A stretch of 64,000 bases of DNA from Paracholeplasma brassicae (GTDB lineage Bacteria; Bacillota_I; Bacilli_A; Acholeplasmatales; UBA5453): NCBI RefSeq assembly GCF_000967915.1, contig NC_022549.1, positions 1,414,366 through 1,478,365 of the forward strand, written 5' to 3'. Below the pieces are notes generated by a model. The model worked only from the letters and a program-made list of their open reading frames with translations. It searched no databases and was not told the origin of the DNA. Positions 1 through 64,000 of the stretch are shown piece by piece (positions within the stretch are counted from its first letter, which is position 1; each line of letters starts with the position of its first letter). The position numbers and the translations under genes were made by a program.

Positions 1-29
1 TTTGACAAACATATCTTTTTGCTCCTTAA

Positions 30-326
30 TTAATAATTTTTATATTTATCGGGTAATAATCTAGTAAATGTTAAAGGTAGAGTATTAAATATATCATTTT
101 TAATTTTAAAAGAATATCGATTATTTATAACTCCATTTTTTAGAAAAATATGTATACGACCTGGAACAACAGCATGCGTTCTACCTGTTAACCAATTCCA
201 AAAACTATTTTTAATATATATAATCCTATCAATGTCTTGAAAGTTAATTTCTATATTTCTTTTTCTTTTTTTAATTATAAGACTATTCTTATAAAAAATT
301 ACTTTCTTTGAAACTTTAATTTCCAT
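30..326 (-). CDS. hypothetical small protein (98 aa)
   Basis: I do not recognise this family. The protein is basic, rich in Ile, Lys and Asn, and starts at an ATG preceded by AGGGGAG about ten bases upstream, a good ribosome binding site. It has no signal peptide; a short aromatic patch (FWNWL, about residues 42-46) sits in an otherwise beta-rich, polar chain that could be a small PH-like or bacterial membrane-associated fold, but this is only an impression. It stands alone near the window edge with no visible operon partner. That it is expressed is inferred from the RBS and intact frame. Confidence 0.55.
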   Translation of the reverse strand: MEIKVSKKVIFYKNSLIIKKRKRNIEINFQDIDRIIYIKNSFWNWLTGRTHAVVPGRIHIFLKNGVINNRYSFKIKNDIFNTLPLTFTRLLPDKYKNY

Positions 327-477
327 ATAATTATAACTCCCCTAATAGTAAAAAATGATATAACTCTTAGTCGAATTATACCATTTTTAGTTGCTTTATC
401 TCAACCATATATGAAAACTATATAAACAATAGTTCAATATTACTTGAAATATATATCAAATTGTCCATGCACGCATA

Positions 478-885
478 TTATTGTCCGGTAATTATTTTAT
501 TTATACTTCGTACATACTTACGATAGTTTAACCCTAACATAAATGTCCAACTATCATCCATATAAACTTCACCTGTATCAGAGTTAACTAAGTAAAAGAC
601 TACTAATGTATCAATATTATCAAAATATACTAGTTCTTTCTTTTCAAACGCATCATTAGTTTCAGCAACTACAATAATTGTTTTATATTTTCCCTTAGTG
701 CTAAACTCGTCACTAATAAACTCTAAATATTCATTTATTTTAGATTTAACAATTGGTTTGTCATTAAATAGCAAATACCTCTTTTTTACTAGTTTATAAG
801 TTTCTAGCTTAAAATCTTTACTTATTTCAATTTTTAGTTCTTGAACTATTTCTTTTTTACTTATTTTCAAAATTGACTCCTCCAT
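478..885 (-). CDS. hypothetical protein (about 130-135 aa)
   Basis: Unknown family; a soluble, acidic-to-neutral alpha/beta protein without membrane segments. Two starts are possible: ATG at 885, which lacks a ribosome binding site, or TTG at 870, which lies six bases after GGAGGAG. The strong SD sits exactly on the first codons of the longer frame, so the TTG start (130 aa) is more likely. The gene lies just left of the decayed IS3 element and may be accessory cargo or simply a lineage-specific gene. No function is assigned. Confidence 0.5.
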   Translation of the reverse strand: MEESILKISKKEIVQELKIEISKDFKLETYKLVKKRYLLFNDKPIVKSKINEYLEFISDEFSTKGKYKTIIVVAETNDAFEKKELVYFDNIDTLVVFYLVNSDTGEVYMDDSWTFMLGLNYRKYVRSINKIITGQ

Positions 886-1028
886 TTATTGTTTTCATTA
901 CATTTATTATTTCAGTTGTAACATGTTTTATAGTACTATTTTATCATAACATATCCTAATCTTTTAATTTTATATTTGAATTGATACCATTTTCTTGTAC
1001 TTTATGTTCTTTGTAGTTATTGTATCAT

Positions 1029-1862
1029 TTATTGATTCATGAGTCTATATTGGATAGGTGAATAACCACCTAGAGTTAGTTTAATTCGTTCATGATTATA
1101 CCAATAGATATACTCATCAATTGTTCTAATTAAATCAGATAAAGATTTAACCTTTTGTAAGTAGATGGTTTCGCATTTAAGCGTCCCGAAGAAACTTTCA
1201 ACCACTGACATTTAATAGGCATTACCTTTAGCACTCATGGATTGAGTAAATGATGATTTCTTAAGGTAATTACGATATTTAGGTGATTGGTATAGAATGC
1301 CTTGATCAGAGTGTATGAGAAGCTTTGATAAGTCTTCATTTAGGTTGATTGATTTCTTCAGTGTCTTTAAGTTTAAATCTTGATTCTGACTTCTAGATAT
1401 TTGATAACCTTTGACTTCGCCATTGTAAAGATCTTGAATGACAGACAGATATAAACGTTTACGATTAAATCTAAACTCTGATACATCTGTGACCCATGGA
1501 TATTGGGTTCATCTTTTTTAAAGTCTCTCTTAAGTAGATTGGGTGTAATTTTGTTTGATATTTGAGAGATATAGCGATATCTCTTATTTCTTACCTTACA
1601 GACGATGTGTAGCTCTTTCATAAGCTTTACAACCGTCTTATACGCTATTTTGACCTCATAGAAGTTTTTAAGGTGCAAGTTTAATACGTCTATAGCCATA
1701 TGTTTTGTTACTAGCTTCAAAGATTTCTGAAATAAGTATCTTAATATCATGATATTTATCAGTCTCATTTTGATGTTCATAATAATCGTAAATAGATTTT
1801 GGAAGTCCTGATATTAGAAGTAGATCTATTAGTGCATATTTTCGCCTTAGTTCCTGGACTAC
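1029..1862 (-). pseudogene. IS3 transposase orfB (DDE integrase), broken
   Basis: Joining frames gives a recognisable IS150-type orfB: an N-terminal ELRRKYAL start, the YGYRRI segment, the integrase-core WVTDVSEF and LIHSDQG segments, and the C-terminal SVVESFFGTLK and YNHERI segments. The frame is broken at about 1675 (after RRIKLA), again at about 1505 (between DEPN and PWVTD), and by an in-frame TAA just before MSVVESFF (near 1212). It cannot make a full transposase. Confidence 0.85.
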
Positions 1863-2233
1863 TTGGTATTTTTGTTTGTTCGTTCCTGTTTCTGAATTAA
1901 GGCGGTGAGTTTTTTTGTGTATTCAAGTTCCATTTCTAAGTGTTTAACTTTAAGTTCAAGACTTTGTTCGATCTCTTTGGATGGTTTATAGAACTGTCTA
2001 ACTGGATTCTTACGATAGTCTTTCGGTGTTTGAAAGAAACGCTCTTTCCCATAGAGTCTATACTGATATACCCATCTAGCAGGTAATGTATCATTTAGAC
2101 TCCCTGATGATAAATACATATCATATTTACGCGCTGCTTGACTGTATGAGAGTTCATTTTCAATGATGTCTAAAACGACCTTTAATTTGAATTCTCCGCT
2201 CCATAGTCTATTTGTTTTCTTTTTGTCTTTTAT
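1859..2233 (-). pseudogene. IS3 transposase orfA (HTH subunit), start codon lost
   Basis: The frame reads from KDKKKTNRLWSGEFKLKVVL through an HTH region (SYSQAARKYD) to a coiled-coil end (LELKVKHLEMELEY), typical of IS150-type orfA. Upstream is a good AGGAGG, but the codon at the expected start position (2231-2233) is ATA rather than ATG; the first true ATG is about 38 codons inside. This suggests a start-codon mutation. The frame ends at 1859, overlapping orfB as usual for programmed frameshifting elements. Confidence 0.75.
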
Positions 2234-2356
2234 CTGATACCTCCTGCATATATATTAGTTTACACTAAGTACAGGTTTTTGGTATCAGTTCACAAAAATA
2301 AAAGTCCATCATGTCGGTCGTTAAAGACTTTCAGATGGACTATTTTTTATTAAAAA

Positions 2357-2373
2357 ATGCCCTAAAAGGGCAT
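2357..2373 (-). terminator. terminator after tRNA-Cys
   Basis: ATGCCC-loop-GGGCAT hairpin followed on the minus strand by TTTTTTAATAAAAAA; it lies about 50 bases downstream of tRNA-Cys. A second small hairpin (TGGTAG/CTACCA, 2388-2406) sits between. Confidence 0.7.
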
Positions 2374-2420
2374 AATTTGGTGTTATTTGGTAGTTTTTTG
2401 CTACCAATTCAAGATTTCTT

Positions 2421-2494
2421 TGGAGGCCCCGACCGGATTTGAACCGACGATCAGGCAGTTGCAGTGCCGTGCCTTACCACTTGGCTACAGGGCC
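2421..2494 (-). tRNA. tRNA-Cys (GCA)
   Basis: Cloverleaf of 74 nt including encoded CCA. Acceptor stem GGCCCTG pairs with CGGGGCC (one G-U pair), discriminator U73 as expected for Cys, anticodon loop CTGCAAC gives anticodon GCA, and the T loop GGTTCAAATCC is canonical. It has its own promoter at 2515-2543 and a downstream hairpin terminator, so it is a single-gene unit. Confidence 0.95.
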
Positions 2495-2500
2495 TATTTT

Positions 2501-2543
2501 AAACGCGCTATTATATTATAACTAGTAACAGCGCGTTTGTCAA
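2501..2543 (-). promoter_or_regulatory. tRNA-Cys promoter with a 9-bp inverted repeat around the -10
   Basis: -35 TTGACA (2538-2543), 17-bp spacer, -10 TATAAT (2515-2520). A perfect inverted repeat, AAACGCGCT (2501-2509) and AGCGCGTTT (2530-2538), brackets the -10 element, with one arm in the spacer and one around the transcription start. GCGC lies at the expected discriminator. Confidence 0.75.
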
Positions 2544-2586
2544 TTAGGTTTTGTTATCTAAATTCTAGTCTCATCAGACTTCGATA

Positions 2587-4062
2587 TTATCTCGATGTTT
2601 GATTCGTTAATAATGCATTTGATATTACAAAATCATCGTATACATCTTTTTGTAGTGTCAATTCATCAAAAACAATGTCTCTTAAGACATAACCATCATT
2701 TGATAAGTTGTCTCCATATAAGAAGACGTCGTTAGTTTTATCAAACACGTAGTCGTTAGTCGCTACTTTATAGGACTTACCACTTTCAAAATAGTTGAGT
2801 TCTGAGCTGTACCTCAAATCACTACGATTAAGTAAGCTGTTTATTGTTGAACCATCCAAATAAACCGTCTTTACCACATTATCAAACGGAAGGACTTGAT
2901 ACAGTTTTGCTAAATTGATTACTTCGTTATCGTAAAAATCAACGCGTGTACCACCCGTGTTATGAAATGCAATACTTGCGTTAGTCTTAGCTCTCATGAC
3001 ACTTGCAACCCATTCGGTCAGTGCGGTTCTAGATAAGTAGGTTCGATTCGTGATGATTGGTGTTTTAAATAACGTATCGGTTTCTGATTTATAAAAGTCA
3101 ACGAGTGTTTTAACCGCTTCGTCTTCTACATTAAATAATGGGCTCGAAGACGATTTGTAGTTAATCGCTTCCATGCTATATTTCGAGTCTAGGGCGATAC
3201 GAACATAACCAACACGTTCACCATTTGCTTTAGCCTGTAGGGTTGGCGCACCATTTAAAATGGTTGCTACTTCTTGATGTGAGTGCGCATTGAAAACAGC
3301 ATCGACCTTATAATCACCCGTTAAGTTTGACAAGCTGGACATCATGTACCCACCTGGATCGTGCGATAATACAATGATGATATCGACATCTTTTGTTGTT
3401 CTTAACTCTTTAGTATATTTCTTTATAATCTCTGTTGGTTCTAAAAATTCATACCCATCGATACGACTCTGAGCAATACTAGATTCTAGTCCGAAGCCCA
3501 TCGTCCCAATGATACCTATTTTTTTATCTAATTTTTCAATAATTGTATACGGCTCAATATGAGACACAATGTTATTAGTACCTTCGTATACAACGTTTCC
3601 TCCAAGCAAAGGAAAATTAGCCTCACCATTTGATGTCTCACCATCAAAATAGTCAGTTACGACATCAATACCCCAGTCAAATTCATGATTGCCTACGACC
3701 ATGGCATCAAAACCCATGACATTCATAATCTCAATGGTTGATCTTCCCATATAGTAGTTCGAAAGCGCACTGCCTTGGAACATATCACCACCAGCTAAAA
3801 ACAATGTGTTGTTTTTGTGTTCACTTCGTTTGTTATTCACAAAATTTGCAATCTTAGCTAATCCGATTTGATACTCAGTTTCTTCAATAGCACCATGCAA
3901 ATCATTTAAGTAATAAATATCTAAAAACTCTAGTTTATCCGAAGTCACAGGTTCTTCTGTTGGCTCTTCAATAACTGGTTCATCTTCTTTTTCATTTAAA
4001 CAAGCACTTAATGTAACTACAGAAAACATAAGTAAAAATAACATCCATAATTTTTTGTTCAT
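2587..4062 (-). CDS. 5'-nucleotidase / 2',3'-cyclic phosphodiesterase family lipoprotein
   Basis: A secreted lipoprotein (lipobox LSAC, Cys21) of the bifunctional metallophosphatase / UshA-like 5'-nucleotidase family. Residues 45-300 form the calcineurin-like metal centre: NDLHG (53-57), GGDMFQG (91-97), GNHEFDWG (124-131), LSHD and NAHSH. The rest is the 5'-nucleotidase C-terminal substrate domain. A Glu/Pro/Thr-rich linker follows the lipid anchor. The expected role is dephosphorylating external nucleotides so nucleosides can be taken up, which suits a cell with salvage genes such as udk nearby. A -10-like TATAAT lies about 40 bases upstream. At 491 aa it is near the usual family length. 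Confidence 0.88.
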   Translation of the reverse strand: MNKKLWMLFLLMFSVVTLSACLNEKEDEPVIEEPTEEPVTSDKLEFLDIYYLNDLHGAIEETEYQIGLAKIANFVNNKRSEHKNNTLFLAGGDMFQGSALSNYYMGRSTIEIMNVMGFDAMVVGNHEFDWGIDVVTDYFDGETSNGEANFPLLGGNVVYEGTNNIVSHIEPYTIIEKLDKKIGIIGTMGFGLESSIAQSRIDGYEFLEPTEIIKKYTKELRTTKDVDIIIVLSHDPGGYMMSSLSNLTGDYKVDAVFNAHSHQEVATILNGAPTLQAKANGERVGYVRIALDSKYSMEAINYKSSSSPLFNVEDEAVKTLVDFYKSETDTLFKTPIITNRTYLSRTALTEWVASVMRAKTNASIAFHNTGGTRVDFYDNEVINLAKLYQVLPFDNVVKTVYLDGSTINSLLNRSDLRYSSELNYFESGKSYKVATNDYVFDKTNDVFLYGDNLSNDGYVLRDIVFDELTLQKDVYDDFVISNALLTNQTSR

Positions 4063-4137
4063 AATTGTACCTTACCTTTCTAGCCCTTATATTATATCAT
4101 ATAATAAATCGCTTTGCTTAATAAGTTTACTAACTAC

Positions 4138-4166
4138 TTGATTCTTGAAATCCTTTGCGATATAAT
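4138..4166 (+). promoter_or_regulatory. clpB promoter
   Basis: -35 TTGATT (4138-4143), 17-bp spacer, -10 TATAAT (4161-4166). The transcription start would fall at or just before the CIRCE operator. Confidence 0.75.
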
Positions 4167-4170
4167 AATG

Positions 4171-4197
4171 TTGGCAGTTGATATATTAGAGTGCCAA
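4171..4197 (+). promoter_or_regulatory. CIRCE operator (HrcA binding site) upstream of clpB
   Basis: TTGGCAGTT - 9 bases - GAGTGCCAA. The arms form the inverted repeat of CIRCE (consensus TTAGCACTC-N9-GAGTGCTAA), with correct spacing, right at the transcription start and overlapping the SD. This implies HrcA-controlled heat induction; hrcA itself is not in the window. Confidence 0.88.
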
Positions 4198-4210
4198 AGG
4201 AGGGATACTC

Positions 4211-6335
4211 ATGATGCCACAAATGGAAAACTATGAAAAAGATCCAAACATACTCGACAAGTTTGGACGTAACATTGTCGAAGAGGTAAAAAAAGGAAAA
4301 ATCGACCCAGTCATCGGAAGAGAAGATGAAATCCGACGTATCATCAAAATACTATCCAGAAAAACGAAGAATAACCCACTCTTAATTGGTGAACCTGGCG
4401 TTGGTAAAACCGCAATAGTCGAAGGATTAGCACGACGAATTGTTGATAAAGATGTCCCGATCGGTTTAGAAAATAAAATCATCTACGAACTCGACATGGC
4501 TTCTTTGGTTGCTGGAGCCAAATTTAGAGGTGAATTTGAAGAACGACTCAAAGCCGTTTTAAATAAAATCAAAGACTCTGATGGAAAAATCATCTTATTC
4601 ATTGATGAAATACACACCATTGTTGGTGCTGGTCGCGTCGATGGTGCAATGGACGCATCAAATATGTTAAAGCCAATGCTCGCAAGAGGCGAATTACACT
4701 GTATTGGGGCAACCACACTAAATGAGTCAAGAAAATACATCGAGAAGGACCCTGCGTTAGACAGACGCTTTCAAAAAATTCAAATCAATGAACCAACAGT
4801 TATCGATACCATTAGTATCCTTAGAGGACTTAAAGATCGTTTTGAAGCTCATCACGGCGTACACATCAGCGATAATGCGATTGTTCAATCCGCTTTACTA
4901 TCAAATCGCTACATTACCGATCGTTTTCTACCCGATAAAGCCATTGATTTAATCGATGAAGCTTGTGCTTCCATTCGCATGGAAATTGATTCCATGCCCG
5001 TGGAACTTGACGACGTCACAAGAAAAATCATGCAATTGGAAATTGAAAAGAGTGCCTTAAAAAAAGAAAACCGATGCACTTTCTAAACAAAGACTTCAAA
5101 AGATTGATGAAGAACTCATCACACTAAAAACATCAGAAAAACAAATTAAATCCCAGTGGGAAAAAGAGAAAAATCAATTATTAGTCATCAAAGAGAAAAA
5201 AGCAAACTTAGAAAATCTAAGGCTGGAACTTCAAAACGCATTTAATGCGTCTAACTATCAAAAAGCAGCCGAGCTTCAGTACTCAAAAATCCCAGCGTTG
5301 GAAAAAGAAATTCTAACACTGACTGAGGTAAAAGACGAGCCTCATCTACTTTCTGAAGTAGTCACTGAAGAACACATCGCAGAAATCGTCTCTAAGTGGA
5401 CTCATATACCAATTTCAAAATTAATCCAAGCAGATAAAGATAAGTTACTTCACTTGAAAGATGAAATGAAGAAAAGAGTCATCGGCCAAGACCAAGCAAT
5501 CAATCTAATTGGTGATGCCATCATTAGACAAAGAGCTGGTATCAAAGACGAACGTAGACCCATTGGTTCATTTCTATTCTTAGGTCCTACTGGTGTGGGT
5601 AAAACCGAAGTCGCTAGATCACTCGCAGCTAATCTTTTTGACGATGAATCACACATCATTCGAATTGATATGAGCGAATACATGGAACGACATTCCACCT
5701 CGCGTCTCATCGGTTCTCCTCCAGGGTATGTCGGTTACGATGAGGGTGGCCAACTCACAGAAGCTGTTCGAAGAAAACCTTACTCGATTGTTCTATTTGA
5801 TGAAATTGAAAAAGCACATCCTGAAGTTTTCAATCTACTTCTTCAAATCCTTGACGATGGCCGATTGACTGACAACCAAGGTAGAACCATTGATTTTAAA
5901 AACACCATCATTATTATGACTTCTAACTTAGGTTCGAATCTCTTAATTGAAAATAACCCAAAGAAAGAAGAAAACGTACTTAACCTCGTTAAAGAAACCT
6001 TTAAGCCAGAGTTCATAAACCGAATCGATGAAATCATCTTGTTTAACCCACTTGGTTTTAATGTTCAAGTAGAAATTGTTGAAAAACTTATCAATGAACT
6101 AAATCATCGATTAGAGGAAAAAAACATACATTTAAGCGTAACAGACGACGTAAAAAAATACATTTTACAACAAAGCTACTCAATCGAGTATGGTGCAAGA
6201 CCAATCAAACGTTTTATCCAACGTTTCTTAGAAACCTTTATTGCAACCAAAGTGGTTGAAGGCAGTTTAGTACCAAATAAAACTTACTCAATTGAACTCG
6301 ATGACAATCACCTAATGCTTCACGAAAAGAAATAA
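4211..6335 (+). pseudogene. clpB: ClpB disaggregase lacking the N domain, interrupted by a one-base frameshift
   Basis: The reading frame starts directly at AAA+ domain 1, so the N-terminal substrate domain is absent, as in other Mollicute ClpB (about 710 aa). D1 has Walker A GEPGVGKT (60-67) and Walker B ILFIDEIH (128-135). D2 has GPTGVGKT and VLFDEIEK and ends normally at 6335. The coiled-coil middle domain (SELQY-KIPALEK type) identifies ClpB rather than ClpC. At about 5060-5072 an A7-G-A4 tract carries one base too many: frame 1 stops at 5086, while a +1 shift restores KETDALSK and the rest of the M domain. It may be a sequencing homopolymer error, a real mutation, or slippage that some ribosomes or polymerases correct. 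If real, the cell lacks full ClpB. Confidence 0.85.
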
Positions 6336-6357
6336 GGCGCCCAAAAGGCGCCTTATT
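6331..6357. terminator. bidirectional hairpin between clpB and chrA
   Basis: Perfect 11-bp stem AATAAGGCGCC / GGCGCCTTATT with a five-base loop, embedded at the clpB stop codon and just downstream of the convergent chrA gene. Confidence 0.75.
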
Positions 6358-6362
6358 AGCTT

Positions 6363-6917
6363 TTATAACCCGTAAAATATGATGCCCAAGATTGATGATA
6401 AAAGGACCATATGTATCGGAGACATTTTCTTATAAAACAGACTGACTAAGAACACCACCGAAAAAATTATCAATGCGATGTAGTCAAATGTAATCTCTGT
6501 CATAAAATCCCCTAATACACCATGTAAAACCACAGAAAGCCCTGCACTCAAAATTAACCCCACGATCAAAGGTTTTAACGTATAAAGTACTGCTCTAGCG
6601 GGTTTTGTCTTTAAAAACCTATCCGAAAAGTAAGCAATCAATAAGATAATTAAAAACGATGGGAGTACAACACCTAATGTTGCAAACAAACTACCGACAA
6701 TGCCATGCGTATGATACCCCGCAAACGTTGCCATGTTTACCGCAAATGGTCCTGGGGTTGATTCAGCAATTCCAATGAATTGTGTGATTTGATCAAGCGT
6801 TAAATAATCATTTTGTAACATCTCTTGTCTAATCATTGGAATCATTGCATAGCCACCACCAAACGTGAATAAGCCGATTTTAAAGAAAACAAAAAAGAGT
6901 TTAAGTAATTCAATCAT
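6363..6917 (-). CDS. chrA: ChrA-family transporter, second half-protein
   Basis: A short-chain CHR-domain membrane protein (about 184 aa), the downstream partner of the preceding gene. The signature FKIGLFTFGGGYAMIPMI and the SESTPGPFAVN segment match the chromate transporter (CHR) domain; about six membrane segments are visible. The start at 6917 (ATG) overlaps the upstream stop by eight bases (ATGATTGA), showing translational coupling. Short CHR proteins act as heterodimeric pairs encoded in tandem. The family exports chromate with sulfate-linked transport; the natural substrate here is unknown. Confidence 0.85.
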   Translation of the reverse strand: MIELLKLFFVFFKIGLFTFGGGYAMIPMIRQEMLQNDYLTLDQITQFIGIAESTPGPFAVNMATFAGYHTHGIVGSLFATLGVVLPSFLIILLIAYFSDRFLKTKPARAVLYTLKPLIVGLILSAGLSVVLHGVLGDFMTEITFDYIALIIFSVVFLVSLFYKKMSPIHMVLLSSILGIIFYGL

Positions 6918-7461
6918 TCGAAATGTCACCACCTTTAATTGCTTGATAAGATACGGCAAACAGTGCCGTCAACAAGATCAGGTATACGACCGAAAATGAA
7001 GTAAAGAAAGATACGACAAACGCCAAAACAAAGAAGAAAAGGTTATACCAGTTCTTTTTTACCTTCTTTCCCATTTTAATAAATGCCTTGATAATTAAAA
7101 CACCCACACCGGCACCAATGCCTTTTAATGCATTTTGAATGATCACATTTGAAGAAAATTGTTCTAAGAAAATTGATATTAAGATAATAACCGTCAACGA
7201 AGGAATTACCACACCAATTGTCGCAAATAAACTACCTAAAAAGCCACCATGTTTATAGCCAATAAACGTCGCACCATTAATTGCAAATGGACCCGGGGTT
7301 GCCTCACTAATCGAAATAAGCTCATGCATTTCCTCTTCGTCAATCCACTTTTTGTGTTCAACGATCAAGTCTTGCATGACCGCAATCATTGCGTACCCAC
7401 CACCAAAGGTAAATAAGCCGATTTTAAAAAACGTATAAAAGATATCGATGTATTTTTTCAT
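6910..7461 (-). CDS. chrA: ChrA-family transporter, first half-protein
   Basis: The first of the CHR pair (183 aa). It carries the same FKIGLFTFGGGYAMIAVM motif near residue 12 and a SEATPGPFAIN segment, followed by membrane helices. It shares its transcript with the second half and stops in an ATGATTGA overlap. Translation starts at ATG 7461, which lies 34 bases from the only strong SD (AGGGGG, 7496-7501); a perfect hairpin fills most of that gap (see 7471-7493). Substrate inferred only from the family name. Confidence 0.85.
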   Translation of the reverse strand: MKKYIDIFYTFFKIGLFTFGGGYAMIAVMQDLIVEHKKWIDEEEMHELISISEATPGPFAINGATFIGYKHGGFLGSLFATIGVVIPSLTVIILISIFLEQFSSNVIIQNALKGIGAGVGVLIIKAFIKMGKKVKKNWYNLFFFVLAFVVSFFTSFSVVYLILLTALFAVSYQAIKGGDISND

Positions 7462-7470
7462 TTTATCAAC

Positions 7471-7493
7471 AACAAAACGAAAACCGTTTTGTT
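7471..7493 (-). promoter_or_regulatory. hairpin between the SD and start codon of chrA
   Basis: AACAAAACG-loop of five-CGTTTTGTT, a perfect nine-bp stem in the chrA leader. It lies between AGGGGG (7496-7501) and ATG 7461; folding would shorten the SD-to-start distance from 34 to about 11 bases. Confidence 0.6.
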
Positions 7494-7511
7494 AACCCCC
7501 TAACTCCATCT

Positions 7512-7540
7512 ATTATAAGGAAAAATAGCCATCTTGTCAA
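7512..7540 (-). promoter_or_regulatory. chrA operon promoter
   Basis: -35 TTGACA (7535-7540), 17-bp spacer, -10 TATAAT (7512-7517), a near-consensus promoter reading into the chrA pair. Confidence 0.8.
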
Positions 7541-7548
7541 AAAAAAAT

Positions 7549-7567
7549 GACAAGCACTTGGCTTGCC
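7549..7567 (-). terminator. terminator after the DUF2188 gene
   Basis: GGCAAGC-loop-GCTTGTC hairpin followed by eight T on the minus strand, directly after the stop codon and directly before the chrA -35. Confidence 0.8.
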
Positions 7568-7831
7568 TCAATATTTTTGTTTTCGGATTTTTCCATCCGT
7601 TTTATGTATCACAATGTTTGTCTTGTTTTTATCCGAAAGTGACTTCGCATATGCGATTGCTTCTTTTTGAGTATCAAAATATTTAATTGTTTTTTCAGAA
7701 TTACTACGTCTAACTCGCCACATCTTATAAAACTCACTGTTTTCGTCCTTATTTAGCGAAATATGGTAATTAAAACTACCTTCATCCTTACCTAAATCAT
7801 CACGTTTAACAACTTCTTTTTCATCTTTCAT
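7568..7831 (-). CDS. DUF2188-family protein
   Basis: A small soluble protein of 87 aa. The C-terminal half fits DUF2188: a Trp-containing strand (KMWRVRR), a FDTQKEAIAYAKSL helix, then NIVIHKTDGKI. Family members are found across bacteria, and their function is not established. The start chosen is ATG 7831, six bases after GAGGTG; upstream GTG and ATG codons lie inside the SD. Its own terminator follows, so it is probably monocistronic, divergent from the DsrE-like gene. Confidence 0.75.
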   Translation of the reverse strand: MKDEKEVVKRDDLGKDEGSFNYHISLNKDENSEFYKMWRVRRSNSEKTIKYFDTQKEAIAYAKSLSDKNKTNIVIHKTDGKIRKQKY

Positions 7832-7911
7832 ACTCATCACCTCTTAATGTTATTATAATACATTATTTATTTTTTACAAGGATGTATGTTACTATATTTA
7901 TGGGTGATCTT

Positions 7912-8217
7912 ATGAAAGTACTGTTTCACATTGATGAAATGGAAAAATGGAATCTCTTAAATGCGAATTTAAGAAACATTTTAGAAAAAGATTCAAATCT
8001 AAGTGTTAGTGTTGTTTCAAACGCTGATTCAGTCGCTTACTTTATGAGCGAAGAATGCACGCTAGATGAACGTATCAAGTACCACGTATGTTTGAACTCA
8101 CTTAAACAAAGAGGTTATGATCGAAAAGAGATTAGTAATCAAGTGGTTATTGTTGACAGTGGTGTCTATGAAATTGCACTACTGCAATCCTTAGGGTATA
8201 GCTACATTAAACCCTAA
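7912..8217 (+). CDS. DsrE/DsrF-like small protein
   Basis: A 101-aa alpha/beta protein starting with the MKVLFHIDEMEKW strand typical of the DsrE/DsrF-like fold, followed by a V-V-S-N-A-D strand/turn and a central helix with a Cys (VCLNSLKQRG) and a final V-D-S-G-V segment. DsrE-fold proteins act in sulfur transfer or as small regulatory subunits; this one has a Cys in the position often used, but the role is not known. ATG 7912 follows GGTGATC; an earlier in-frame ATG at 7882 has no SD. A strong terminator follows. Confidence 0.7.
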   Translation: MKVLFHIDEMEKWNLLNANLRNILEKDSNLSVSVVSNADSVAYFMSEECTLDERIKYHVCLNSLKQRGYDRKEISNQVVIVDSGVYEIALLQSLGYSYIKP

Positions 8218-8222
8218 AAATG

Positions 8223-8255
8223 AAAAAGCATGTTCGACTTTCGAACATGCTTTTT
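8223..8255. terminator. bidirectional terminator
   Basis: Perfect stem AAAAAGCATGTTCGA / TCGAACATGCTTTTT with a three-base loop, shared by the convergent DsrE-like and EAL genes. Confidence 0.9.
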
Positions 8256-9860
8256 TTATTCGTTACTTGCCTCATGCGTCATAAACGCAATCAAATCTGT
8301 TTCGTCTAAAGGCATCGAGTAGTAATAGCCTTGTGCGTATTGACAGCCATATCGTTTGACGATTCTTTCTTGGATTTCAGTTTCTACGCCTTCTATGATC
8401 ACAGACAAATCAAGTTCTTTAGCGATGTTAACCATAAATTCTACGACCGGTATTTCAGTATCCGTCGTCACTGAATGAATAAAGGTTCGGTCAATCTTTA
8501 ATATATCAATGGGCAATTTGTGCAAATAAGCTAAGCTCGAATAGCCAGTACCAAAATCATCAATCGATATAATAAAGCCCATTTGTTTAAGGCTTTTTAG
8601 TATTCGAATCGACTCTCTAATATCTTCAATCAGTGCGGTTTCTGTAAGCTCTAACTCAATTCGTGTTGGATCAGCCTTTGTTTCTTTAACCAATTTTGAA
8701 ACCGCCTGTAAAAATTTTGGTGACATCAGCGCTTTTGCAGAAACGTTGATGGATATCTTAATCGGATAGCCTAGCGCATCCAACTTGTTTTGCATAGTCA
8801 CGGCTTCTTTAAATACCCATTCTGATATTTCTCTAATGTTACCACTTCGTTCAGCTAATGGGATAAAATCAAGCGGTGGAATATAACCTTTTTGTTTAGA
8901 AAACCAACGAATTAATGCCTCAACACCCACTACTTTCTTACTTTCTAATGAAACGATTGGTTGAAAATGAAGCTTAAATTCCTTTTGTTCTAGTGCCTGA
9001 TGTAGCAAATTAAGAATTTCAATTTTACGATTTGAATTGATCCGCATTTGATCATTGAAATAAACAATGTTGTCTTTGCCTTTTAATTTCGCTTCAGACA
9101 TGGCAATGTCCGCACAAACAAACAAATCTTTAAACGTATTACCATCAAATGGGTAGATTGCCACCCCACCACTAATAGTGATGAAAAAATCATCGTTATT
9201 GAGTGTAAAAGTTCTTCTTACAGTCGCAAGGTTTTTGGTGATAATGTCTTTAATTTGGACAGGGGATGAAAAAAACATTGCAATCATAAATTCATCGGCG
9301 TTGTGTCTAGCGACAATGGCTTTTTCTGTTTGAAATTTTTTAAGCAATTGAGCAATTTCATTAATTAACTCATCACCTACGTCATGACCATGAAATTCAT
9401 TGATGTTTCTAAAATCATCTAGATCAAAATAGAACAAACCGAAGATTTGATCCGGATTTTCCTTAATGCGTTGTTGTATTTTCTCTTCTAAATAGATTTT
9501 GTTCGGCAATTTTGTTAACTGATCAAAGTAAGCCAGTTCATAGAGTTTATCTTCAAGGGCGTTTTTATCCACATTCGAACGTTTTAAAAGTACGGCTGTA
9601 TCTTCTAAGTTATGAATGGTATTGACGTATAAGTCCATCCGTCTTTTGATTATAATATAGAAAAAAGCACCAGAAACAAGGACATATAAAATGCCTTTAA
9701 CGACTTCAACGCTCATCAGTTGACTTTGAGTGAAACCAAACAACTTAACGAGCCTGTCTGAAAAAATAATCCACAAAAATCCAATAAAATAGTAGATTAA
9801 TATGATCTCAATTGAAGATCTAAGTGCACTATTGTACGCTTTCTTTAATTCATTATTCAT
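8256..9860 (-). CDS. membrane-bound GGDEF(degenerate)-EAL cyclic-di-GMP phosphodiesterase
   Basis: Two N-terminal membrane helices (about 15-33 and 50-72), then a GGDEF-type domain (about 105-270) whose active-site loop reads RHNADEF (185-191) and so is unlikely to make c-di-GMP, then an EAL domain (about 280-525) with the EAL triad at 314-316 and the DDFGTGYSS loop, consistent with an active phosphodiesterase. The degenerate GGDEF may bind GTP or act structurally. I place the start at ATG 9860 (534 aa), eight bases after GGGGTG; a TTG at 9878 has no SD. It follows the 201-aa membrane gene after 19 bases, in one transcription unit. Confidence 0.92.
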   Translation of the reverse strand: MNNELKKAYNSALRSSIEIILIYYFIGFLWIIFSDRLVKLFGFTQSQLMSVEVVKGILYVLVSGAFFYIIIKRRMDLYVNTIHNLEDTAVLLKRSNVDKNALEDKLYELAYFDQLTKLPNKIYLEEKIQQRIKENPDQIFGLFYFDLDDFRNINEFHGHDVGDELINEIAQLLKKFQTEKAIVARHNADEFMIAMFFSSPVQIKDIITKNLATVRRTFTLNNDDFFITISGGVAIYPFDGNTFKDLFVCADIAMSEAKLKGKDNIVYFNDQMRINSNRKIEILNLLHQALEQKEFKLHFQPIVSLESKKVVGVEALIRWFSKQKGYIPPLDFIPLAERSGNIREISEWVFKEAVTMQNKLDALGYPIKISINVSAKALMSPKFLQAVSKLVKETKADPTRIELELTETALIEDIRESIRILKSLKQMGFIISIDDFGTGYSSLAYLHKLPIDILKIDRTFIHSVTTDTEIPVVEFMVNIAKELDLSVIIEGVETEIQERIVKRYGCQYAQGYYYSMPLDETDLIAFMTHEASNE

Positions 9861-9879
9861 TTGATTCACCCCAATCAAC

Positions 9880-10485
9880 TTATATTTTTGATTCGTAATC
9901 CGCTGAGTATATTTGTAGTAATTTTAGTTTTGAAATGTGTGTTTTTCTTCGGTCAAAAAACAACCCTTCAACTGCCTTCCATATAAAAACCCAGGAAGCA
10001 ATCATAAACACTTCTTCAAGCATATAGATACTAAAATACGTATCTAGTAAAATGTTAACTACCATCGATGTTAAACCGAAAATAATCATCAAAAAGCTTT
10101 TAAGGATAATGTCCTTAATGATGATATTTAAATCGATGATGCGTCTTGCTAAACTTCGTTCAACCATGAGTTCAATTTGTTTTAGTAACTCCTCAGATAT
10201 TGATTGATTCGGTAGCGTCACATTAATCTTTACTGGCTTGTATAACGGCACATATTTCGTTGCTTCTTCTAAATAGTTCATAATTTCTTGTGAAATACGT
10301 TTACGAAAAAGCATAGTATATTTTTGATAGATATCTGATTCTTTTTGAATTTCAAGGTCGATGTTTGCGTAGGACTCGTCTTCATCGTATTCGATATAAG
10401 CGATTTGCTGTTGAACTTCTTTGTCTGCTTCTTTAAACTTGTTTAATTGACCGGTTTGCTTGACTTTTTCTAGTTCTTTATTCAT
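9880..10485 (-). CDS. membrane protein of unknown family, in the c-di-GMP cluster
   Basis: 201 aa. The first 130 residues are hydrophilic and helical with many charged residues; two membrane helices follow (about 128-150 and 152-175), then a short basic tail (FFDRRKTHISKLKL). An SD (AAGGGG) precedes ATG 10485. I do not recognise a named domain. Its position between two c-di-GMP enzymes and its close spacing to the EAL gene suggest a shared membrane signalling role, which is an inference from context only. Confidence 0.65.
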   Translation of the reverse strand: MNKELEKVKQTGQLNKFKEADKEVQQQIAYIEYDEDESYANIDLEIQKESDIYQKYTMLFRKRISQEIMNYLEEATKYVPLYKPVKINVTLPNQSISEELLKQIELMVERSLARRIIDLNIIIKDIILKSFLMIIFGLTSMVVNILLDTYFSIYMLEEVFMIASWVFIWKAVEGLFFDRRKTHISKLKLLQIYSADYESKI

Positions 10486-10555
10486 AATTGACCCCTTTAC
10501 TTGATACTCAAATTATACGTTATTTTGATGTAATCCGCAAATTACTTACTTATTA

Positions 10556-12595
10556 TTATTTCTTATACGTTTCATTTTTCTTCTGAAAAAATGGTTCCGA
10601 TCCAAAGTGTTTTATAAAAACATCGACTAAACTAGGATCAAACTGAGTGCCTCGATTCTCTTTTATTTCAATCATGGCTGCCTCATGCGTCTTTTGTTCA
10701 TTGTAGGGTCGTTTATTGACCATCGCATCGTAAGCATCAGCTATACTTAAGATTCGTGCTCTTAATGGTATTTGCTCGCCTTTTAACCCTCGTGGGTATC
10801 CATTCCCATCGTATCTTTCATGGTGAGACAATATGTCAGATGCCACTTCAAAATATTCAGGAACAGTCGATAAAATACGATAACCAATCTCTGGATGTTT
10901 TTTTACTTTTTCCCATTCTTGTGTCGAAAGCTGATCCTTTTTATTTAGAACTTCTTCGTCTATGGCAATTTTACCGATGTCATGAAGAAAGCTAATCACT
11001 TCTAATAAGCCAAGCTGTTCGCTATCTAAACCAATTGCTAGTCCTAATGCTTTTGAAACGACCGACACTCTCTTACAATGCGCTTCTTCACGCGGATTCT
11101 TCTCATAGAGTGTTTTTTGTAGGGTCTTAATCAACAGATTACGATTCGAAGAAATGCTCGCAATCTTGTGAGCGTACATATTTTCTTCGGCTTTTCTTGC
11201 TACTTGTTTAACTTCATCTAAATGATAAGCGGTTGAATAGCCAAAGCTAACCGAGATTGAAACCCCTTTGACCGCTGTTTGACTTAAGTCGCTGTTAAGC
11301 TCATTAATGAGTTGATTCGTAAATTGATCACTAGAATTAGGTAGCAATATGACAAACTCATCGCCACCGATACGATAAACTTCGCCATAGGTGTTAAAGT
11401 GCTTAGTCATCACTTGAGAAGCTTTTACTAATAATTCATCGCCGGCGTCATGTGAAAAAGCGTCATTCATTAACTTAAGACCGTTGATATCTGCCATGAC
11501 AATCGACAATGGGAAGTCTTTGTTGATCTCCAATTGTGCTAATTTTTCTTGATACAAGCGTCGATTACCTAAGCCAGTCAAGTGGTCGTAATATGACAGA
11601 TAAAGTATTGAATTTTCATAGTTTTTTCGTTCGGTTACTTCATAGGAAATTACCGTAACGCCGATCACTTGATTTTGTTTAAGTATTGGCGTATAACGCT
11701 CCTCATAAAACTTATTTTGAGACGTCTCAATCTCTATCGTCTTTACGAGTGTCTGTCCTTGTAAAGCGTGAAATAACATGTCGGAAATCCGTTCCCTCAT
11801 TTTAGAATTCAGTATTTTATCTAAGTAATCATCACCAACGTTAATCGCGATACCATAGTAATTGTTCATTGATTTTTGATGAAAACGATTATAGGCCAAG
11901 TACTTTAGGTTTAAATCCAAAGCAAAAATCTCCATCGAGTTTGGTGAATCGATGATTGATTTCAACAGGAGTTCTTGTTCCTGTAGTGTCTTTGTTATTT
12001 CGATTCGATCTTTTTGGTTCTTAATAACCAGCAACAACAACATACTAACCACTGGAAAAACAACGATAAATGGAACAAATGTTTCACGCATTAAAATGAA
12101 GTTGTTTGGGTATGAGATCATAACAAACCCCGACCATACAAGCAAATGAACCAACAGACCAAACAAATAAAACTCAATAACGATACTCTTTAGTTGAAGT
12201 ACTTTTCTAATGTGATGCCAAGATAGACCAATTCCAACCGATATTAGGATGGTAAAAACACCCGAGTATACCCCAGACCCACCAATAATCATACGGTAGA
12301 TGATTGGTAAAATCATAGAAACAAGTGCTGGTATTAAACCAAAGAAATACGCTGAGACGCTTAAGATGACACTTCTAACGTCAAATATTAACCCCTCTTG
12401 AATTGACCAAGGATTTATCATAATCATCAAGATAAACAATCCAATGATAATACCAGAGAGAATTGAGGGAACTATTTTTTTCGATTTTGGTGAAACATTG
12501 GATGCCGCATATAAAAAGCCTAATCCAAAAAGCAAAATTATGTTATTTAATATTTCGATATAGTTATTACTAATCCCCTCAAGAAATTCAATCAC
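10556..12595 (-). CDS. 5TMR_LYT-PAS-GGDEF-HD-GYP cyclic-di-GMP signalling protein
   Basis: A 679-aa multidomain sensor. Residues 1-200: about six membrane helices with the 5TM-5TMR_LYT signature (FDVRSV near 71-76, GGSGVYSG at 105-112). Residues 205-330: PAS domain. Residues 335-485: diguanylate cyclase domain with an intact GGDEF (410-414). Residues 495-665: HD-GYP phosphodiesterase with HDIGK (538-542) and HHERYDGNGYP (591-601). Both synthesis and breakdown sites look intact, so output could switch with the sensed signal. Translation appears to start at GTG 12595. A -10-like TATAAT lies about 50 bases upstream. Confidence 0.92.
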   Translation of the reverse strand: MIEFLEGISNNYIEILNNIILLFGLGFLYAASNVSPKSKKIVPSILSGIIIGLFILMIMINPWSIQEGLIFDVRSVILSVSAYFFGLIPALVSMILPIIYRMIIGGSGVYSGVFTILISVGIGLSWHHIRKVLQLKSIVIEFYLFGLLVHLLVWSGFVMISYPNNFILMRETFVPFIVVFPVVSMLLLLVIKNQKDRIEITKTLQEQELLLKSIIDSPNSMEIFALDLNLKYLAYNRFHQKSMNNYYGIAINVGDDYLDKILNSKMRERISDMLFHALQGQTLVKTIEIETSQNKFYEERYTPILKQNQVIGVTVISYEVTERKNYENSILYLSYYDHLTGLGNRRLYQEKLAQLEINKDFPLSIVMADINGLKLMNDAFSHDAGDELLVKASQVMTKHFNTYGEVYRIGGDEFVILLPNSSDQFTNQLINELNSDLSQTAVKGVSISVSFGYSTAYHLDEVKQVARKAEENMYAHKIASISSNRNLLIKTLQKTLYEKNPREEAHCKRVSVVSKALGLAIGLDSEQLGLLEVISFLHDIGKIAIDEEVLNKKDQLSTQEWEKVKKHPEIGYRILSTVPEYFEVASDILSHHERYDGNGYPRGLKGEQIPLRARILSIADAYDAMVNKRPYNEQKTHEAAMIEIKENRGTQFDPSLVDVFIKHFGSEPFFQKKNETYKK

Positions 12596-12692
12596 AGGAA
12601 AACCCCCATACGTTTATAAAATTTACATCATTCTATATGATTATTATACCTTGTTTTCAATTAATTTACGTAATAAATGAAGCCAATATAAA

Positions 12693-12727
12693 AAAGAAAG
12701 ATAAACGGGGGGTGTTTATCTTTCTTT
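12693..12727 (-). terminator. 14-bp perfect terminator hairpin
   Basis: AAAGAAAGATAAAC (12693-12706) pairs with GTTTATCTTTCTTT (12714-12727), seven-base loop; the minus strand continues TTTTTTATATT. The U-tract favours minus-strand use, ending the candidate RNA. Confidence 0.85.
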
Positions 12728-12918
12728 ACTTGAATTTTTAGGAATTGAGTTTTTGGCACTCATTAATCTTAAATTGCTTTGGGGAATTTAAGTTATTTCG
12801 TGCCATTGACTCAAATGACATTAAGAATGTCTCAGGCATCGATCAAAATAGACAAGTGGTTAGTGGGGACTATGTACTTTGAATATTATCACGATATAAC
12901 GGCATAAGCCTTGCCTTT
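12693..12918 (-). ncRNA. candidate structured small RNA or leader, unknown class
   Basis: A gene-free stretch of about 410 bases (12596-13006) holds a compact structured unit. It has a promoter (12925-12953), then a GGCA/TGCC hairpin, a GACATT-CTT-AATGTC hairpin, and a 70-base three-tier helix: TTGAGT/ACTCAA (12745-12750 and 12809-12814), TGGCAC/GTGCCA (12754-12759 and 12800-12805), CTTAAATT/AATTTAAG (12768-12775 and 12785-12792). It ends in a 14-bp perfect terminator (12693-12727). I could not match it to GEMM-I/II, 6S, SRP RNA, RNase P RNA or tmRNA by eye. It is either a free small RNA or a leader for the GGDEF/HD-GYP gene. Confidence 0.5.
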
Positions 12919-12924
12919 AAACAC

Positions 12925-12953
12925 ATTTTATATCGACACAACCAAATAAGCAA
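12925..12953 (-). promoter_or_regulatory. possible promoter of the candidate RNA
   Basis: -35 TTGCTT (12948-12953), 17-bp spacer, -10 TAAAAT (12925-12930), located just after the terminator of the FlaR-like gene. Confidence 0.5.
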
Positions 12954-12989
12954 GGACACATATGTCCTAATCGACACTGAGTAAAAAAA

Positions 12990-13011
12990 AATAATCGAAT
13001 GTTCGACTATT
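12990..13011 (-). terminator. terminator of the FlaR-like gene
   Basis: AATAGTCGAA / TTCGATTATT hairpin containing the stop codon, followed by eight T on the minus strand. Confidence 0.75.
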
Positions 13012-13489
13012 TATTGTTTTGAGGACTAATTCCTAACTTTAATAGGTAGTCATCTAATTGTTTTTGATTTTTAATAACACAAACTTTATCCGGATGTCTC
13101 TTGATGAGATGATTAAACTTTTGTTGACGATATTTATTACGTCCACTATAAAGAAGCCATTTCATCCAACCTTGATTCTTTGTCTTACGCGCTTGATACG
13201 CATTTTTTAAACATGTAAAGCGATTAAACTTTAATACAATAATCAGGCTGGCTTGTTCAGCTCTTTCTAAAAATTGACAAGAACTGTAATTACCATTAAT
13301 AACCCAATTTTCATTTTTACGTAAAAAGCGATTCAATTGCTGATAACTTAGTTTCTTTGGTTGTTTTACTCTATTTTCATCGTAAATAATGTCTTCCATA
13401 TTGAGTTGAGTTAATTGGTATTTATCACTAAATAAACTTGCTAATTTTGCTTTACCCGTTGAGGCATAACCTATAATCATAATCTTCAT
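13007..13489 (-). CDS. FlaR-like / adenylate-kinase-like P-loop protein
   Basis: A 160-aa P-loop protein of the DNA topology modulation (FlaR) / AAA_17 kinase-like group: N-terminal strand MKIMIIGYAS, TGKAKLA loop, WVINGNY segment, IVLKF strand and a Lys-rich RKTKNQGW motif near the lid. The Walker A reads GYASTGKA; the usual Ser/Thr after GK is Ala, so nucleotide binding may be weak. I chose ATG 13489; a longer frame from TTG 13552 runs across a TATAAT-like promoter (13535-13540) and lacks an SD. Function of this family is poorly defined; it probably phosphorylates or binds a small substrate. Confidence 0.7.
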   Translation of the reverse strand: MKIMIIGYASTGKAKLASLFSDKYQLTQLNMEDIIYDENRVKQPKKLSYQQLNRFLRKNENWVINGNYSSCQFLERAEQASLIIVLKFNRFTCLKNAYQARKTKNQGWMKWLLYSGRNKYRQQKFNHLIKRHPDKVCVIKNQKQLDDYLLKLGISPQNNK

Positions 13490-13689
13490 GTGTTTAATTT
13501 GTACTCCGTTAATCAGTTTTGTCACACAAAAAGTATTATACACCTTTTTCAATAAAAGTCCAGTTTTGTTTTAAATTCTTTGATTATTAAAAAATTGAGT
13601 GAGACATTTTTAATTCTACCCTAATAGAACGTCATAGTTATTTTCATATAAGAAACAATTTCATGCATAAACGGTAATTTAATCACATC

Positions 13690-13866
13690 AGATTTACTAA
13701 CACCTTGTCTTGGTTTTCACTCAAGAATCGAGTAGAGGCTAATAATTAAAATATTTCTCCCCTCTCACCTCACGATGGATACCTTGTGCTTCGTTAGTGT
13801 TTGGTTAGTGAGTACCCCCACAGTGGACTTTCACCACCTAGTTATATGCCATACCCGGCACACACG
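13690..13866 (-). mobile_element. truncated group II intron (5' domain I fragment)
   Basis: On the minus strand the segment starts GTGTGCCGGG (13855-13864) and continues through AGGTGGTGAAAGTCCAC and AAGGTATCCATCGTGAGG, which are domain I landmarks of bacterial group II introns with LtrA-type ORFs. No reverse transcriptase and no domain V are visible downstream: the gene-free stretch 13561-13905 ends in the FlaR-like promoter. It is therefore a 5' fragment. Nothing else is recognisable in that stretch. Confidence 0.6.
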
Positions 13867-13867
13867 A

Positions 13868-13895
13868 AAAAAAATACGACTAATTGTCGTATTTA
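13868..13895 (-). terminator. terminator of the tRNA operon
   Basis: AAATACGAC-loop-GTCGTATTT followed by a run of T on the minus strand, ten bases after tRNA-Gly. Confidence 0.9.
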
Positions 13896-13905
13896 AAATT
13901 CACTT

Positions 13906-13978
13906 GGAGCGGGTGATGGGAATCGAACCCACGTCAACAGCTTGGAAGGCTGTGGTTCTACCATTAAACTACACCCGC
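13906..13978 (-). tRNA. tRNA-Gly (TCC)
   Basis: Acceptor GCGGGTG/CACCCGC, discriminator U, encoded CCA, anticodon loop CTTCCAA giving TCC. Last gene of the four-tRNA operon. Confidence 0.95.
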
Positions 13979-13987
13979 AATTCTAAG

Positions 13988-14064
13988 TGGTCGGGAAGAC
14001 AGGATTTGAACCTGCGACCTCCTGGTCCCAAACCAGGCGCTCTACCAAGCTAAGCTACTTCCCG
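13988..14064 (-). tRNA. tRNA-Pro (TGG)
   Basis: Acceptor CGGGAAG, anticodon loop TTTGGGA giving TGG, canonical T loop GGTTCAAATCC, encoded CCA. Nine bases before tRNA-Gly. Confidence 0.95.
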
Positions 14065-14065
14065 A

Positions 14066-14142
14066 TGGCGTACCCAGGAGGACTTGAACCCCCAACCTTT
14101 TGATCCGTAGTCAAACGCTCTATCCAATTGAGCTATGAGTAC
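14066..14142 (-). tRNA. tRNA-Arg (ACG)
   Basis: Acceptor GTACTCA, anticodon loop CTACGGA giving ACG (A34 would be edited to inosine to read CGN), encoded CCA. Separated from tRNA-Pro by a single base. Confidence 0.94.
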
Positions 14143-14150
14143 ATTTGTTA

Positions 14151-14226
14151 TGGTGACCCGTACGGGATTCGAACCCGTGAATGCATGCGTGAAAGGCATG
14201 TGAGTTAACCGTTTCTCCAACGGGCC
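14151..14226 (-). tRNA. tRNA-Glu (TTC)
   Basis: Acceptor GGCCCGT/ACGGGTC, anticodon loop CTTTCAC giving TTC, encoded CCA. First gene of the operon Glu-Arg-Pro-Gly. Confidence 0.95.
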
Positions 14227-14239
14227 AATTTTTAACAAG

Positions 14240-14277
14240 CGCATTTATAATTATACCATCAAAAATGCGATTGTCAA
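14240..14277 (-). promoter_or_regulatory. tRNA operon promoter with inverted repeat around the -10
   Basis: -35 TTGACA (14272-14277), 16-bp spacer, -10 TATAAT (14250-14255). CGCATTT (14240-14246) and AAATGCG (14263-14269) bracket the -10, the same layout as at tRNA-Cys but with a different sequence. GCGC lies at the start site. Confidence 0.75.
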
Positions 14278-14299
14278 TACGTTTTTCACTTTTTTTCAA

Positions 14300-14845
14300 T
14301 TAAAACAAAATACTGTTTTTGATTTGTTTAGCAGTGTCTTTTGACTTAACAAAAGCAATGATTTCTAGCGCAAATTCAATCGTTGCACCTGCGCCACGAC
14401 CAGTAATTATTTTCCCGTCAGTGACTGCTTTTAGTTCCTCTTTGTATATCCCCTTATAAGATTCTTCTTGAAGACCTTTATAAATGGTATATTGCTTGTT
14501 TTCTAATATGCCCATTTCACCTAGAAAACGAGGTCCTGCACAAATTGCTGCAATCATTTTATCCTCAGTTTCAAAGATTTTAGCCAAGCTCTTTATTCTT
14601 GTATCCGATTCGATAATCATGGCTACGTATTTACCACCAGGTATTACTAGGAAACCATAGTCATCTAAATCAACTTCGTCCATGTGATAATCCACTTTTA
14701 CGTCTAACCCGAAAGCCGTTGTAATTTCTTTGGTTTCATTGTATGTCACTGTGTCAATCTCGATTTGGGCACGCTTTAATAAAGCCCTAGTTCCTAACGC
14801 TTCTAAATCTTCACAAAAATCAGATAAAATAAGTAAGCCTTTCAT
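14300..14845 (-). CDS. DJ-1/PfpI family protein
   Basis: A 181-aa flavodoxin-like fold protein of the DJ-1/ThiJ/PfpI superfamily. It has the early acidic EDLEA segment, the VIPGGKY turn, and the nucleophile elbow AAICAGPRFL with the reactive Cys, followed by a RGAGATIEFAL segment like the GPGTA.FAL motif of YajL/DJ-1. Members act as chaperones or glyoxalase/deglycase-type stress proteins; the precise activity cannot be read from sequence. It sits four bases after mtnN and is likely co-transcribed with mtnN, udk and the MATE gene. Confidence 0.87.
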   Translation of the reverse strand: MKGLLILSDFCEDLEALGTRALLKRAQIEIDTVTYNETKEITTAFGLDVKVDYHMDEVDLDDYGFLVIPGGKYVAMIIESDTRIKSLAKIFETEDKMIAAICAGPRFLGEMGILENKQYTIYKGLQEESYKGIYKEELKAVTDGKIITGRGAGATIEFALEIIAFVKSKDTAKQIKNSILF

Positions 14846-14849
14846 ACGT

Positions 14850-15491
14850 TTAACCCTCCATGAAATAGTGTTTGATTAATTCATATAAGCGAATACTACA
14901 ATTCTTTTCAAATGTTTTGTAATCCTCATGTTGTGAATCCTCACCAATGACATCGGATACCACTTTAATTGCCGCAATTGGAACAGCAAAACGATAACTA
15001 ACTTGATACAAGGCAGCGCCTTCCATATCAAAAACACCTGTTAAATCCGTGTTTAAGGTGAAGGAATCACCCGTGTAAAGTCTTGCTTCTTTTGCATTTA
15101 AAAGTCTCTTAAACTTCATAATTGATGCCTGATTTGATTCGTAGTATACTGGCATTCTCGGTACTTGTCCTTTTTCATAACCAAATACGGTTAAATCAAA
15201 ATCATGGTAGCTCGCTTCATTGATAACGACAACTTCGTTTGATGTAAAAGGTTTTGTTGCTCCTACGATGCCAATATTGATTACCTCTTCAATGTTATAA
15301 CAAGATAACACAGCGCTAAGTGACATTGCAGCGTTAGTTTTTCCTATTCCTGTTTGTAGAACCATTACTTCTTCATCATTTATTTTACCACTATAAAGTT
15401 CTATTTGTCCATTAAATCTTATCTTAGATAATCCAAACCCTTCGATGATTTGACTAATCTCTTCTATCATTGCTCCGACAATTAATTTCAT
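14850..15491 (-). CDS. mtnN: 5'-methylthioadenosine/S-adenosylhomocysteine nucleosidase
   Basis: A 213-aa phosphorylase-superfamily enzyme cleaving MTA and SAH to adenine plus the thioribose. It has the GAMIEEI N-terminus with the catalytic Glu, the TGIGKTNAA loop, NIGIVGA, the FDMEGAA substrate loop and the late VSDV aspartate. Length is normal (about 230). Its ATG overlaps the udk stop (ATGA). It recycles by-products of methylation and of spermidine chemistry, although spermidine is probably imported here by PotABCD. Confidence 0.92.
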   Translation of the reverse strand: MKLIVGAMIEEISQIIEGFGLSKIRFNGQIELYSGKINDEEVMVLQTGIGKTNAAMSLSAVLSCYNIEEVINIGIVGATKPFTSNEVVVINEASYHDFDLTVFGYEKGQVPRMPVYYESNQASIMKFKRLLNAKEARLYTGDSFTLNTDLTGVFDMEGAALYQVSYRFAVPIAAIKVVSDVIGEDSQHEDYKTFEKNCSIRLYELIKHYFMEG

Positions 15492-16114
15492 TTATCTTCA
15501 CCCAAAATCATTTTGATTTTTGACACGATAATATCAACCGCTACGCTATGTTTATAATCATTAGGGATAATCACATCTGCAAATCGCTTGGTTGGTTTAA
15601 CGTGTTTATGATGCATCGGTTTTACGGTATTTAAATACTGATCAATGACGCTTTCAACCGTTCTTCCACGTTCTGCGATGTCTCTTTGAAGACGTCTAAT
15701 GAATCTTGTGTCATCATCTAATTCAACATAGAGTTTGATATCACTAAGTTCTCTTATTCTTGAATCTGTTAATATTAAAATTCCTTCTAATATAATCACT
15801 TTCTTAGGTTCAATTCTTCTTGTTTCTGCACTTCTGTTGTTAGTAACAAAATTATAGGTTGGACAGTCAATTGCGTGACCTTTCAGTAACCCATCGATAT
15901 GTGAAACAAGCAAGTCGTTGTCAAGCGAACTCGGATGATCGTAATTAATTTTGATTCGATCGTCCATCGAAAGATTCGTTTGATCTAAATAATAATCATC
16001 GTGTTTAATTATCTCAACGTCTTTTAAATCTAATTTATCTAAGATTTCTTTGACAACGGTTGTTTTCCCTGAAGCACTACCACCTGCAACAGCAATTATT
16101 ACTGGTTTTCTCAT
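15488..16114 (-). CDS. udk: uridine kinase
   Basis: A 208-aa P-loop uridine/cytidine kinase. Walker A GGSASGKTT near residue 11, HDDYYLDQ, NYDHPSS, NFVTNNRS and the LEGILIL Walker B region are all present. It phosphorylates uridine or cytidine in pyrimidine salvage, fitting the extracellular 5'-nucleotidase elsewhere in the window. I start it at ATG 16114, preceded by GAGGGG; a TTG at 16129 precedes that SD. It begins five bases after the MATE stop, and ends in an ATGA overlap with mtnN. Confidence 0.94.
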   Translation of the reverse strand: MRKPVIIAVAGGSASGKTTVVKEILDKLDLKDVEIIKHDDYYLDQTNLSMDDRIKINYDHPSSLDNDLLVSHIDGLLKGHAIDCPTYNFVTNNRSAETRRIEPKKVIILEGILILTDSRIRELSDIKLYVELDDDTRFIRRLQRDIAERGRTVESVIDQYLNTVKPMHHKHVKPTKRFADVIIPNDYKHSVAVDIIVSKIKMILGEDK

Positions 16115-16118
16115 TTTT

Positions 16119-17465
16119 TTACCCCTCAACTAATGATCTATTCATCCATGATTTCTTAAGCCATCTAACTGTCATTATAACGCCTCTAAACATTTCATCA
16201 ACACTGTAACCTAAATAGATGCCAACAAGGCCTAATCCAAGCGTATTTGAAAACAAATAAGCAAATGGGATTCCTAAGCCAAGCATACTAATTACAGCCA
16301 TAATTAAAGGAAATAACGTATCTCCGGTTGCTCTTAAAGATTGTATCACAACTAGATTTAAAACTCGACCGATTTCTAATAAAAAGCAGACCCATAAGAC
16401 GTTTCTTATGGTTTGAATCACGACTTTATCTTCGGTTAATAACGAGGCAATTTGATAAGACAACAAATTGATCACTGTCACAATGACTAAGACAATGACA
16501 GACGTTGACAAAACGGTTTTAAGCGTATTTTTATATGCGCCTTGATAATCCCCTTCGCCAATGTAATAGCCAGTTACAATCGCATTACCTGAGGCGAAAG
16601 CCCCAGAAAATAAAAAGATGTAACTCATGATCGTATTAACAAACGTTCGAGCAGAAATGACTTGTGTTCCTAATTTGTTGATAAAAGATAAAACAACGAA
16701 CTGCATCAAATTATACGTCATATTCTCAAGTGCGGATGGAATACCAATACGCAGTATTTTCTTAGAATGTTCTTGATTATAGGTTGGCTTAAGCGGTTTA
16801 ACACCAATCAATCGTTTGAGTAGAAACATTAAAATTACGAGCTGAATAAAACGCATAATCAATGTCGAGATTGCCGAACCAGCAACTCCCATTTCATTCA
16901 CACCAAATCGACCAAATATGAACATATAATTAAAGAATACATTTCCTAAATTCGCAAATATTACGGTATACATCACTTTTTTAGCGTGTCCGAAACTTCT
17001 TAATCCAGCACTAATTGCATTACCAATGGAAACGAATATTAATGATATTGCTGTGTAAAAAAGATAATCATAAGACAGTGTTCTAATTTCAACCGGTGTT
17101 TCTATGACAATAAACAGAAGGTTACCTAAAAATATCAGTAGCAAGCTAATGAATAAACCAACAAAAACTTGCATTAATATGCCACTTGAAATCGTTTCTT
17201 TCGCTTCTTTTTGTTTTTTTGCCCCCAAATACTGTGAAACAACAACCCCAATTCCGGTAGCAACTACATTTAACAAGACACCAAATAAGTTAATCACCGT
17301 ACTCGCATTTCCAACCGCTGCTACACTACCAACTGCTGAAGGTGTTATTTTTTCATAAAAACTGATCATAAGTGTATCCACAGATCCCATTAAAATGAAA
17401 AATGCAAGTTCAATAAAAATCGGTATGGTTAATATCCACACATTTTTCTCTAATTTTGTTTCCAT
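16119..17465 (-). CDS. MATE family efflux transporter
   Basis: A 448-aa membrane protein with twelve predicted helices in two homologous halves. The N-terminal WILTIPIFIELAF and GSVDTLMIS segments, the GAKKQKEA cytoplasmic loop and second-half GIPSALENMTYNLMQ match the NorM/DinF (MatE) family. These export cationic compounds with Na+ or H+ antiport; the substrate is unknown. It is the first gene of a tight unit with udk, mtnN and pfpI. Confidence 0.9.
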   Translation of the reverse strand: METKLEKNVWILTIPIFIELAFFILMGSVDTLMISFYEKITPSAVGSVAAVGNASTVINLFGVLLNVVATGIGVVVSQYLGAKKQKEAKETISSGILMQVFVGLFISLLLIFLGNLLFIVIETPVEIRTLSYDYLFYTAISLIFVSIGNAISAGLRSFGHAKKVMYTVIFANLGNVFFNYMFIFGRFGVNEMGVAGSAISTLIMRFIQLVILMFLLKRLIGVKPLKPTYNQEHSKKILRIGIPSALENMTYNLMQFVVLSFINKLGTQVISARTFVNTIMSYIFLFSGAFASGNAIVTGYYIGEGDYQGAYKNTLKTVLSTSVIVLVIVTVINLLSYQIASLLTEDKVVIQTIRNVLWVCFLLEIGRVLNLVVIQSLRATGDTLFPLIMAVISMLGLGIPFAYLFSNTLGLGLVGIYLGYSVDEMFRGVIMTVRWLKKSWMNRSLVEG

Positions 17466-17551
17466 TATTTATCCCTCGATTGAATTCGTAACCATTATAA
17501 CATAGTTGTTAGATACGATGACATTCTCTTCTTATAATTTTTCAAAAAAAA

Positions 17552-17570
17552 ACTGAGTGTTAAACTCAGT
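17552..17570 (-). terminator. terminator after the acetyltransferase gene
   Basis: ACTGAGT-TTAAC-ACTCAGT hairpin followed by a T-run on the minus strand. Confidence 0.85.
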
Positions 17571-17582
17571 CTCTTGTTACAA

Positions 17583-17894
17583 CTAAATCGAACATTCTAC
17601 CTTGATTGAATCTAAATCCAAATCGACTAAAATATCATTTTTATCTTGATTACGTTTAAAAAAAGTCACGGCGTAAGAGCAACTAGGAATGGCTTTTAAT
17701 CCCTGTGCTTTAATGTGTTCATATGCTAAGTTTAAAAGTTTAGCAGCGACACCACCACCACGTAAAGTGGCATCAACAAACGTACGATTGATGTTCACAA
17801 CGCCATCTTTTTCTAATGGGAAGACAACCTCAGCAAGAACATTACCCTGTTCGTCTGCAGCATAAATTCGATTACTCTCATAAATAAAATCCAT
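17583..17894 (-). CDS. GNAT-type acetyltransferase (YjdJ-like small family)
   Basis: A 103-aa minimal GNAT protein. The central RGGGVAAKLLNLAYEHIK is the acetyl-CoA pyrophosphate loop (R-G-x-G-x-A form), followed by the IPSCSYAVTFF strand with conserved Cys and Tyr typical of the small GCN5-related family (PF14542). Substrate unknown. It is monocistronic, with its own terminator. Confidence 0.88.
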   Translation of the reverse strand: MDFIYESNRIYAADEQGNVLAEVVFPLEKDGVVNINRTFVDATLRGGGVAAKLLNLAYEHIKAQGLKAIPSCSYAVTFFKRNQDKNDILVDLDLDSIKVECSI

Positions 17895-17954
17895 ATCATC
17901 ACTCCTCGATTGTTATTATAGCACAGTGTTGATTTAATAGGCAAAAAAATGCAT

Positions 17955-17977
17955 AAAAAAAACGGCCTAAAAGCCGA
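17955..17977 (-). terminator. rrn copy 1 terminator
   Basis: CGGCTTTTAGGCCG hairpin followed by eight T on the minus strand, just after tRNA-Asn. Confidence 0.8.
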
Positions 17978-17990
17978 TTGAAGTAATCAG

Positions 17991-18067
17991 TGGCGCCCAA
18001 ACTAGGACTCGAACCTAGGACCCCCTGATTAACAGTCAGGTGCTCTAACCAACTGAGCTATTTAGGC
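17991..18067 (-). tRNA. tRNA-Asn (GTT), rrn copy 1
   Basis: Acceptor GCCTAAA/TTTGGGC, discriminator G, anticodon loop CTGTTAA giving GTT, encoded CCA. It lies 11 bases after the 5S rRNA, as the last gene of the rrn unit. Confidence 0.96.
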
Positions 18068-18078
18068 GTTTAAGATTA

Positions 18079-18190
18079 GCCCGGCAACGTCCTATCTTTG
18101 CACCTACAGGTACTATTTTCGGCGCTGAAGTGCTTAACTACTGTGTTCGGTATGGGAACAGGTGTGTCCACTTCGCTATCGTCACCAGAC
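18079..18190 (-). rRNA. rrf: 5S rRNA, copy 1
   Basis: 112-nt 5S rRNA; 5' GTCTGGTGACGATAGC, internal loop region GTTCGGTATGGGAACAGG on the complementary reading, and 3' GACGTTGCCGGGC closing the terminal helix. Boundaries judged by helix pairing. Confidence 0.93.
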
Positions 18191-18224
18191 GTCTCTCAAA
18201 ACTAGATAAATTCTGTATTATTGT

Positions 18225-21076
<2,852 letters not shown>

Positions 21077-21240
21077 TTACGACAGAATTTATCTACTTTT
21101 CAAAGATCTAATCTAAAACTTCTTTTTTTTACTGAAAAACTGTTAAGTCTTTCAAAACTGAATATGATGATTTCATTACGAATTGGTTTGTATCATCTCT
21201 TTATGAGATGCGATCTCGGCTTCTTAAGCCTTGTTTTCCT

Positions 21241-22772
<1,532 letters not shown>

Positions 22773-22908
22773 TGTTTATGTTTTGTTTTTCTCTTTAGCT
22801 CTAATTTCTTTTTTTATCCATTAGAATTGTTTTTTTTTAATTCGTAATTTCCTCATCATCATTCAGTTTTCAAAGACCTATCTTGCGACCTCTTTAAGGC
22901 GCTCATTT

Positions 22909-22937
22909 ATTCTAACATTTCCAACTTCGCTTGTCAA
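22909..22937 (-). promoter_or_regulatory. rrn copy 1 promoter P2
   Basis: -35 TTGACA (22932-22937), 17-bp spacer, -10 TAGAAT (22909-22914), with GAGCGCC downstream as a GC-rich discriminator. Confidence 0.85.
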
Positions 22938-23002
22938 CCTTTTTGTTTTCAAGTTTTGTTTTTTGTTTTTCTTTCGTGAGCTTCTCGTTGTCGCCGTGTT
23001 CT

Positions 23003-23031
23003 ATTCTATATCAATCCATTTTCTTTGTCAA
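23003..23031 (-). promoter_or_regulatory. rrn copy 1 promoter P1
   Basis: -35 TTGACA (23026-23031), 17-bp spacer, -10 TAGAAT (23003-23008). Two tandem promoters are typical for rrn. The gene-free stretch 22773-23202 is otherwise leader and a hairpin (about 23162-23196). Confidence 0.85.
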
Positions 23032-23202
23032 CACTTTTTATCATCTTTTTTTACCCTTTTTTTGGCTTATCGACAACCTTAACGGGCGTTTCATCATGCT
23101 ATTTTTTTATCCTACTCTCCCCTTTATATATAATACGCGCGCGTACATCCCCTCTTTTATCAAAAAAACACCTTCCGGTTGCCCTTTTTGGTGTTTTTTA
23201 CG

Positions 23203-23324
23203 CTATTTGATTGTTTCTAACTTCTTCTCTTTGTTTCCCGCTTCCTTATTTATTTGTCTCATCAACACAAACAAATAATCGCTCAGTCGGTTCACATACT
23301 GAATCATTTCTTTGTTTGCTTCTA
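23203..23324 (-). pseudogene. 3' fragment of pduO left by the rrn duplication
   Basis: The last 40 codons (ANKEMIQYVNRLSDYLF... to the TAA) are identical to the end of the intact gene at 29729-29850, then homology stops abruptly at 23324. There is no start or N-terminal part, so it is a passenger of the duplicated block. Confidence 0.93.
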
Positions 23325-24134
23325 AAAAAGATTTAGGAATCGCTAGATAAAAAAACTCATGAAATGCAATTGTTTTGTAATTGCATAACAAAGATTTGTA
23401 GAGAAAGTGATTGTGTGGTTACATGTGCCTACCAGATTACGCTGGATTAGGTGGCGTTGTTAGACAAACTTTATGCTATGAAAATGTTTTCAATATTCAT
23501 GGCGTATCAAGAAGAACGGTCTGCAGACTATTTTGATAACCATTTACCTAGTTTTCAGGTTGAAAAATGATGCAACCCTATATAGATACTCTTTTACTTT
23601 ATTGATACTAATCACCTGATTGGACAACACAACACAGTTTAATTCATCTACTTGATGAAAGTATCTTTTCATACTAAATTAATTCACATGAAAGTTACAA
23701 ACCTGGAATGACTGTTAAAAACGGTTAATTGCTTTAATTACTTTTTGGAAAACGGAATCAAGAATAGCTTCTTATTACTTAAACGGTAAACTTCTTGCCG
23801 AAAACGTAAGATACAACTACTTACTACCTAAGTGAAGTCGAAATGCCATGAGTCTATTAAATAGATAAGAATAAAACTTACTCTTTTTCGTATTTGAGGG
23901 GATATCTATGAAAACGTCAATTTCATATACGTAGTCAACCAATAAAAGTTGATCATGCAAATAGACAAGTTGATAAGAAATGGTTCGAATAGAGTAATTA
24001 AGTATCACAAGAGACATCCATGATGTTGATTGCTTGTTCTACTGTTTTAAAATGGATCGGGCTACTTATTACAGAGACATATTATTTTTCAATTTGTCAA
24101 ACTTTCCATTAAACAGTATGTACCCATAAATAAA
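23325..24134. other. spacer between rrn copies: decayed sequence
   Basis: About 810 bases without an intact gene. It holds an 8-bp inverted repeat ATGCAATT-N7-AATTGCAT (23364-23386), the PFK-like remnant listed separately, and on the minus strand two neighbouring broken frames: HFKTVEQAINIMDVSCDT near 24020-24090 and a 66-codon frame 23817-24017 that I cannot place. Both look like residues of a lost gene. Confidence 0.5.
23406..23535 (+). pseudogene. remnant resembling a phosphofructokinase N-terminus
   Basis: Two overlapping frames join into VVTC + PDYAGLGGVVRQTL + ENVFNIHGV, which resembles the VTCGG..PGLN.VVRQ...GV.NI.G segment of PFK-family enzymes (PPi-/ATP-PFK of the plant/TP0108 type). 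There is a frameshift after VVTC and a stop soon after. The match is by eye only, and nothing further of the enzyme is visible. Confidence 0.35.
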
Positions 24135-24139
24135 AAAAA

Positions 24140-24153
24140 TCCACAATTGTGGA
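24140..24153 (-). terminator. terminator of the solo 5S-tRNA-Asn unit
   Basis: TCCACAATTGTGGA hairpin followed by eight T on the minus strand; it differs from the terminators of the full rrn copies. Confidence 0.75.
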
Positions 24154-24167
24154 CTTGATTTAAATAG

Positions 24168-24244
24168 TGGCGCCCAAACTAGGACTCGAACCTAGGACCC
24201 CCTGATTAACAGTCAGGTGCTCTAACCTACTGAGCTATTTAGGC
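24168..24244 (-). tRNA. tRNA-Asn (GTT), solo unit
   Basis: Same as the rrn copies except one D-loop base (GTAGG instead of GTTGG on the tRNA strand); the conserved GG is kept, so it should fold and work. Confidence 0.93.
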
Positions 24245-24255
24245 GTTTAAGATTT

Positions 24256-24367
24256 GCCCGGCAACGTCCTATCTTTGCACCTACAGGTACTATTTTCGGC
24301 GCTGAAGTGCTTAACTACTGTGTTCGGTATGGGAACAGGTGTGTCCACTTCGCTATCGTCACCAGAC
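24256..24367 (-). rRNA. rrf: 5S rRNA, solo unit (third copy)
   Basis: 112 nt, apparently identical to the 5S of both rrn copies, but with no 16S or 23S in front. Sequence similarity to the rrn blocks ends just upstream of the 5S 5' end, where an independent promoter begins. Confidence 0.93.
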
Positions 24368-24380
24368 GTGTCGTAATAAT

Positions 24381-24408
24381 ATTATATCATACTTTGATAA
24401 ACTGTAAA
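24381..24408 (-). promoter_or_regulatory. promoter of the solo 5S-tRNA-Asn unit
   Basis: -35 TTTACA (24403-24408), 16-bp spacer, -10 TATAAT (24381-24386), about 14 bases before the 5S gene. Confidence 0.75.
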
Positions 24409-24479
24409 GGAGATTTTTAAAAAAACAGTGAAATGTCTTTAACTGGGTTTATAACTATCTACTAAGTCTATTTTTTTAT

Positions 24480-24502
24480 AAAAAAAACGGCCTAAAAGCC
24501 GA
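24480..24502 (-). terminator. rrn copy 2 terminator
   Basis: CGGCTTTTAGGCCG hairpin plus eight T, identical to copy 1. Confidence 0.8.
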
Positions 24503-24515
24503 TTGAAGTAATCAG

Positions 24516-24592
24516 TGGCGCCCAAACTAGGACTCGAACCTAGGACCCCCTGATTAACAGTCAGGTGCTCTAACCAACTGAGCTATTTAGGC
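24516..24592 (-). tRNA. tRNA-Asn (GTT), rrn copy 2
   Basis: Identical to the copy 1 tRNA-Asn: acceptor GCCTAAA/TTTGGGC, anticodon GTT, encoded CCA. Confidence 0.96.
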
Positions 24593-24603
24593 GTTTAAGA
24601 TTA

Positions 24604-24715
24604 GCCCGGCAACGTCCTATCTTTGCACCTACAGGTACTATTTTCGGCGCTGAAGTGCTTAACTACTGTGTTCGGTATGGGAACAGGTGTGTCCACTTCG
24701 CTATCGTCACCAGAC
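24604..24715 (-). rRNA. rrf: 5S rRNA, copy 2
   Basis: 112 nt, identical to copy 1 by eye, followed 11 bases later by tRNA-Asn. Confidence 0.93.
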
Positions 24716-24749
24716 GTCTCTCAAAACTAGATAAATTCTGTATTATTGT

Positions 24750-27601
<2,852 letters not shown>

Positions 27602-27766
27602 TTACGACAGAATTTATCTACTTTTCAAAGATCTAATCTAAAACTTCTTTTTTTTTACTGAAAAACTCTTAAGTCTTTCAAAACTGAATATGATGATTTC
27701 ATTACGAATTGGTTTGTATCATCTCTTTACGAGATGCGATCTCGGCTTCTTAAGCCTTGTTTTCCT

Positions 27767-29299
<1,533 letters not shown>

Positions 29300-29434
29300 T
29301 GTTTATGTTTTGTTTTTCTCTTTAGCTCTAATTTCTTTTTTTATCCATTAGAATTGTTTTTTTTAATTCGTAATTTCCTCATCATCATTCAGTTTTCAAA
29401 GACCTATCTTGCGACCTCTTTAAGGCGCTCATTT

Positions 29435-29463
29435 ATTCTAACATTTCCAACTTCGCTTGTCAA
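29435..29463 (-). promoter_or_regulatory. rrn copy 2 promoter P2
   Basis: -35 TTGACA (29458-29463), 17-bp spacer, -10 TAGAAT (29435-29440); same as copy 1. Confidence 0.85.
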
Positions 29464-29528
29464 CCTTTTTGTTTTCAAGTTTTGTTTTTTGTTTTTCTTT
29501 CGTGAGCTTCTCGTTGTCGCCGTGTTCT

Positions 29529-29557
29529 ATTCTATATCAATCCATTTTCTTTGTCAA
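29529..29557 (-). promoter_or_regulatory. rrn copy 2 promoter P1
   Basis: -35 TTGACA (29552-29557), 17-bp spacer, -10 TAGAAT (29529-29534). The stretch 29300-29690 is otherwise rrn leader and promoter region. Confidence 0.85.
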
Positions 29558-29691
29558 CACTTTTTATCATCTTTTTTTACCCTTTTTTTGGCTTATCGAC
29601 AACCTCAACCGGCGTTTCATCATGCTATTTTTTTATCCTACTCTCCCCTTTATATATAATACGCGCGCGTACGCCTGTTATAATCAAAAAA

Positions 29692-29721
29692 AACACCAGT
29701 TGTTATCGCTTTTCTGGTGTT
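29692..29721 (-). terminator. terminator after pduO
   Basis: AACACCAG / CTGGTGTT hairpin followed by a T-run on the minus strand. The equivalent hairpin in copy 1 keeps only AACACC/GGTGTT and has a wholly different loop. Confidence 0.8.
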
Positions 29722-29728
29722 TTTTACG

Positions 29729-30253
29729 CTATTTGATTGTTTCTAACTTCTTCTCTTTGTTTCCCGCTTCCTTATTTATTTGTCTCATCAACACAAACAA
29801 ATAATCGCTCAGTCGGTTCACATACTGAATCATTTCTTTGTTTGCTTCTACTTTAACAAGTAGTCGCTCAATACTTCTAATTTGGCTTCGTAGGCTTGAT
29901 ATGTGTATTGCAGCTAGTGTGCCGTCGTATGTAATAAAATTTTTCAGTGGTACCAATGACGCTTCTATTTGATCTATCTTCATCTCAAGTGAAGCAACGC
30001 TCTGATCACTTATCGATAAATTCAATCGGTGATTGACATCAACTAATGCCGAGGAAATCGTAAACAAGTGATTATTGATTGAAGAAAGTTCATCAAGAAC
30101 CTCTTGATGATTTATCTCATGCTTACAATAAGCAATACGTACACACGCCTCATCGATTTGTCCAACAAGTTCAATAATCACATCGGATTTTAAAGTTCTT
30201 TTGCCGATTAAATCGGTCTCGCCTAAATCACCACGTTTGGTGTATATTTTCAA
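29729..30253 (-). CDS. pduO: PduO-type cob(I)alamin adenosyltransferase
   Basis: A 174-aa ATP:cob(I)alamin adenosyltransferase that makes AdoCbl. N-terminal MKIYTKRGDLGETDLIGKR matches the ATP-binding TRTGD.G.T.L segment; DGTLAAIHISSLR replaces the usual GG.P.AA.LH..R, and the C-terminal NRLSDYLFVLMR motif is typical. The start overlaps the rseP stop (ATGA), so it closes the uppS-cdsA-dxr-rseP unit, an unusual place for this gene. It pairs functionally with the B12 uptake operon at 38.4-40.8 kb. No AdoCbl-dependent enzyme is in the window. Confidence 0.88.
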   Translation of the reverse strand: MKIYTKRGDLGETDLIGKRTLKSDVIIELVGQIDEACVRIAYCKHEINHQEVLDELSSINNHLFTISSALVDVNHRLNLSISDQSVASLEMKIDQIEASLVPLKNFITYDGTLAAIHISSLRSQIRSIERLLVKVEANKEMIQYVNRLSDYLFVLMRQINKEAGNKEKKLETIK

Positions 30254-31833
30254 GCAAATATCCTCCCTATGTCAAAGAATGTAATATAGACAAATAACAC
30301 CAATAACAAAATAAACATTACGTTATTGACTGTATTTTCGACTTTTTTATTAATTGGTCTTCGAATCACTGCCTCAATACCTAAAAAGACTAATCGGCCA
30401 CCATCAAGCGCCGGAATTGGTAGTAAGTTCATAATACCGATATTGACACTTAAGAACCCAATAAACCAAAGAAGCACAATTAAACCTTCTCTCGCATAGG
30501 ATCCAACAATGTTAAATATACCAACTGGGCCAGACATGTCATTTAATCCAATTTGATCAGAACCACCAAATAATAACCCTAAAACTTTAACCACTTGCAT
30601 CGCAGAACGTCCAATTTGTCTAAAGCCTTCAGTAAAGGTGTAGCCTAAATTAAAACCTGTGTCTGGTGAAATGCCTAAAACGGATTGATACACCGGAATA
30701 TCTTGTGAGTCTAGAACACCTGGTTCCCATATTTCATAAGTCACTTCGAGAGACGTTTCGTCCCTAAAGACGGTGAATGTGACCTTGCCACCTTCAAACT
30801 GATTAGCGAAGTCAATCAAGTCACTAAAGCTTAGAATAACATGTGACACACCCGTTTTTACTACTTTAGCAGAAATAATGACGTCACCTAACATCATTAA
30901 TGGTTTGTCATCTGTTCCGACTGCTTTACCATAAACCGATGCCACACGTGCACCAACAGGCGCGTATTCAATTTCATTACCATCAAAATTTGATAAGCCC
31001 ATGCTGTTGATATCGACTCTAGGTGTGACGTTTATAACAAGCTCATTGCCATCTCTTAATACTTTAACTGGTACGTCTTTACTTCCTGCATAGTGCATTA
31101 AAGCCCCACCAATTTGACTCCAACTTGCAATTTCAAACGATCCGATGGATTTAATTACATCGTTTTCCTGTATGCCGTAAATTTGAGCCGGGTTGTTCTC
31201 AACGATTTCATTAATCATCGGTCTTTCTAATGGTTTACCTTGAAATGCGGCAACCACGAAGAATAGGAAAAATGCTAAAATAAAGTTCATTGCTGGTCCA
31301 GCAAAAATCGTTAAGAAGCGTTGCCACAACGTTTTTGATTCAAATGATCGATTATAAGGTGCAATTTGCATCTTTTTCTTTTCTGTGAATACATACGATG
31401 CATCGCTTAGAACTTCAAAACGATGTTCGATTTGATTGGATACACCGCTAATAAATAGCCCATCATCTGCTTGATCATACAAATCGTATGCGGTAATAAA
31501 TAGCGATTGTTCATGTTTAACGTGCGTTGGATTTAAAATGATTTCACTCACTTTGCCGTCAATAAAATTGAGGCCAACGTGTTGTTCTTTTTTGATTAGT
31601 GCTTGCTCGATTTGTTCACCTGCCATCGAGACGAAGCCACCGATTGGTATTGCACGAAGTGAATACTGTGTTTCACCTTTTTTCTTTTGATAAACAACCG
31701 GTCCCATACCTATTGCGTATTCATGACATAAAATATTTGCACGTTTTGCAAAAATAAAATGCCCTAATTCATGTAATGCGATGATTATTCCTAAGGAAAA
31801 TACAAACGCCAAAATGTTGATAATCATATCCAT
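30250..31833 (-). CDS. rseP: site-2 intramembrane metalloprotease RseP/RasP
   Basis: A 527-aa membrane zinc protease. The HELGH zinc motif is at about residues 21-25, with an FAGPAMNF second segment, at least one PDZ domain in the middle and the NLLPIPALDGGRL motif supplying the third zinc ligand near 470. It is about 100 residues longer than Bacillus RasP, apparently in the external PDZ region. It would cut transmembrane anti-sigma or signal-peptide remnants. Gene order cdsA-dxr-rseP is conserved in Firmicutes. Confidence 0.94.
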   Translation of the reverse strand: MDMIINILAFVFSLGIIIALHELGHFIFAKRANILCHEYAIGMGPVVYQKKKGETQYSLRAIPIGGFVSMAGEQIEQALIKKEQHVGLNFIDGKVSEIILNPTHVKHEQSLFITAYDLYDQADDGLFISGVSNQIEHRFEVLSDASYVFTEKKKMQIAPYNRSFESKTLWQRFLTIFAGPAMNFILAFFLFFVVAAFQGKPLERPMINEIVENNPAQIYGIQENDVIKSIGSFEIASWSQIGGALMHYAGSKDVPVKVLRDGNELVINVTPRVDINSMGLSNFDGNEIEYAPVGARVASVYGKAVGTDDKPLMMLGDVIISAKVVKTGVSHVILSFSDLIDFANQFEGGKVTFTVFRDETSLEVTYEIWEPGVLDSQDIPVYQSVLGISPDTGFNLGYTFTEGFRQIGRSAMQVVKVLGLLFGGSDQIGLNDMSGPVGIFNIVGSYAREGLIVLLWFIGFLSVNIGIMNLLPIPALDGGRLVFLGIEAVIRRPINKKVENTVNNVMFILLLVLFVYITFFDIGRIFA

Positions 31834-31834
31834 A

Positions 31835-32974
31835 TTAACTGCCTACTCTTTCATAAATCTTCTTATTTGTTTCTAGTATTTCTTCAATCGTCGGGTTTTC
31901 TTTGTTTTCAGAAAACGTCTCTACTGCTTCAATAACACGTCTTTCTATGTCTAGAAAACCAATCTTTCCCTCTAAAAAGAGTTCAACGGCTTTCTCGTTT
32001 GCTGCATTCATAACGGTTGGATACAATCCGCCTTTTTTACCAACTTGATAAGCAAGCTCAAGCAGTGGGTATCTTTGAAAGTCCATCGGTTTGAATGTTA
32101 ATTGACCAATGGCATCAAAATCGAGTGGTTTGATATCCAAATCTAAATGATTAGGATAACTCAATGCGTATAAAATCGGCATCCGCATATCACTCGATCC
32201 TAAGACAGCCTTTAGTGATTGATCTTTAAACGTTACCATCCCATGAACGATGCTTTCTTTGTGTAACACCGTTTTTATTTGGTTGTAAGGTAACTGAAAT
32301 AAATGATGCGCCTCAATGACTTCAAGCCCTTTGTTCATCATGGTGGCTGAATCAATCGTTATTTTACTGCCCATTTTCCAGTTTGGATGGTTTAACGCTT
32401 CTTCTTTGGTTACATTCATTAACTGGTCTCTGTCTTTATCTCTAAATGAACCACCAGAGGCTGTAATTGTAATCTTTAATACATCTTCAATTTTTTCACC
32501 TTGAAGACATGAAAAAATCGCATTATGCTCACTATCGACCGGTAAAATACTGACTTTATAATCCTTAGCAAGTTTCATAATCAAATCCCCGGCCATTACT
32601 AAGGTTTCCTTATTTGCAATTGCAACACTTTTTTTACTCTTGATTGCGGCAATCGTCGGTTCTAGTCCAACAGAACCCATTAACGCATTTATCAATAAAC
32701 CTTTTTTTGAGTGAGTTGCAATCTTAATTAGTCCATCATTTCCATAAACGAACTTGATGTTCTTATACTTTGATTCATAATACGCCAAATCAGATTCATT
32801 TCTAAGACAGACCACCTCAGGTTTGAAATCCTCAATGATACGTTCATTTAACTTTGGGTTACGGATACCCAAACTAACCCCGACTAAACGATACAAATCT
32901 TTGTATTTTTCAAGAATATCGAGTGTTTGAGTCCCAATTGAGCCTGTGGCTCCTAATAAATAGATCGACTTCAT
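31835..32974 (-). CDS. dxr: 1-deoxy-D-xylulose 5-phosphate reductoisomerase
   Basis: 379 aa; second step of the MEP isoprenoid pathway (DXP to MEP, NADPH, Mn2+). It has the GATGSIGTQTLD nucleotide-binding start, NKETLVMAGDLI, PVDSEHNAIFSC with the metal-binding Asp/Glu, TASGGSFRD, HPNWKMGSKI and ATMMNKGLE. The start overlaps the cdsA stop. It shows that this wall-less lineage makes its own isoprenoid precursors, as Acholeplasma and phytoplasmas do. Confidence 0.96.
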   Translation of the reverse strand: MKSIYLLGATGSIGTQTLDILEKYKDLYRLVGVSLGIRNPKLNERIIEDFKPEVVCLRNESDLAYYESKYKNIKFVYGNDGLIKIATHSKKGLLINALMGSVGLEPTIAAIKSKKSVAIANKETLVMAGDLIMKLAKDYKVSILPVDSEHNAIFSCLQGEKIEDVLKITITASGGSFRDKDRDQLMNVTKEEALNHPNWKMGSKITIDSATMMNKGLEVIEAHHLFQLPYNQIKTVLHKESIVHGMVTFKDQSLKAVLGSSDMRMPILYALSYPNHLDLDIKPLDFDAIGQLTFKPMDFQRYPLLELAYQVGKKGGLYPTVMNAANEKAVELFLEGKIGFLDIERRVIEAVETFSENKENPTIEEILETNKKIYERVGS

Positions 32975-33906
32975 ATTGCAATCGGAAATAGTTGATTCAT
33001 CATCATAAAGACGGAAACAAGAAACAACGCAACAAACATCGCTGAGTCAAAACGATCTAAAATACCACCATGACCCGGAAATACTTTTCCAAAGTCCTTA
33101 ATTCCATAAGTCCTTTTTAGTTTTGAGGCAACCAAGTCACCAATTTGACTTACAATAGATGCAATAAAGCTAATTGGCACGATGACAAGCGCTTGAATCC
33201 AAAGTGCTTTTGCACCAATCGATGAGAAGTTCTCTAATAAAGTCATTTGCCCACTTTCATTTAAAAAGCTACCTGCCGGGAATAAATACCCATAGAACAA
33301 GGCAAATAAGACGCCAAAGATGGTTGCGAACACAGTGCCTGCGATCGCGCCTTCCCATGATTTTTTCGGACTGATTCGAGGAATCATCTTATGCTTACCA
33401 AACTTGATTCCAAAGAAGTAGGCAAACATGTCTGTCGATATCGTAATAATGAATAAATAAGCAATAAATCGAACACCTAAAATCCTTAAAATTGAAACCG
33501 CAGCCACACTCATACCGATATAGAAAATAATTGTCATCGATTTGCCGATATCTGCGCCATCAAAGTCTTTATAAAAAACGAGTAACGCAAACATAATCAA
33601 AGTCACCGCCATGGAAATCGCCACAAAATTCACTTTGATGTCAATTGGCATCAAATACGACAAGGATGTGTCATTGTTCCAGGCAATGACTGCCGATAGA
33701 TAAACAAATACCGATGCAATCACAGTGATTACCATTGGAATAAAGCTCATTTTCTTTTCTTTATTGTACATATTAATTAATTCCGTTGCCCCAACGACAA
33801 CCATCAAAATCATGGTTAATTGAAATACAAAAAATAGAGGTTCAAAGATTACGATTGGAATTAGTGTTAATAACAAGATGATACCTGTAATAATTCGTTG
33901 TTTCAT
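32971..33906 (-). CDS. cdsA: phosphatidate cytidylyltransferase
   Basis: 311-aa membrane enzyme making CDP-diacylglycerol for phospholipid synthesis. About eight helices; the C-terminal signature S-Q-x-G-D-L-x-A-S-x-x-K-R-x-x-x-x-K-D-F-G (from SQIGDLVASKLKR) and PGHGGILDRFDS are intact. Overlaps dxr and uppS by four bases each, so translation is coupled. Confidence 0.96.
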   Translation of the reverse strand: MKQRIITGIILLLTLIPIVIFEPLFFVFQLTMILMVVVGATELINMYNKEKKMSFIPMVITVIASVFVYLSAVIAWNNDTSLSYLMPIDIKVNFVAISMAVTLIMFALLVFYKDFDGADIGKSMTIIFYIGMSVAAVSILRILGVRFIAYLFIITISTDMFAYFFGIKFGKHKMIPRISPKKSWEGAIAGTVFATIFGVLFALFYGYLFPAGSFLNESGQMTLLENFSSIGAKALWIQALVIVPISFIASIVSQIGDLVASKLKRTYGIKDFGKVFPGHGGILDRFDSAMFVALFLVSVFMMMNQLFPIAI

Positions 33907-34607
33907 TTATTGAGACCTCCATACCTTCTATCTCTTTTTTGATACGTCTTAATCGCCTTACTCAATTGTCTTTCGTTAAACGATGGCCAGTGAACCTTTG
34001 TAAAATAAAACTCCGCATAACTTGCCTGCCAAAGTAGGTAATTCGATAGCCTTAGCTCACCACTCGTACGAATCAATAGATCCACCGGGGTAGTGACGTA
34101 AAGAAATGGATATAAATCATTCCCATTTTGAATCTTTACCCCCATTTGACTTGCTTTTTCAAACGCTTGCGTGATTTCTTCAAAAGACCCATAGTCAAAT
34201 GCGATTTGCAAGGTCAGTCCAGTATGATCGTTCGTCTCTTTTTCTAACATGTTGATTAATTCTAGCACATCGCTAGCAAGGACTGTTTTTCTTCCGACGT
34301 GTTTGATTTTGATATTTGAACCCAAAACCTTATCTTTATACTTTGGGTATTCTTTTACTGGCATCGTCATCAAGTAATCAACCTCATCACTTGGTCTTTT
34401 CCAATTTTCTGTTGAAAATGCGTATACTGTTAAATATTTGATGCCGAGTTGATCACAGGCATTTGCAATTTTTGCAACATTCATCGCGCCTTGATAATGA
34501 CCAGCGGTTCGAGGTAATCCTCTTTTTTTGGCCCATCGTCCATTACCATCAAGGATAATTGCTAAATGTTGTGGTATTTGTTTTTGTTTTAACCTATTTA
34601 TATTCAT
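33903..34607 (-). CDS. uppS: isoprenyl (undecaprenyl-type) diphosphate synthase
   Basis: A 234-aa cis-prenyltransferase: HLAIILDGNGRWAKKRGLPR with the catalytic Asp, GH at HYQGA, the YAFSTENWKRP loop, and the late RTSGELRLSNYLLWQ..Y.EFYF motif. In a wall-less cell the C55 carrier probably serves glycolipid or surface glycan export. I use ATG 34607 (SD GGGG); a longer frame from 34655 spans a TATAAT promoter (about 34634) and has no SD. Confidence 0.95.
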   Translation of the reverse strand: MNINRLKQKQIPQHLAIILDGNGRWAKKRGLPRTAGHYQGAMNVAKIANACDQLGIKYLTVYAFSTENWKRPSDEVDYLMTMPVKEYPKYKDKVLGSNIKIKHVGRKTVLASDVLELINMLEKETNDHTGLTLQIAFDYGSFEEITQAFEKASQMGVKIQNGNDLYPFLYVTTPVDLLIRTSGELRLSNYLLWQASYAEFYFTKVHWPSFNERQLSKAIKTYQKRDRRYGGLNK

Positions 34608-34716
34608 ATAAATGCCCCATTCTAAGTTCTTATTATACCTTATTTGTTGAATCATTTAAACACATTTCACTATTTCCCACAATATCAGACTAAGCACCCG
34701 TGTGGCTCTAAAAGAA

Positions 34717-34740
34717 AAAATGCCTATCACTAGGCATTTT
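34717..34740 (-). terminator. terminator after the TM2 gene
   Basis: AAAATGCCTA-loop of four-TAGGCATTTT, T-rich on the minus strand; it separates the frr/TM2 region from the uppS unit. Confidence 0.88.
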
Positions 34741-34750
34741 CTAATCGTTA

Positions 34751-34981
34751 TTACTTATTAATGTATTTCATCATATCGGTTTGATAGTTGCCCATCACAA
34801 GGAATACCAAATCAATAATCCAAAGTACAAAACCAACCGTACCAACAGTAAATATACCAATGAGTAATCTAATAAGACCCCATTTGTTATCTCCCATGAT
34901 GAATCGGTCGATTCCAAAAGCATTTGTAAAAGGAATGATGACTAAGACCATTTCTAATACACTTAAGTTCTGTTTTTTCAT
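34751..34981 (-). CDS. TM2-domain small membrane protein
   Basis: 76 aa with two hydrophobic helices (about 8-24 and 40-65). The segment GIDRFIMGDNKWGLIRLL and the closing LWIIDLVFLVMG fit the TM2 domain (G.HRFY.G...G..kl....g...iW.liDl), with Ile-Asp in place of the usual aromatic/His. Strong SD (AAAGGAGG) upstream. TM2 proteins are common small membrane proteins of unknown role. It sits between frr and uppS, where Firmicutes normally have no gene. Confidence 0.8.
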   Translation of the reverse strand: MKKQNLSVLEMVLVIIPFTNAFGIDRFIMGDNKWGLIRLLIGIFTVGTVGFVLWIIDLVFLVMGNYQTDMMKYINK

Positions 34982-35025
34982 TTGTGTAGCCTCCTTTAAT
35001 ATAAATATAGCACAATTTATACAAA

Positions 35026-35580
35026 TTAGATAGCCATGATCTCTTCAATTTTAATCGCAGTGACTTCTTCAATTTTTTCAATATACGTATTTGTTAAGGT
35101 TTGAACATCTTCTAAATAGCCATGTTCAGCATCTTCAGTTAAACCTAATTTCTTGATTTGATCATTACCGTCACGGCGCACATTACGAATCGCAACTTTT
35201 CCATGTTCTGATAATTTTTCAGCCGTTTTACTTAATTCCTTACGTCTTTCCCCAGTTAATTGAGGTAGGACTAATCGAATACCAACACCATCCGATTGAG
35301 GCGTTAAACCAAGGTTTGACGCACCAATGGCGTGTTCGATATTTCTTAAAGAAGAACGGTCAAACGGTTTGATGTATAATTGATTCGCTTCAGGAACTGT
35401 GATTGATGAGATTTGTTTGATTGGACTTAAAACACCATAATATTCAATCATGATAGAATCAAGTAAGGCAGGATTAGCGCGGCCTGTACGAATTGTTGAA
35501 AATTCGTGTTTGGTTGCACTAATTGCTTTTTCCATTTTTTCTTCAATTTCCATTAAAAGCATATCTGCTTGTTCGTTCAT
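35026..35580 (-). CDS. frr: ribosome recycling factor
   Basis: 184 aa, normal length. N-terminal helix with RTGRANPALLD, the YYGVLSPIKQISSI turn and the long C-terminal helical region with RNVRRDGNDQIKK. It splits post-termination ribosomes with EF-G. It follows pyrH by 11 bases in the tsf-pyrH-frr unit. Confidence 0.97.
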   Translation of the reverse strand: MNEQADMLLMEIEEKMEKAISATKHEFSTIRTGRANPALLDSIMIEYYGVLSPIKQISSITVPEANQLYIKPFDRSSLRNIEHAIGASNLGLTPQSDGVGIRLVLPQLTGERRKELSKTAEKLSEHGKVAIRNVRRDGNDQIKKLGLTEDAEHGYLEDVQTLTNTYIEKIEEVTAIKIEEIMAI

Positions 35581-35591
35581 AAGTTTTCTCC

Positions 35592-36299
35592 TTATTTTAC
35601 GGTTGTTCCGATTTTGTCGCCCATCACGGCACGTTTAATGTTCCCTGGAATGTTCATGTTGAATACGACAAGGTCAATTCCGTTATCTTTGCATAACGAT
35701 GCGGCGGTTGAATCCATAATTTCGAGTCCTTTTTCAAGAACTAATTTGTGTGATAGTTCATGATACATGACGGCATCATTGTGTTTTCTAGGGTCTTTAT
35801 CATAAACACCCTCCACACCATTTTTGCCCATCAATATGACATCAGCGTTAATTTCAGCCGCACGTAATGCAGCCGCTGTGTCCGTTGAAAAATAGGGTGA
35901 ACCTGTCCCACCAACAAAAACAACGACTCTTCCTTTTTCGAGGTGTCTTGTTGCTCTGCGTCTAATGTATGGCTCTGAAACTTCAGCGACGCTAATCGCA
36001 CTCATCACTCTGGTTGGAACGCCTATTTTTTCAAGGGCATCTTGAATGGCAAGGCCATTCATGATGGTTGCAAGCATCCCCATATAGTCAGCCTGCGCAC
36101 GGTCCATACCTAATCCTTCAGCGGTTTTACCACGCCAAATATTGCCACCACCGACAACGATACCAATTTCAGTTCCCATGGCTTTCACTTGCTTGATTTC
36201 CTCAGCAAATTTAAGCACGGTTTGTGGATCGATACCGAATTCTGTATGACCTTTTAATGCTTCACCACTCATTTTCAATAATACGCGTTGATATTGCAT
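35592..36299 (-). CDS. pyrH: UMP kinase
   Basis: 235-aa amino-acid-kinase-fold enzyme phosphorylating UMP to UDP. KMSGEAL start, [10 protein letters not shown] glycine loop, [13 protein letters not shown] and the [20 protein letters not shown] phosphate loop are intact. With udk it completes pyrimidine salvage from uridine to UDP. Confidence 0.97.
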
Positions 36300-36335
36300 G
36301 ACGTCACCTCGTTATTAGATTTTGTATTTGGTAAA

Positions 36336-37229
36336 TTAAGCCTTCATTTGTTCTGCAACTTCTTTTGCAAAATCAGTTTCTTTCTTTTCAATGCCTTCGC
36401 CAACTTCTAAACGTAGGAATGAGACCACTGCCGTTTTATTTCTTGAAACGTATTGTTCAACTGTTTCATCAGGGTTTTTAACAAACGGTTGGTTCACTAA
36501 GCAAATTTCTTTTAATTGTTTGTTTAAGCGACCTTCAACCATTTTTTCAATGATGTTTTGCGGTTTTGGTTTTGCCTCAGATTTATTTTCTTCTAATGCT
36601 TGGTGTAATAAAATTTCTTTTTCAGACGCAATCATATCAGCGCTGATTTGTGTTTGGTCTAAGAATTTAGGGTTTTGAGCTGCAACGTGCATCGCAATGT
36701 CTTTAGCAACTTCTTCGTTATTACCGTTTAGTAATGATAATGACGCGATACGGCCACCCATATGTTTGTAAGCACCAAAGACTTGGTCGTCTTTCTTTTC
36801 AACACGGTTAACACGTCTTAAAGTGATTTTTTCACCGATTGTTGCGGTTGCTTCACTTAAAATGATTTCAATTGTTTTGCCTTCAACGATAACCGCTAAT
36901 GCTTCTTCAGTTGTTGTAACACCAGAAGTCAATAACGCTTGTCCAACTTTGTCGATTAAAGCTAGGAATTGTGTGTTTTTAGCTACGAAATCCGTTTCTG
37001 AGTTGACTTCATAGACCACTGCTACATTGCCATCAACGATCACATTACATAGCCCTTCAGCTGCGATACGATCGGCTTTTTTAGCTGCTTTCGCGATCCC
37101 TTTTTCTCTTAAATAAGTTACTGCTTGTTCCACATCACCGTCTGTTTGTTCTAATGCTTTTTTGCAGTCTAACATACCTGCGCCTGTAATGTCTCTTAAT
37201 TGTTTTACTAATTGTGCTGTAATAGCCAT
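36336..37229 (-). CDS. tsf: elongation factor Ts
   Basis: 297 aa. N-terminal VKQLRDITGAGMLDCKKAL and the TDFVAKN motif that inserts into EF-Tu are present, followed by the core and C-terminal module. It has its own promoter (37257-37285) after the rpsB terminator, and leads the tsf-pyrH-frr unit. Confidence 0.97.
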   Translation of the reverse strand: MAITAQLVKQLRDITGAGMLDCKKALEQTDGDVEQAVTYLREKGIAKAAKKADRIAAEGLCNVIVDGNVAVVYEVNSETDFVAKNTQFLALIDKVGQALLTSGVTTTEEALAVIVEGKTIEIILSEATATIGEKITLRRVNRVEKKDDQVFGAYKHMGGRIASLSLLNGNNEEVAKDIAMHVAAQNPKFLDQTQISADMIASEKEILLHQALEENKSEAKPKPQNIIEKMVEGRLNKQLKEICLVNQPFVKNPDETVEQYVSRNKTAVVSFLRLEVGEGIEKKETDFAKEVAEQMKA

Positions 37230-37256
37230 AATTAAATCCTCCTTATTGTCATTAAT

Positions 37257-37285
37257 ATTATACTCTTTTAGTTGTTCTTAATCAA
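37257..37285 (-). promoter_or_regulatory. tsf promoter
   Basis: -35 TTGATT (37280-37285), 17-bp spacer, -10 TATAAT (37257-37262), directly after the rpsB terminator. Confidence 0.75.
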
Positions 37286-37298
37286 TTTTTTAAAAAAA

Positions 37299-37320
37299 TA
37301 GGGATGCGTTAACATCCCTA
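37299..37320 (-). terminator. terminator between rpsB and tsf
   Basis: TAGGGATG-TTAACG-CATCCCTA stem followed by seven T on the minus strand. Confidence 0.88.
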
Positions 37321-37331
37321 AAATGAATTAA

Positions 37332-38195
37332 TTATTTTGAAGTTGCGTTTGAGTCTGGTTTTACAGTCGTATCTCTTTTAACGTAAGGTTTACGATCAGA
37401 CTTTTCGCCTCTTGGTTTATAATCTTTATTTCTTCTTGGACGTTCTTTGTTTTCAGCATTTCTTGATGCTTCTGACATATTCACTTCTTCACTGTCCTCA
37501 AATTTTTCAACAACGCCACCTTGAGCTTCGATAATTGCATTACCCATTACCCAAGTGATTAGCTTAACTGCTCTAATTGCATCGTCGTTTGCAGGAATGA
37601 TGTGGTCAACATCATCTGGGTCACAGTTAGTATCAACGATACCAAACACTGGGATACCTAAGATTCTTGCTTCTAAGATTGCATTTCTTTCTTTTCTTGG
37701 GTCGATGATAAAGATTGCCTCAGGCACTTTTTGCATATCTTTAATACCACCAAGGAATTTTTCAAGACGTTCTCTTTCTTTTTTAAGATTGATTACTTCT
37801 TTTTTAGGCAAGACAGCAAATGTGCCTTGTTCTTCCATTTCATATAAGTCTTTAAGACGTTTGATACGACGACGGATGGTTTTGAAGTTTGTTAACGTAC
37901 CACCTAACCAACGTTGATCAACATAGAAATGACCTGTTCTTAGCGCTTCTTCTTTTACTGCTTCTTGAGCTTGTTTTTTTGTACCTACGAATAGTACTTT
38001 ACCACCATTTGACACGATTTCAAACATTGCTTTGTATGAATTTTCGATTTCATCTGCTGTTTTCTTCAAGTCAATGATGTAAATGCCGTTACGTGAAGTG
38101 TAGATGTAACGTTGCATTTTTGGGTTCCATCTTCTAGTCGCATGACCGAAGTGTACGCCAGATTCTAATAATTGTTTCATTGAAACTACTGACAT
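37332..38195 (-). CDS. rpsB: ribosomal protein S2
   Basis: 287 aa. Standard S2 core: [19 protein letters not shown], the YIIDLKKT strand, [42 protein letters not shown] Lys/Arg/Glu-rich tail of about 55 residues ([13 protein letters not shown] region) extends beyond the usual end. ATG 38195 lies behind a clear GGAGG; longer frames upstream run through the leader. Confidence 0.97.
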
Positions 38196-38240
38196 TTTAA
38201 ATTCCTCCATTTGTTGTATTTTTCCTCTGCCTAACTTACA

Positions 38241-38276
38241 TTGCTTCAACCACTATTTCTAGCACTCGGTAAGCAA
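38241..38276 (-). promoter_or_regulatory. structured rpsB leader, possible S2 autoregulatory element
   Basis: In the rpsB leader, TTGCTT and AAGCAA close a stem around an inner CTA-GAAA-TAG (GNRA tetraloop) hairpin. rpsB leaders are often bound by S2 in other bacteria; I infer feedback but cannot match a known family. Confidence 0.4.
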
Positions 38277-38309
38277 CTATTTAAGCATGTGTATTTTAAT
38301 GCCTTTTTA

Positions 38310-38338
38310 ACTATATCATAACTTTTACGTAATTGCAA
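38310..38338 (-). promoter_or_regulatory. rpsB promoter
   Basis: -35 TTGCAA (38333-38338), 17-bp spacer, -10 TATAGT (38310-38315); gives a leader of about 105 bases. Confidence 0.65.
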
Positions 38339-38409
38339 CCGATAAATGAAAAAACAATCCATTTATTATATAATAAGTATTCAAAATAGGTTAGACTTGA
38401 TGATTTCTT

Positions 38410-38934
38410 TTAAGAACCAAAACCTTCTTGTTCTTTTTGCTCAACTAATAACCCATTGATAAACCCATAGAGTGGTTCATACAACCACAAGATACTTAGA
38501 AAACTCGAAATCCCTAGTATGGTTGAAAAAGGAATATCTAGTATTAATGTTGTCATAAAGTTCGCCCCAGTAAAATAGATTGTAAACGGGATGAATAAAA
38601 ACCCATAAACGTAACTGTAAACAAAGCTAAATATCGCTAAATGTATGGCTTTTTGAAGAAACTTAAAGACCGTGCCTAGTAAAACCGGTATTAGTGTCCA
38701 GCCCAAAAGCATTGGAAAAAAAGTCATCGGCATTAAACTTCCATGGATTAAATTGTCTGCTAACGTATGAACAATCACAATGAGTAGCGTTTTTTTTACA
38801 CCAAATATGCGGGTGTATAAAATAATTAACAAAACCGTTACTTGGACGTTTGGTAAAAACGTCAGTGCTTGTTCGCTAACAAATAAAATGACTGTCATCA
38901 TACTTAGGATAAGAAGTTCTTTGACTTTTGACAT
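38410..38934 (-). CDS. ECF transporter S component, probably for cobalamin
   Basis: 174 aa with about six membrane helices and no ATP-binding part: the substrate-binding (S) subunit of an energy-coupling factor importer. The N-terminal helices (LILSMMTVILFVSEQALTFL) and the HTLADNLIHGS and MLLGWTLIPVLLG segments suit the ECF S fold. Last gene of the operon under the cobalamin riboswitch (40600-40770), after two DUF4430 genes, so B12 or a precursor is the likely substrate. The shared EcfA/A'/T module is not in the window. Confidence 0.8.
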   Translation of the reverse strand: MSKVKELLILSMMTVILFVSEQALTFLPNVQVTVLLIILYTRIFGVKKTLLIVIVHTLADNLIHGSLMPMTFFPMLLGWTLIPVLLGTVFKFLQKAIHLAIFSFVYSYVYGFLFIPFTIYFTGANFMTTLILDIPFSTILGISSFLSILWLYEPLYGFINGLLVEQKEQEGFGS

Positions 38935-38946
38935 GTGTTTTATCCC

Positions 38947-39348
38947 TTATCTTAATGTTTCTAGTTTTAACTTGACGGTTTGTCCGTCTTTTAAATAGGT
39001 TTGAGAGATCCCTTTTTCTTGGTAAACGTCATCCACATAAAAAGCAAAGTAAGTGGTTTGATCGACTTCTAAGTTCACTTCACTTGATTGGATTCCAGTT
39101 AAAAAATATCCAAACCCAAAGTTAGAGCCTTTTAATGTAAAGTATGTTTTTAAGAAGGCTTCAACCGACTGATCTTCTTTTGAGTCTAGATTTGCTTCAA
39201 AGACTCGATCGTTTTTATCATAGATAATAAGATTCACTTCAATGATGGTGTCTTTTTCAGTCGTCTTTTGATTAAACTGAGTGTAGATGAACAGACCAAA
39301 GAAAACAACAATCAGACTAATCAGTAATTTGAAAAGGATCTTTTTCAT
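38947..39348 (-). CDS. membrane-anchored DUF4430 protein
   Basis: 133 aa: one N-terminal helix (about 5-22, no lipobox Cys) then a DUF4430 domain (about 38-133) with the repeated strands VNLIIYD, VEAFLKTYF, GFGYFLTGI, YFAFYVDDVYQEKGISQTYLKDG and a final hydrophobic strand. DUF4430 corresponds to the C-terminal beta domain of transcobalamin and intrinsic factor, which contacts the upper face of B12. It sits between the lipoprotein and the ECF S component, with spacing of three bases from the former. It may pass B12 to the membrane. Confidence 0.8.
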   Translation of the reverse strand: MKKILFKLLISLIVVFFGLFIYTQFNQKTTEKDTIIEVNLIIYDKNDRVFEANLDSKEDQSVEAFLKTYFTLKGSNFGFGYFLTGIQSSEVNLEVDQTTYFAFYVDDVYQEKGISQTYLKDGQTVKLKLETLR

Positions 39349-39351
39349 AGA

Positions 39352-40509
39352 CTAAAAATAAAGAGAAGTCTTCGGATTTTGGTATGTATCGTTAAATAGT
39401 TTATAAACAACCAACGAAGAAAACACTTGTGGGGTTGAAAACATCAAATCAACCGCACCCGTTTGATGGTTTTTAAAACCACCTTCTTCTTGATAGGACA
39501 TTAAGGCTTCAATTAGATCAATGTTTTCAAAAGATCTTGGGTTAATGCCTAAGCTTACAAGACCCAGCACAACTTGCGCTGTACTAGACGCGCTTGCTTT
39601 GCCACTATAATCAAGAAAACCGTCTTTCGTTACCGTTTCTTTTAAGTAAGTAAGTATTTCATTGATGCGTACGTCGTATGAATCAGAATCTAAGCTAAGT
39701 AATTGTAAAGCCATCCCTGCGTAATCCGCATCTGAAATCGTCGTTTCACTAGATAACTGTCCTAAATGAACCTCATCAACTGTTTGATTAATGATGTATT
39801 TTGAGAGAACAAGCGGATAATAAGAATACACGGCGTAAGGGCCTTCATTAACCGACGAACCGCTTAAATAAGTCGTCGTTAGGTCTAGATTTAATCCAAG
39901 TGCTTTAAAATAAATGGCACTGCGAAACGCACTCGGTAAGTCGCTAATAACCGAATAATCAGTTTTGATTTTTTCTTTTGTAAGTAACGACTCAATCGTT
40001 GCTAATCTCGTATTAAATGTCTGCAATTTTTGATACGCAGCGAATACATAATAATCGATTTTTTCATCACTTATGTAATCTTCAACTAATTGATCGACAA
40101 ACGAATAAATCGATTGATCAACTTCAAGAGCCAATGCGTCTTTCATTGAGGTTTCTCTAAACTCAATGACCATTTGATCCTCAAGTGTCAGTTCGACAAT
40201 TCCAACTTCGCTATAAATGTCATCAACATAGATAGAATACCAGTAACTTGAATCGGTTGGATAAATACCCCCAACCCCTTTGATAAATGCCCCATATTCT
40301 GACATTTCATAGTCCATTAAAACCTCAGACTCGATGGCTTCAAGGACACCGTCAAACGCACCCTCGCTATATTGAATGGTCTTTTCAAATCGAACGTCAT
40401 TTGACTGATCGACGACTTGAACGGTTAATTCTAAAGGGCTATTTGTTTGACACCCCGCAATCACCATTAAGCTAAATACAATTAAAAACAATGTAACGAT
40501 TTTTTTCAT
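39352..40509 (-). CDS. transcobalamin/intrinsic-factor-like B12-binding lipoprotein (DUF4430 plus alpha/alpha toroid)
   Basis: 385 aa lipoprotein: signal with lipobox VIAGC (Cys20), DUF4430 domain about 27-115 (IYPTDSSYWYSIYVDDIYSEVGI), then about 150-380 a helical repeat domain with ISDADYAGMALQLLS, SSTAQVVLGLVSLGINP and GGFKNHQ, the alpha/alpha-toroid pattern of prenyltransferase-like domains found in intrinsic factor. The domain order is reversed relative to human intrinsic factor (toroid first there). First gene behind a cobalamin riboswitch and terminator. I infer that it binds external cobalamin at the cell surface for the ECF importer. Confidence 0.82.
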   Translation of the reverse strand: MKKIVTLFLIVFSLMVIAGCQTNSPLELTVQVVDQSNDVRFEKTIQYSEGAFDGVLEAIESEVLMDYEMSEYGAFIKGVGGIYPTDSSYWYSIYVDDIYSEVGIVELTLEDQMVIEFRETSMKDALALEVDQSIYSFVDQLVEDYISDEKIDYYVFAAYQKLQTFNTRLATIESLLTKEKIKTDYSVISDLPSAFRSAIYFKALGLNLDLTTTYLSGSSVNEGPYAVYSYYPLVLSKYIINQTVDEVHLGQLSSETTISDADYAGMALQLLSLDSDSYDVRINEILTYLKETVTKDGFLDYSGKASASSTAQVVLGLVSLGINPRSFENIDLIEALMSYQEEGGFKNHQTGAVDLMFSTPQVFSSLVVYKLFNDTYQNPKTSLYF

Positions 40510-40536
40510 TTTAACGCCTCCGGAGTATATTCTTAA

Positions 40537-40562
40537 AAAAAATCAACACGTCTAGGTGTTGA
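40537..40562 (-). terminator. riboswitch-controlled terminator
   Basis: TCAACAC / GTGTTGA hairpin followed by eight T, just before the SD of the lipoprotein gene. An alternative hairpin (TATAACAA/TTGTTATA, 40564-40588) lies between it and the aptamer. Confidence 0.8.
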
Positions 40563-40599
40563 ATATAACAAAAAAAATCGTTGTTATACAAGCATCACC

Positions 40600-40770
40600 C
40601 AGGCCGTACAAAAGTAGATAAAAGGTAGGTCTACCGGCTAAGACATCATCCGCCTCACGCCTTCCCGCTTAGTCGCAGTGGCTTATGTGATTTGTCCGTT
40701 TTACGGTTGCTGGGGCAGCGAAAGCTTTTACTTTCTTCCCTGTTATGTCCTAAGACACCTAATACCCATT
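40600..40770 (-). ncRNA. cobalamin (B12) riboswitch
   Basis: On the minus strand, in order: GGTGTCTTAGG, the B12-box core GCTGCCCCAGCAACCGTAA, GCCACTG, CGGGAAGGCG, and GCCGGTAGACCTACC near the 3' end. These are landmarks of the cobalamin aptamer. It is preceded by a promoter and followed by a terminator, so B12 should switch off the uptake operon. It fills the 306-base gap between dut and the lipoprotein gene. Confidence 0.93.
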
Positions 40771-40781
40771 AAGTTAACTTC

Positions 40782-40810
40782 ATTATAACGTTTTTGTCCT
40801 TCTTATACAA
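40782..40810 (-). promoter_or_regulatory. promoter of the B12 operon
   Basis: -35 TTGTAT (40805-40810), 17-bp spacer, -10 TATAAT (40782-40787). Confidence 0.8.
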
Positions 40811-40815
40811 GGAAA

Positions 40816-41265
40816 TTATAAATTAGAATCTGTACTACCGAACCCGCCAAATCGATTTAGATTTAGTGGTTGATCGTCGGTTGTGGTTTCGTAGCTCGTA
40901 AAAATGCCTTGTGCCACTCGTTCACCTTTATTAATCGTAACGGTTTCTTGTCCGAAATTATAAAGAGGTATCATTATATGGCCTTCATTTGACGGTGTGT
41001 TAAAATAATCACTGTCAATTACCCCAACGTTATTCGCCATCATCAATCGCTTCTTTAGTCCTAATGAGCTCCTTGGGAACACGAGCATGACTTCATTTTT
41101 GGGCATTTCTACTTTTAATCCCGTTTGAATCATCACAATTTCATTTGGTTTGATTGTCACTTCATAAAGTGAGGCTAAATCATAACCCCCACTGCCAAGT
41201 GTTTGTCTCATTGGAAGCACTGGTTGATCATTTCGAAATGCTTCAATTACGTGAAATTTTCTCAT
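40816..41265 (-). CDS. dut: dUTP diphosphatase
   Basis: 149-aa trimeric-type dUTPase hydrolysing dUTP to dUMP. Motifs: GSGGYDLAS, FPRSSLGLK, NNVGVIDSDYFN with the catalytic Asp, YNFGQETV and the C-terminal GGFGSTD that closes the active site. There is a short insertion (FNTPSN) after the catalytic Asp. Last gene of the trmFO-xer-nudix-dut unit, overlapping by one codon. Works with Ung to keep uracil out of DNA. Confidence 0.93.
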   Translation of the reverse strand: MRKFHVIEAFRNDQPVLPMRQTLGSGGYDLASLYEVTIKPNEIVMIQTGLKVEMPKNEVMLVFPRSSLGLKKRLMMANNVGVIDSDYFNTPSNEGHIMIPLYNFGQETVTINKGERVAQGIFTSYETTTDDQPLNLNRFGGFGSTDSNL

Positions 41266-41819
41266 TTTATGACCTCCCTTCGATAAAATTCATTAATTTG
41301 ATCTTTGTTTTTCTTTAGAAATTCGAGTACTTGGTTTTCTCTTATTAAGGTTGCGTATGGATGAACCCCTTTGACATTTTCTTTTTCTCTTCTAAGGATT
41401 TCTAGTTCATTGGATTTAATTGCTTGATCAATTGATACATATTTGGGTTGTAAACCAAAGTTCATTTCGTAAGTTTCTAGTGCTTGTTCGCCAAATTTGA
41501 TGGCCTCAACCAAAAAATACCTACTCATCTGTTTGAGATTGTATTCAAAGCTATAATTCCTTAATTCAACGACCTGTACTAGTTCTTTTATCTTAGAAAT
41601 TTCTTCAACACCAAGTTCTTCTTTAAGTTCTCTTTTTAAAGCATCTTCAATGATTTCACCCTCGATGACACCACCGCCAGGAAACATATAATCGTTAAAT
41701 TTATTCGAATAGGCCATAACCAGTTCATTACCCACAAAAATAATGGCTCTAGCGGTGTGTCTTATCACAACTGGTTTATCCTTTAGGTCACTACTATTAA
41801 TTATGATTTCTTTGATCAT
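41262..41819 (-). CDS. Nudix hydrolase
   Basis: 185 aa. An intact Nudix box, GGGVIEGEIIEDALKRELKEELG, lies at about residues 48-70 of the protein, with the usual flanking strands. A C-terminal extension of 60 residues is charged and helical. Substrate unknown; a nucleotide-cleaning role beside dut is plausible. Overlaps both neighbours by four bases. Confidence 0.88.
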   Translation of the reverse strand: MIKEIIINSSDLKDKPVVIRHTARAIIFVGNELVMAYSNKFNDYMFPGGGVIEGEIIEDALKRELKEELGVEEISKIKELVQVVELRNYSFEYNLKQMSRYFLVEAIKFGEQALETYEMNFGLQPKYVSIDQAIKSNELEILRREKENVKGVHPYATLIRENQVLEFLKKNKDQINEFYRREVIK

Positions 41820-42733
41820 TTTTTTACCGCCCTTGGGTGTGCGTCTTTGTAAATCTTCTTAATCTTTTCATTGGACAAATGCGTATAGATTTGAGTTGTT
41901 TTTAAGTGTTCATGTCCAAGTAACTCTTGAACCACTCTTAAGTCAGCGCCCCCATCTAGAAGTGCACTGGCAAATGAATGCCTCAACATGTGTGGCGATA
42001 CGTGAATGGTTTCGCCTGCCTCATCAAATAGTTTATTTAAAATTACCCTCAATCCACGAGGCGTTAAATTACCACCCTTATAATTAATTAATAACCGATT
42101 ACTCTCAAGTGAATCGCCTTTGGTTTGAAGAAGTACTCTTGTGTAGGTTAAGTAAGTTCTAAGTGCTTTTGCGAGGCCATCATGGACCACGACGTAGCGA
42201 TCTTTTGAACCTTTACCTTTAACTTTGATTTGCATTCTTGATAAATCGATGTCACTAACTTCAATCTGACAAAGTTCGCTTGCACGTAAACCTAAACTAT
42301 AAAGCATTTCAAAGATCAAGTAGTTACGAAAGCCTAATGGCGTCGATTGGTCGATCGATTGAAATACCAAATCAATTTCTTTCTGATTAATGATTTTGGG
42401 CAACTTTTTTTCGATTTTAGGTGCTTTTAACGTTTGTGAAACGTCTTTTTCAATTAACTCATTCGTGTAACAATACCGATAAAATCGCTTAATCGATGAC
42501 ACATGTCTTGCGATCGTTTTATTGCTGTATTTTTTTGACGCCAAGTGATTTAAATAATGTCCAAAAATTCGTTCTCGAGCAACAGAAAGTAACCCATCTG
42601 AAAAGCCTTCATTAACGACAAAAGATTTGAAGGATTCGATATCCTTCAAATAATTGATCACCGTTAATTCAGCAAAATTCTTTTCGTTTTCTAAATACGC
42701 TTGATACCTATTTAAAACTTGGTCGTCTTTCAT
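41816..42733 (-). CDS. xerC: tyrosine recombinase XerC/XerD-like
   Basis: 305 aa. An N-terminal SAM-like core-binding domain (1-105) precedes the catalytic domain with Arg in LGLRASELCQ, Lys in GKGSKD, HMLRHSFASALL, GHEHLKTTQIYTH giving the R-K-H-R-H-Y set. It resolves chromosome dimers at dif. Its place next to trmFO matches the XerC/CodV position in Firmicutes; C versus D cannot be told from sequence alone. Confidence 0.88.
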   Translation of the reverse strand: MKDDQVLNRYQAYLENEKNFAELTVINYLKDIESFKSFVVNEGFSDGLLSVARERIFGHYLNHLASKKYSNKTIARHVSSIKRFYRYCYTNELIEKDVSQTLKAPKIEKKLPKIINQKEIDLVFQSIDQSTPLGFRNYLIFEMLYSLGLRASELCQIEVSDIDLSRMQIKVKGKGSKDRYVVVHDGLAKALRTYLTYTRVLLQTKGDSLESNRLLINYKGGNLTPRGLRVILNKLFDEAGETIHVSPHMLRHSFASALLDGGADLRVVQELLGHEHLKTTQIYTHLSNEKIKKIYKDAHPRAVKK

Positions 42734-44019
42734 TAAATCATCTCACTTAAGTAGCTAGCTAATGATGCTTCTGCACGTTCTTTATAAAGCATTTTACGTT
42801 CTTTCTTTTTGTGTTTGGCTAGTTCAGGCAATATACCTAAATTGGCGTTGATTGGATTAAAACTTTTGTTTGGTGTGGCAATGTATCTTGCCATTGCGCC
42901 AATCATCGTGTCTTCTGGGAATGGTTTTAGAACTTTTTGATTGATTAAACGTTCCATGTGGAATGCCGCAGAAAGCCCTGAGGCTGCACTTTCGACGTAA
43001 CCCTCAACCCCACTAATTTGACCAGCCACAAACACTTTGTCGTGCGCAATCGACTGATACATTCGGTTTAAGACACCTGGTGATTCTAAGTAAGTATTTT
43101 TATGCATCACACCATAACGGACAATTGATGCATTCTCAAGTCCAGGGATGAGTTGAATGACTCTTTTTTGTTCACTCCATTTTAAATTGGTTTGAAACCC
43201 AACAATGTTATATAAACTACTTGCCGCATCGTCTTGTCTTAATTGGATAACGGCGTGTGGGCGTTGCCCTGGTTCTTTTTCAAGACCCACCGGTTTTAAT
43301 GGGCCATAAAGAAGCGTCTCAATGCCTCTTCCTGCCATAATTTCTACCGGCATACAACCTTCAAAGACATTCACTTCAAAATCTTTAAACCCAGCACGTT
43401 CAGCCGTGGTTAGTGCTTCGTAAAACGTCTCATACTGCTCTTTGGTCATTGGACAGTTTAAATAAGCGGCTTCGCCTTTATCGTATCTTGATTTTAGATA
43501 CGCAATGTCATAGTTAATGGTTGATCCATCAATGATTGGGGCAACGGCGTCAAAGAAATGAAGTTTCTTAACACCAAATAACGATTGAATCTCATTGGTC
43601 AAATCACTTGATGCCAGTGGCCCAGCTGCAACGATCGTATAAGCATCTTTATCAATTTCTTTAACTTCTTCATTGATGACTTCGATGTTCTCATGATTTC
43701 TTATTTTGTTTGTGATGTACTCAGAAAAACCATAACGGTCTACCGCCAAACTAGAACCTGCCTTCACCTGTGTGGCGTAGGCCGCTTCTAAAATTAACGA
43801 CCCAATCTGAATCATTTCGTTTTTCAACATCCCAACCGCATTTAGCGGGTCGTTACTTCTTAAAGAGTTCGAACAAACAAGTTCTGCAAAATCACTTGTT
43901 TGATGAATGTCTGTTTTTACAAAGGGTCTCATTTCATAGAGTTTTACTTTGATTCCTTTATTTGCAAGATACCAAGCCGCTTCGCTACCTGCGAGTCCTG
44001 CACCAATTATTTTTACCAT
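42733..44019 (-). CDS. trmFO: methylenetetrahydrofolate-dependent tRNA U54 methyltransferase
   Basis: 428-aa flavoprotein: IIGAGLAGSEAAWYLA is the FAD-binding Rossmann start; DFAELVCSNSLR, YLNCPMTKEQYE, VFEGCMPVEIMAGRG (active Cys) and GQISGVEGYVES are typical. Forms m5U54 in tRNA using methylene-THF and FADH2. First gene of a four-gene overlapping unit. It adds a folate need that fits the THF riboswitch/folT pair. Confidence 0.95.
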   Translation of the reverse strand: MVKIIGAGLAGSEAAWYLANKGIKVKLYEMRPFVKTDIHQTSDFAELVCSNSLRSNDPLNAVGMLKNEMIQIGSLILEAAYATQVKAGSSLAVDRYGFSEYITNKIRNHENIEVINEEVKEIDKDAYTIVAAGPLASSDLTNEIQSLFGVKKLHFFDAVAPIIDGSTINYDIAYLKSRYDKGEAAYLNCPMTKEQYETFYEALTTAERAGFKDFEVNVFEGCMPVEIMAGRGIETLLYGPLKPVGLEKEPGQRPHAVIQLRQDDAASSLYNIVGFQTNLKWSEQKRVIQLIPGLENASIVRYGVMHKNTYLESPGVLNRMYQSIAHDKVFVAGQISGVEGYVESAASGLSAAFHMERLINQKVLKPFPEDTMIGAMARYIATPNKSFNPINANLGILPELAKHKKKERKMLYKERAEASLASYLSEMI

Positions 44020-44090
44020 TATATCTAACCTTTCGTTTTTACTTTTATTAAGTCTATACTTATTATATAATATTTATGAGGTGATTATCT

Positions 44091-45059
44091 ATGGCAACGA
44101 TCAAAGATGTTGCAAAAAAGGCCAACGTCAGTGTGGCGACTGTCTCTAGGGTAATTAATAATAAAGGGTATGTTAACGATGAGACTAGAGCATTAGTTGA
44201 GACTGCCATTAAAGAATTAAACTACATTCCTAATGAACTCGCACGTTCATTATATAACAAACATTCGCGTTTAATTGGTGTCTTAGTCCCACATTTTGAT
44301 ACGCAGTTTTATGCCGAGCTAATTGAAGGCATTGAAAACCAAGCCATGCGTCTAGGTTATAAGATCATGTTGTCAAACACACAAGACAATAAACAACGTG
44401 AAGCTGACTACATTCAAATTTTCAGTCAATATAACATCGATGGCATCATTTTAGCTTCTAACGCACACAACATTACAAAGCTTATGAATTCAACGATGCC
44501 TATTTTAACGGTTGACCACATTTTAGCTGAAAACGTCCCTTCGATTACTTCGAATAACGTGCTTGGTGGCGTCATTGCTGCACAAAAGCTCATTAGTGGT
44601 GGGGCAAGATACATTCTTGAGCTACGAGGTCCTTCTTTTTTACTAACCGTTTCTGAACGATCCTTAGGCTTTAGACAAGTGTTGGTCCAAAACAACATCC
44701 CCTATTTGTCACACGATGGTGACATGATTAACCCCGACGTATCTGAAATCGAACGAATCATTAAAGACAACCCACAAATTGACGCTATTTTTGCACAATC
44801 GGATTTCTTAGCGATTCACACCCTATACATCCTTCAAAAACTAGGTAAACGAGTGCCAGAAGACATTCAAATCATCGGATTTGATAACATCGTATTTACC
44901 AAACTCGTCTCACCAAATATCACGACGATTGAACAACCAATCAGACGTATGGGTGAACTAGCCGTCGAGTCACTTGTCAAATTACTTAATAACGAAAATT
45001 TAGGTGAATTTCACCGAGTTCTTGATGTGAAATTAGTTGAAAGACAATCCACAAAATAA
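44091..45059 (+). CDS. LacI/GalR family regulator
   Basis: 322 aa: N-terminal HTH (TIKDVAKKANVSVATVSRVINNKGYVND), hinge with ELARSLYNKHSRLIG, then the periplasmic-binding-like sugar sensor. SD GAGGTGA precedes ATG 44091; a TATAAT-like -10 is at 44066-44071. It faces the GH30 lipoprotein gene, from which it is separated only by a shared terminator, so regulation of that sugar-active gene is possible but not shown; the effector is unknown. Confidence 0.9.
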   Translation: MATIKDVAKKANVSVATVSRVINNKGYVNDETRALVETAIKELNYIPNELARSLYNKHSRLIGVLVPHFDTQFYAELIEGIENQAMRLGYKIMLSNTQDNKQREADYIQIFSQYNIDGIILASNAHNITKLMNSTMPILTVDHILAENVPSITSNNVLGGVIAAQKLISGGARYILELRGPSFLLTVSERSLGFRQVLVQNNIPYLSHDGDMINPDVSEIERIIKDNPQIDAIFAQSDFLAIHTLYILQKLGKRVPEDIQIIGFDNIVFTKLVSPNITTIEQPIRRMGELAVESLVKLLNNENLGEFHRVLDVKLVERQSTK

Positions 45060-45070
45060 CGACAACTAAA

Positions 45071-45096
45071 AAAGAAGCTTACGAAAAAGCTTCTTT
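45071..45096. terminator. bidirectional terminator (lacI / GH30)
   Basis: AAAGAAGCTT / AAGCTTCTTT stem with T runs on both sides. Confidence 0.88.
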
Positions 45097-45099
45097 TTT

Positions 45100-46446
45100 T
45101 TACTTAAATTCAATCGTTATGACCGATTCTTTTGGTATTGTGTATTGGTAATACGCACCATCAACATAGATGCTAGTTTTTAAATCAATCGTCGTTTTAT
45201 TTGCGGCCACGAGCACGATAGACCCATCATGGTTTTTAAATGAAGTTGCTAAAATGTTTACATTAGAACTTGTTGTCTCGATCCGTTTTGCACCGTTTTG
45301 ATGAAATTTAGAGAAGTGTCCTAAGGCATAATACTCCACATTCTTTTGATAACCTTGATCCGTTTTTGTCAAAACCCCGCGACAATTCATGCACCCACCA
45401 TTTTTCGGTCCATCGTTTTCATCAAGTACTAAATTCCAAAGCATCACACCTTTAACGTTTTGATTTAATCCGCCAATGAGTAAATTCTCCATGTTCCAAA
45501 GTAAATTAGAGGTGAAATGGGTTGCCCATCTTCCGCCACTGCATTCGGTAATGTATAAATCAATACCCTCAAACGCTTCATCATTTAAACTACTCACATC
45601 CCCGTCGTAACAATGAAACGCTAAGCCATCCATAGACTCCCTTGAGAGTTTACTATTTAATAGGGTTTTAGGGTAACCGATGTCTTTAAAATTATGATCA
45701 AAGCCGAATATTTTTACATCCAAATTTTCTTTGATTAATTGGGTTTTAAGTTCATGTATAAAACCGGCTTGAACTAGTGCACTCATTAACATCGAAGGGT
45801 AATTTGGCGTTTGATGAAGCGGTTCATTTTGTGGCGTTACCGCATAGATTTCAATGCCTTCTTTTTGATATGCCTCTATGTAGTTTAAAAAGTAGTTAAC
45901 ATAGGTTTTTGTATAGCTATTTAAAAAGTTACCACCATTTAAGGCTTGACTATCTTTCATCCAAGCAGGCGCGGTCCATGGGGAAGAGACGTATTTGATG
46001 TCTTGTTCTATCTCGTTTAATATATCTAATATGAGTCGATCACTTTCGATTGAAAACGGACTTGTAGCCGTTGGTTGATACGTTTGATTCGACAATGAAA
46101 AATCCGACGATCCCATCGTTAAACGAACCATATTTAAATTAATACCCTCTTTAGAGAATAACGCTTTAAGCATTTCTTCCTTCTTAATGGCATTTTTTAA
46201 ATTGTAAGCACTCGACTCAGTCATTGCCGCACCAAAACCATCAATGACTTGATACGTTTTGTTTGATTCGATTCGAATAATTGAATGTGTACTTTCTTCT
46301 TTTGTACTCATTAAACTCTCTTTAAATTCAAGATAAGACTCCAAACGTTCTGAGGTTAAATAGACTTCCCCGACAAACACTTTTTTTGTTTCACATCCCG
46401 ATACAAAAATCATACTCAAAATCATCACCATCCATAGTTTTTTCAT
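45100..46446 (-). CDS. glycoside hydrolase family 30 lipoprotein
   Basis: 448-aa surface lipoprotein (lipobox FVSGC). GH30 (glucosylceramidase-like) features: QVIDGFGAAMTESSAYNL, VRLTMGSSDF, PWTAPAWMKDS, PQNEPLHQTP with the acid/base Glu, and ITECSGGRW with the nucleophile Glu; a C-terminal beta domain follows. It would release beta-linked glucosyl or xylosyl units outside the cell. It lies convergent to a LacI regulator. Substrate is unknown. Confidence 0.9.
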   Translation of the reverse strand: MKKLWMVMILSMIFVSGCETKKVFVGEVYLTSERLESYLEFKESLMSTKEESTHSIIRIESNKTYQVIDGFGAAMTESSAYNLKNAIKKEEMLKALFSKEGINLNMVRLTMGSSDFSLSNQTYQPTATSPFSIESDRLILDILNEIEQDIKYVSSPWTAPAWMKDSQALNGGNFLNSYTKTYVNYFLNYIEAYQKEGIEIYAVTPQNEPLHQTPNYPSMLMSALVQAGFIHELKTQLIKENLDVKIFGFDHNFKDIGYPKTLLNSKLSRESMDGLAFHCYDGDVSSLNDEAFEGIDLYITECSGGRWATHFTSNLLWNMENLLIGGLNQNVKGVMLWNLVLDENDGPKNGGCMNCRGVLTKTDQGYQKNVEYYALGHFSKFHQNGAKRIETTSSNVNILATSFKNHDGSIVLVAANKTTIDLKTSIYVDGAYYQYTIPKESVITIEFK

Positions 46447-46483
46447 GAATTCACCTGCTTTATCTACAATTATATCAAAAAAA

Positions 46484-46510
46484 AGATGAGAAAAACTTCT
46501 ATTCTCATCT
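46484..46510 (-). terminator. terminator after potD
   Basis: AGATGAGAA-loop-TTCTCATCT hairpin between potD and the GH30 gene, with A/T runs on both sides. Confidence 0.85.
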
Positions 46511-46521
46511 CTTTATTTTAT

Positions 46522-47667
46522 TTATTTCGATTTTATGTTGTTGATTAATAAGTTGATTCGATCGTTTTGAGCTTGAGTGAAGTCAGAAAGCGGTGTGCCT
46601 TTATAAGGTTTTAAATCCCCTTCTTTTGGTAGTGGATAATACGTCTTATTGGCGTAAGCCCAAGCACTTAACCATGGATCCTCATCATCGATGTGAGAAA
46701 TAATTAAATCGTAGGCGTTTCTGATTGGTGTGGCATAACCAACAACCGAGGCGTTTTCATAAGCTACTTCTGGTCTTAGAAAGAAATCGATGAACTCGTG
46801 TGCTTTATCCACGTGTCTAGCATTCTTCGGAATCACAAAGAAATCCATAAACGCAATTGTTTCATCTGGAATGTAGATATCAAACGTGATGTCTTCTAGT
46901 TTATCACCCGCATCAAGTCTCGTGTACAACATATCAAGAAAATCCCCTGTGTAAAGATAAGCCATATCTAAGTTATTTGCAGCAATCCCTTTTTTCAAGG
47001 TATCAAAGCCCCATTCAGTAAATTTAAAATTTGATAATTTGTCCTCTGCAACTTTTAAAGAAGCTTCATCAAAGATATTTGGTGATAGCCCAGCGCCAAA
47101 AAGTGCAGCAGCGTAAGCGAATCTTGGTGTATTGTACATCCCGACACGTGTCCCTGAAGGCCGTTTTTCTGGATCAAAATAAGCGTCCCAACCGTTGGTA
47201 TTTAGCGCTTCTTCTAAGCCTGCTTTTTGTTTGTTATACATAATCCCAAACGTACCCCAAAAATAAGGTACAGCGTAATTTTCATTGCCATCAAACATTT
47301 CACTTTGAATGCCTGAAACGCCAGGCATGTAAGGGTTGTTGATGGGATCATAATTCGTCAACTTACGATAATCAATTTCTTGAAGCAAGTTTTTCTTAAC
47401 CATCTTTTCTACCATGTAGTCCGAAGGAACAACTAAGTCATAAGCGGTGGTACCTGATTTTACTTTTGAGTAGAAAAGCTCATTTGAATCTGCAATTGAT
47501 ATAATGACTTCATAACCAGTTTCTTTTTCAAACGCTTGAACCATCTCGTCATTGATGTATTCACCCCAGTTAAGGATGAGCAATTGGTTTCCTCGGTTAC
47601 ATCCGGATAATAATGAGAAACCTAAAAATACAATTAACAATAAACCATATCGCTTAATGTTTTTCAT
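46522..47667 (-). CDS. potD: spermidine/putrescine-binding lipoprotein
   Basis: 381 aa. Lipobox LLSGC, then the PotD fold: LNWGEYINDEMVQAFEKETG, VPSDYMVEKMVKKNLL, YFWGTFGIMYN, and the late MDFFVIPKNA. It captures polyamine outside the membrane for PotABC. Last in the operon, overlapping potC by 14 bases. Confidence 0.93.
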   Translation of the reverse strand: MKNIKRYGLLLIVFLGFSLLSGCNRGNQLLILNWGEYINDEMVQAFEKETGYEVIISIADSNELFYSKVKSGTTAYDLVVPSDYMVEKMVKKNLLQEIDYRKLTNYDPINNPYMPGVSGIQSEMFDGNENYAVPYFWGTFGIMYNKQKAGLEEALNTNGWDAYFDPEKRPSGTRVGMYNTPRFAYAAALFGAGLSPNIFDEASLKVAEDKLSNFKFTEWGFDTLKKGIAANNLDMAYLYTGDFLDMLYTRLDAGDKLEDITFDIYIPDETIAFMDFFVIPKNARHVDKAHEFIDFFLRPEVAYENASVVGYATPIRNAYDLIISHIDDEDPWLSAWAYANKTYYPLPKEGDLKPYKGTPLSDFTQAQNDRINLLINNIKSK

Positions 47668-48529
47668 TTTTTACCCTCCTAGTCTTTAAATACTGATAAC
47701 CAATTAACGATAACACCGTAAATAGGGTTACCATGGTTGAAAACGCATAAACACTCGGTGTCAATGATCGTCTACCAATCGAACCATAAATCCAAATAGA
47801 TAGGTTATCGAACCCATTACCTGTGTTATAGTAGCTAATGACGAAATCATCAATACTCATCGTAAAGGCAAGTAACATACCTGAGAATATCCCTGCTTTA
47901 ATGGCTGGAACAATCACTTTGTACAATGCACGATAAGGTCTAATACCCAAGTCTAGTGCCGCATCCATTAAAAACTTATCGGTTTCTCTCAACTTAGGTA
48001 GAACGCTTAAAACCACATAAGGCATTGTAAAGAACAAATGCGCTAGAATTAAAGTCGCCGGTCCAAATAAGTAAGGAAATAATGGTAACAACATACTAAA
48101 AATTAACATCAAGGAAATACCGGTTACGATATCGGCATTTAACACAGGAATGTTATTTAAAATCATGATGTGTTGTCTTTTCTTTTTTTCGATTGCGTTA
48201 ATCCCAACCGCAACCAGTGTCCCAAGAACAGTTGCAAGTAACGTTGCGATCACACTGACGGTAATTGTGTTAACAATCGCATTTTTCAGTGAACGATTGG
48301 AAAACATATTGAAGTACCATTTAAGTGTAAACCCTTCAAAAGAACTAATATCTGTGCTTGAATTGACTGATTGAAATGCAATGGTAACCACCGATAAATA
48401 CATCATTAAAACAACAACGACACTAAGGCCAATTGAGAAACGCTTAAAGTATTTGTTTACTCGCGTTCTGTCTTTATAACCATAATCTTGTAAATTCGCT
48501 TTTGGATAGTTTTTTGTTTCTTTCATCAT
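47654..48529 (-). CDS. potC: polyamine ABC transporter permease
   Basis: 291 aa, six helices, with the binding-protein-dependent EAA loop (DAALDLGIRPYRALYKVIVPAIKAGI). Overlaps potB by four bases. The second permease of a PotB/PotC pair. Confidence 0.93.
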   Translation of the reverse strand: MMKETKNYPKANLQDYGYKDRTRVNKYFKRFSIGLSVVVVLMMYLSVVTIAFQSVNSSTDISSFEGFTLKWYFNMFSNRSLKNAIVNTITVSVIATLLATVLGTLVAVGINAIEKKKRQHIMILNNIPVLNADIVTGISLMLIFSMLLPLFPYLFGPATLILAHLFFTMPYVVLSVLPKLRETDKFLMDAALDLGIRPYRALYKVIVPAIKAGIFSGMLLAFTMSIDDFVISYYNTGNGFDNLSIWIYGSIGRRSLTPSVYAFSTMVTLFTVLSLIGYQYLKTRRVKNEKH

Positions 48530-49362
48530 AATAACGTTTCACCATCCTTATCCACTTTATTAATGATCAATAATGCCCCAATAATAAAGAATAAAATAAT
48601 AACCGCTAACAATGAACCAAAGTTATAGTTCATGTTCTTGAATGACTCTTCAATCACGTTACCGATTAAGATGATGTTTCCCTTACCTAAGATTTGAGGA
48701 ATAGCAAACCCAGAAAGCGTTGGCAAGAAAACCATAATTGAGCCGCTAATTAGCCCTTTTAAAGACAATGGAAACGTCACTTTCCAAAACGTTTGAAATT
48801 CAGTTAGCCCCAAATCTAATGACGCTTCTTCTAAACGAACACTAATTTTCTCTAGTGCTGTGTAGATTGGTAGAATCATAAACGGTAAGTAGGTAAACAC
48901 TAGCCCGATTAAAACAGCCAGTGAGGTACCTCTAATACTAATACCGGCATTGATGCCTGCTTTTGATAATAGATCGGTGTAGATGTTATTATATTCCATA
49001 ATGTTACCTAACGCTTCTGTACGTAATAACAAGTTAGACCACATTGGTAATATTAATATGGTTAAAACTAAAAACTTATTATTGAATTTTGATTTAAATA
49101 CTCGGTATGCCACAAAATAGCCAATGACCATCGAAATCACCGTAGTACTAAGTGCAAATAATAAGGAATTACGAAACGCAATTAAGGTCGATCGTTCTTT
49201 AACTAATAAGAAACTCTCAAGTGAAACGGTCATTTCATCGAAACTAATGCCCTCACTTTTCACAAAGCTTAGAAATAACATGACAAAGACCGGTACTAAT
49301 GCGAGTACGTATAACCAAACAAAATATGGTTTGGCTAAAAGTCTAAATGCCTTATTATTCAT
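48526..49362 (-). CDS. potB: polyamine ABC transporter permease
   Basis: 278 aa, six helices, EAA loop EASLDLGLTEFQTFWKVTFPLSLKG. First permease, overlapping potA by eight bases. Forms the channel with PotC. Confidence 0.93.
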   Translation of the reverse strand: MNNKAFRLLAKPYFVWLYVLALVPVFVMLFLSFVKSEGISFDEMTVSLESFLLVKERSTLIAFRNSLLFALSTTVISMVIGYFVAYRVFKSKFNNKFLVLTILILPMWSNLLLRTEALGNIMEYNNIYTDLLSKAGINAGISIRGTSLAVLIGLVFTYLPFMILPIYTALEKISVRLEEASLDLGLTEFQTFWKVTFPLSLKGLISGSIMVFLPTLSGFAIPQILGKGNIILIGNVIEESFKNMNYNFGSLLAVIILFFIIGALLIINKVDKDGETLL

Positions 49363-50503
49363 CTTTATTGACCTTCATTATATGGATTTCGTATGGGTCA
49401 ACCTTTAATCCGATTGGTTCACCTACGACATAGTTTTCGTAAGTATTCACGTTCAATTCAACCGCGTCAACGACGACCGTCAATTCGTTATGAACCCCTT
49501 TAAAGATGGATTGTGTAACGATCCCTTTTAATTTGGCTTTATCTAAGTCGACGACATCAAAGTCCTCAGGACGTATCACCACATCAACGGTTTCATTTTC
49601 ATTAAACGTGTAACCTTGACAATCAAAATCAACACCCATGAAATTAACTAAATCTTTTTTAAGATACGTACCTCTAATGATATTAGATTCACCAATAAAC
49701 GTTGCTACATAGCGATTGACAGGCTCATTATAAATGTGTTTTGGTGTGCCCATTTGTTGAATTAAACCGTCCTTCATAACCACAATACGGTCGCTCATCG
49801 TCATGGCTTCTTCTTGGTCATGTGTGACAAAGATGAAGGTGATACCTAGTTGACGTTGCATTTCTTTTAATTCGTATTGCATGCTTTGTCTTAACTTTAA
49901 GTCAAGCGCAGCAAGCGGTTCATCAAGTAATAATATTTTAGGTTTATTAACAAGTGCTCTAGCTAATGCAACGCGTTGTTGTTGCCCACCACTCATTTGT
50001 GTAATCTTACGATTTTCAAATCCTTTTAAACTCACTAATGCAAGTGCTTCTTTAACGGCGATGCTTATTTTTTCTTTGATTTTTTTCTTTAAATCTTTTT
50101 TTGTAATCTCTTTATTGTTATTTTCGATTTCAATTTCGTGTCTTAGTTTCTCTTCATTAAAGAAGTTTAACAAATAGTCAAATGGACGGTTATTTAATCC
50201 AAATGCGACATTGTCAAATACATTTAAATGAGGAAACAAGGCATAACTTTGAAATACGGTATTAATTGGTCTAGCGTAAGGTGGCAATTCATTAAATACC
50301 TTACCGTCAATAATGATATCGCCTGAATTTGGTTGTTCAAATCCACCGATCATACGTAACGTTGTTGTTTTTCCACAACCCGAAGGGCCTAATAGAGTAA
50401 TAAACTCATTCTCATAAATTTGTAGATTTAAACGATCTACGATCACATCATCATCGAATTTCTTAACCACGTCAATTAATTCGATAATTACTTTTTTCTC
50501 CAA
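49355..50503 (-). CDS. potA: polyamine ABC transporter ATPase
   Basis: 382 aa. Walker A GPSGCGKTT, Q-loop FQSYALFPH, signature MSGGQQQR, Walker B ILLLDEPLAALD, H-loop VTHDQEEA, and a C-terminal TOBE-type domain. Between the Q-loop and the signature is an inserted charged helix (EIENNNKEITKKDLKKKIKE region) of roughly 34 residues relative to E. coli PotA; mycoplasma PotA proteins also carry insertions there. First gene of potABCD. Confidence 0.95.
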   Translation of the reverse strand: MEKKVIIELIDVVKKFDDDVIVDRLNLQIYENEFITLLGPSGCGKTTTLRMIGGFEQPNSGDIIIDGKVFNELPPYARPINTVFQSYALFPHLNVFDNVAFGLNNRPFDYLLNFFNEEKLRHEIEIENNNKEITKKDLKKKIKEKISIAVKEALALVSLKGFENRKITQMSGGQQQRVALARALVNKPKILLLDEPLAALDLKLRQSMQYELKEMQRQLGITFIFVTHDQEEAMTMSDRIVVMKDGLIQQMGTPKHIYNEPVNRYVATFIGESNIIRGTYLKKDLVNFMGVDFDCQGYTFNENETVDVVIRPEDFDVVDLDKAKLKGIVTQSIFKGVHNELTVVVDAVELNVNTYENYVVGEPIGLKVDPYEIHIMKVNKDE

Positions 50504-50541
50504 TACCTCATCCTCCTAATTTTCTATTTTTACAAGATTTA

Positions 50542-50569
50542 ATTATAGACTATTTTTTGTGAAATGCAA
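50542..50569 (-). promoter_or_regulatory. potABCD promoter
   Basis: -35 TTGCAT (50564-50569), 16-bp spacer, -10 TATAAT (50542-50547). The 273 bases 50504-50776 hold only this and A/T-rich weak hairpins. Confidence 0.7.
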
Positions 50570-50776
50570 TACTTTTGTTAAAAATATTTTCACACATTTT
50601 CATTTAATCAAAAATGACATTTCATAGAAAACTGTTTTATCGCTTCAATAAGCCGATAACTCATTTTTGTTTTTTTTCAAAATTTACGTCGTTTTTTGAT
50701 GAAAAAAACGCATTGAAAACAGTCCTATTTCATCGTATGATTACCATGAATATATTTCTTGTTTCAATGCATAAAT

Positions 50777-51298
50777 TTATCTTGGGATATAAGCCTTACT
50801 TGACTCAATTGGAAGTAACGATTCAATTCGTTTTAGAATTGAGTCTACCACAAACACAATAAGCCCTGAATTAAACAAAAGCGACAATAAACGAATTGGT
50901 AATGTTCCAAGTGCTGTTTTTCGTCCAAAATAGATGAAATTAGCAAATGTATTGGCACTTGTGGCTAACAGGTAGCTTACAACAATAACAAGCGCTAAAT
51001 GAAAGAATTTATAATCTTTCTTATAAAGTAAGCCTGGCAGTATGCCCCACATTAAAGACGATATGGTATAAAGTGGCATGTAACCGACCACCAACCCAAA
51101 AGCCGTATCTGCAACCGCACTAATTAGTAGACCATAAATTGGCCCCAACAAAACCCCACCGATAATCAGTGGTATGGCATAATAAGGTAGCCCAAAGGTT
51201 CCATTACTCGGGATGAGAAAATAAAACATTAGATTAATTGCTACCGATAGGCTGGCAAAAACAGCCCCTAAAACAATTCTTAACACATTCTTTTCCAT
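50777..51298 (-). CDS. folT: folate ECF transporter S component
   Basis: 173-aa membrane protein of about six helices. LRIVLGAVFASLSVAINL, the GLPYYAIPLIIGGVLLGPIYG and VADTAFGL segments match folate-type ECF S components (FolT). The THF riboswitch directly upstream supports folate as substrate. The energising EcfAA'T module is not in the window, so it must be shared, as in group II ECF systems. Confidence 0.9.
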   Translation of the reverse strand: MEKNVLRIVLGAVFASLSVAINLMFYFLIPSNGTFGLPYYAIPLIIGGVLLGPIYGLLISAVADTAFGLVVGYMPLYTISSLMWGILPGLLYKKDYKFFHLALVIVVSYLLATSANTFANFIYFGRKTALGTLPIRLLSLLFNSGLIVFVVDSILKRIESLLPIESSKAYIPR

Positions 51299-51344
51299 AA
51301 AAACGACCTCCTTAGATTAAGAAATCCACCAATAAAAAACAAAC

Positions 51345-51440
51345 TTACAGCGGACGCACAAGAAAACCGCCACCTTAGTGTTCGTACTAATCCGACATCC
51401 CATGATTAGTCACTTAACGCTTTCTTATTACTCTGTAAGC
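51345..51440 (-). ncRNA. tetrahydrofolate riboswitch
   Basis: Perfect closing stem CTTACAG (51434-51440) / CTGTAAG (51345-51351) around the conserved core AAAGCGTTAAGTG, ATGGGATGTCGG, CGAACACTAAGGTGG and GTCCGCTG of the THF (folT-leader) class. Located immediately upstream of folT, so folate should repress it. Confidence 0.93.
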
Positions 51441-51443
51441 TTA

Positions 51444-51472
51444 TTCTATCATATCCTATATAATTTGCCAAT
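51444..51472 (-). promoter_or_regulatory. folT promoter
   Basis: -35 TTGGCA (51467-51472), 17-bp spacer, -10 TAGAAT (51444-51449); the -35 lies in the last codons of ung. Confidence 0.7.
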
Positions 51473-52112
51473 CAATTGTACCAAGTCCAAGATTTTCTAA
51501 GACGTGGTTTGCTAGTTCAAAGACATGCGAACCAATAAATCCTCGATAAGCAGACAGTGGTGACGGATGTGGTGCATAGAATATATAATTTTTTGATTGG
51601 TCAATCATGTTTGCATATGTTTTCGCATGAGCACCAAATAACAAGTAAACCACGTGATGTTTTTTTTCATTGATAAGATGAATGATCTCGTTTGTAAACG
51701 TCTGCCAACCATAATCTTTATGCGACAGTGGTTGTCCTTCTTTTACCGTTAAAATTGTATTTAACAAGAGAACACCTTGTTTTGCCCATGACGTTAAATC
51801 CCCATTGGTACCCATTGAATAAATCGATGACGTTTCAATCTCTTTATAGATGTTTTTCAAACTTGGTGGTAATTTTTCGCCTTGATTCACACTAAAAGCC
51901 AGACCGTTGGCTTGATTCTTACCATGATATGGATCTTGTCCAATAATGACGACTTTGACTTGATCTAACTCACAGAGCTCAATCGCTTTATAGACGTCTT
52001 CTTCTTTTGGATATACATTACCGCTATTTCTATCCTCAAAAATGTTCTTTTCTAACGTTTTAAAGTAGGGCTTCTTTTTTTCTTCCATCAATAACGCTTT
52101 AAAACTATTCAT
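51456..52112 (-). CDS. ung: uracil-DNA glycosylase
   Basis: 218 aa. Catalytic VIIGQDPYHGKNQANGLAFSV loop, LLNTILTVKEGQPLSH, and the HPSPLSAYRG motif. Removes uracil from DNA, complementing the dUTPase. Overlaps the upstream GNAT gene by eight bases. Confidence 0.96.
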   Translation of the reverse strand: MNSFKALLMEEKKKPYFKTLEKNIFEDRNSGNVYPKEEDVYKAIELCELDQVKVVIIGQDPYHGKNQANGLAFSVNQGEKLPPSLKNIYKEIETSSIYSMGTNGDLTSWAKQGVLLLNTILTVKEGQPLSHKDYGWQTFTNEIIHLINEKKHHVVYLLFGAHAKTYANMIDQSKNYIFYAPHPSPLSAYRGFIGSHVFELANHVLENLGLGTIDWQII

Positions 52113-52575
52113 TCGTATACCTCATCACATAATCATCCATGACATAGTTATTTCCGATGTCAGTTACTACCTCTTCGATGATCACAAAGCCTTCTTTTTG
52201 GTAAAACTCAATGGCTTTTTGATTCTGTTTATTCACCGTTAAAACAATTGGTTTTTCAAGTGTTTTTAAATAATCGATGAACTTTTTACCGACACCTTTA
52301 CTTCTTTGTGCTTCATAGACGTAAAGCTTTGATAGAAACAAATCTTCTTCTCGATTTAGAATACTAGCAAAACCAGCGGTTTTTTCTTCTTTTAATAAAT
52401 AGTATTGATACCCCTGATTGATTTGTTCTTTAATGGATTTTACACTTAAGAACTTTTCAAGCATGTAGCTAATTTGATTTTCTTTTAAGATTGGTTGATA
52501 AGTCTCTTTCCAAATACTCGTCGCCATTTTTGAGATTCGTCTGATGTCTTCTTTTGTTTCGACTAATTTATACAT
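52105..52575 (-). CDS. GNAT family acetyltransferase
   Basis: 156 aa. VYEAQRSKGVGKKFIDYLK is the acetyl-CoA loop (Q/R-x-x-G-x-G), followed by VNKQNQKAIEFYQKEGF. Substrate unknown; resembles PA4866/RimI-like small acetyltransferases. Start ATG 52575 lies behind GGGAGG; a TTG at 52647 would run through the promoter. A likely promoter (GTGACA-17-TATAAT) precedes it. Confidence 0.88.
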   Translation of the reverse strand: MYKLVETKEDIRRISKMATSIWKETYQPILKENQISYMLEKFLSVKSIKEQINQGYQYYLLKEEKTAGFASILNREEDLFLSKLYVYEAQRSKGVGKKFIDYLKTLEKPIVLTVNKQNQKAIEFYQKEGFVIIEEVVTDIGNNYVMDDYVMRYTNE

Positions 52576-52711
52576 TAAAAAAACCTCCCTTTTATACTTA
52601 CACTTATTATAAACGAAGAGAACCGCGATGTCACTTAAAACAGTCAAAGAAAAGACCTACTTAAATAATATTGGTAAATTGTGTGAGTTTACATGCTAGA
52701 AAGTAAAAAAA

Positions 52712-52733
52712 ATGATTAGCCTGAGCTAATCAT
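52712..52733 (-). terminator. gap terminator
   Basis: ATGATTAGC-CTGA-GCTAATCAT followed by eight T on the minus strand. Confidence 0.9.
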
Positions 52734-52743
52734 CTTATTCTGT

Positions 52744-53754
52744 TTACTTAATTAAACCTGCAAAGAACTCAAGTGTTCTAACTAATTGTGCAGTATAAGT
52801 CATTTCATTGTCATACCATGACATTACTTTAACCATTTGCTTGTCGTTAGTTGTTAAGATTTGAGTTGTACCAGCATCAAATACTGAAGCGTGTGAGCCG
52901 ATAATGTCAGCTGATACGATCGGATCTTCTGTGTAGAATAATGTATCGTTAGAAGCTTTAGCGAATGCTTGGTTAACTTCTTCAACGGTTACGTTTTTCT
53001 TTAATTCCACAGTGAAGTCAACGATTGAACCAGTTAGTGTAGGTACACGTAACGCTGTTCCATCTAAATGACCATTTAAGTGTGGCAATACTTTACCTAC
53101 TGCTGCTGCTGCACCAGTTGATGAAGGAATGATTGAAGCTGCTGCTGCTCTACCACGACGTGATTGGTAGCCTTTTTTGTGTGGTTGGTCCATTAATGAT
53201 TGGTCATTAGTGTAAGCATGAACAGTTGTCATGAATCCTTTTTCAACACCGAATGCGTCATCTAATACTTTAACCATTGGTGCAAGGCAGTTTGTTGTAC
53301 ATGAAGCACCCGAGATGATTGCTTCTGAACCATCTAATGTGTTGTGGTTAACGTTAAATACGATTGTTTTGATGCCTTTTGAGCTTGAAGGAGCTGAAAG
53401 AACAACCTTCTTAGCACCTGCTTCTACGTGCTTAATTGCTTTGTCTTCTGTTAAGAATAAACCTGTACATTCTAAGACAACGTCAACACCTAATTGACCC
53501 CATGGTAATGCTGCTGGATCTTTTTCAGCGATGATTTGAACTTTCTTACCATCAACTACTAAAAAATTACCTTCAACTGATACTTCTCCTGGGAATCTAC
53601 CTTGTGCAGTGTCATACTTTAAAAGGTATGCAAGTTCATCTGCATTTGATAAGTCATTTAATGCCACAACGTCAAACGCTGGGTTGTTGTGCATTAAGCG
53701 GAATGCTAAACGGCCGATACGACCAAATCCATTAATTGCTACTTTGATAGCCAT
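52744..53754 (-). CDS. gap: glyceraldehyde-3-phosphate dehydrogenase
   Basis: 336 aa. NAD-binding INGFGRIGRLAFR, active-site SGASCTTNCLAPM, HAYTNDQ, and the WYDNEMTY C-terminal segment are all present. Central glycolytic enzyme. Monocistronic, with a -35/-10 pair about 60 bases upstream and a possible cre box further upstream. Confidence 0.98.
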   Translation of the reverse strand: MAIKVAINGFGRIGRLAFRLMHNNPAFDVVALNDLSNADELAYLLKYDTAQGRFPGEVSVEGNFLVVDGKKVQIIAEKDPAALPWGQLGVDVVLECTGLFLTEDKAIKHVEAGAKKVVLSAPSSSKGIKTIVFNVNHNTLDGSEAIISGASCTTNCLAPMVKVLDDAFGVEKGFMTTVHAYTNDQSLMDQPHKKGYQSRRGRAAAASIIPSSTGAAAAVGKVLPHLNGHLDGTALRVPTLTGSIVDFTVELKKNVTVEEVNQAFAKASNDTLFYTEDPIVSADIIGSHASVFDAGTTQILTTNDKQMVKVMSWYDNEMTYTAQLVRTLEFFAGLIK

Positions 53755-53856
53755 ATTAAAAAACCCTCCTTAGTTTTGGTTTTTGTTTCCATAGTTATTT
53801 TATCATTTATCGACAAAAATTCAAGTTAAATTGCTGCTATATATAGATATATATAA

Positions 53857-53871
53857 ATGTAAACGTTTTAA
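53857..53871 (-). promoter_or_regulatory. possible cre box upstream of gap
   Basis: ATTAAAACGTTTACA on the minus strand matches the CcpA site consensus WTGNAANCGNWNNCW with one mismatch. It lies about 100 bases upstream of the gap start. Confidence 0.35.
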
Positions 53872-54629
53872 TTACGAGCAATGAAAGTCTTATGAATGCG
53901 ATGGGCAAAGTCGTGTTTTTCATTTTTCAAAAATTTAACACAAACTTGACTTAATCGCACCTTGATGCTAGACACATTTTCAAGTGAAATAAAGCGTCTG
54001 TCAAACGAAAGATCAATGTGCTTTTCATCCGGTTTAATCACAAACTCATGCGCATCTGATAACACGACCGGATAAATCACCTTGTTGCCTGCCGTTTCAA
54101 AGGGGGCGATTAGGTTTAATTGTATCGCCTTTAGCTTATTGTCGAGAATTGCCCCACCAAGTGCTTTGTTATAAGCCGTTGAACCAGTCGGCGTTGAAAC
54201 ACAAATACCGTTGCCTCTGGTATGCATCAAATACGTGTGATCGATGTATACTTCTGCTTTTAACATACGACCAATCCCACTCATTGTAATTTCATTTAAC
54301 GCATAACCTTTGATGTCATTTACCTCATACTCAAGCAAGTAATAATTGACATACGACTTCTCTTCCTTTAACAACTTAAACATTTCATCCAGTTCATTTG
54401 GCAAAAACTCTGTGTAAAAACCTAGGTTTCCAGTGTGTATTGATACAATTAGAATTTGATTAATCATTGACTGATAACGCTCGATCACATCAAGGACTGT
54501 GCCATCACCACCAATAGAGAAAACAACCTCAGGGTTCTTTTCATCAAGTACACCCATAGCAAGTTCTTTTACACGTCTAGAAACGTCATTGCTAATTTCA
54601 TCTGTTTTACTAATAATCCAATAGCGCAT
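53868..54629 (-). CDS. nadK: NAD kinase
   Basis: 253 aa. GGDGTVLDVI phosphate loop, HTGNLGFYTEF, NEITMSG, and TPTGSTAYNKALGG motifs. Makes NADP from NAD. ATG 54629 follows GGGGTGG; the longer frame (to 54722) crosses the divergent promoter region and lacks an SD. Divergent from the CYTH gene. Confidence 0.95.
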   Translation of the reverse strand: MRYWIISKTDEISNDVSRRVKELAMGVLDEKNPEVVFSIGGDGTVLDVIERYQSMINQILIVSIHTGNLGFYTEFLPNELDEMFKLLKEEKSYVNYYLLEYEVNDIKGYALNEITMSGIGRMLKAEVYIDHTYLMHTRGNGICVSTPTGSTAYNKALGGAILDNKLKAIQLNLIAPFETAGNKVIYPVVLSDAHEFVIKPDEKHIDLSFDRRFISLENVSSIKVRLSQVCVKFLKNEKHDFAHRIHKTFIARN

Positions 54630-54712
54630 ACCATCCACCCCTACTTCTAAATATAACATAAATCTTGCTATTTGAGTCAAAATAATAGATAATATAGACG
54701 GGTGATGAAAAA

Positions 54713-55261
54713 ATGAATGCAAACATTGAAATTGAGTTCAAAACTCCGATTAGTGAAGAACAATACTTATCGCTTATTGAACAGTTTCAACTTGAAAACA
54801 ATATTTTCAAGCAAACAAATTATTATTTTGATACAGAGGACCTGTTTTTTAGAACAAATAAAATCGTCCTTAGAATCCGTAAAAAGGGAGATCATTTTTA
54901 CAAAGTCACTATGAAATCACACAGTGAACAAGGTGCCTATGAACAACACGTATTATTAGACGAAGAACAAGCCCTTGACATGATAAAAAATGGGTTTAAT
55001 GTGTGTGATTTTTTTGATTACGACAAAAAAGTTACGATCATCGGTCAATTAGATAATTATCGTGTATCAACCCCTTATAAAGAAGGCGAGCTCTTCTTTG
55101 ATAAGATTGAATACTATGGTAAAACAGATTACGAAATTGAGTATGAAGTTGATCAATTCGATATCGGACTCGAATGCTTTAAAGAGTTTTTAGATAGTTA
55201 TCAAATTACTCAAAAACAGCCGATTAGAAAATCAGAACGTATTTATCAAGAGAACAAATAA
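54713..55261 (+). CDS. CYTH-domain protein (YjbK-like triphosphatase family)
   Basis: 182 aa. N-terminal IEIEFK (ExExK signature, residues 5-10), RTNKIVLRIRKKG, YKVTMKSH, and later DKIEYYGKTDYEIEYEVD give the tunnel-fold acidic and basic residues of the CYTH family. Closest in type to Bacillus YjbK, a probable inorganic triphosphatase. It ends with a terminator. Confidence 0.88.
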   Translation: MNANIEIEFKTPISEEQYLSLIEQFQLENNIFKQTNYYFDTEDLFFRTNKIVLRIRKKGDHFYKVTMKSHSEQGAYEQHVLLDEEQALDMIKNGFNVCDFFDYDKKVTIIGQLDNYRVSTPYKEGELFFDKIEYYGKTDYEIEYEVDQFDIGLECFKEFLDSYQITQKQPIRKSERIYQENK

Positions 55262-55286
55262 TCAGTCTTTCGACTGGTTTTTTCTT
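55262..55286 (+). terminator. terminator of the CYTH gene
   Basis: CAGTC-TTTC-GACTG followed by GTTTTTTC. Confidence 0.85.
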
Positions 55287-55295
55287 TACAAACGT

Positions 55296-55322
55296 AAAAA
55301 AACACGATTTCTCGTGTTTTTT
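55296..55322. terminator. terminator shared with spx
   Basis: ACACGA-loop-TCGTGT with A and T runs on both sides, between the convergent CYTH and spx genes. Confidence 0.85.
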
Positions 55323-55327
55323 ATTAA

Positions 55328-55789
55328 CTATACTGTTTTTTGGTCGCTCTTAATCTCATCAAAATAGCGTTTAATTGCTGATTGATAGTCACAGGTTTCA
55401 CCTTGTGGACAGTCTGCGCACATAACGAGTTGTCTTAAGCGTCTTGGAATAAACACTCTAATTTCTTCGTCATTGTATCCGACTTGCATTTTATTATCAT
55501 CAACAATAATTGGTCTTTTTAGTACGCTTGGGTTATCAATAATAAAATCTCTTAATTGACTAACAGACATGGATTCAACATCTAAATCTTGTTCTTTGAA
55601 TATTTTTGATCGTGTTGAAATAATGTCTTCAAACCCGTTTTCGGCGTTTTTCAGCATCAATGTAATGTCATTTAATGTGATACGATTGCTGAATAAATTC
55701 TTTTCTTCGTATGGCAAATGATGCTCTTCTAACCACTTTTTCGCTTTTCGACAAGATGAACAACTTGGCGTTGTGTAAATCGTAATCAT
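55328..55789 (-). CDS. spx: Spx/ArsC-family redox regulator
   Basis: 153 aa. Thioredoxin-like ArsC fold starting MITIYTTPSCSSCRKAKKWL, with CxxC at Cys10/Cys13, then RSKIFKEQ and LKRPIIVDDNKMQVGYNDEEIRVFIPR as in Spx of Firmicutes. Spx binds RNA polymerase alpha and switches on thiol-stress genes. An additional Cys cluster (CADCPQGETC, about 122-131) is unlike Bacillus Spx. Confidence 0.87.
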   Translation of the reverse strand: MITIYTTPSCSSCRKAKKWLEEHHLPYEEKNLFSNRITLNDITLMLKNAENGFEDIISTRSKIFKEQDLDVESMSVSQLRDFIIDNPSVLKRPIIVDDNKMQVGYNDEEIRVFIPRRLRQLVMCADCPQGETCDYQSAIKRYFDEIKSDQKTV

Positions 55790-55959
55790 TGTCTTTCCCC
55801 CTTTTGGGCATAGGTATTATCCTATAGCACATTGTGTACAATCGATTTTGATTGCGTTTTAATTATACTACTATTTAAAAATAATATCAATAAAAGAAAG
55901 CGATTTCAATTGTATTCAATCGAATTATGTGTTTTCTAAGACATCCGAATCATTAAAAC

Positions 55960-55987
55960 TTGACAGAAAGTTATCATAAGTTATAAT
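55960..55987 (+). promoter_or_regulatory. pepF promoter
   Basis: -35 TTGACA (55960-55965), 16-bp spacer, -10 TATAAT (55982-55987). Confidence 0.8.
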
Positions 55988-56015
55988 ATTACTAATACTA
56001 GAAAGGAATGAACAT

Positions 56016-57779
56016 ATGAATACATGGGATTTATCAATATTTTATAACAATTTTGACGAATGGCAAAAAGACCTTGAGCTTTTCGAATCCAAAATTGAAG
56101 AATTTTCAAAATTTAAAGGTCATTTACACGAATTTGAATCGTTTAAGAACTATATTCTCCTTGAGGAGGAAATGATCCAAGTTTTATACAAAGTTTACCC
56201 TTACGCACACCTAGCGGCAGACTTAAACTTAAAAGATGGTGAAACTGGTTCAAAATACCAAGCCGTTTTACTTCGTTTATCGAAATTAAACCAAGCCACT
56301 TCTTTTTTCTCACCTGAAGTGATTTCCGTTGGTGAGAAAACCATCTTAGAATTTTGTACTAGAGACGAACGTTTGAAACCTTATACGTTTCCTATGCAAA
56401 AACTATTTAAACAACAAGCACACGTCCTAAGTGATGACAACGAACGTTTATTATCAAACTTTGGCCCACTATCGAGTGTACCTACCTCACTTTATAATGC
56501 GCTATCGATTGGTGATCGTAGCGATGAGACGGTCAAACTTTCGGATGGTTCAAGTGTTGTAATTAACACATCAAACTATCGTTCAATTTTACCAATACTA
56601 AAGAATGCTGATGACAGACGTCTCGTTTTTGAAGCCGCATTTAAACGTTACAAAGAGAATAAAAATGCGTTTGCCAACGTTTATAACCTCGTGTTACAAA
56701 ACATGGCAGCAACCTATAAATCAAGAGGCTATAAATCCGCCCTTGAATCCAGATTAGAAGGTAACAACATCCCTCTATCGGTCTTTCACAACCTAAAAGA
56801 CGTTGCTTATGAAAACACAGCACCCGTCAAACGCTACATTGAATTAAGAAAGAAACACTTAGGACTAGAGACTTATCATACCTATGATCGTTTCTTACAA
56901 TTGACAAATGCTGAAATCAAATACCCATACGAAGATGCCAAAGAAATGTTCTTTGAAGCAATTAAATCTTATGACCCTGAGTTTGTTAAAAATGAAATTG
57001 CCGCACTCGATGAAGGTTATGTCGATGTCAATCCGAAAGATGGCAAACGTACCGGGGCATATTCAAGTGGTTTTTATGGGTATCACCCATTCATCTTACT
57101 AAACCATGATGAAACCCTCGATAGTGTCTTCACACTTGCCCATGAAGCTGGCCACTCAGCGCACACCATCTTCTCAAATGAGGCTCAACCAATGGCAATC
57201 GCTGATTATACGATCTTTGTTGCAGAAATCGCATCGACATTTAACGAACGCGTCCTTGCTGATTATATCTTAAGTAAAGCAACCACAAAAGAAGAAAAAA
57301 TCGCAATCATTGAAAAAGAAATTGACGGTATCATGGCAACCTTCTATCGTCAAACCTTGTTCGCTACCTATGAGTTTTTAGCAAACGAGTTGGTCGAAAA
57401 AGGCATTCCGGTCAATGAACAGCAATTATCAAAAATCATGATTGACTTATACAAACATTATTACGACATTGATATCACAAAAGAAGACGGTAAACAATAC
57501 GTTTGGGCATACATCCCACACTTATTCCACACCCCATTCTACGTTTATCAATACTCAACAAGCTATGCCGCTTCACTAAAGATTTACAGTGATGTAAAAG
57601 CTGGTAAAAAAGACGCCATGGCAAACTACATTAAGATGTTAAAACTTGGTGGCTCTATGTACCCGGTTGATGAAGCAAAAGTTGGTGGTGCTGATTTAAC
57701 TAATAAAGATACTTTCTTAGCTGTCATCGATCGCTTTAATGGTTTGATTGACCAATTAGAAGAAATCTTAAATTCCTAA
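56016..57779 (+). CDS. pepF: oligoendopeptidase F
   Basis: 587-aa M3B zinc peptidase. HEAGH zinc site in LAHEAGHSAHT (about residue 374) with the downstream glutamate in FVAEIASTFNE; ISVPTSLYN- and FATYEFLANEL-like segments are typical. It degrades short peptides in the cytoplasm. SD AAAGGAATG precedes ATG 56016. Confidence 0.95.
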   Translation: MNTWDLSIFYNNFDEWQKDLELFESKIEEFSKFKGHLHEFESFKNYILLEEEMIQVLYKVYPYAHLAADLNLKDGETGSKYQAVLLRLSKLNQATSFFSPEVISVGEKTILEFCTRDERLKPYTFPMQKLFKQQAHVLSDDNERLLSNFGPLSSVPTSLYNALSIGDRSDETVKLSDGSSVVINTSNYRSILPILKNADDRRLVFEAAFKRYKENKNAFANVYNLVLQNMAATYKSRGYKSALESRLEGNNIPLSVFHNLKDVAYENTAPVKRYIELRKKHLGLETYHTYDRFLQLTNAEIKYPYEDAKEMFFEAIKSYDPEFVKNEIAALDEGYVDVNPKDGKRTGAYSSGFYGYHPFILLNHDETLDSVFTLAHEAGHSAHTIFSNEAQPMAIADYTIFVAEIASTFNERVLADYILSKATTKEEKIAIIEKEIDGIMATFYRQTLFATYEFLANELVEKGIPVNEQQLSKIMIDLYKHYYDIDITKEDGKQYVWAYIPHLFHTPFYVYQYSTSYAASLKIYSDVKAGKKDAMANYIKMLKLGGSMYPVDEAKVGGADLTNKDTFLAVIDRFNGLIDQLEEILNS

Positions 57780-57780
57780 T

Positions 57781-57809
57781 TTGACAAATTGATATCAATT
57801 CGTTAAAAT
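57781..57809 (+). promoter_or_regulatory. trpS promoter
   Basis: -35 TTGACA (57781-57786), 17-bp spacer, -10 TAAAAT (57804-57809). Confidence 0.82.
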
Positions 57810-57815
57810 ACAACT

Positions 57816-58012
57816 GTACGTTGAAGTAGAATAGTAAGTTAACCAATGTCTTAAAAAGCGAATTTGGGGTAGTGAAAGCCAAATAGTCTAAGTTAACCGA
57901 ATGGGCCTATGGAGTACAACAAAAAAGATAAAGGGCTAGTCACTAGACTAGAACTAAGGTGGCACCGCGAGATACTCGTCCTTAGATTAATTTCTAAGGA
58001 CGTTTTTTTATT
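57816..58012 (+). ncRNA. T-box leader of trpS (Trp specifier)
   Basis: Contains the T-box AAGGTGGCACCGCGA (57956-57970), a specifier TGG in GAATGGGCC (about 57900-57905) fitting tRNA-Trp, and a terminator CGTCCTTAG/CTAAGGACG with six T. Uncharged tRNA-Trp should prevent termination and raise trpS. It fills the gap 57780-58032. Confidence 0.92.
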
Positions 58013-58032
58013 TTTAAAAGGAGATTATACAC

Positions 58033-59028
58033 ATGAGACTCGTATCAGGCATTCAACCCTCTGGCCAATTAACACTTGGTAATTACCTAGGAGCAATTAA
58101 ACAATTTATCAACTTGCAAGACGAATTGAAGGACACCGAATTCTTCATTTTTATTGCTGATCTTCATTCAATTACTGTGCCTCAAGACAAAACAAAATTA
58201 AGACAAAACATCCGAAGTTTGGCTGCTATTTATTTGGCGTGTGGTCTTGATCCTAAGAAGGTTAATCTATTTGTCCAATCGGAAGTCATCGAACACAATC
58301 AGCTCGGTTATGTGATGGAAACAACGGCTTACGTTCCTGAGCTTGAACGAATGACACAATACAAAGATAAAAAACAAAAACAAACCGCTGGCATTCGTAC
58401 CGCATTACTCACTTATCCGGCATTAATGGCCGCAGACATTCTTCTATATGACGCAGACATTGTACCTGTGGGTGATGATCAAAAACAACACCTCGAATTA
58501 ACCAGAGATTTAGCCCTACGCTTTAACGCTCAACACGGCGATACATTTATCGTCCCAAACCCTTACATACCTAAGGTAGGCGGTAAGATTATGAGTCTTA
58601 CGGACCCAACAAAAAAGATGAGCAAAAGCGATGAAAATCCAAAGTCAGTCATCTACTTACTAGATGATTTAAACGCTGTAAAAAACAAGATTAAATCGGC
58701 AGTGACGGACTCAGATACGACCATCTGCTACGACCAAAAAAATAAACCCGGCATTTCAAATCTATTAACGATTTACTCATTAGTGACCGATGTACCAATC
58801 ATACAAATCGAAACCCTTTACGAGGGTAAAACTTACCAAGTATTTAAAGAAGATTTAGCGACTAAAGTCGTTGATTATTTAAGACCGATTCAAGAACGGT
58901 ATCAGGCACTTCTAAAATCAGAAGCACTTGATGACGTGCTAGACCAAGGCAGAGACAACGCTAGAAACATCGCTTATAAGAAAATTCAAAAAGTCTACAA
59001 ACGTTTAGGCTTAAATCGCCGTAAATAA
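58033..59028 (+). CDS. trpS: tryptophanyl-tRNA synthetase
   Basis: 331-aa class I synthetase. PSGQLTLGNYLGA (HIGH-like), ADLHSITV, DILLYDADIVPVGDDQKQH, and KMSKSDENP (KMSKS) are present. Controlled by the T-box directly upstream. Confidence 0.97.
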   Translation: MRLVSGIQPSGQLTLGNYLGAIKQFINLQDELKDTEFFIFIADLHSITVPQDKTKLRQNIRSLAAIYLACGLDPKKVNLFVQSEVIEHNQLGYVMETTAYVPELERMTQYKDKKQKQTAGIRTALLTYPALMAADILLYDADIVPVGDDQKQHLELTRDLALRFNAQHGDTFIVPNPYIPKVGGKIMSLTDPTKKMSKSDENPKSVIYLLDDLNAVKNKIKSAVTDSDTTICYDQKNKPGISNLLTIYSLVTDVPIIQIETLYEGKTYQVFKEDLATKVVDYLRPIQERYQALLKSEALDDVLDQGRDNARNIAYKKIQKVYKRLGLNRRK

Positions 59029-59034
59029 AGAAAA

Positions 59035-59067
59035 AACAGTTAGCTAACATTGGTTAGTCTAACTGTT
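59035..59067. terminator. terminator after trpS
   Basis: Long hairpin AACAGTTAG + CTAAC-ATTG-GTTAG + CTAACTGTT followed by five T; it also ends the convergent SRPBCC gene. Confidence 0.88.
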
Positions 59068-59075
59068 TTTACTAT

Positions 59076-59498
59076 TTACATGACATTTTCAATAAACGTT
59101 TTAAACGCATTCATGCTCGCAAGTGTGCCGTTTTCAAATTTTTCTTGATGAATGTTAGATGATTCATCGAGTTCAAAGAATACCGCCATTTGCCAAATGA
59201 TTTTGCCGTCTTTTTCAATAAAATGATTCACACAACGATTATATACGTTATCCATTTCATACGTTTCTACTAAATACTCTGGTAACTTGTTTTGATCAAT
59301 GGTTACTTTCATTTGCATCACCGATTCGTTGTTTTTATAGTTTAGAATACCGATAAACCCAGTTCTTCCAGGTCTACCTTTGATAACACTATAGCCACGA
59401 AACGTTGGTTGCCAATCTTGATAGGTTTCATAATCAAGCAAGAATCGTTTGACCTTATCGAGTGTGGTGTTTAACTGAATTTCCTTTTCATAGATCAT
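59076..59498 (-). CDS. SRPBCC / START-like domain protein
   Basis: 140 aa. MIYEKEIQLNTTLDKVKRFLLDYETYQDWQP is the start of a polyketide-cyclase/START-like (SRPBCC) fold with beta strands and a long C-terminal helix. It would bind a hydrophobic ligand; ligand unknown. Fourteen bases after the lipid-kinase gene, so likely co-transcribed. Confidence 0.75.
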   Translation of the reverse strand: MIYEKEIQLNTTLDKVKRFLLDYETYQDWQPTFRGYSVIKGRPGRTGFIGILNYKNNESVMQMKVTIDQNKLPEYLVETYEMDNVYNRCVNHFIEKDGKIIWQMAVFFELDESSNIHQEKFENGTLASMNAFKTFIENVM

Positions 59499-59511
59499 TT
59501 GTATTTCCTCC

Positions 59512-60354
59512 CTAATGTTTTCGCTTAATGGTGATTTCTCTTACCGGATAAAAGGATTCCCCATCCATCTGTAAGTATTCATCTTCCTTAAACGATAACT
59601 TAATTTCTTTTCCTTGATACATTTTGACGTAACGTTTAAAAATCACGTGCCACCCTAAATAAATGGTTGGAAAAATAATGAATAATAAAAACCTTGGAAT
59701 ACGTTCAATTACCATGAGTTCCACCAAATCATCTTCACGTTTGGATTTAGGCGAAAACCGCATCCCGCCACCAGCGTATTTTGAGTTAAGCACCACCGCT
59801 AACCAACATTTTTTAAAGCTTAATTGTTTGCCATCGATTTCTACTTCAATTGGTTTTGGTTTATGTGAAACAAAACTTGAGATTGCGTTACGAAAATAAT
59901 TAAAGGCGTTTTTCTTTTTCTTTGAATTATTAACGACGTGACATACCCGTGCATCCACACCCATGCCAGCACAGTTTAAGAACACGTGCTTTTTTTGATT
60001 AAAGGTTGCACTTGGCAAATCAAAGATATACGGATTGATTTTTACTAACTGCTCTTTTGTATTCAAACTTCGAATAAAATCATTGCCGGTACCCGCTTTT
60101 AAGACATAAATACCTTGTTTGATGTTGTAATCATAAATGCTGTTGGCTAAATGGTGAAGGGTACCATCACCACCAACGATAATGACTCGATCCTCACCGT
60201 CTAATTCGTTTAAAAACTGATTAATGTCTTGAATTTCAAATATCGAATGTACACTGTAACTACTTTGTTCTTTTTCTAGCGTTTCTTTCAAACGCAACAC
60301 TACATCATTACTTTTGCCATTTCTTGAGAGTGGGTTGTATAAAATGATGTCCAT
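59512..60354 (-). CDS. diacylglycerol/lipid kinase (YegS/BmrU/DagK family)
   Basis: 280 aa. GGDGTLHHLAN nucleotide loop, AGTGNDFIRSL, CAGMGVDARV, GGGMRFSPKSKREDD and DGE (in MDGESFYP) match soluble lipid kinases. It likely phosphorylates diacylglycerol or a similar lipid, feeding phosphatidate to CdsA. Confidence 0.9.
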   Translation of the reverse strand: MDIILYNPLSRNGKSNDVVLRLKETLEKEQSSYSVHSIFEIQDINQFLNELDGEDRVIIVGGDGTLHHLANSIYDYNIKQGIYVLKAGTGNDFIRSLNTKEQLVKINPYIFDLPSATFNQKKHVFLNCAGMGVDARVCHVVNNSKKKKNAFNYFRNAISSFVSHKPKPIEVEIDGKQLSFKKCWLAVVLNSKYAGGGMRFSPKSKREDDLVELMVIERIPRFLLFIIFPTIYLGWHVIFKRYVKMYQGKEIKLSFKEDEYLQMDGESFYPVREITIKRKH

Positions 60355-60367
60355 ATAGAAATGCCTC

Positions 60368-61603
60368 CTATTTGAAGACGACTAAAGCGAACTTTTTCTT
60401 GCCTCTTCTAACTACTGCATATGTATTATAATACCCTATATTCTTAGATAATACAAAATCAAAATCGGTAATCTTTTCGTCATTAATTAAAACTGCACCG
60501 TTTTTGACAAATTCTCTTGCTTCACGTTTTGACTGTGCGAGTTTTAATTCGATTAATGCGTCTAGAATATTGATTTCATCTTTTTCAATACTATCTAGCC
60601 CTTTTTGAGCCATTTTAAACTCATCAATAGTTAAACTGCCGAATTCACCGCTAAAAAGTGAATTTGAGACATTGATTGCCTGTTTTAATTGTTCTTCCCC
60701 GTGCACCAATTTTGTTACCTCAGAAGCCAGTCGTTTTTGAGCCAGTCGTTCTTCTGGTTTTTCAATTGATGATTGGATTAATAATTCTATTTCTTCTTTG
60801 TCTAATAACGTCAACATTTTTAAGTAATTTGCGACATCATCATCCGCTGTATTTAAGAAGTATTGGTAGAGTTCGTATGGAGAGGTTAATGTTTCATCTA
60901 ACCAAAGCGCACCAGATTCGCTTTTACCGAATTTTGTGCCATCAGACTTAAGCAACAATGGTGAACTCATTGCGACCGCATCATGTTTGTCTCCGACGGT
61001 TTTCCTGATTAATTCAAGACCAGTCGTGATATTACCCCATTGGTCTGAGCCACCAAATTGAATCTTACAATCGATCGTTTGATACAAGTGAAGCCAGTCT
61101 ATGGCTTGGATAATCATGTAAGAAAACTCAGTGTAGGAAATGCCTGTTTCAAGTCTTGCTTGAACGGTTTCTTTCGAAAGCATGTAGTTGATGTTAAAGT
61201 TCTTTCCATAATCTCTTAAAAACGAAATCATGTCAATCTTCGAAATCCAATCATTGTTATTGACAAACGTTGCCTCTTTTTGAAAACGACCAATTTGCTT
61301 TTTGATTTTTTCCGCATTTTCAAGTGATTGTTCAAGGGTTAATAATTTACGCTCAGAGGTTTGTCTCGGGTCACCGATTAGGCCGGTTGCCCCGCCGATT
61401 AATACCACTGGGTGATGGCCATATTTAGCAATCAACATGATTCTAACAATTTGAACCAAGTGACCCACAGTTAATGATTGACCGGTTGGGTCAAACCCAC
61501 AATAAAACTTCACCTTATCTTCATTTAATAATTGTTTTGCTTTTTCTTCGTTTGAAACGTCTTTAACAAAACCACGCCAAACTAATTCATCATATAATGT
61601 CAT
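60368..61603 (-). CDS. tyrS: tyrosyl-tRNA synthetase
   Basis: 411 aa. [17 protein letters not shown] (HIGH-type), [54 protein letters not shown] (KMSKS-type), and a C-terminal S4-like RNA-binding domain. Under the T-box at 61620-61825. Confidence 0.97.
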
Positions 61604-61619
61604 TTTTTCTTCTCCTTAA

Positions 61620-61825
61620 TTTAAAAAATAAAAAAACGTCCTTAAAAAATTAATTCTAAGGACGAAATCATTCGCGGTACCACCTTAGTTCTAGTATCAC
61701 TACTAGCCCTCGTTTAAATTGTTAGCCTCAAAAAGTGTAATTCGTCATTAAGCTTGCTTCATTTTCACCAACCATGAAGTCTCTAAATTCATCACTTAAG
61801 TACTACTTTTCTTTTGTCATCGACT
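61620..61825 (-). ncRNA. T-box leader of tyrS (Tyr specifier)
   Basis: Minus strand: specifier TAC in GAATTACAC (about 61736-61744), T-box AAGGTGGTACCGCGA (61674-61688), then the CGTCCTTA/TAAGGACG terminator with seven T. The codon fits tyrS. It occupies nearly all of the gap between tyrS and the CcpA-like gene. Confidence 0.92.
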
Positions 61826-61830
61826 GATTA

Positions 61831-62826
61831 TTACATCGAATCTCTTCTTACAATGTAATGCGGTAAAATAATTTTAATTTGATCAACCGCTTCTTTATTC
61901 ATTAATTTTGTTAATAAACGCATTGCCACGGCACCGATGTCATACACAGGGACGTCAATCGATGTCAAGGTCGGTCTTGATAAAATACCATATTTTGTAT
62001 TTTGGAACCCACTGACTAAAATGTCTTGAGGAATCTTTTTACCAGCTTCACTCATGATATTCATAAATGAGACGGCAATCGAGTCTCTCACACCAATGGC
62101 GCCATCGACTTTTTTATCACTAAAATAGCTTGCAAAATGTTGTCTATTAACTGAAGTTGTTCCACTTGTTCTAAAGATTCTAGGTTCAAGATTGCTTTCT
62201 TGCATGGCTCTTGAATAACCGAGTTCTTTTTGTTCGTTTACAGAATATTTACGAACCGTGCTGACGAGATAAATATCTTTTCGCCCCGCTTCAATCATTA
62301 ACTTGGTAATTTCATACCCAGCTTTGTCGTAATCAATTGAAACACTTGGTACATTTTTATCGTTGTAAACCACGTTAGCCAACACCAGCGGAATTTCATT
62401 TTCCTCTAATGTATCTTTAATTTGCTTCATATGTGCTAAATCAAGTTCATCATTTAGTAATAATACCCCATCAACTTGTTCAGCGACAATTTCTTTTAAT
62501 AGGTCAATTACATTCACATCATCGTGCGCACTAAAAAGCTTCACAGAATAGCTATATTTCATAGCAATGTCTGCAATCCCCGCTAGCATTTCAGCCACAC
62601 TCGCTCTTGTAATATCCGAGACTAAAACACCCACAGTTGTGGTTTTTCTGCTCGCTAAACCTCTTGCTATCGCATTTGGTCGATACCCTAATTCTTTAAT
62701 CACTCTTAGCACACGATCCTTCGTATCTGCTTTCACTTTTTCTGGGTTATTTAAGACCCTAGAAACCGTTGCTAATGATACTCTAGCTGCTAGTGCGACT
62801 TCATAAATTGTTACTTTTGAACTCAT
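61831..62826 (-). CDS. ccpA: LacI family regulator, CcpA-like
   Basis: 331 aa. VTIYEVALAARVSLATVSRVLNNPEKVKADTKDRVL is a CcpA-type HTH; YRPNAIARGLASRKTTTVGVLVSDI follows as in CcpA. The sensor domain continues to 62826. It is the best candidate for catabolite control here, and a near-cre site lies upstream of gap. The corepressor (HPr-Ser-P) residues cannot be checked by eye, so the CcpA name is tentative. Confidence 0.8.
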   Translation of the reverse strand: MSSKVTIYEVALAARVSLATVSRVLNNPEKVKADTKDRVLRVIKELGYRPNAIARGLASRKTTTVGVLVSDITRASVAEMLAGIADIAMKYSYSVKLFSAHDDVNVIDLLKEIVAEQVDGVLLLNDELDLAHMKQIKDTLEENEIPLVLANVVYNDKNVPSVSIDYDKAGYEITKLMIEAGRKDIYLVSTVRKYSVNEQKELGYSRAMQESNLEPRIFRTSGTTSVNRQHFASYFSDKKVDGAIGVRDSIAVSFMNIMSEAGKKIPQDILVSGFQNTKYGILSRPTLTSIDVPVYDIGAVAMRLLTKLMNKEAVDQIKIILPHYIVRRDSM

Positions 62827-62978
62827 ACCCTCAACTCCTTTAATTTCTATTTAATTATAACACTTCGTGTAAAGGCTTTCAAGCGTATTATGAAAATTTT
62901 TTCATTCATGTTATTTTTTTCACATTCCGAAAGAAAAAACCAACCACAAATGCGGTTGGTTTGTCAATCTTAATAAAA

Positions 62979-63341
62979 TTACTTTTGACGTTTTTCTTTG
63001 ATACGTGACGCCTTAGCTGAAAGTGTTCTGATGTAGTTAAGTTTAGCTCTACGAACTTTACCGCTACGTGCAACTTCTAGCTTGTCAATTGATGGGCTGT
63101 TCACTGGGAACGTACGTTCAACACCAACACCGTATGAAACTTTACGTACTGTAAATGTTTCACTGATACCGCCACCTTGACGTTTAATTACCAATCCTTC
63201 AAATAATTGGATACGTTCGCGGTTACCTTCTTTAATTTTTACATACACTTTTACAGTATCACCTGGATAGAAAGTTGGAACTTCCTTGATGTATGCTTGT
63301 GTTAGTTCAGCAATCAATGCTTGACCTTTTGCTCTTGCCAT
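62979..63341 (-). CDS. rplS: ribosomal protein L19
   Basis: 120 aa. [28 protein letters not shown], the [19 protein letters not shown] segment and the basic C-terminal [13 protein letters not shown] are standard. ATG 63341 follows AGGAGTG; the longer frame is part of the leader. Confidence 0.97.
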
Positions 63342-63420
63342 TGTATTCACTCCTACTCTTCCAGTGTTCATAAAGGATTCTCTAGCGGACCACTGTGCTT
63401 TACCGATTTACGGCATTTGA
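63342..63420 (-). ncRNA. L19 leader of rplS
   Basis: Leader with AAATGCCGTAAATCGG, GGTCCGCT and the GAATCCTTTATGAACACTGGA segment that marks the L19 leader family in Firmicutes. Presumed feedback site for L19. Confidence 0.75.
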
Positions 63421-63421
63421 A

Positions 63422-63450
63422 ATTATATCATAGATATAGAAATACATCAA
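63422..63450 (-). promoter_or_regulatory. rplS promoter
   Basis: -35 TTGATG (63445-63450), 17-bp spacer, -10 TATAAT (63422-63427). Confidence 0.78.
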
Positions 63451-63482
63451 GTCTTTTTGTTTCTTTTTTCTTGATTCTATTT

Positions 63483-64000
63483 TTATTCTTTAATATTCGA
63501 CTCTTTTTTGATTTCTTCAAGCATTTTAATATCTTCTTTATCAAGTGGAAATCCGTTTAATAAATCTGGACGTTTTAAAAATGTTTGTTTCAGTGATTGA
63601 TATCGTCGCCAACGATCAATCTCTTTATGGTTTCCTGAAGTCAAAACCTCTGGAACTTCCTTACCTTCGTAAGAAAACGGTTTGGTGTAATGTGGGTGTT
63701 CTAGTAATCCCATATGAAACGAATCCTGTTCATAAGAATCTTTCTTGATTACGCCATCTTGAAGTCTTGCTAATGCATCGGTAATGACCATTGCAGCAAG
63801 TTCACCACCCGTTAGAACATAATCGCCAATCGATACTTCTTCATCAACCATGTCGTGAACGCGTTCATCAATGCCCTCATAATGACCGCATAGAATAATA
63901 ATGTGTTGTTTTTGTTGAAGTTCGATTGCTCGTTGTTGGTTGAATGTTTTACCCCTAGGCGAGGTCAACATGACGTGTGTTTGTTCGTTTCTAAGGTTTT
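63483..64000 (-). CDS. trmD: tRNA (guanine37-N1)-methyltransferase, 5' end outside the window
   Basis: The visible part is the C-terminal two-thirds of TrmD: knot motifs CGHYEGIDERV, SIGDYVLTGGELAAM, then the PHYTKPFSYEG and RRYQSL segments. Upstream of the first ATG (63971) the frame stays open to the window edge through NLRNEQTHVMLTSPRG, so the real start lies beyond 64000. It makes m1G37 in tRNA. rplS follows with its own promoter, the usual gene order. Confidence 0.95.
   Translation of the reverse strand, partial: NLRNEQTHVMLTSPRGKTFNQQRAIELQQKQHIIILCGHYEGIDERVHDMVDEEVSIGDYVLTGGELAAMVITDALARLQDGVIKKDSYEQDSFHMGLLEHPHYTKPFSYEGKEVPEVLTSGNHKEIDRWRRYQSLKQTFLKRPDLLNGFPLDKEDIKMLEEIKKESNIKE

Follow-up and report, generated by a model that had tools for sequence, protein, structure and literature searches.

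The window analysed here, a stretch of 64,000 nucleotides from the complete 1,877,792-bp genome of Paracholeplasma brassicae, carries on its minus strand a three-gene operon flanked by a dUTPase-like gene and rpsB. The genes (40509-39352, 39348-38947 and 38934-38410) are tightly spaced, with gaps of 3 and 12 nt, and encode a lipoprotein, a membrane-anchored DUF4430 protein and an ECF S component. An earlier note, made from the sequence, had described such an operon behind a cobalamin riboswitch and a terminator, and every part that it named was located on the minus strand at or beside its place. The features are as follows, in the direction of transcription, with an adenosyltransferase gene from outside the operon at the end:

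40607..40777, minus strand: cobalamin riboswitch aptamer (RF00174)
40543..40562, minus strand: intrinsic terminator
40517..40521, minus strand: ribosome-binding site GGAGG, read from the sequence, 7 nt 5' of the ATG
39352..40509, minus strand: lipoprotein ORF, 385 aa, with signal peptide and lipobox, beta (DUF4430) domain and alpha/alpha toroid
40147..40434, minus strand: DUF4430 / transcobalamin beta-like domain (residues 26-121 of the lipoprotein)
39388..40137, minus strand: alpha/alpha toroid (residues 125-374 of the lipoprotein), from predicted helices and Foldseek
38947..39348, minus strand: anchored DUF4430 protein, 133 aa, cbrS-like
38410..38934, minus strand: ECF S component, CbrT-like, 174 aa, with six helices and a PNVQ motif
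29729..30253, minus strand: PduO-type cob(I)alamin adenosyltransferase

The aptamer covers the full RF00174 model (1-189) at 88.8 bits (cmscan, E 1.3e-20), where the Rfam gathering score is 31.5 bits. Of 30 close homologous loci, 29 have it 5' of the lipoprotein gene, and it is present at 15 of 20 loci from more distant genomes of the class. The expression platform before the first ORF contains the terminator, a 7-bp stem (TCAACAC/GTGTTGA) followed by T8, and a hairpin with a T-run occupies the equivalent position in 19 of 20 loci, with stem sequences that differ between them. The folding stability of the leader RNA is no better than that of shuffled sequences (z -0.88); the evidence for the riboswitch is therefore the covariance model together with the terminator. 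A promoter search found no excess over shuffles.

The lipoprotein gene comes first after the riboswitch. Its product has the lipobox VIAGC, in which G19 and C20 are invariant across 30 homologues, and an AlphaFold2 model built from a 30-sequence alignment (mean pLDDT 89.8, pTM 0.83) divides the remainder into a beta domain (26-121) and an all-helical domain (125-374). The DUF4430 match (PF14478, residues 69-118) scores 23.3 bits with the whole protein, just below the cut-off of 23.8 bits, and 26.6 bits, above it, in the genome scan, and 25 of the 30 family members match at E 0.1 or better (best E 1.5e-07). In a Foldseek search of the PDB the top match of the beta domain is the beta domain of human transcobalamin (5no0, E 9.8e-05, TM 0.71 on the target), and the further matches include transcobalamin and the DUF4430 protein 3u7z of Ruminococcus gnavus. 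PDB searches with the lipoprotein sequence and with its profile returned chance matches only; a profile of 20 DUF4430 sequences found 3u7z (3.6e-12), transcobalamin-2 (E 0.0023) and transcobalamin-1 (E 0.0057). The agreement of predicted fold and sequence profile indicates that the beta domain is homologous to the C-terminal domain of the intrinsic factor/transcobalamin carriers.

The helical domain resembles intrinsic factor in fold. The toroid that the earlier note had named is clear in the predicted structure and is not callable from sequence: neither Pfam nor NCBIfam has an HMM that matches it, including any Pfam toroid or cobalamin-carrier family, there is no sequence match in the PDB, and a deeper profile of the toroid likewise matched nothing there. 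Foldseek recovers intrinsic factor (2pmv, 3kq4) together with squalene-hopene cyclase and the beta subunit of RabGGTase, and intrinsic factor and the other toroids, terpene cyclases and prenyltransferases, match about equally well. The toroid can be called at the level of fold, which is not specific to intrinsic factor; judging from the model, the relation is one of fold, shared with other toroids. The order of the domains is indeed reversed relative to intrinsic factor, the beta domain preceding the toroid here and in every two-domain relative examined, among which we found no lipoprotein with the mammalian order of toroid then beta domain.

The second gene encodes a protein with an uncleaved N-terminal membrane anchor and no lipobox. 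PF14478 matches its residues 60-130 at 31.0 bits (E 3.5e-07), above the cut-off, so that DUF4430, which the earlier note had assigned to both proteins, was found by HMM in each. A profile of this anchored family alone matched nothing in the PDB, whereas the broader DUF4430 alignment did. The gene occupies the equivalent position, directly upstream of the S component gene, in 29 loci.

What does the S component transport? The AlphaFold2 model (pLDDT 86) has the six-helix S-component fold, and 16 of 21 orthologues match ECF_trnsprt (PF12822), although the copy in the window has no Pfam match of its own. Structural comparison does not discriminate the substrate: Foldseek ranks RibU (TM 0.66-0.68) and PanT, gives TM values of 0.56-0.68 for RibU, PanT and FolT overall, and lists no B12 S component. 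Sequence profiles are more informative. The family profile has a single ECF match in the PDB, the CbrT structure 6FNP (E 2.1e-4), and conversely a profile built from ten CbrT sequences gives orthologues as much as 45 bits (E 5e-13), the divergent window copy a weak 10.8 bits (E 0.024), and four other S components of the host genome no more than 3.5 bits. By these two tests the family is, in sequence, nearer to CbrT than to other S components. Transport of B12 by CbrT has been proven experimentally (PMC5997447). Elsewhere in the window (50924-51437, minus strand), a further ECF S component (PF12822, 28.1 bits), probably a folate importer, has a THF riboswitch just 5' of it.

The order lipoprotein, DUF4430 protein, S component is kept in 29 loci, and the lipoprotein is matched in 49 of 160 genomes of the same order, many of the matches covering only part of it. 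The E-values, together with the conservation of the whole arrangement, exclude chance. Around the arrangement seen in the window, a beta-toroid lipoprotein with DUF4430 protein and S component, relatives display a range of architectures. Some pair a toroid lipoprotein lacking its own beta domain with a DUF4430 protein and S component (beta-less lipoproteins occur at L029, L031, L032, L072 and L075, and a separate DUF4430 protein adjoins them in the loci examined), others have DUF4430 protein and S component and no toroid protein (L088, L090 and L091), and still others have lipoproteins with tandem DUF4430 domains. Two lipoproteins of the last kind (L082:766-1797 and L087:1501-3360) consist of three tandem DUF4430 domains, are free of a toroid and lie 3' of a B12 riboswitch. 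In one relative, at L081:2744-3856, a CbrT-like S component is fused to a DUF4430 domain in a single uninterrupted protein of 371 aa, in which membrane helices flank the DUF4430 domain on both sides. A B12 riboswitch precedes this gene, as does the gene for a beta-toroid lipoprotein. Since fusions usually signal proteins that act together, this one argues for a physical hand-over, and it is the strongest hint in the sequences that ligand may pass directly to the S component.

The rest of the genome has the means to use imported B12. EcfA, EcfA' and EcfT are encoded as a cluster away from the operon, the PduO-type adenosyltransferase in the window scores 116.2 bits against TIGR00636 (cut-off 108.45 bits) and 130.9 bits against PF01923, and a B12-dependent ribonucleotide reductase, NrdJ, is found at 1379.8 bits. 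CobS is absent from the genome, consistent with dependence on external B12. There are only two cobalamin riboswitches, one at the operon and the other outside the window directly before nrdD-nrdG (G000:C1:1799338-1799515, L051), which places the B12-independent reductase under B12 control. B12 probably decides, then, which ribonucleotide reductase is made; the genome encodes a class I reductase as well as NrdJ and nrdDG. The only match to the B12-binding domain PF02310 in the genome is a small corrinoid-binding protein resembling CarH/MtgC (L052:3453-4100), encoded just 5' of an ABC exporter pair; it may be a regulator that responds to B12 or to light. At 23203-23391 (minus strand), beside the other rRNA operon of the window, stands a copy of the 3' end of the PduO-type gene, within a duplication of 554 bp, 96% identical, that starts at the 16S gene and has a third match near G000:C1:259934; a duplication of the rRNA operon seems to have carried the end of the adenosyltransferase gene along.

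From these observations we infer that B12 is the ligand of the operon, as the earlier note had done, and the inference is now much better supported. Very probably the surface proteins capture B12 from outside the cell and the importer brings it in, and we are confident in the overall reading of a B12-repressed scavenging operon in which capture at the surface by the lipoprotein is followed by relay and CbrT-like import. When B12 is scarce, the riboswitch would allow transcription past the terminator, and the lipoprotein, anchored at the outside of the only membrane that this wall-less bacterium has, would capture cobalamin from the medium. The ligand would be held probably in the cleft between the beta domain and the toroid, as in intrinsic factor and transcobalamin. 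The second, membrane-anchored DUF4430 protein may keep or relay the ligand at the membrane, where the CbrT-like S component, energised by the shared EcfA-A'-T module, would accept it. Inside the cell, the PduO-type enzyme would make adenosylcobalamin for the class II reductase NrdJ, and when B12 is plentiful the riboswitches would turn off both the operon and nrdDG. The anatomy given in the earlier note was right, and the function that it proposed is probably right also; none of the results that it had named as contradicting its reading was obtained.

The riboswitch, the terminator, the operon, the folds, the relatives and the client genes are observed; that the lipoprotein binds B12, that the site lies between its domains and that the ligand is relayed to the S component is what we propose. 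It could be that the lipoprotein does not bind B12 and that its handling is left to the DUF4430 protein and the S component alone, as is the case in lactobacilli, the toroid lipoprotein instead docking something else, for example another corrinoid-carrying protein or a surface partner, or trimming the ligand as an enzyme. Such a division of labour would account for the loci that have DUF4430 protein and S component only and for the lactobacilli that manage with cbrS alone, toroids also occur as enzyme folds, and toroid lipoproteins without their own beta domain exist. Nevertheless, we think it unlikely: the lipoprotein gene is the one that directly follows the riboswitch, its product shares both domain types with dedicated B12 carriers, and the separate DUF4430 protein found next to the beta-less lipoproteins means that a composite site is possible.

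The cargo and the route of entry can be questioned as well. CbrT transports cobinamide in addition to cobalamin (PMC5997447), and control by a riboswitch is blind to the form that is imported, so the operon might serve for incomplete corrinoids such as cobinamide, or for other cobamides, in place of cobalamin. This too we regard as improbable, slightly more so than a lipoprotein that leaves B12 alone, because a cell lacking CobS could not complete cobinamide by the standard route, although import of other cobamides is possible. Entry of B12 chiefly by way of a BtuCD-type ABC importer, with the operon serving another B12-linked substrate, is very improbable. The genome does encode FecCD permeases, the family that includes BtuC, but no B12 riboswitch lies close to either FecCD locus, and the S component is like CbrT and unlike the others of the genome. 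Scavenging of cobalamin through the lipoprotein, the anchored DUF4430 protein and the S component is accordingly the reading that we prefer.

Part of this system has a known counterpart. In lactobacilli, CbrT is encoded in nrdJ-cbrS-cbrT-pduO (PMC5997447), and the Lactobacillus gene between nrdJ and cbrT encodes a DUF4430 lipoprotein (PF14478, 66-68 bits). ECF-CbrT of Lactobacillus delbrueckii and its relatives thus likewise has a small membrane-attached DUF4430 protein before a CbrT-like S component, and its clients, too, are NrdJ and a PduO-type adenosyltransferase. The differences are that the lactobacillar cbrS product has a lipobox where the protein described here has a membrane anchor, that a toroid protein, present here as a two-domain lipoprotein, is absent from the CbrT neighbourhoods examined, and that the operon is under riboswitch control whereas none of ten Lactobacillus-type CbrT loci scanned has a cobalamin riboswitch. 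In Lactobacillus rhamnosus, one report annotates a protein as an "additional lipoprotein component of putative cobalamin ECF transporter" and places a DUF4430 protein gene next to the B12-type reductase gene rtpR (PMC9963975); a lipoprotein that works with a B12 ECF transporter is predicted there by annotation only, and whether it is a DUF4430 protein is left unsaid. That a DUF4430 lipoprotein accompanies a B12 ECF transporter is therefore already known or predicted for lactobacilli. As far as we have checked, what is new is the toroid-bearing two-domain lipoprotein, its control by a riboswitch, the fusion of DUF4430 to the S component, and the range of architectures.

Other B12-capturing proteins resemble the lipoprotein to different degrees. 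Intrinsic factor, transcobalamin and haptocorrin likewise join two such domains, an alpha/alpha toroid and a beta domain of DUF4430 type, in a single extracellular protein, but the animal carriers are secreted and have the toroid first, whereas the protein here is a membrane-anchored lipoprotein with the beta domain first and a toroid similar by fold only. BtuG is a beta-propeller that works with the outer-membrane BtuB, and its fold and importer are unrelated to those described here. As a surface lipoprotein that captures B12 ahead of an importer, BtuG of Bacteroides is nonetheless a functional parallel (PMC6143338). RUMGNA_00854 of R. gnavus (PDB 3u7z), the best match of the domain profile, is a solved bacterial DUF4430 domain; it has that single domain and was deposited as a putative metal-binding protein. 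The relation between DUF4430 and transcobalamin has been remarked upon for the animal proteins (PMC4350170), and the parts consulted of that paper and of PMC9963975 contain no experiment on the function of bacterial DUF4430.

How ECF importers capture B12, a rare and bulky molecule, without a classical substrate-binding protein is an open question, and the origin of the animal B12 carriers is not settled. The operon bears on both. It is a small, testable system under riboswitch control, in which a proposed surface carrier having the two domain types of intrinsic factor is combined with a DUF4430 protein as relay at the membrane and with an S component like CbrT. The natural variants, with toroid only, DUF4430 only, tandem DUF4430 or DUF4430 fused to the S component, would allow the role of each part to be separated from the others. 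The operon suggests, moreover, what the bacterial DUF4430 proteins might do; Pfam still gives the family as one of unknown function. Tentatively, and with far more doubt than for the scavenging operon itself, we suggest that bacteria may have carriers of their own that resemble intrinsic factor: surface proteins of two domains, in which B12 is bound between DUF4430 and the toroid before its delivery to an ECF importer. If this is true, the many loci in which the domains are separate, swapped, repeated or fused to the S component would represent a modular stock from which the animal carriers, whose domain order is the opposite, could have been assembled.
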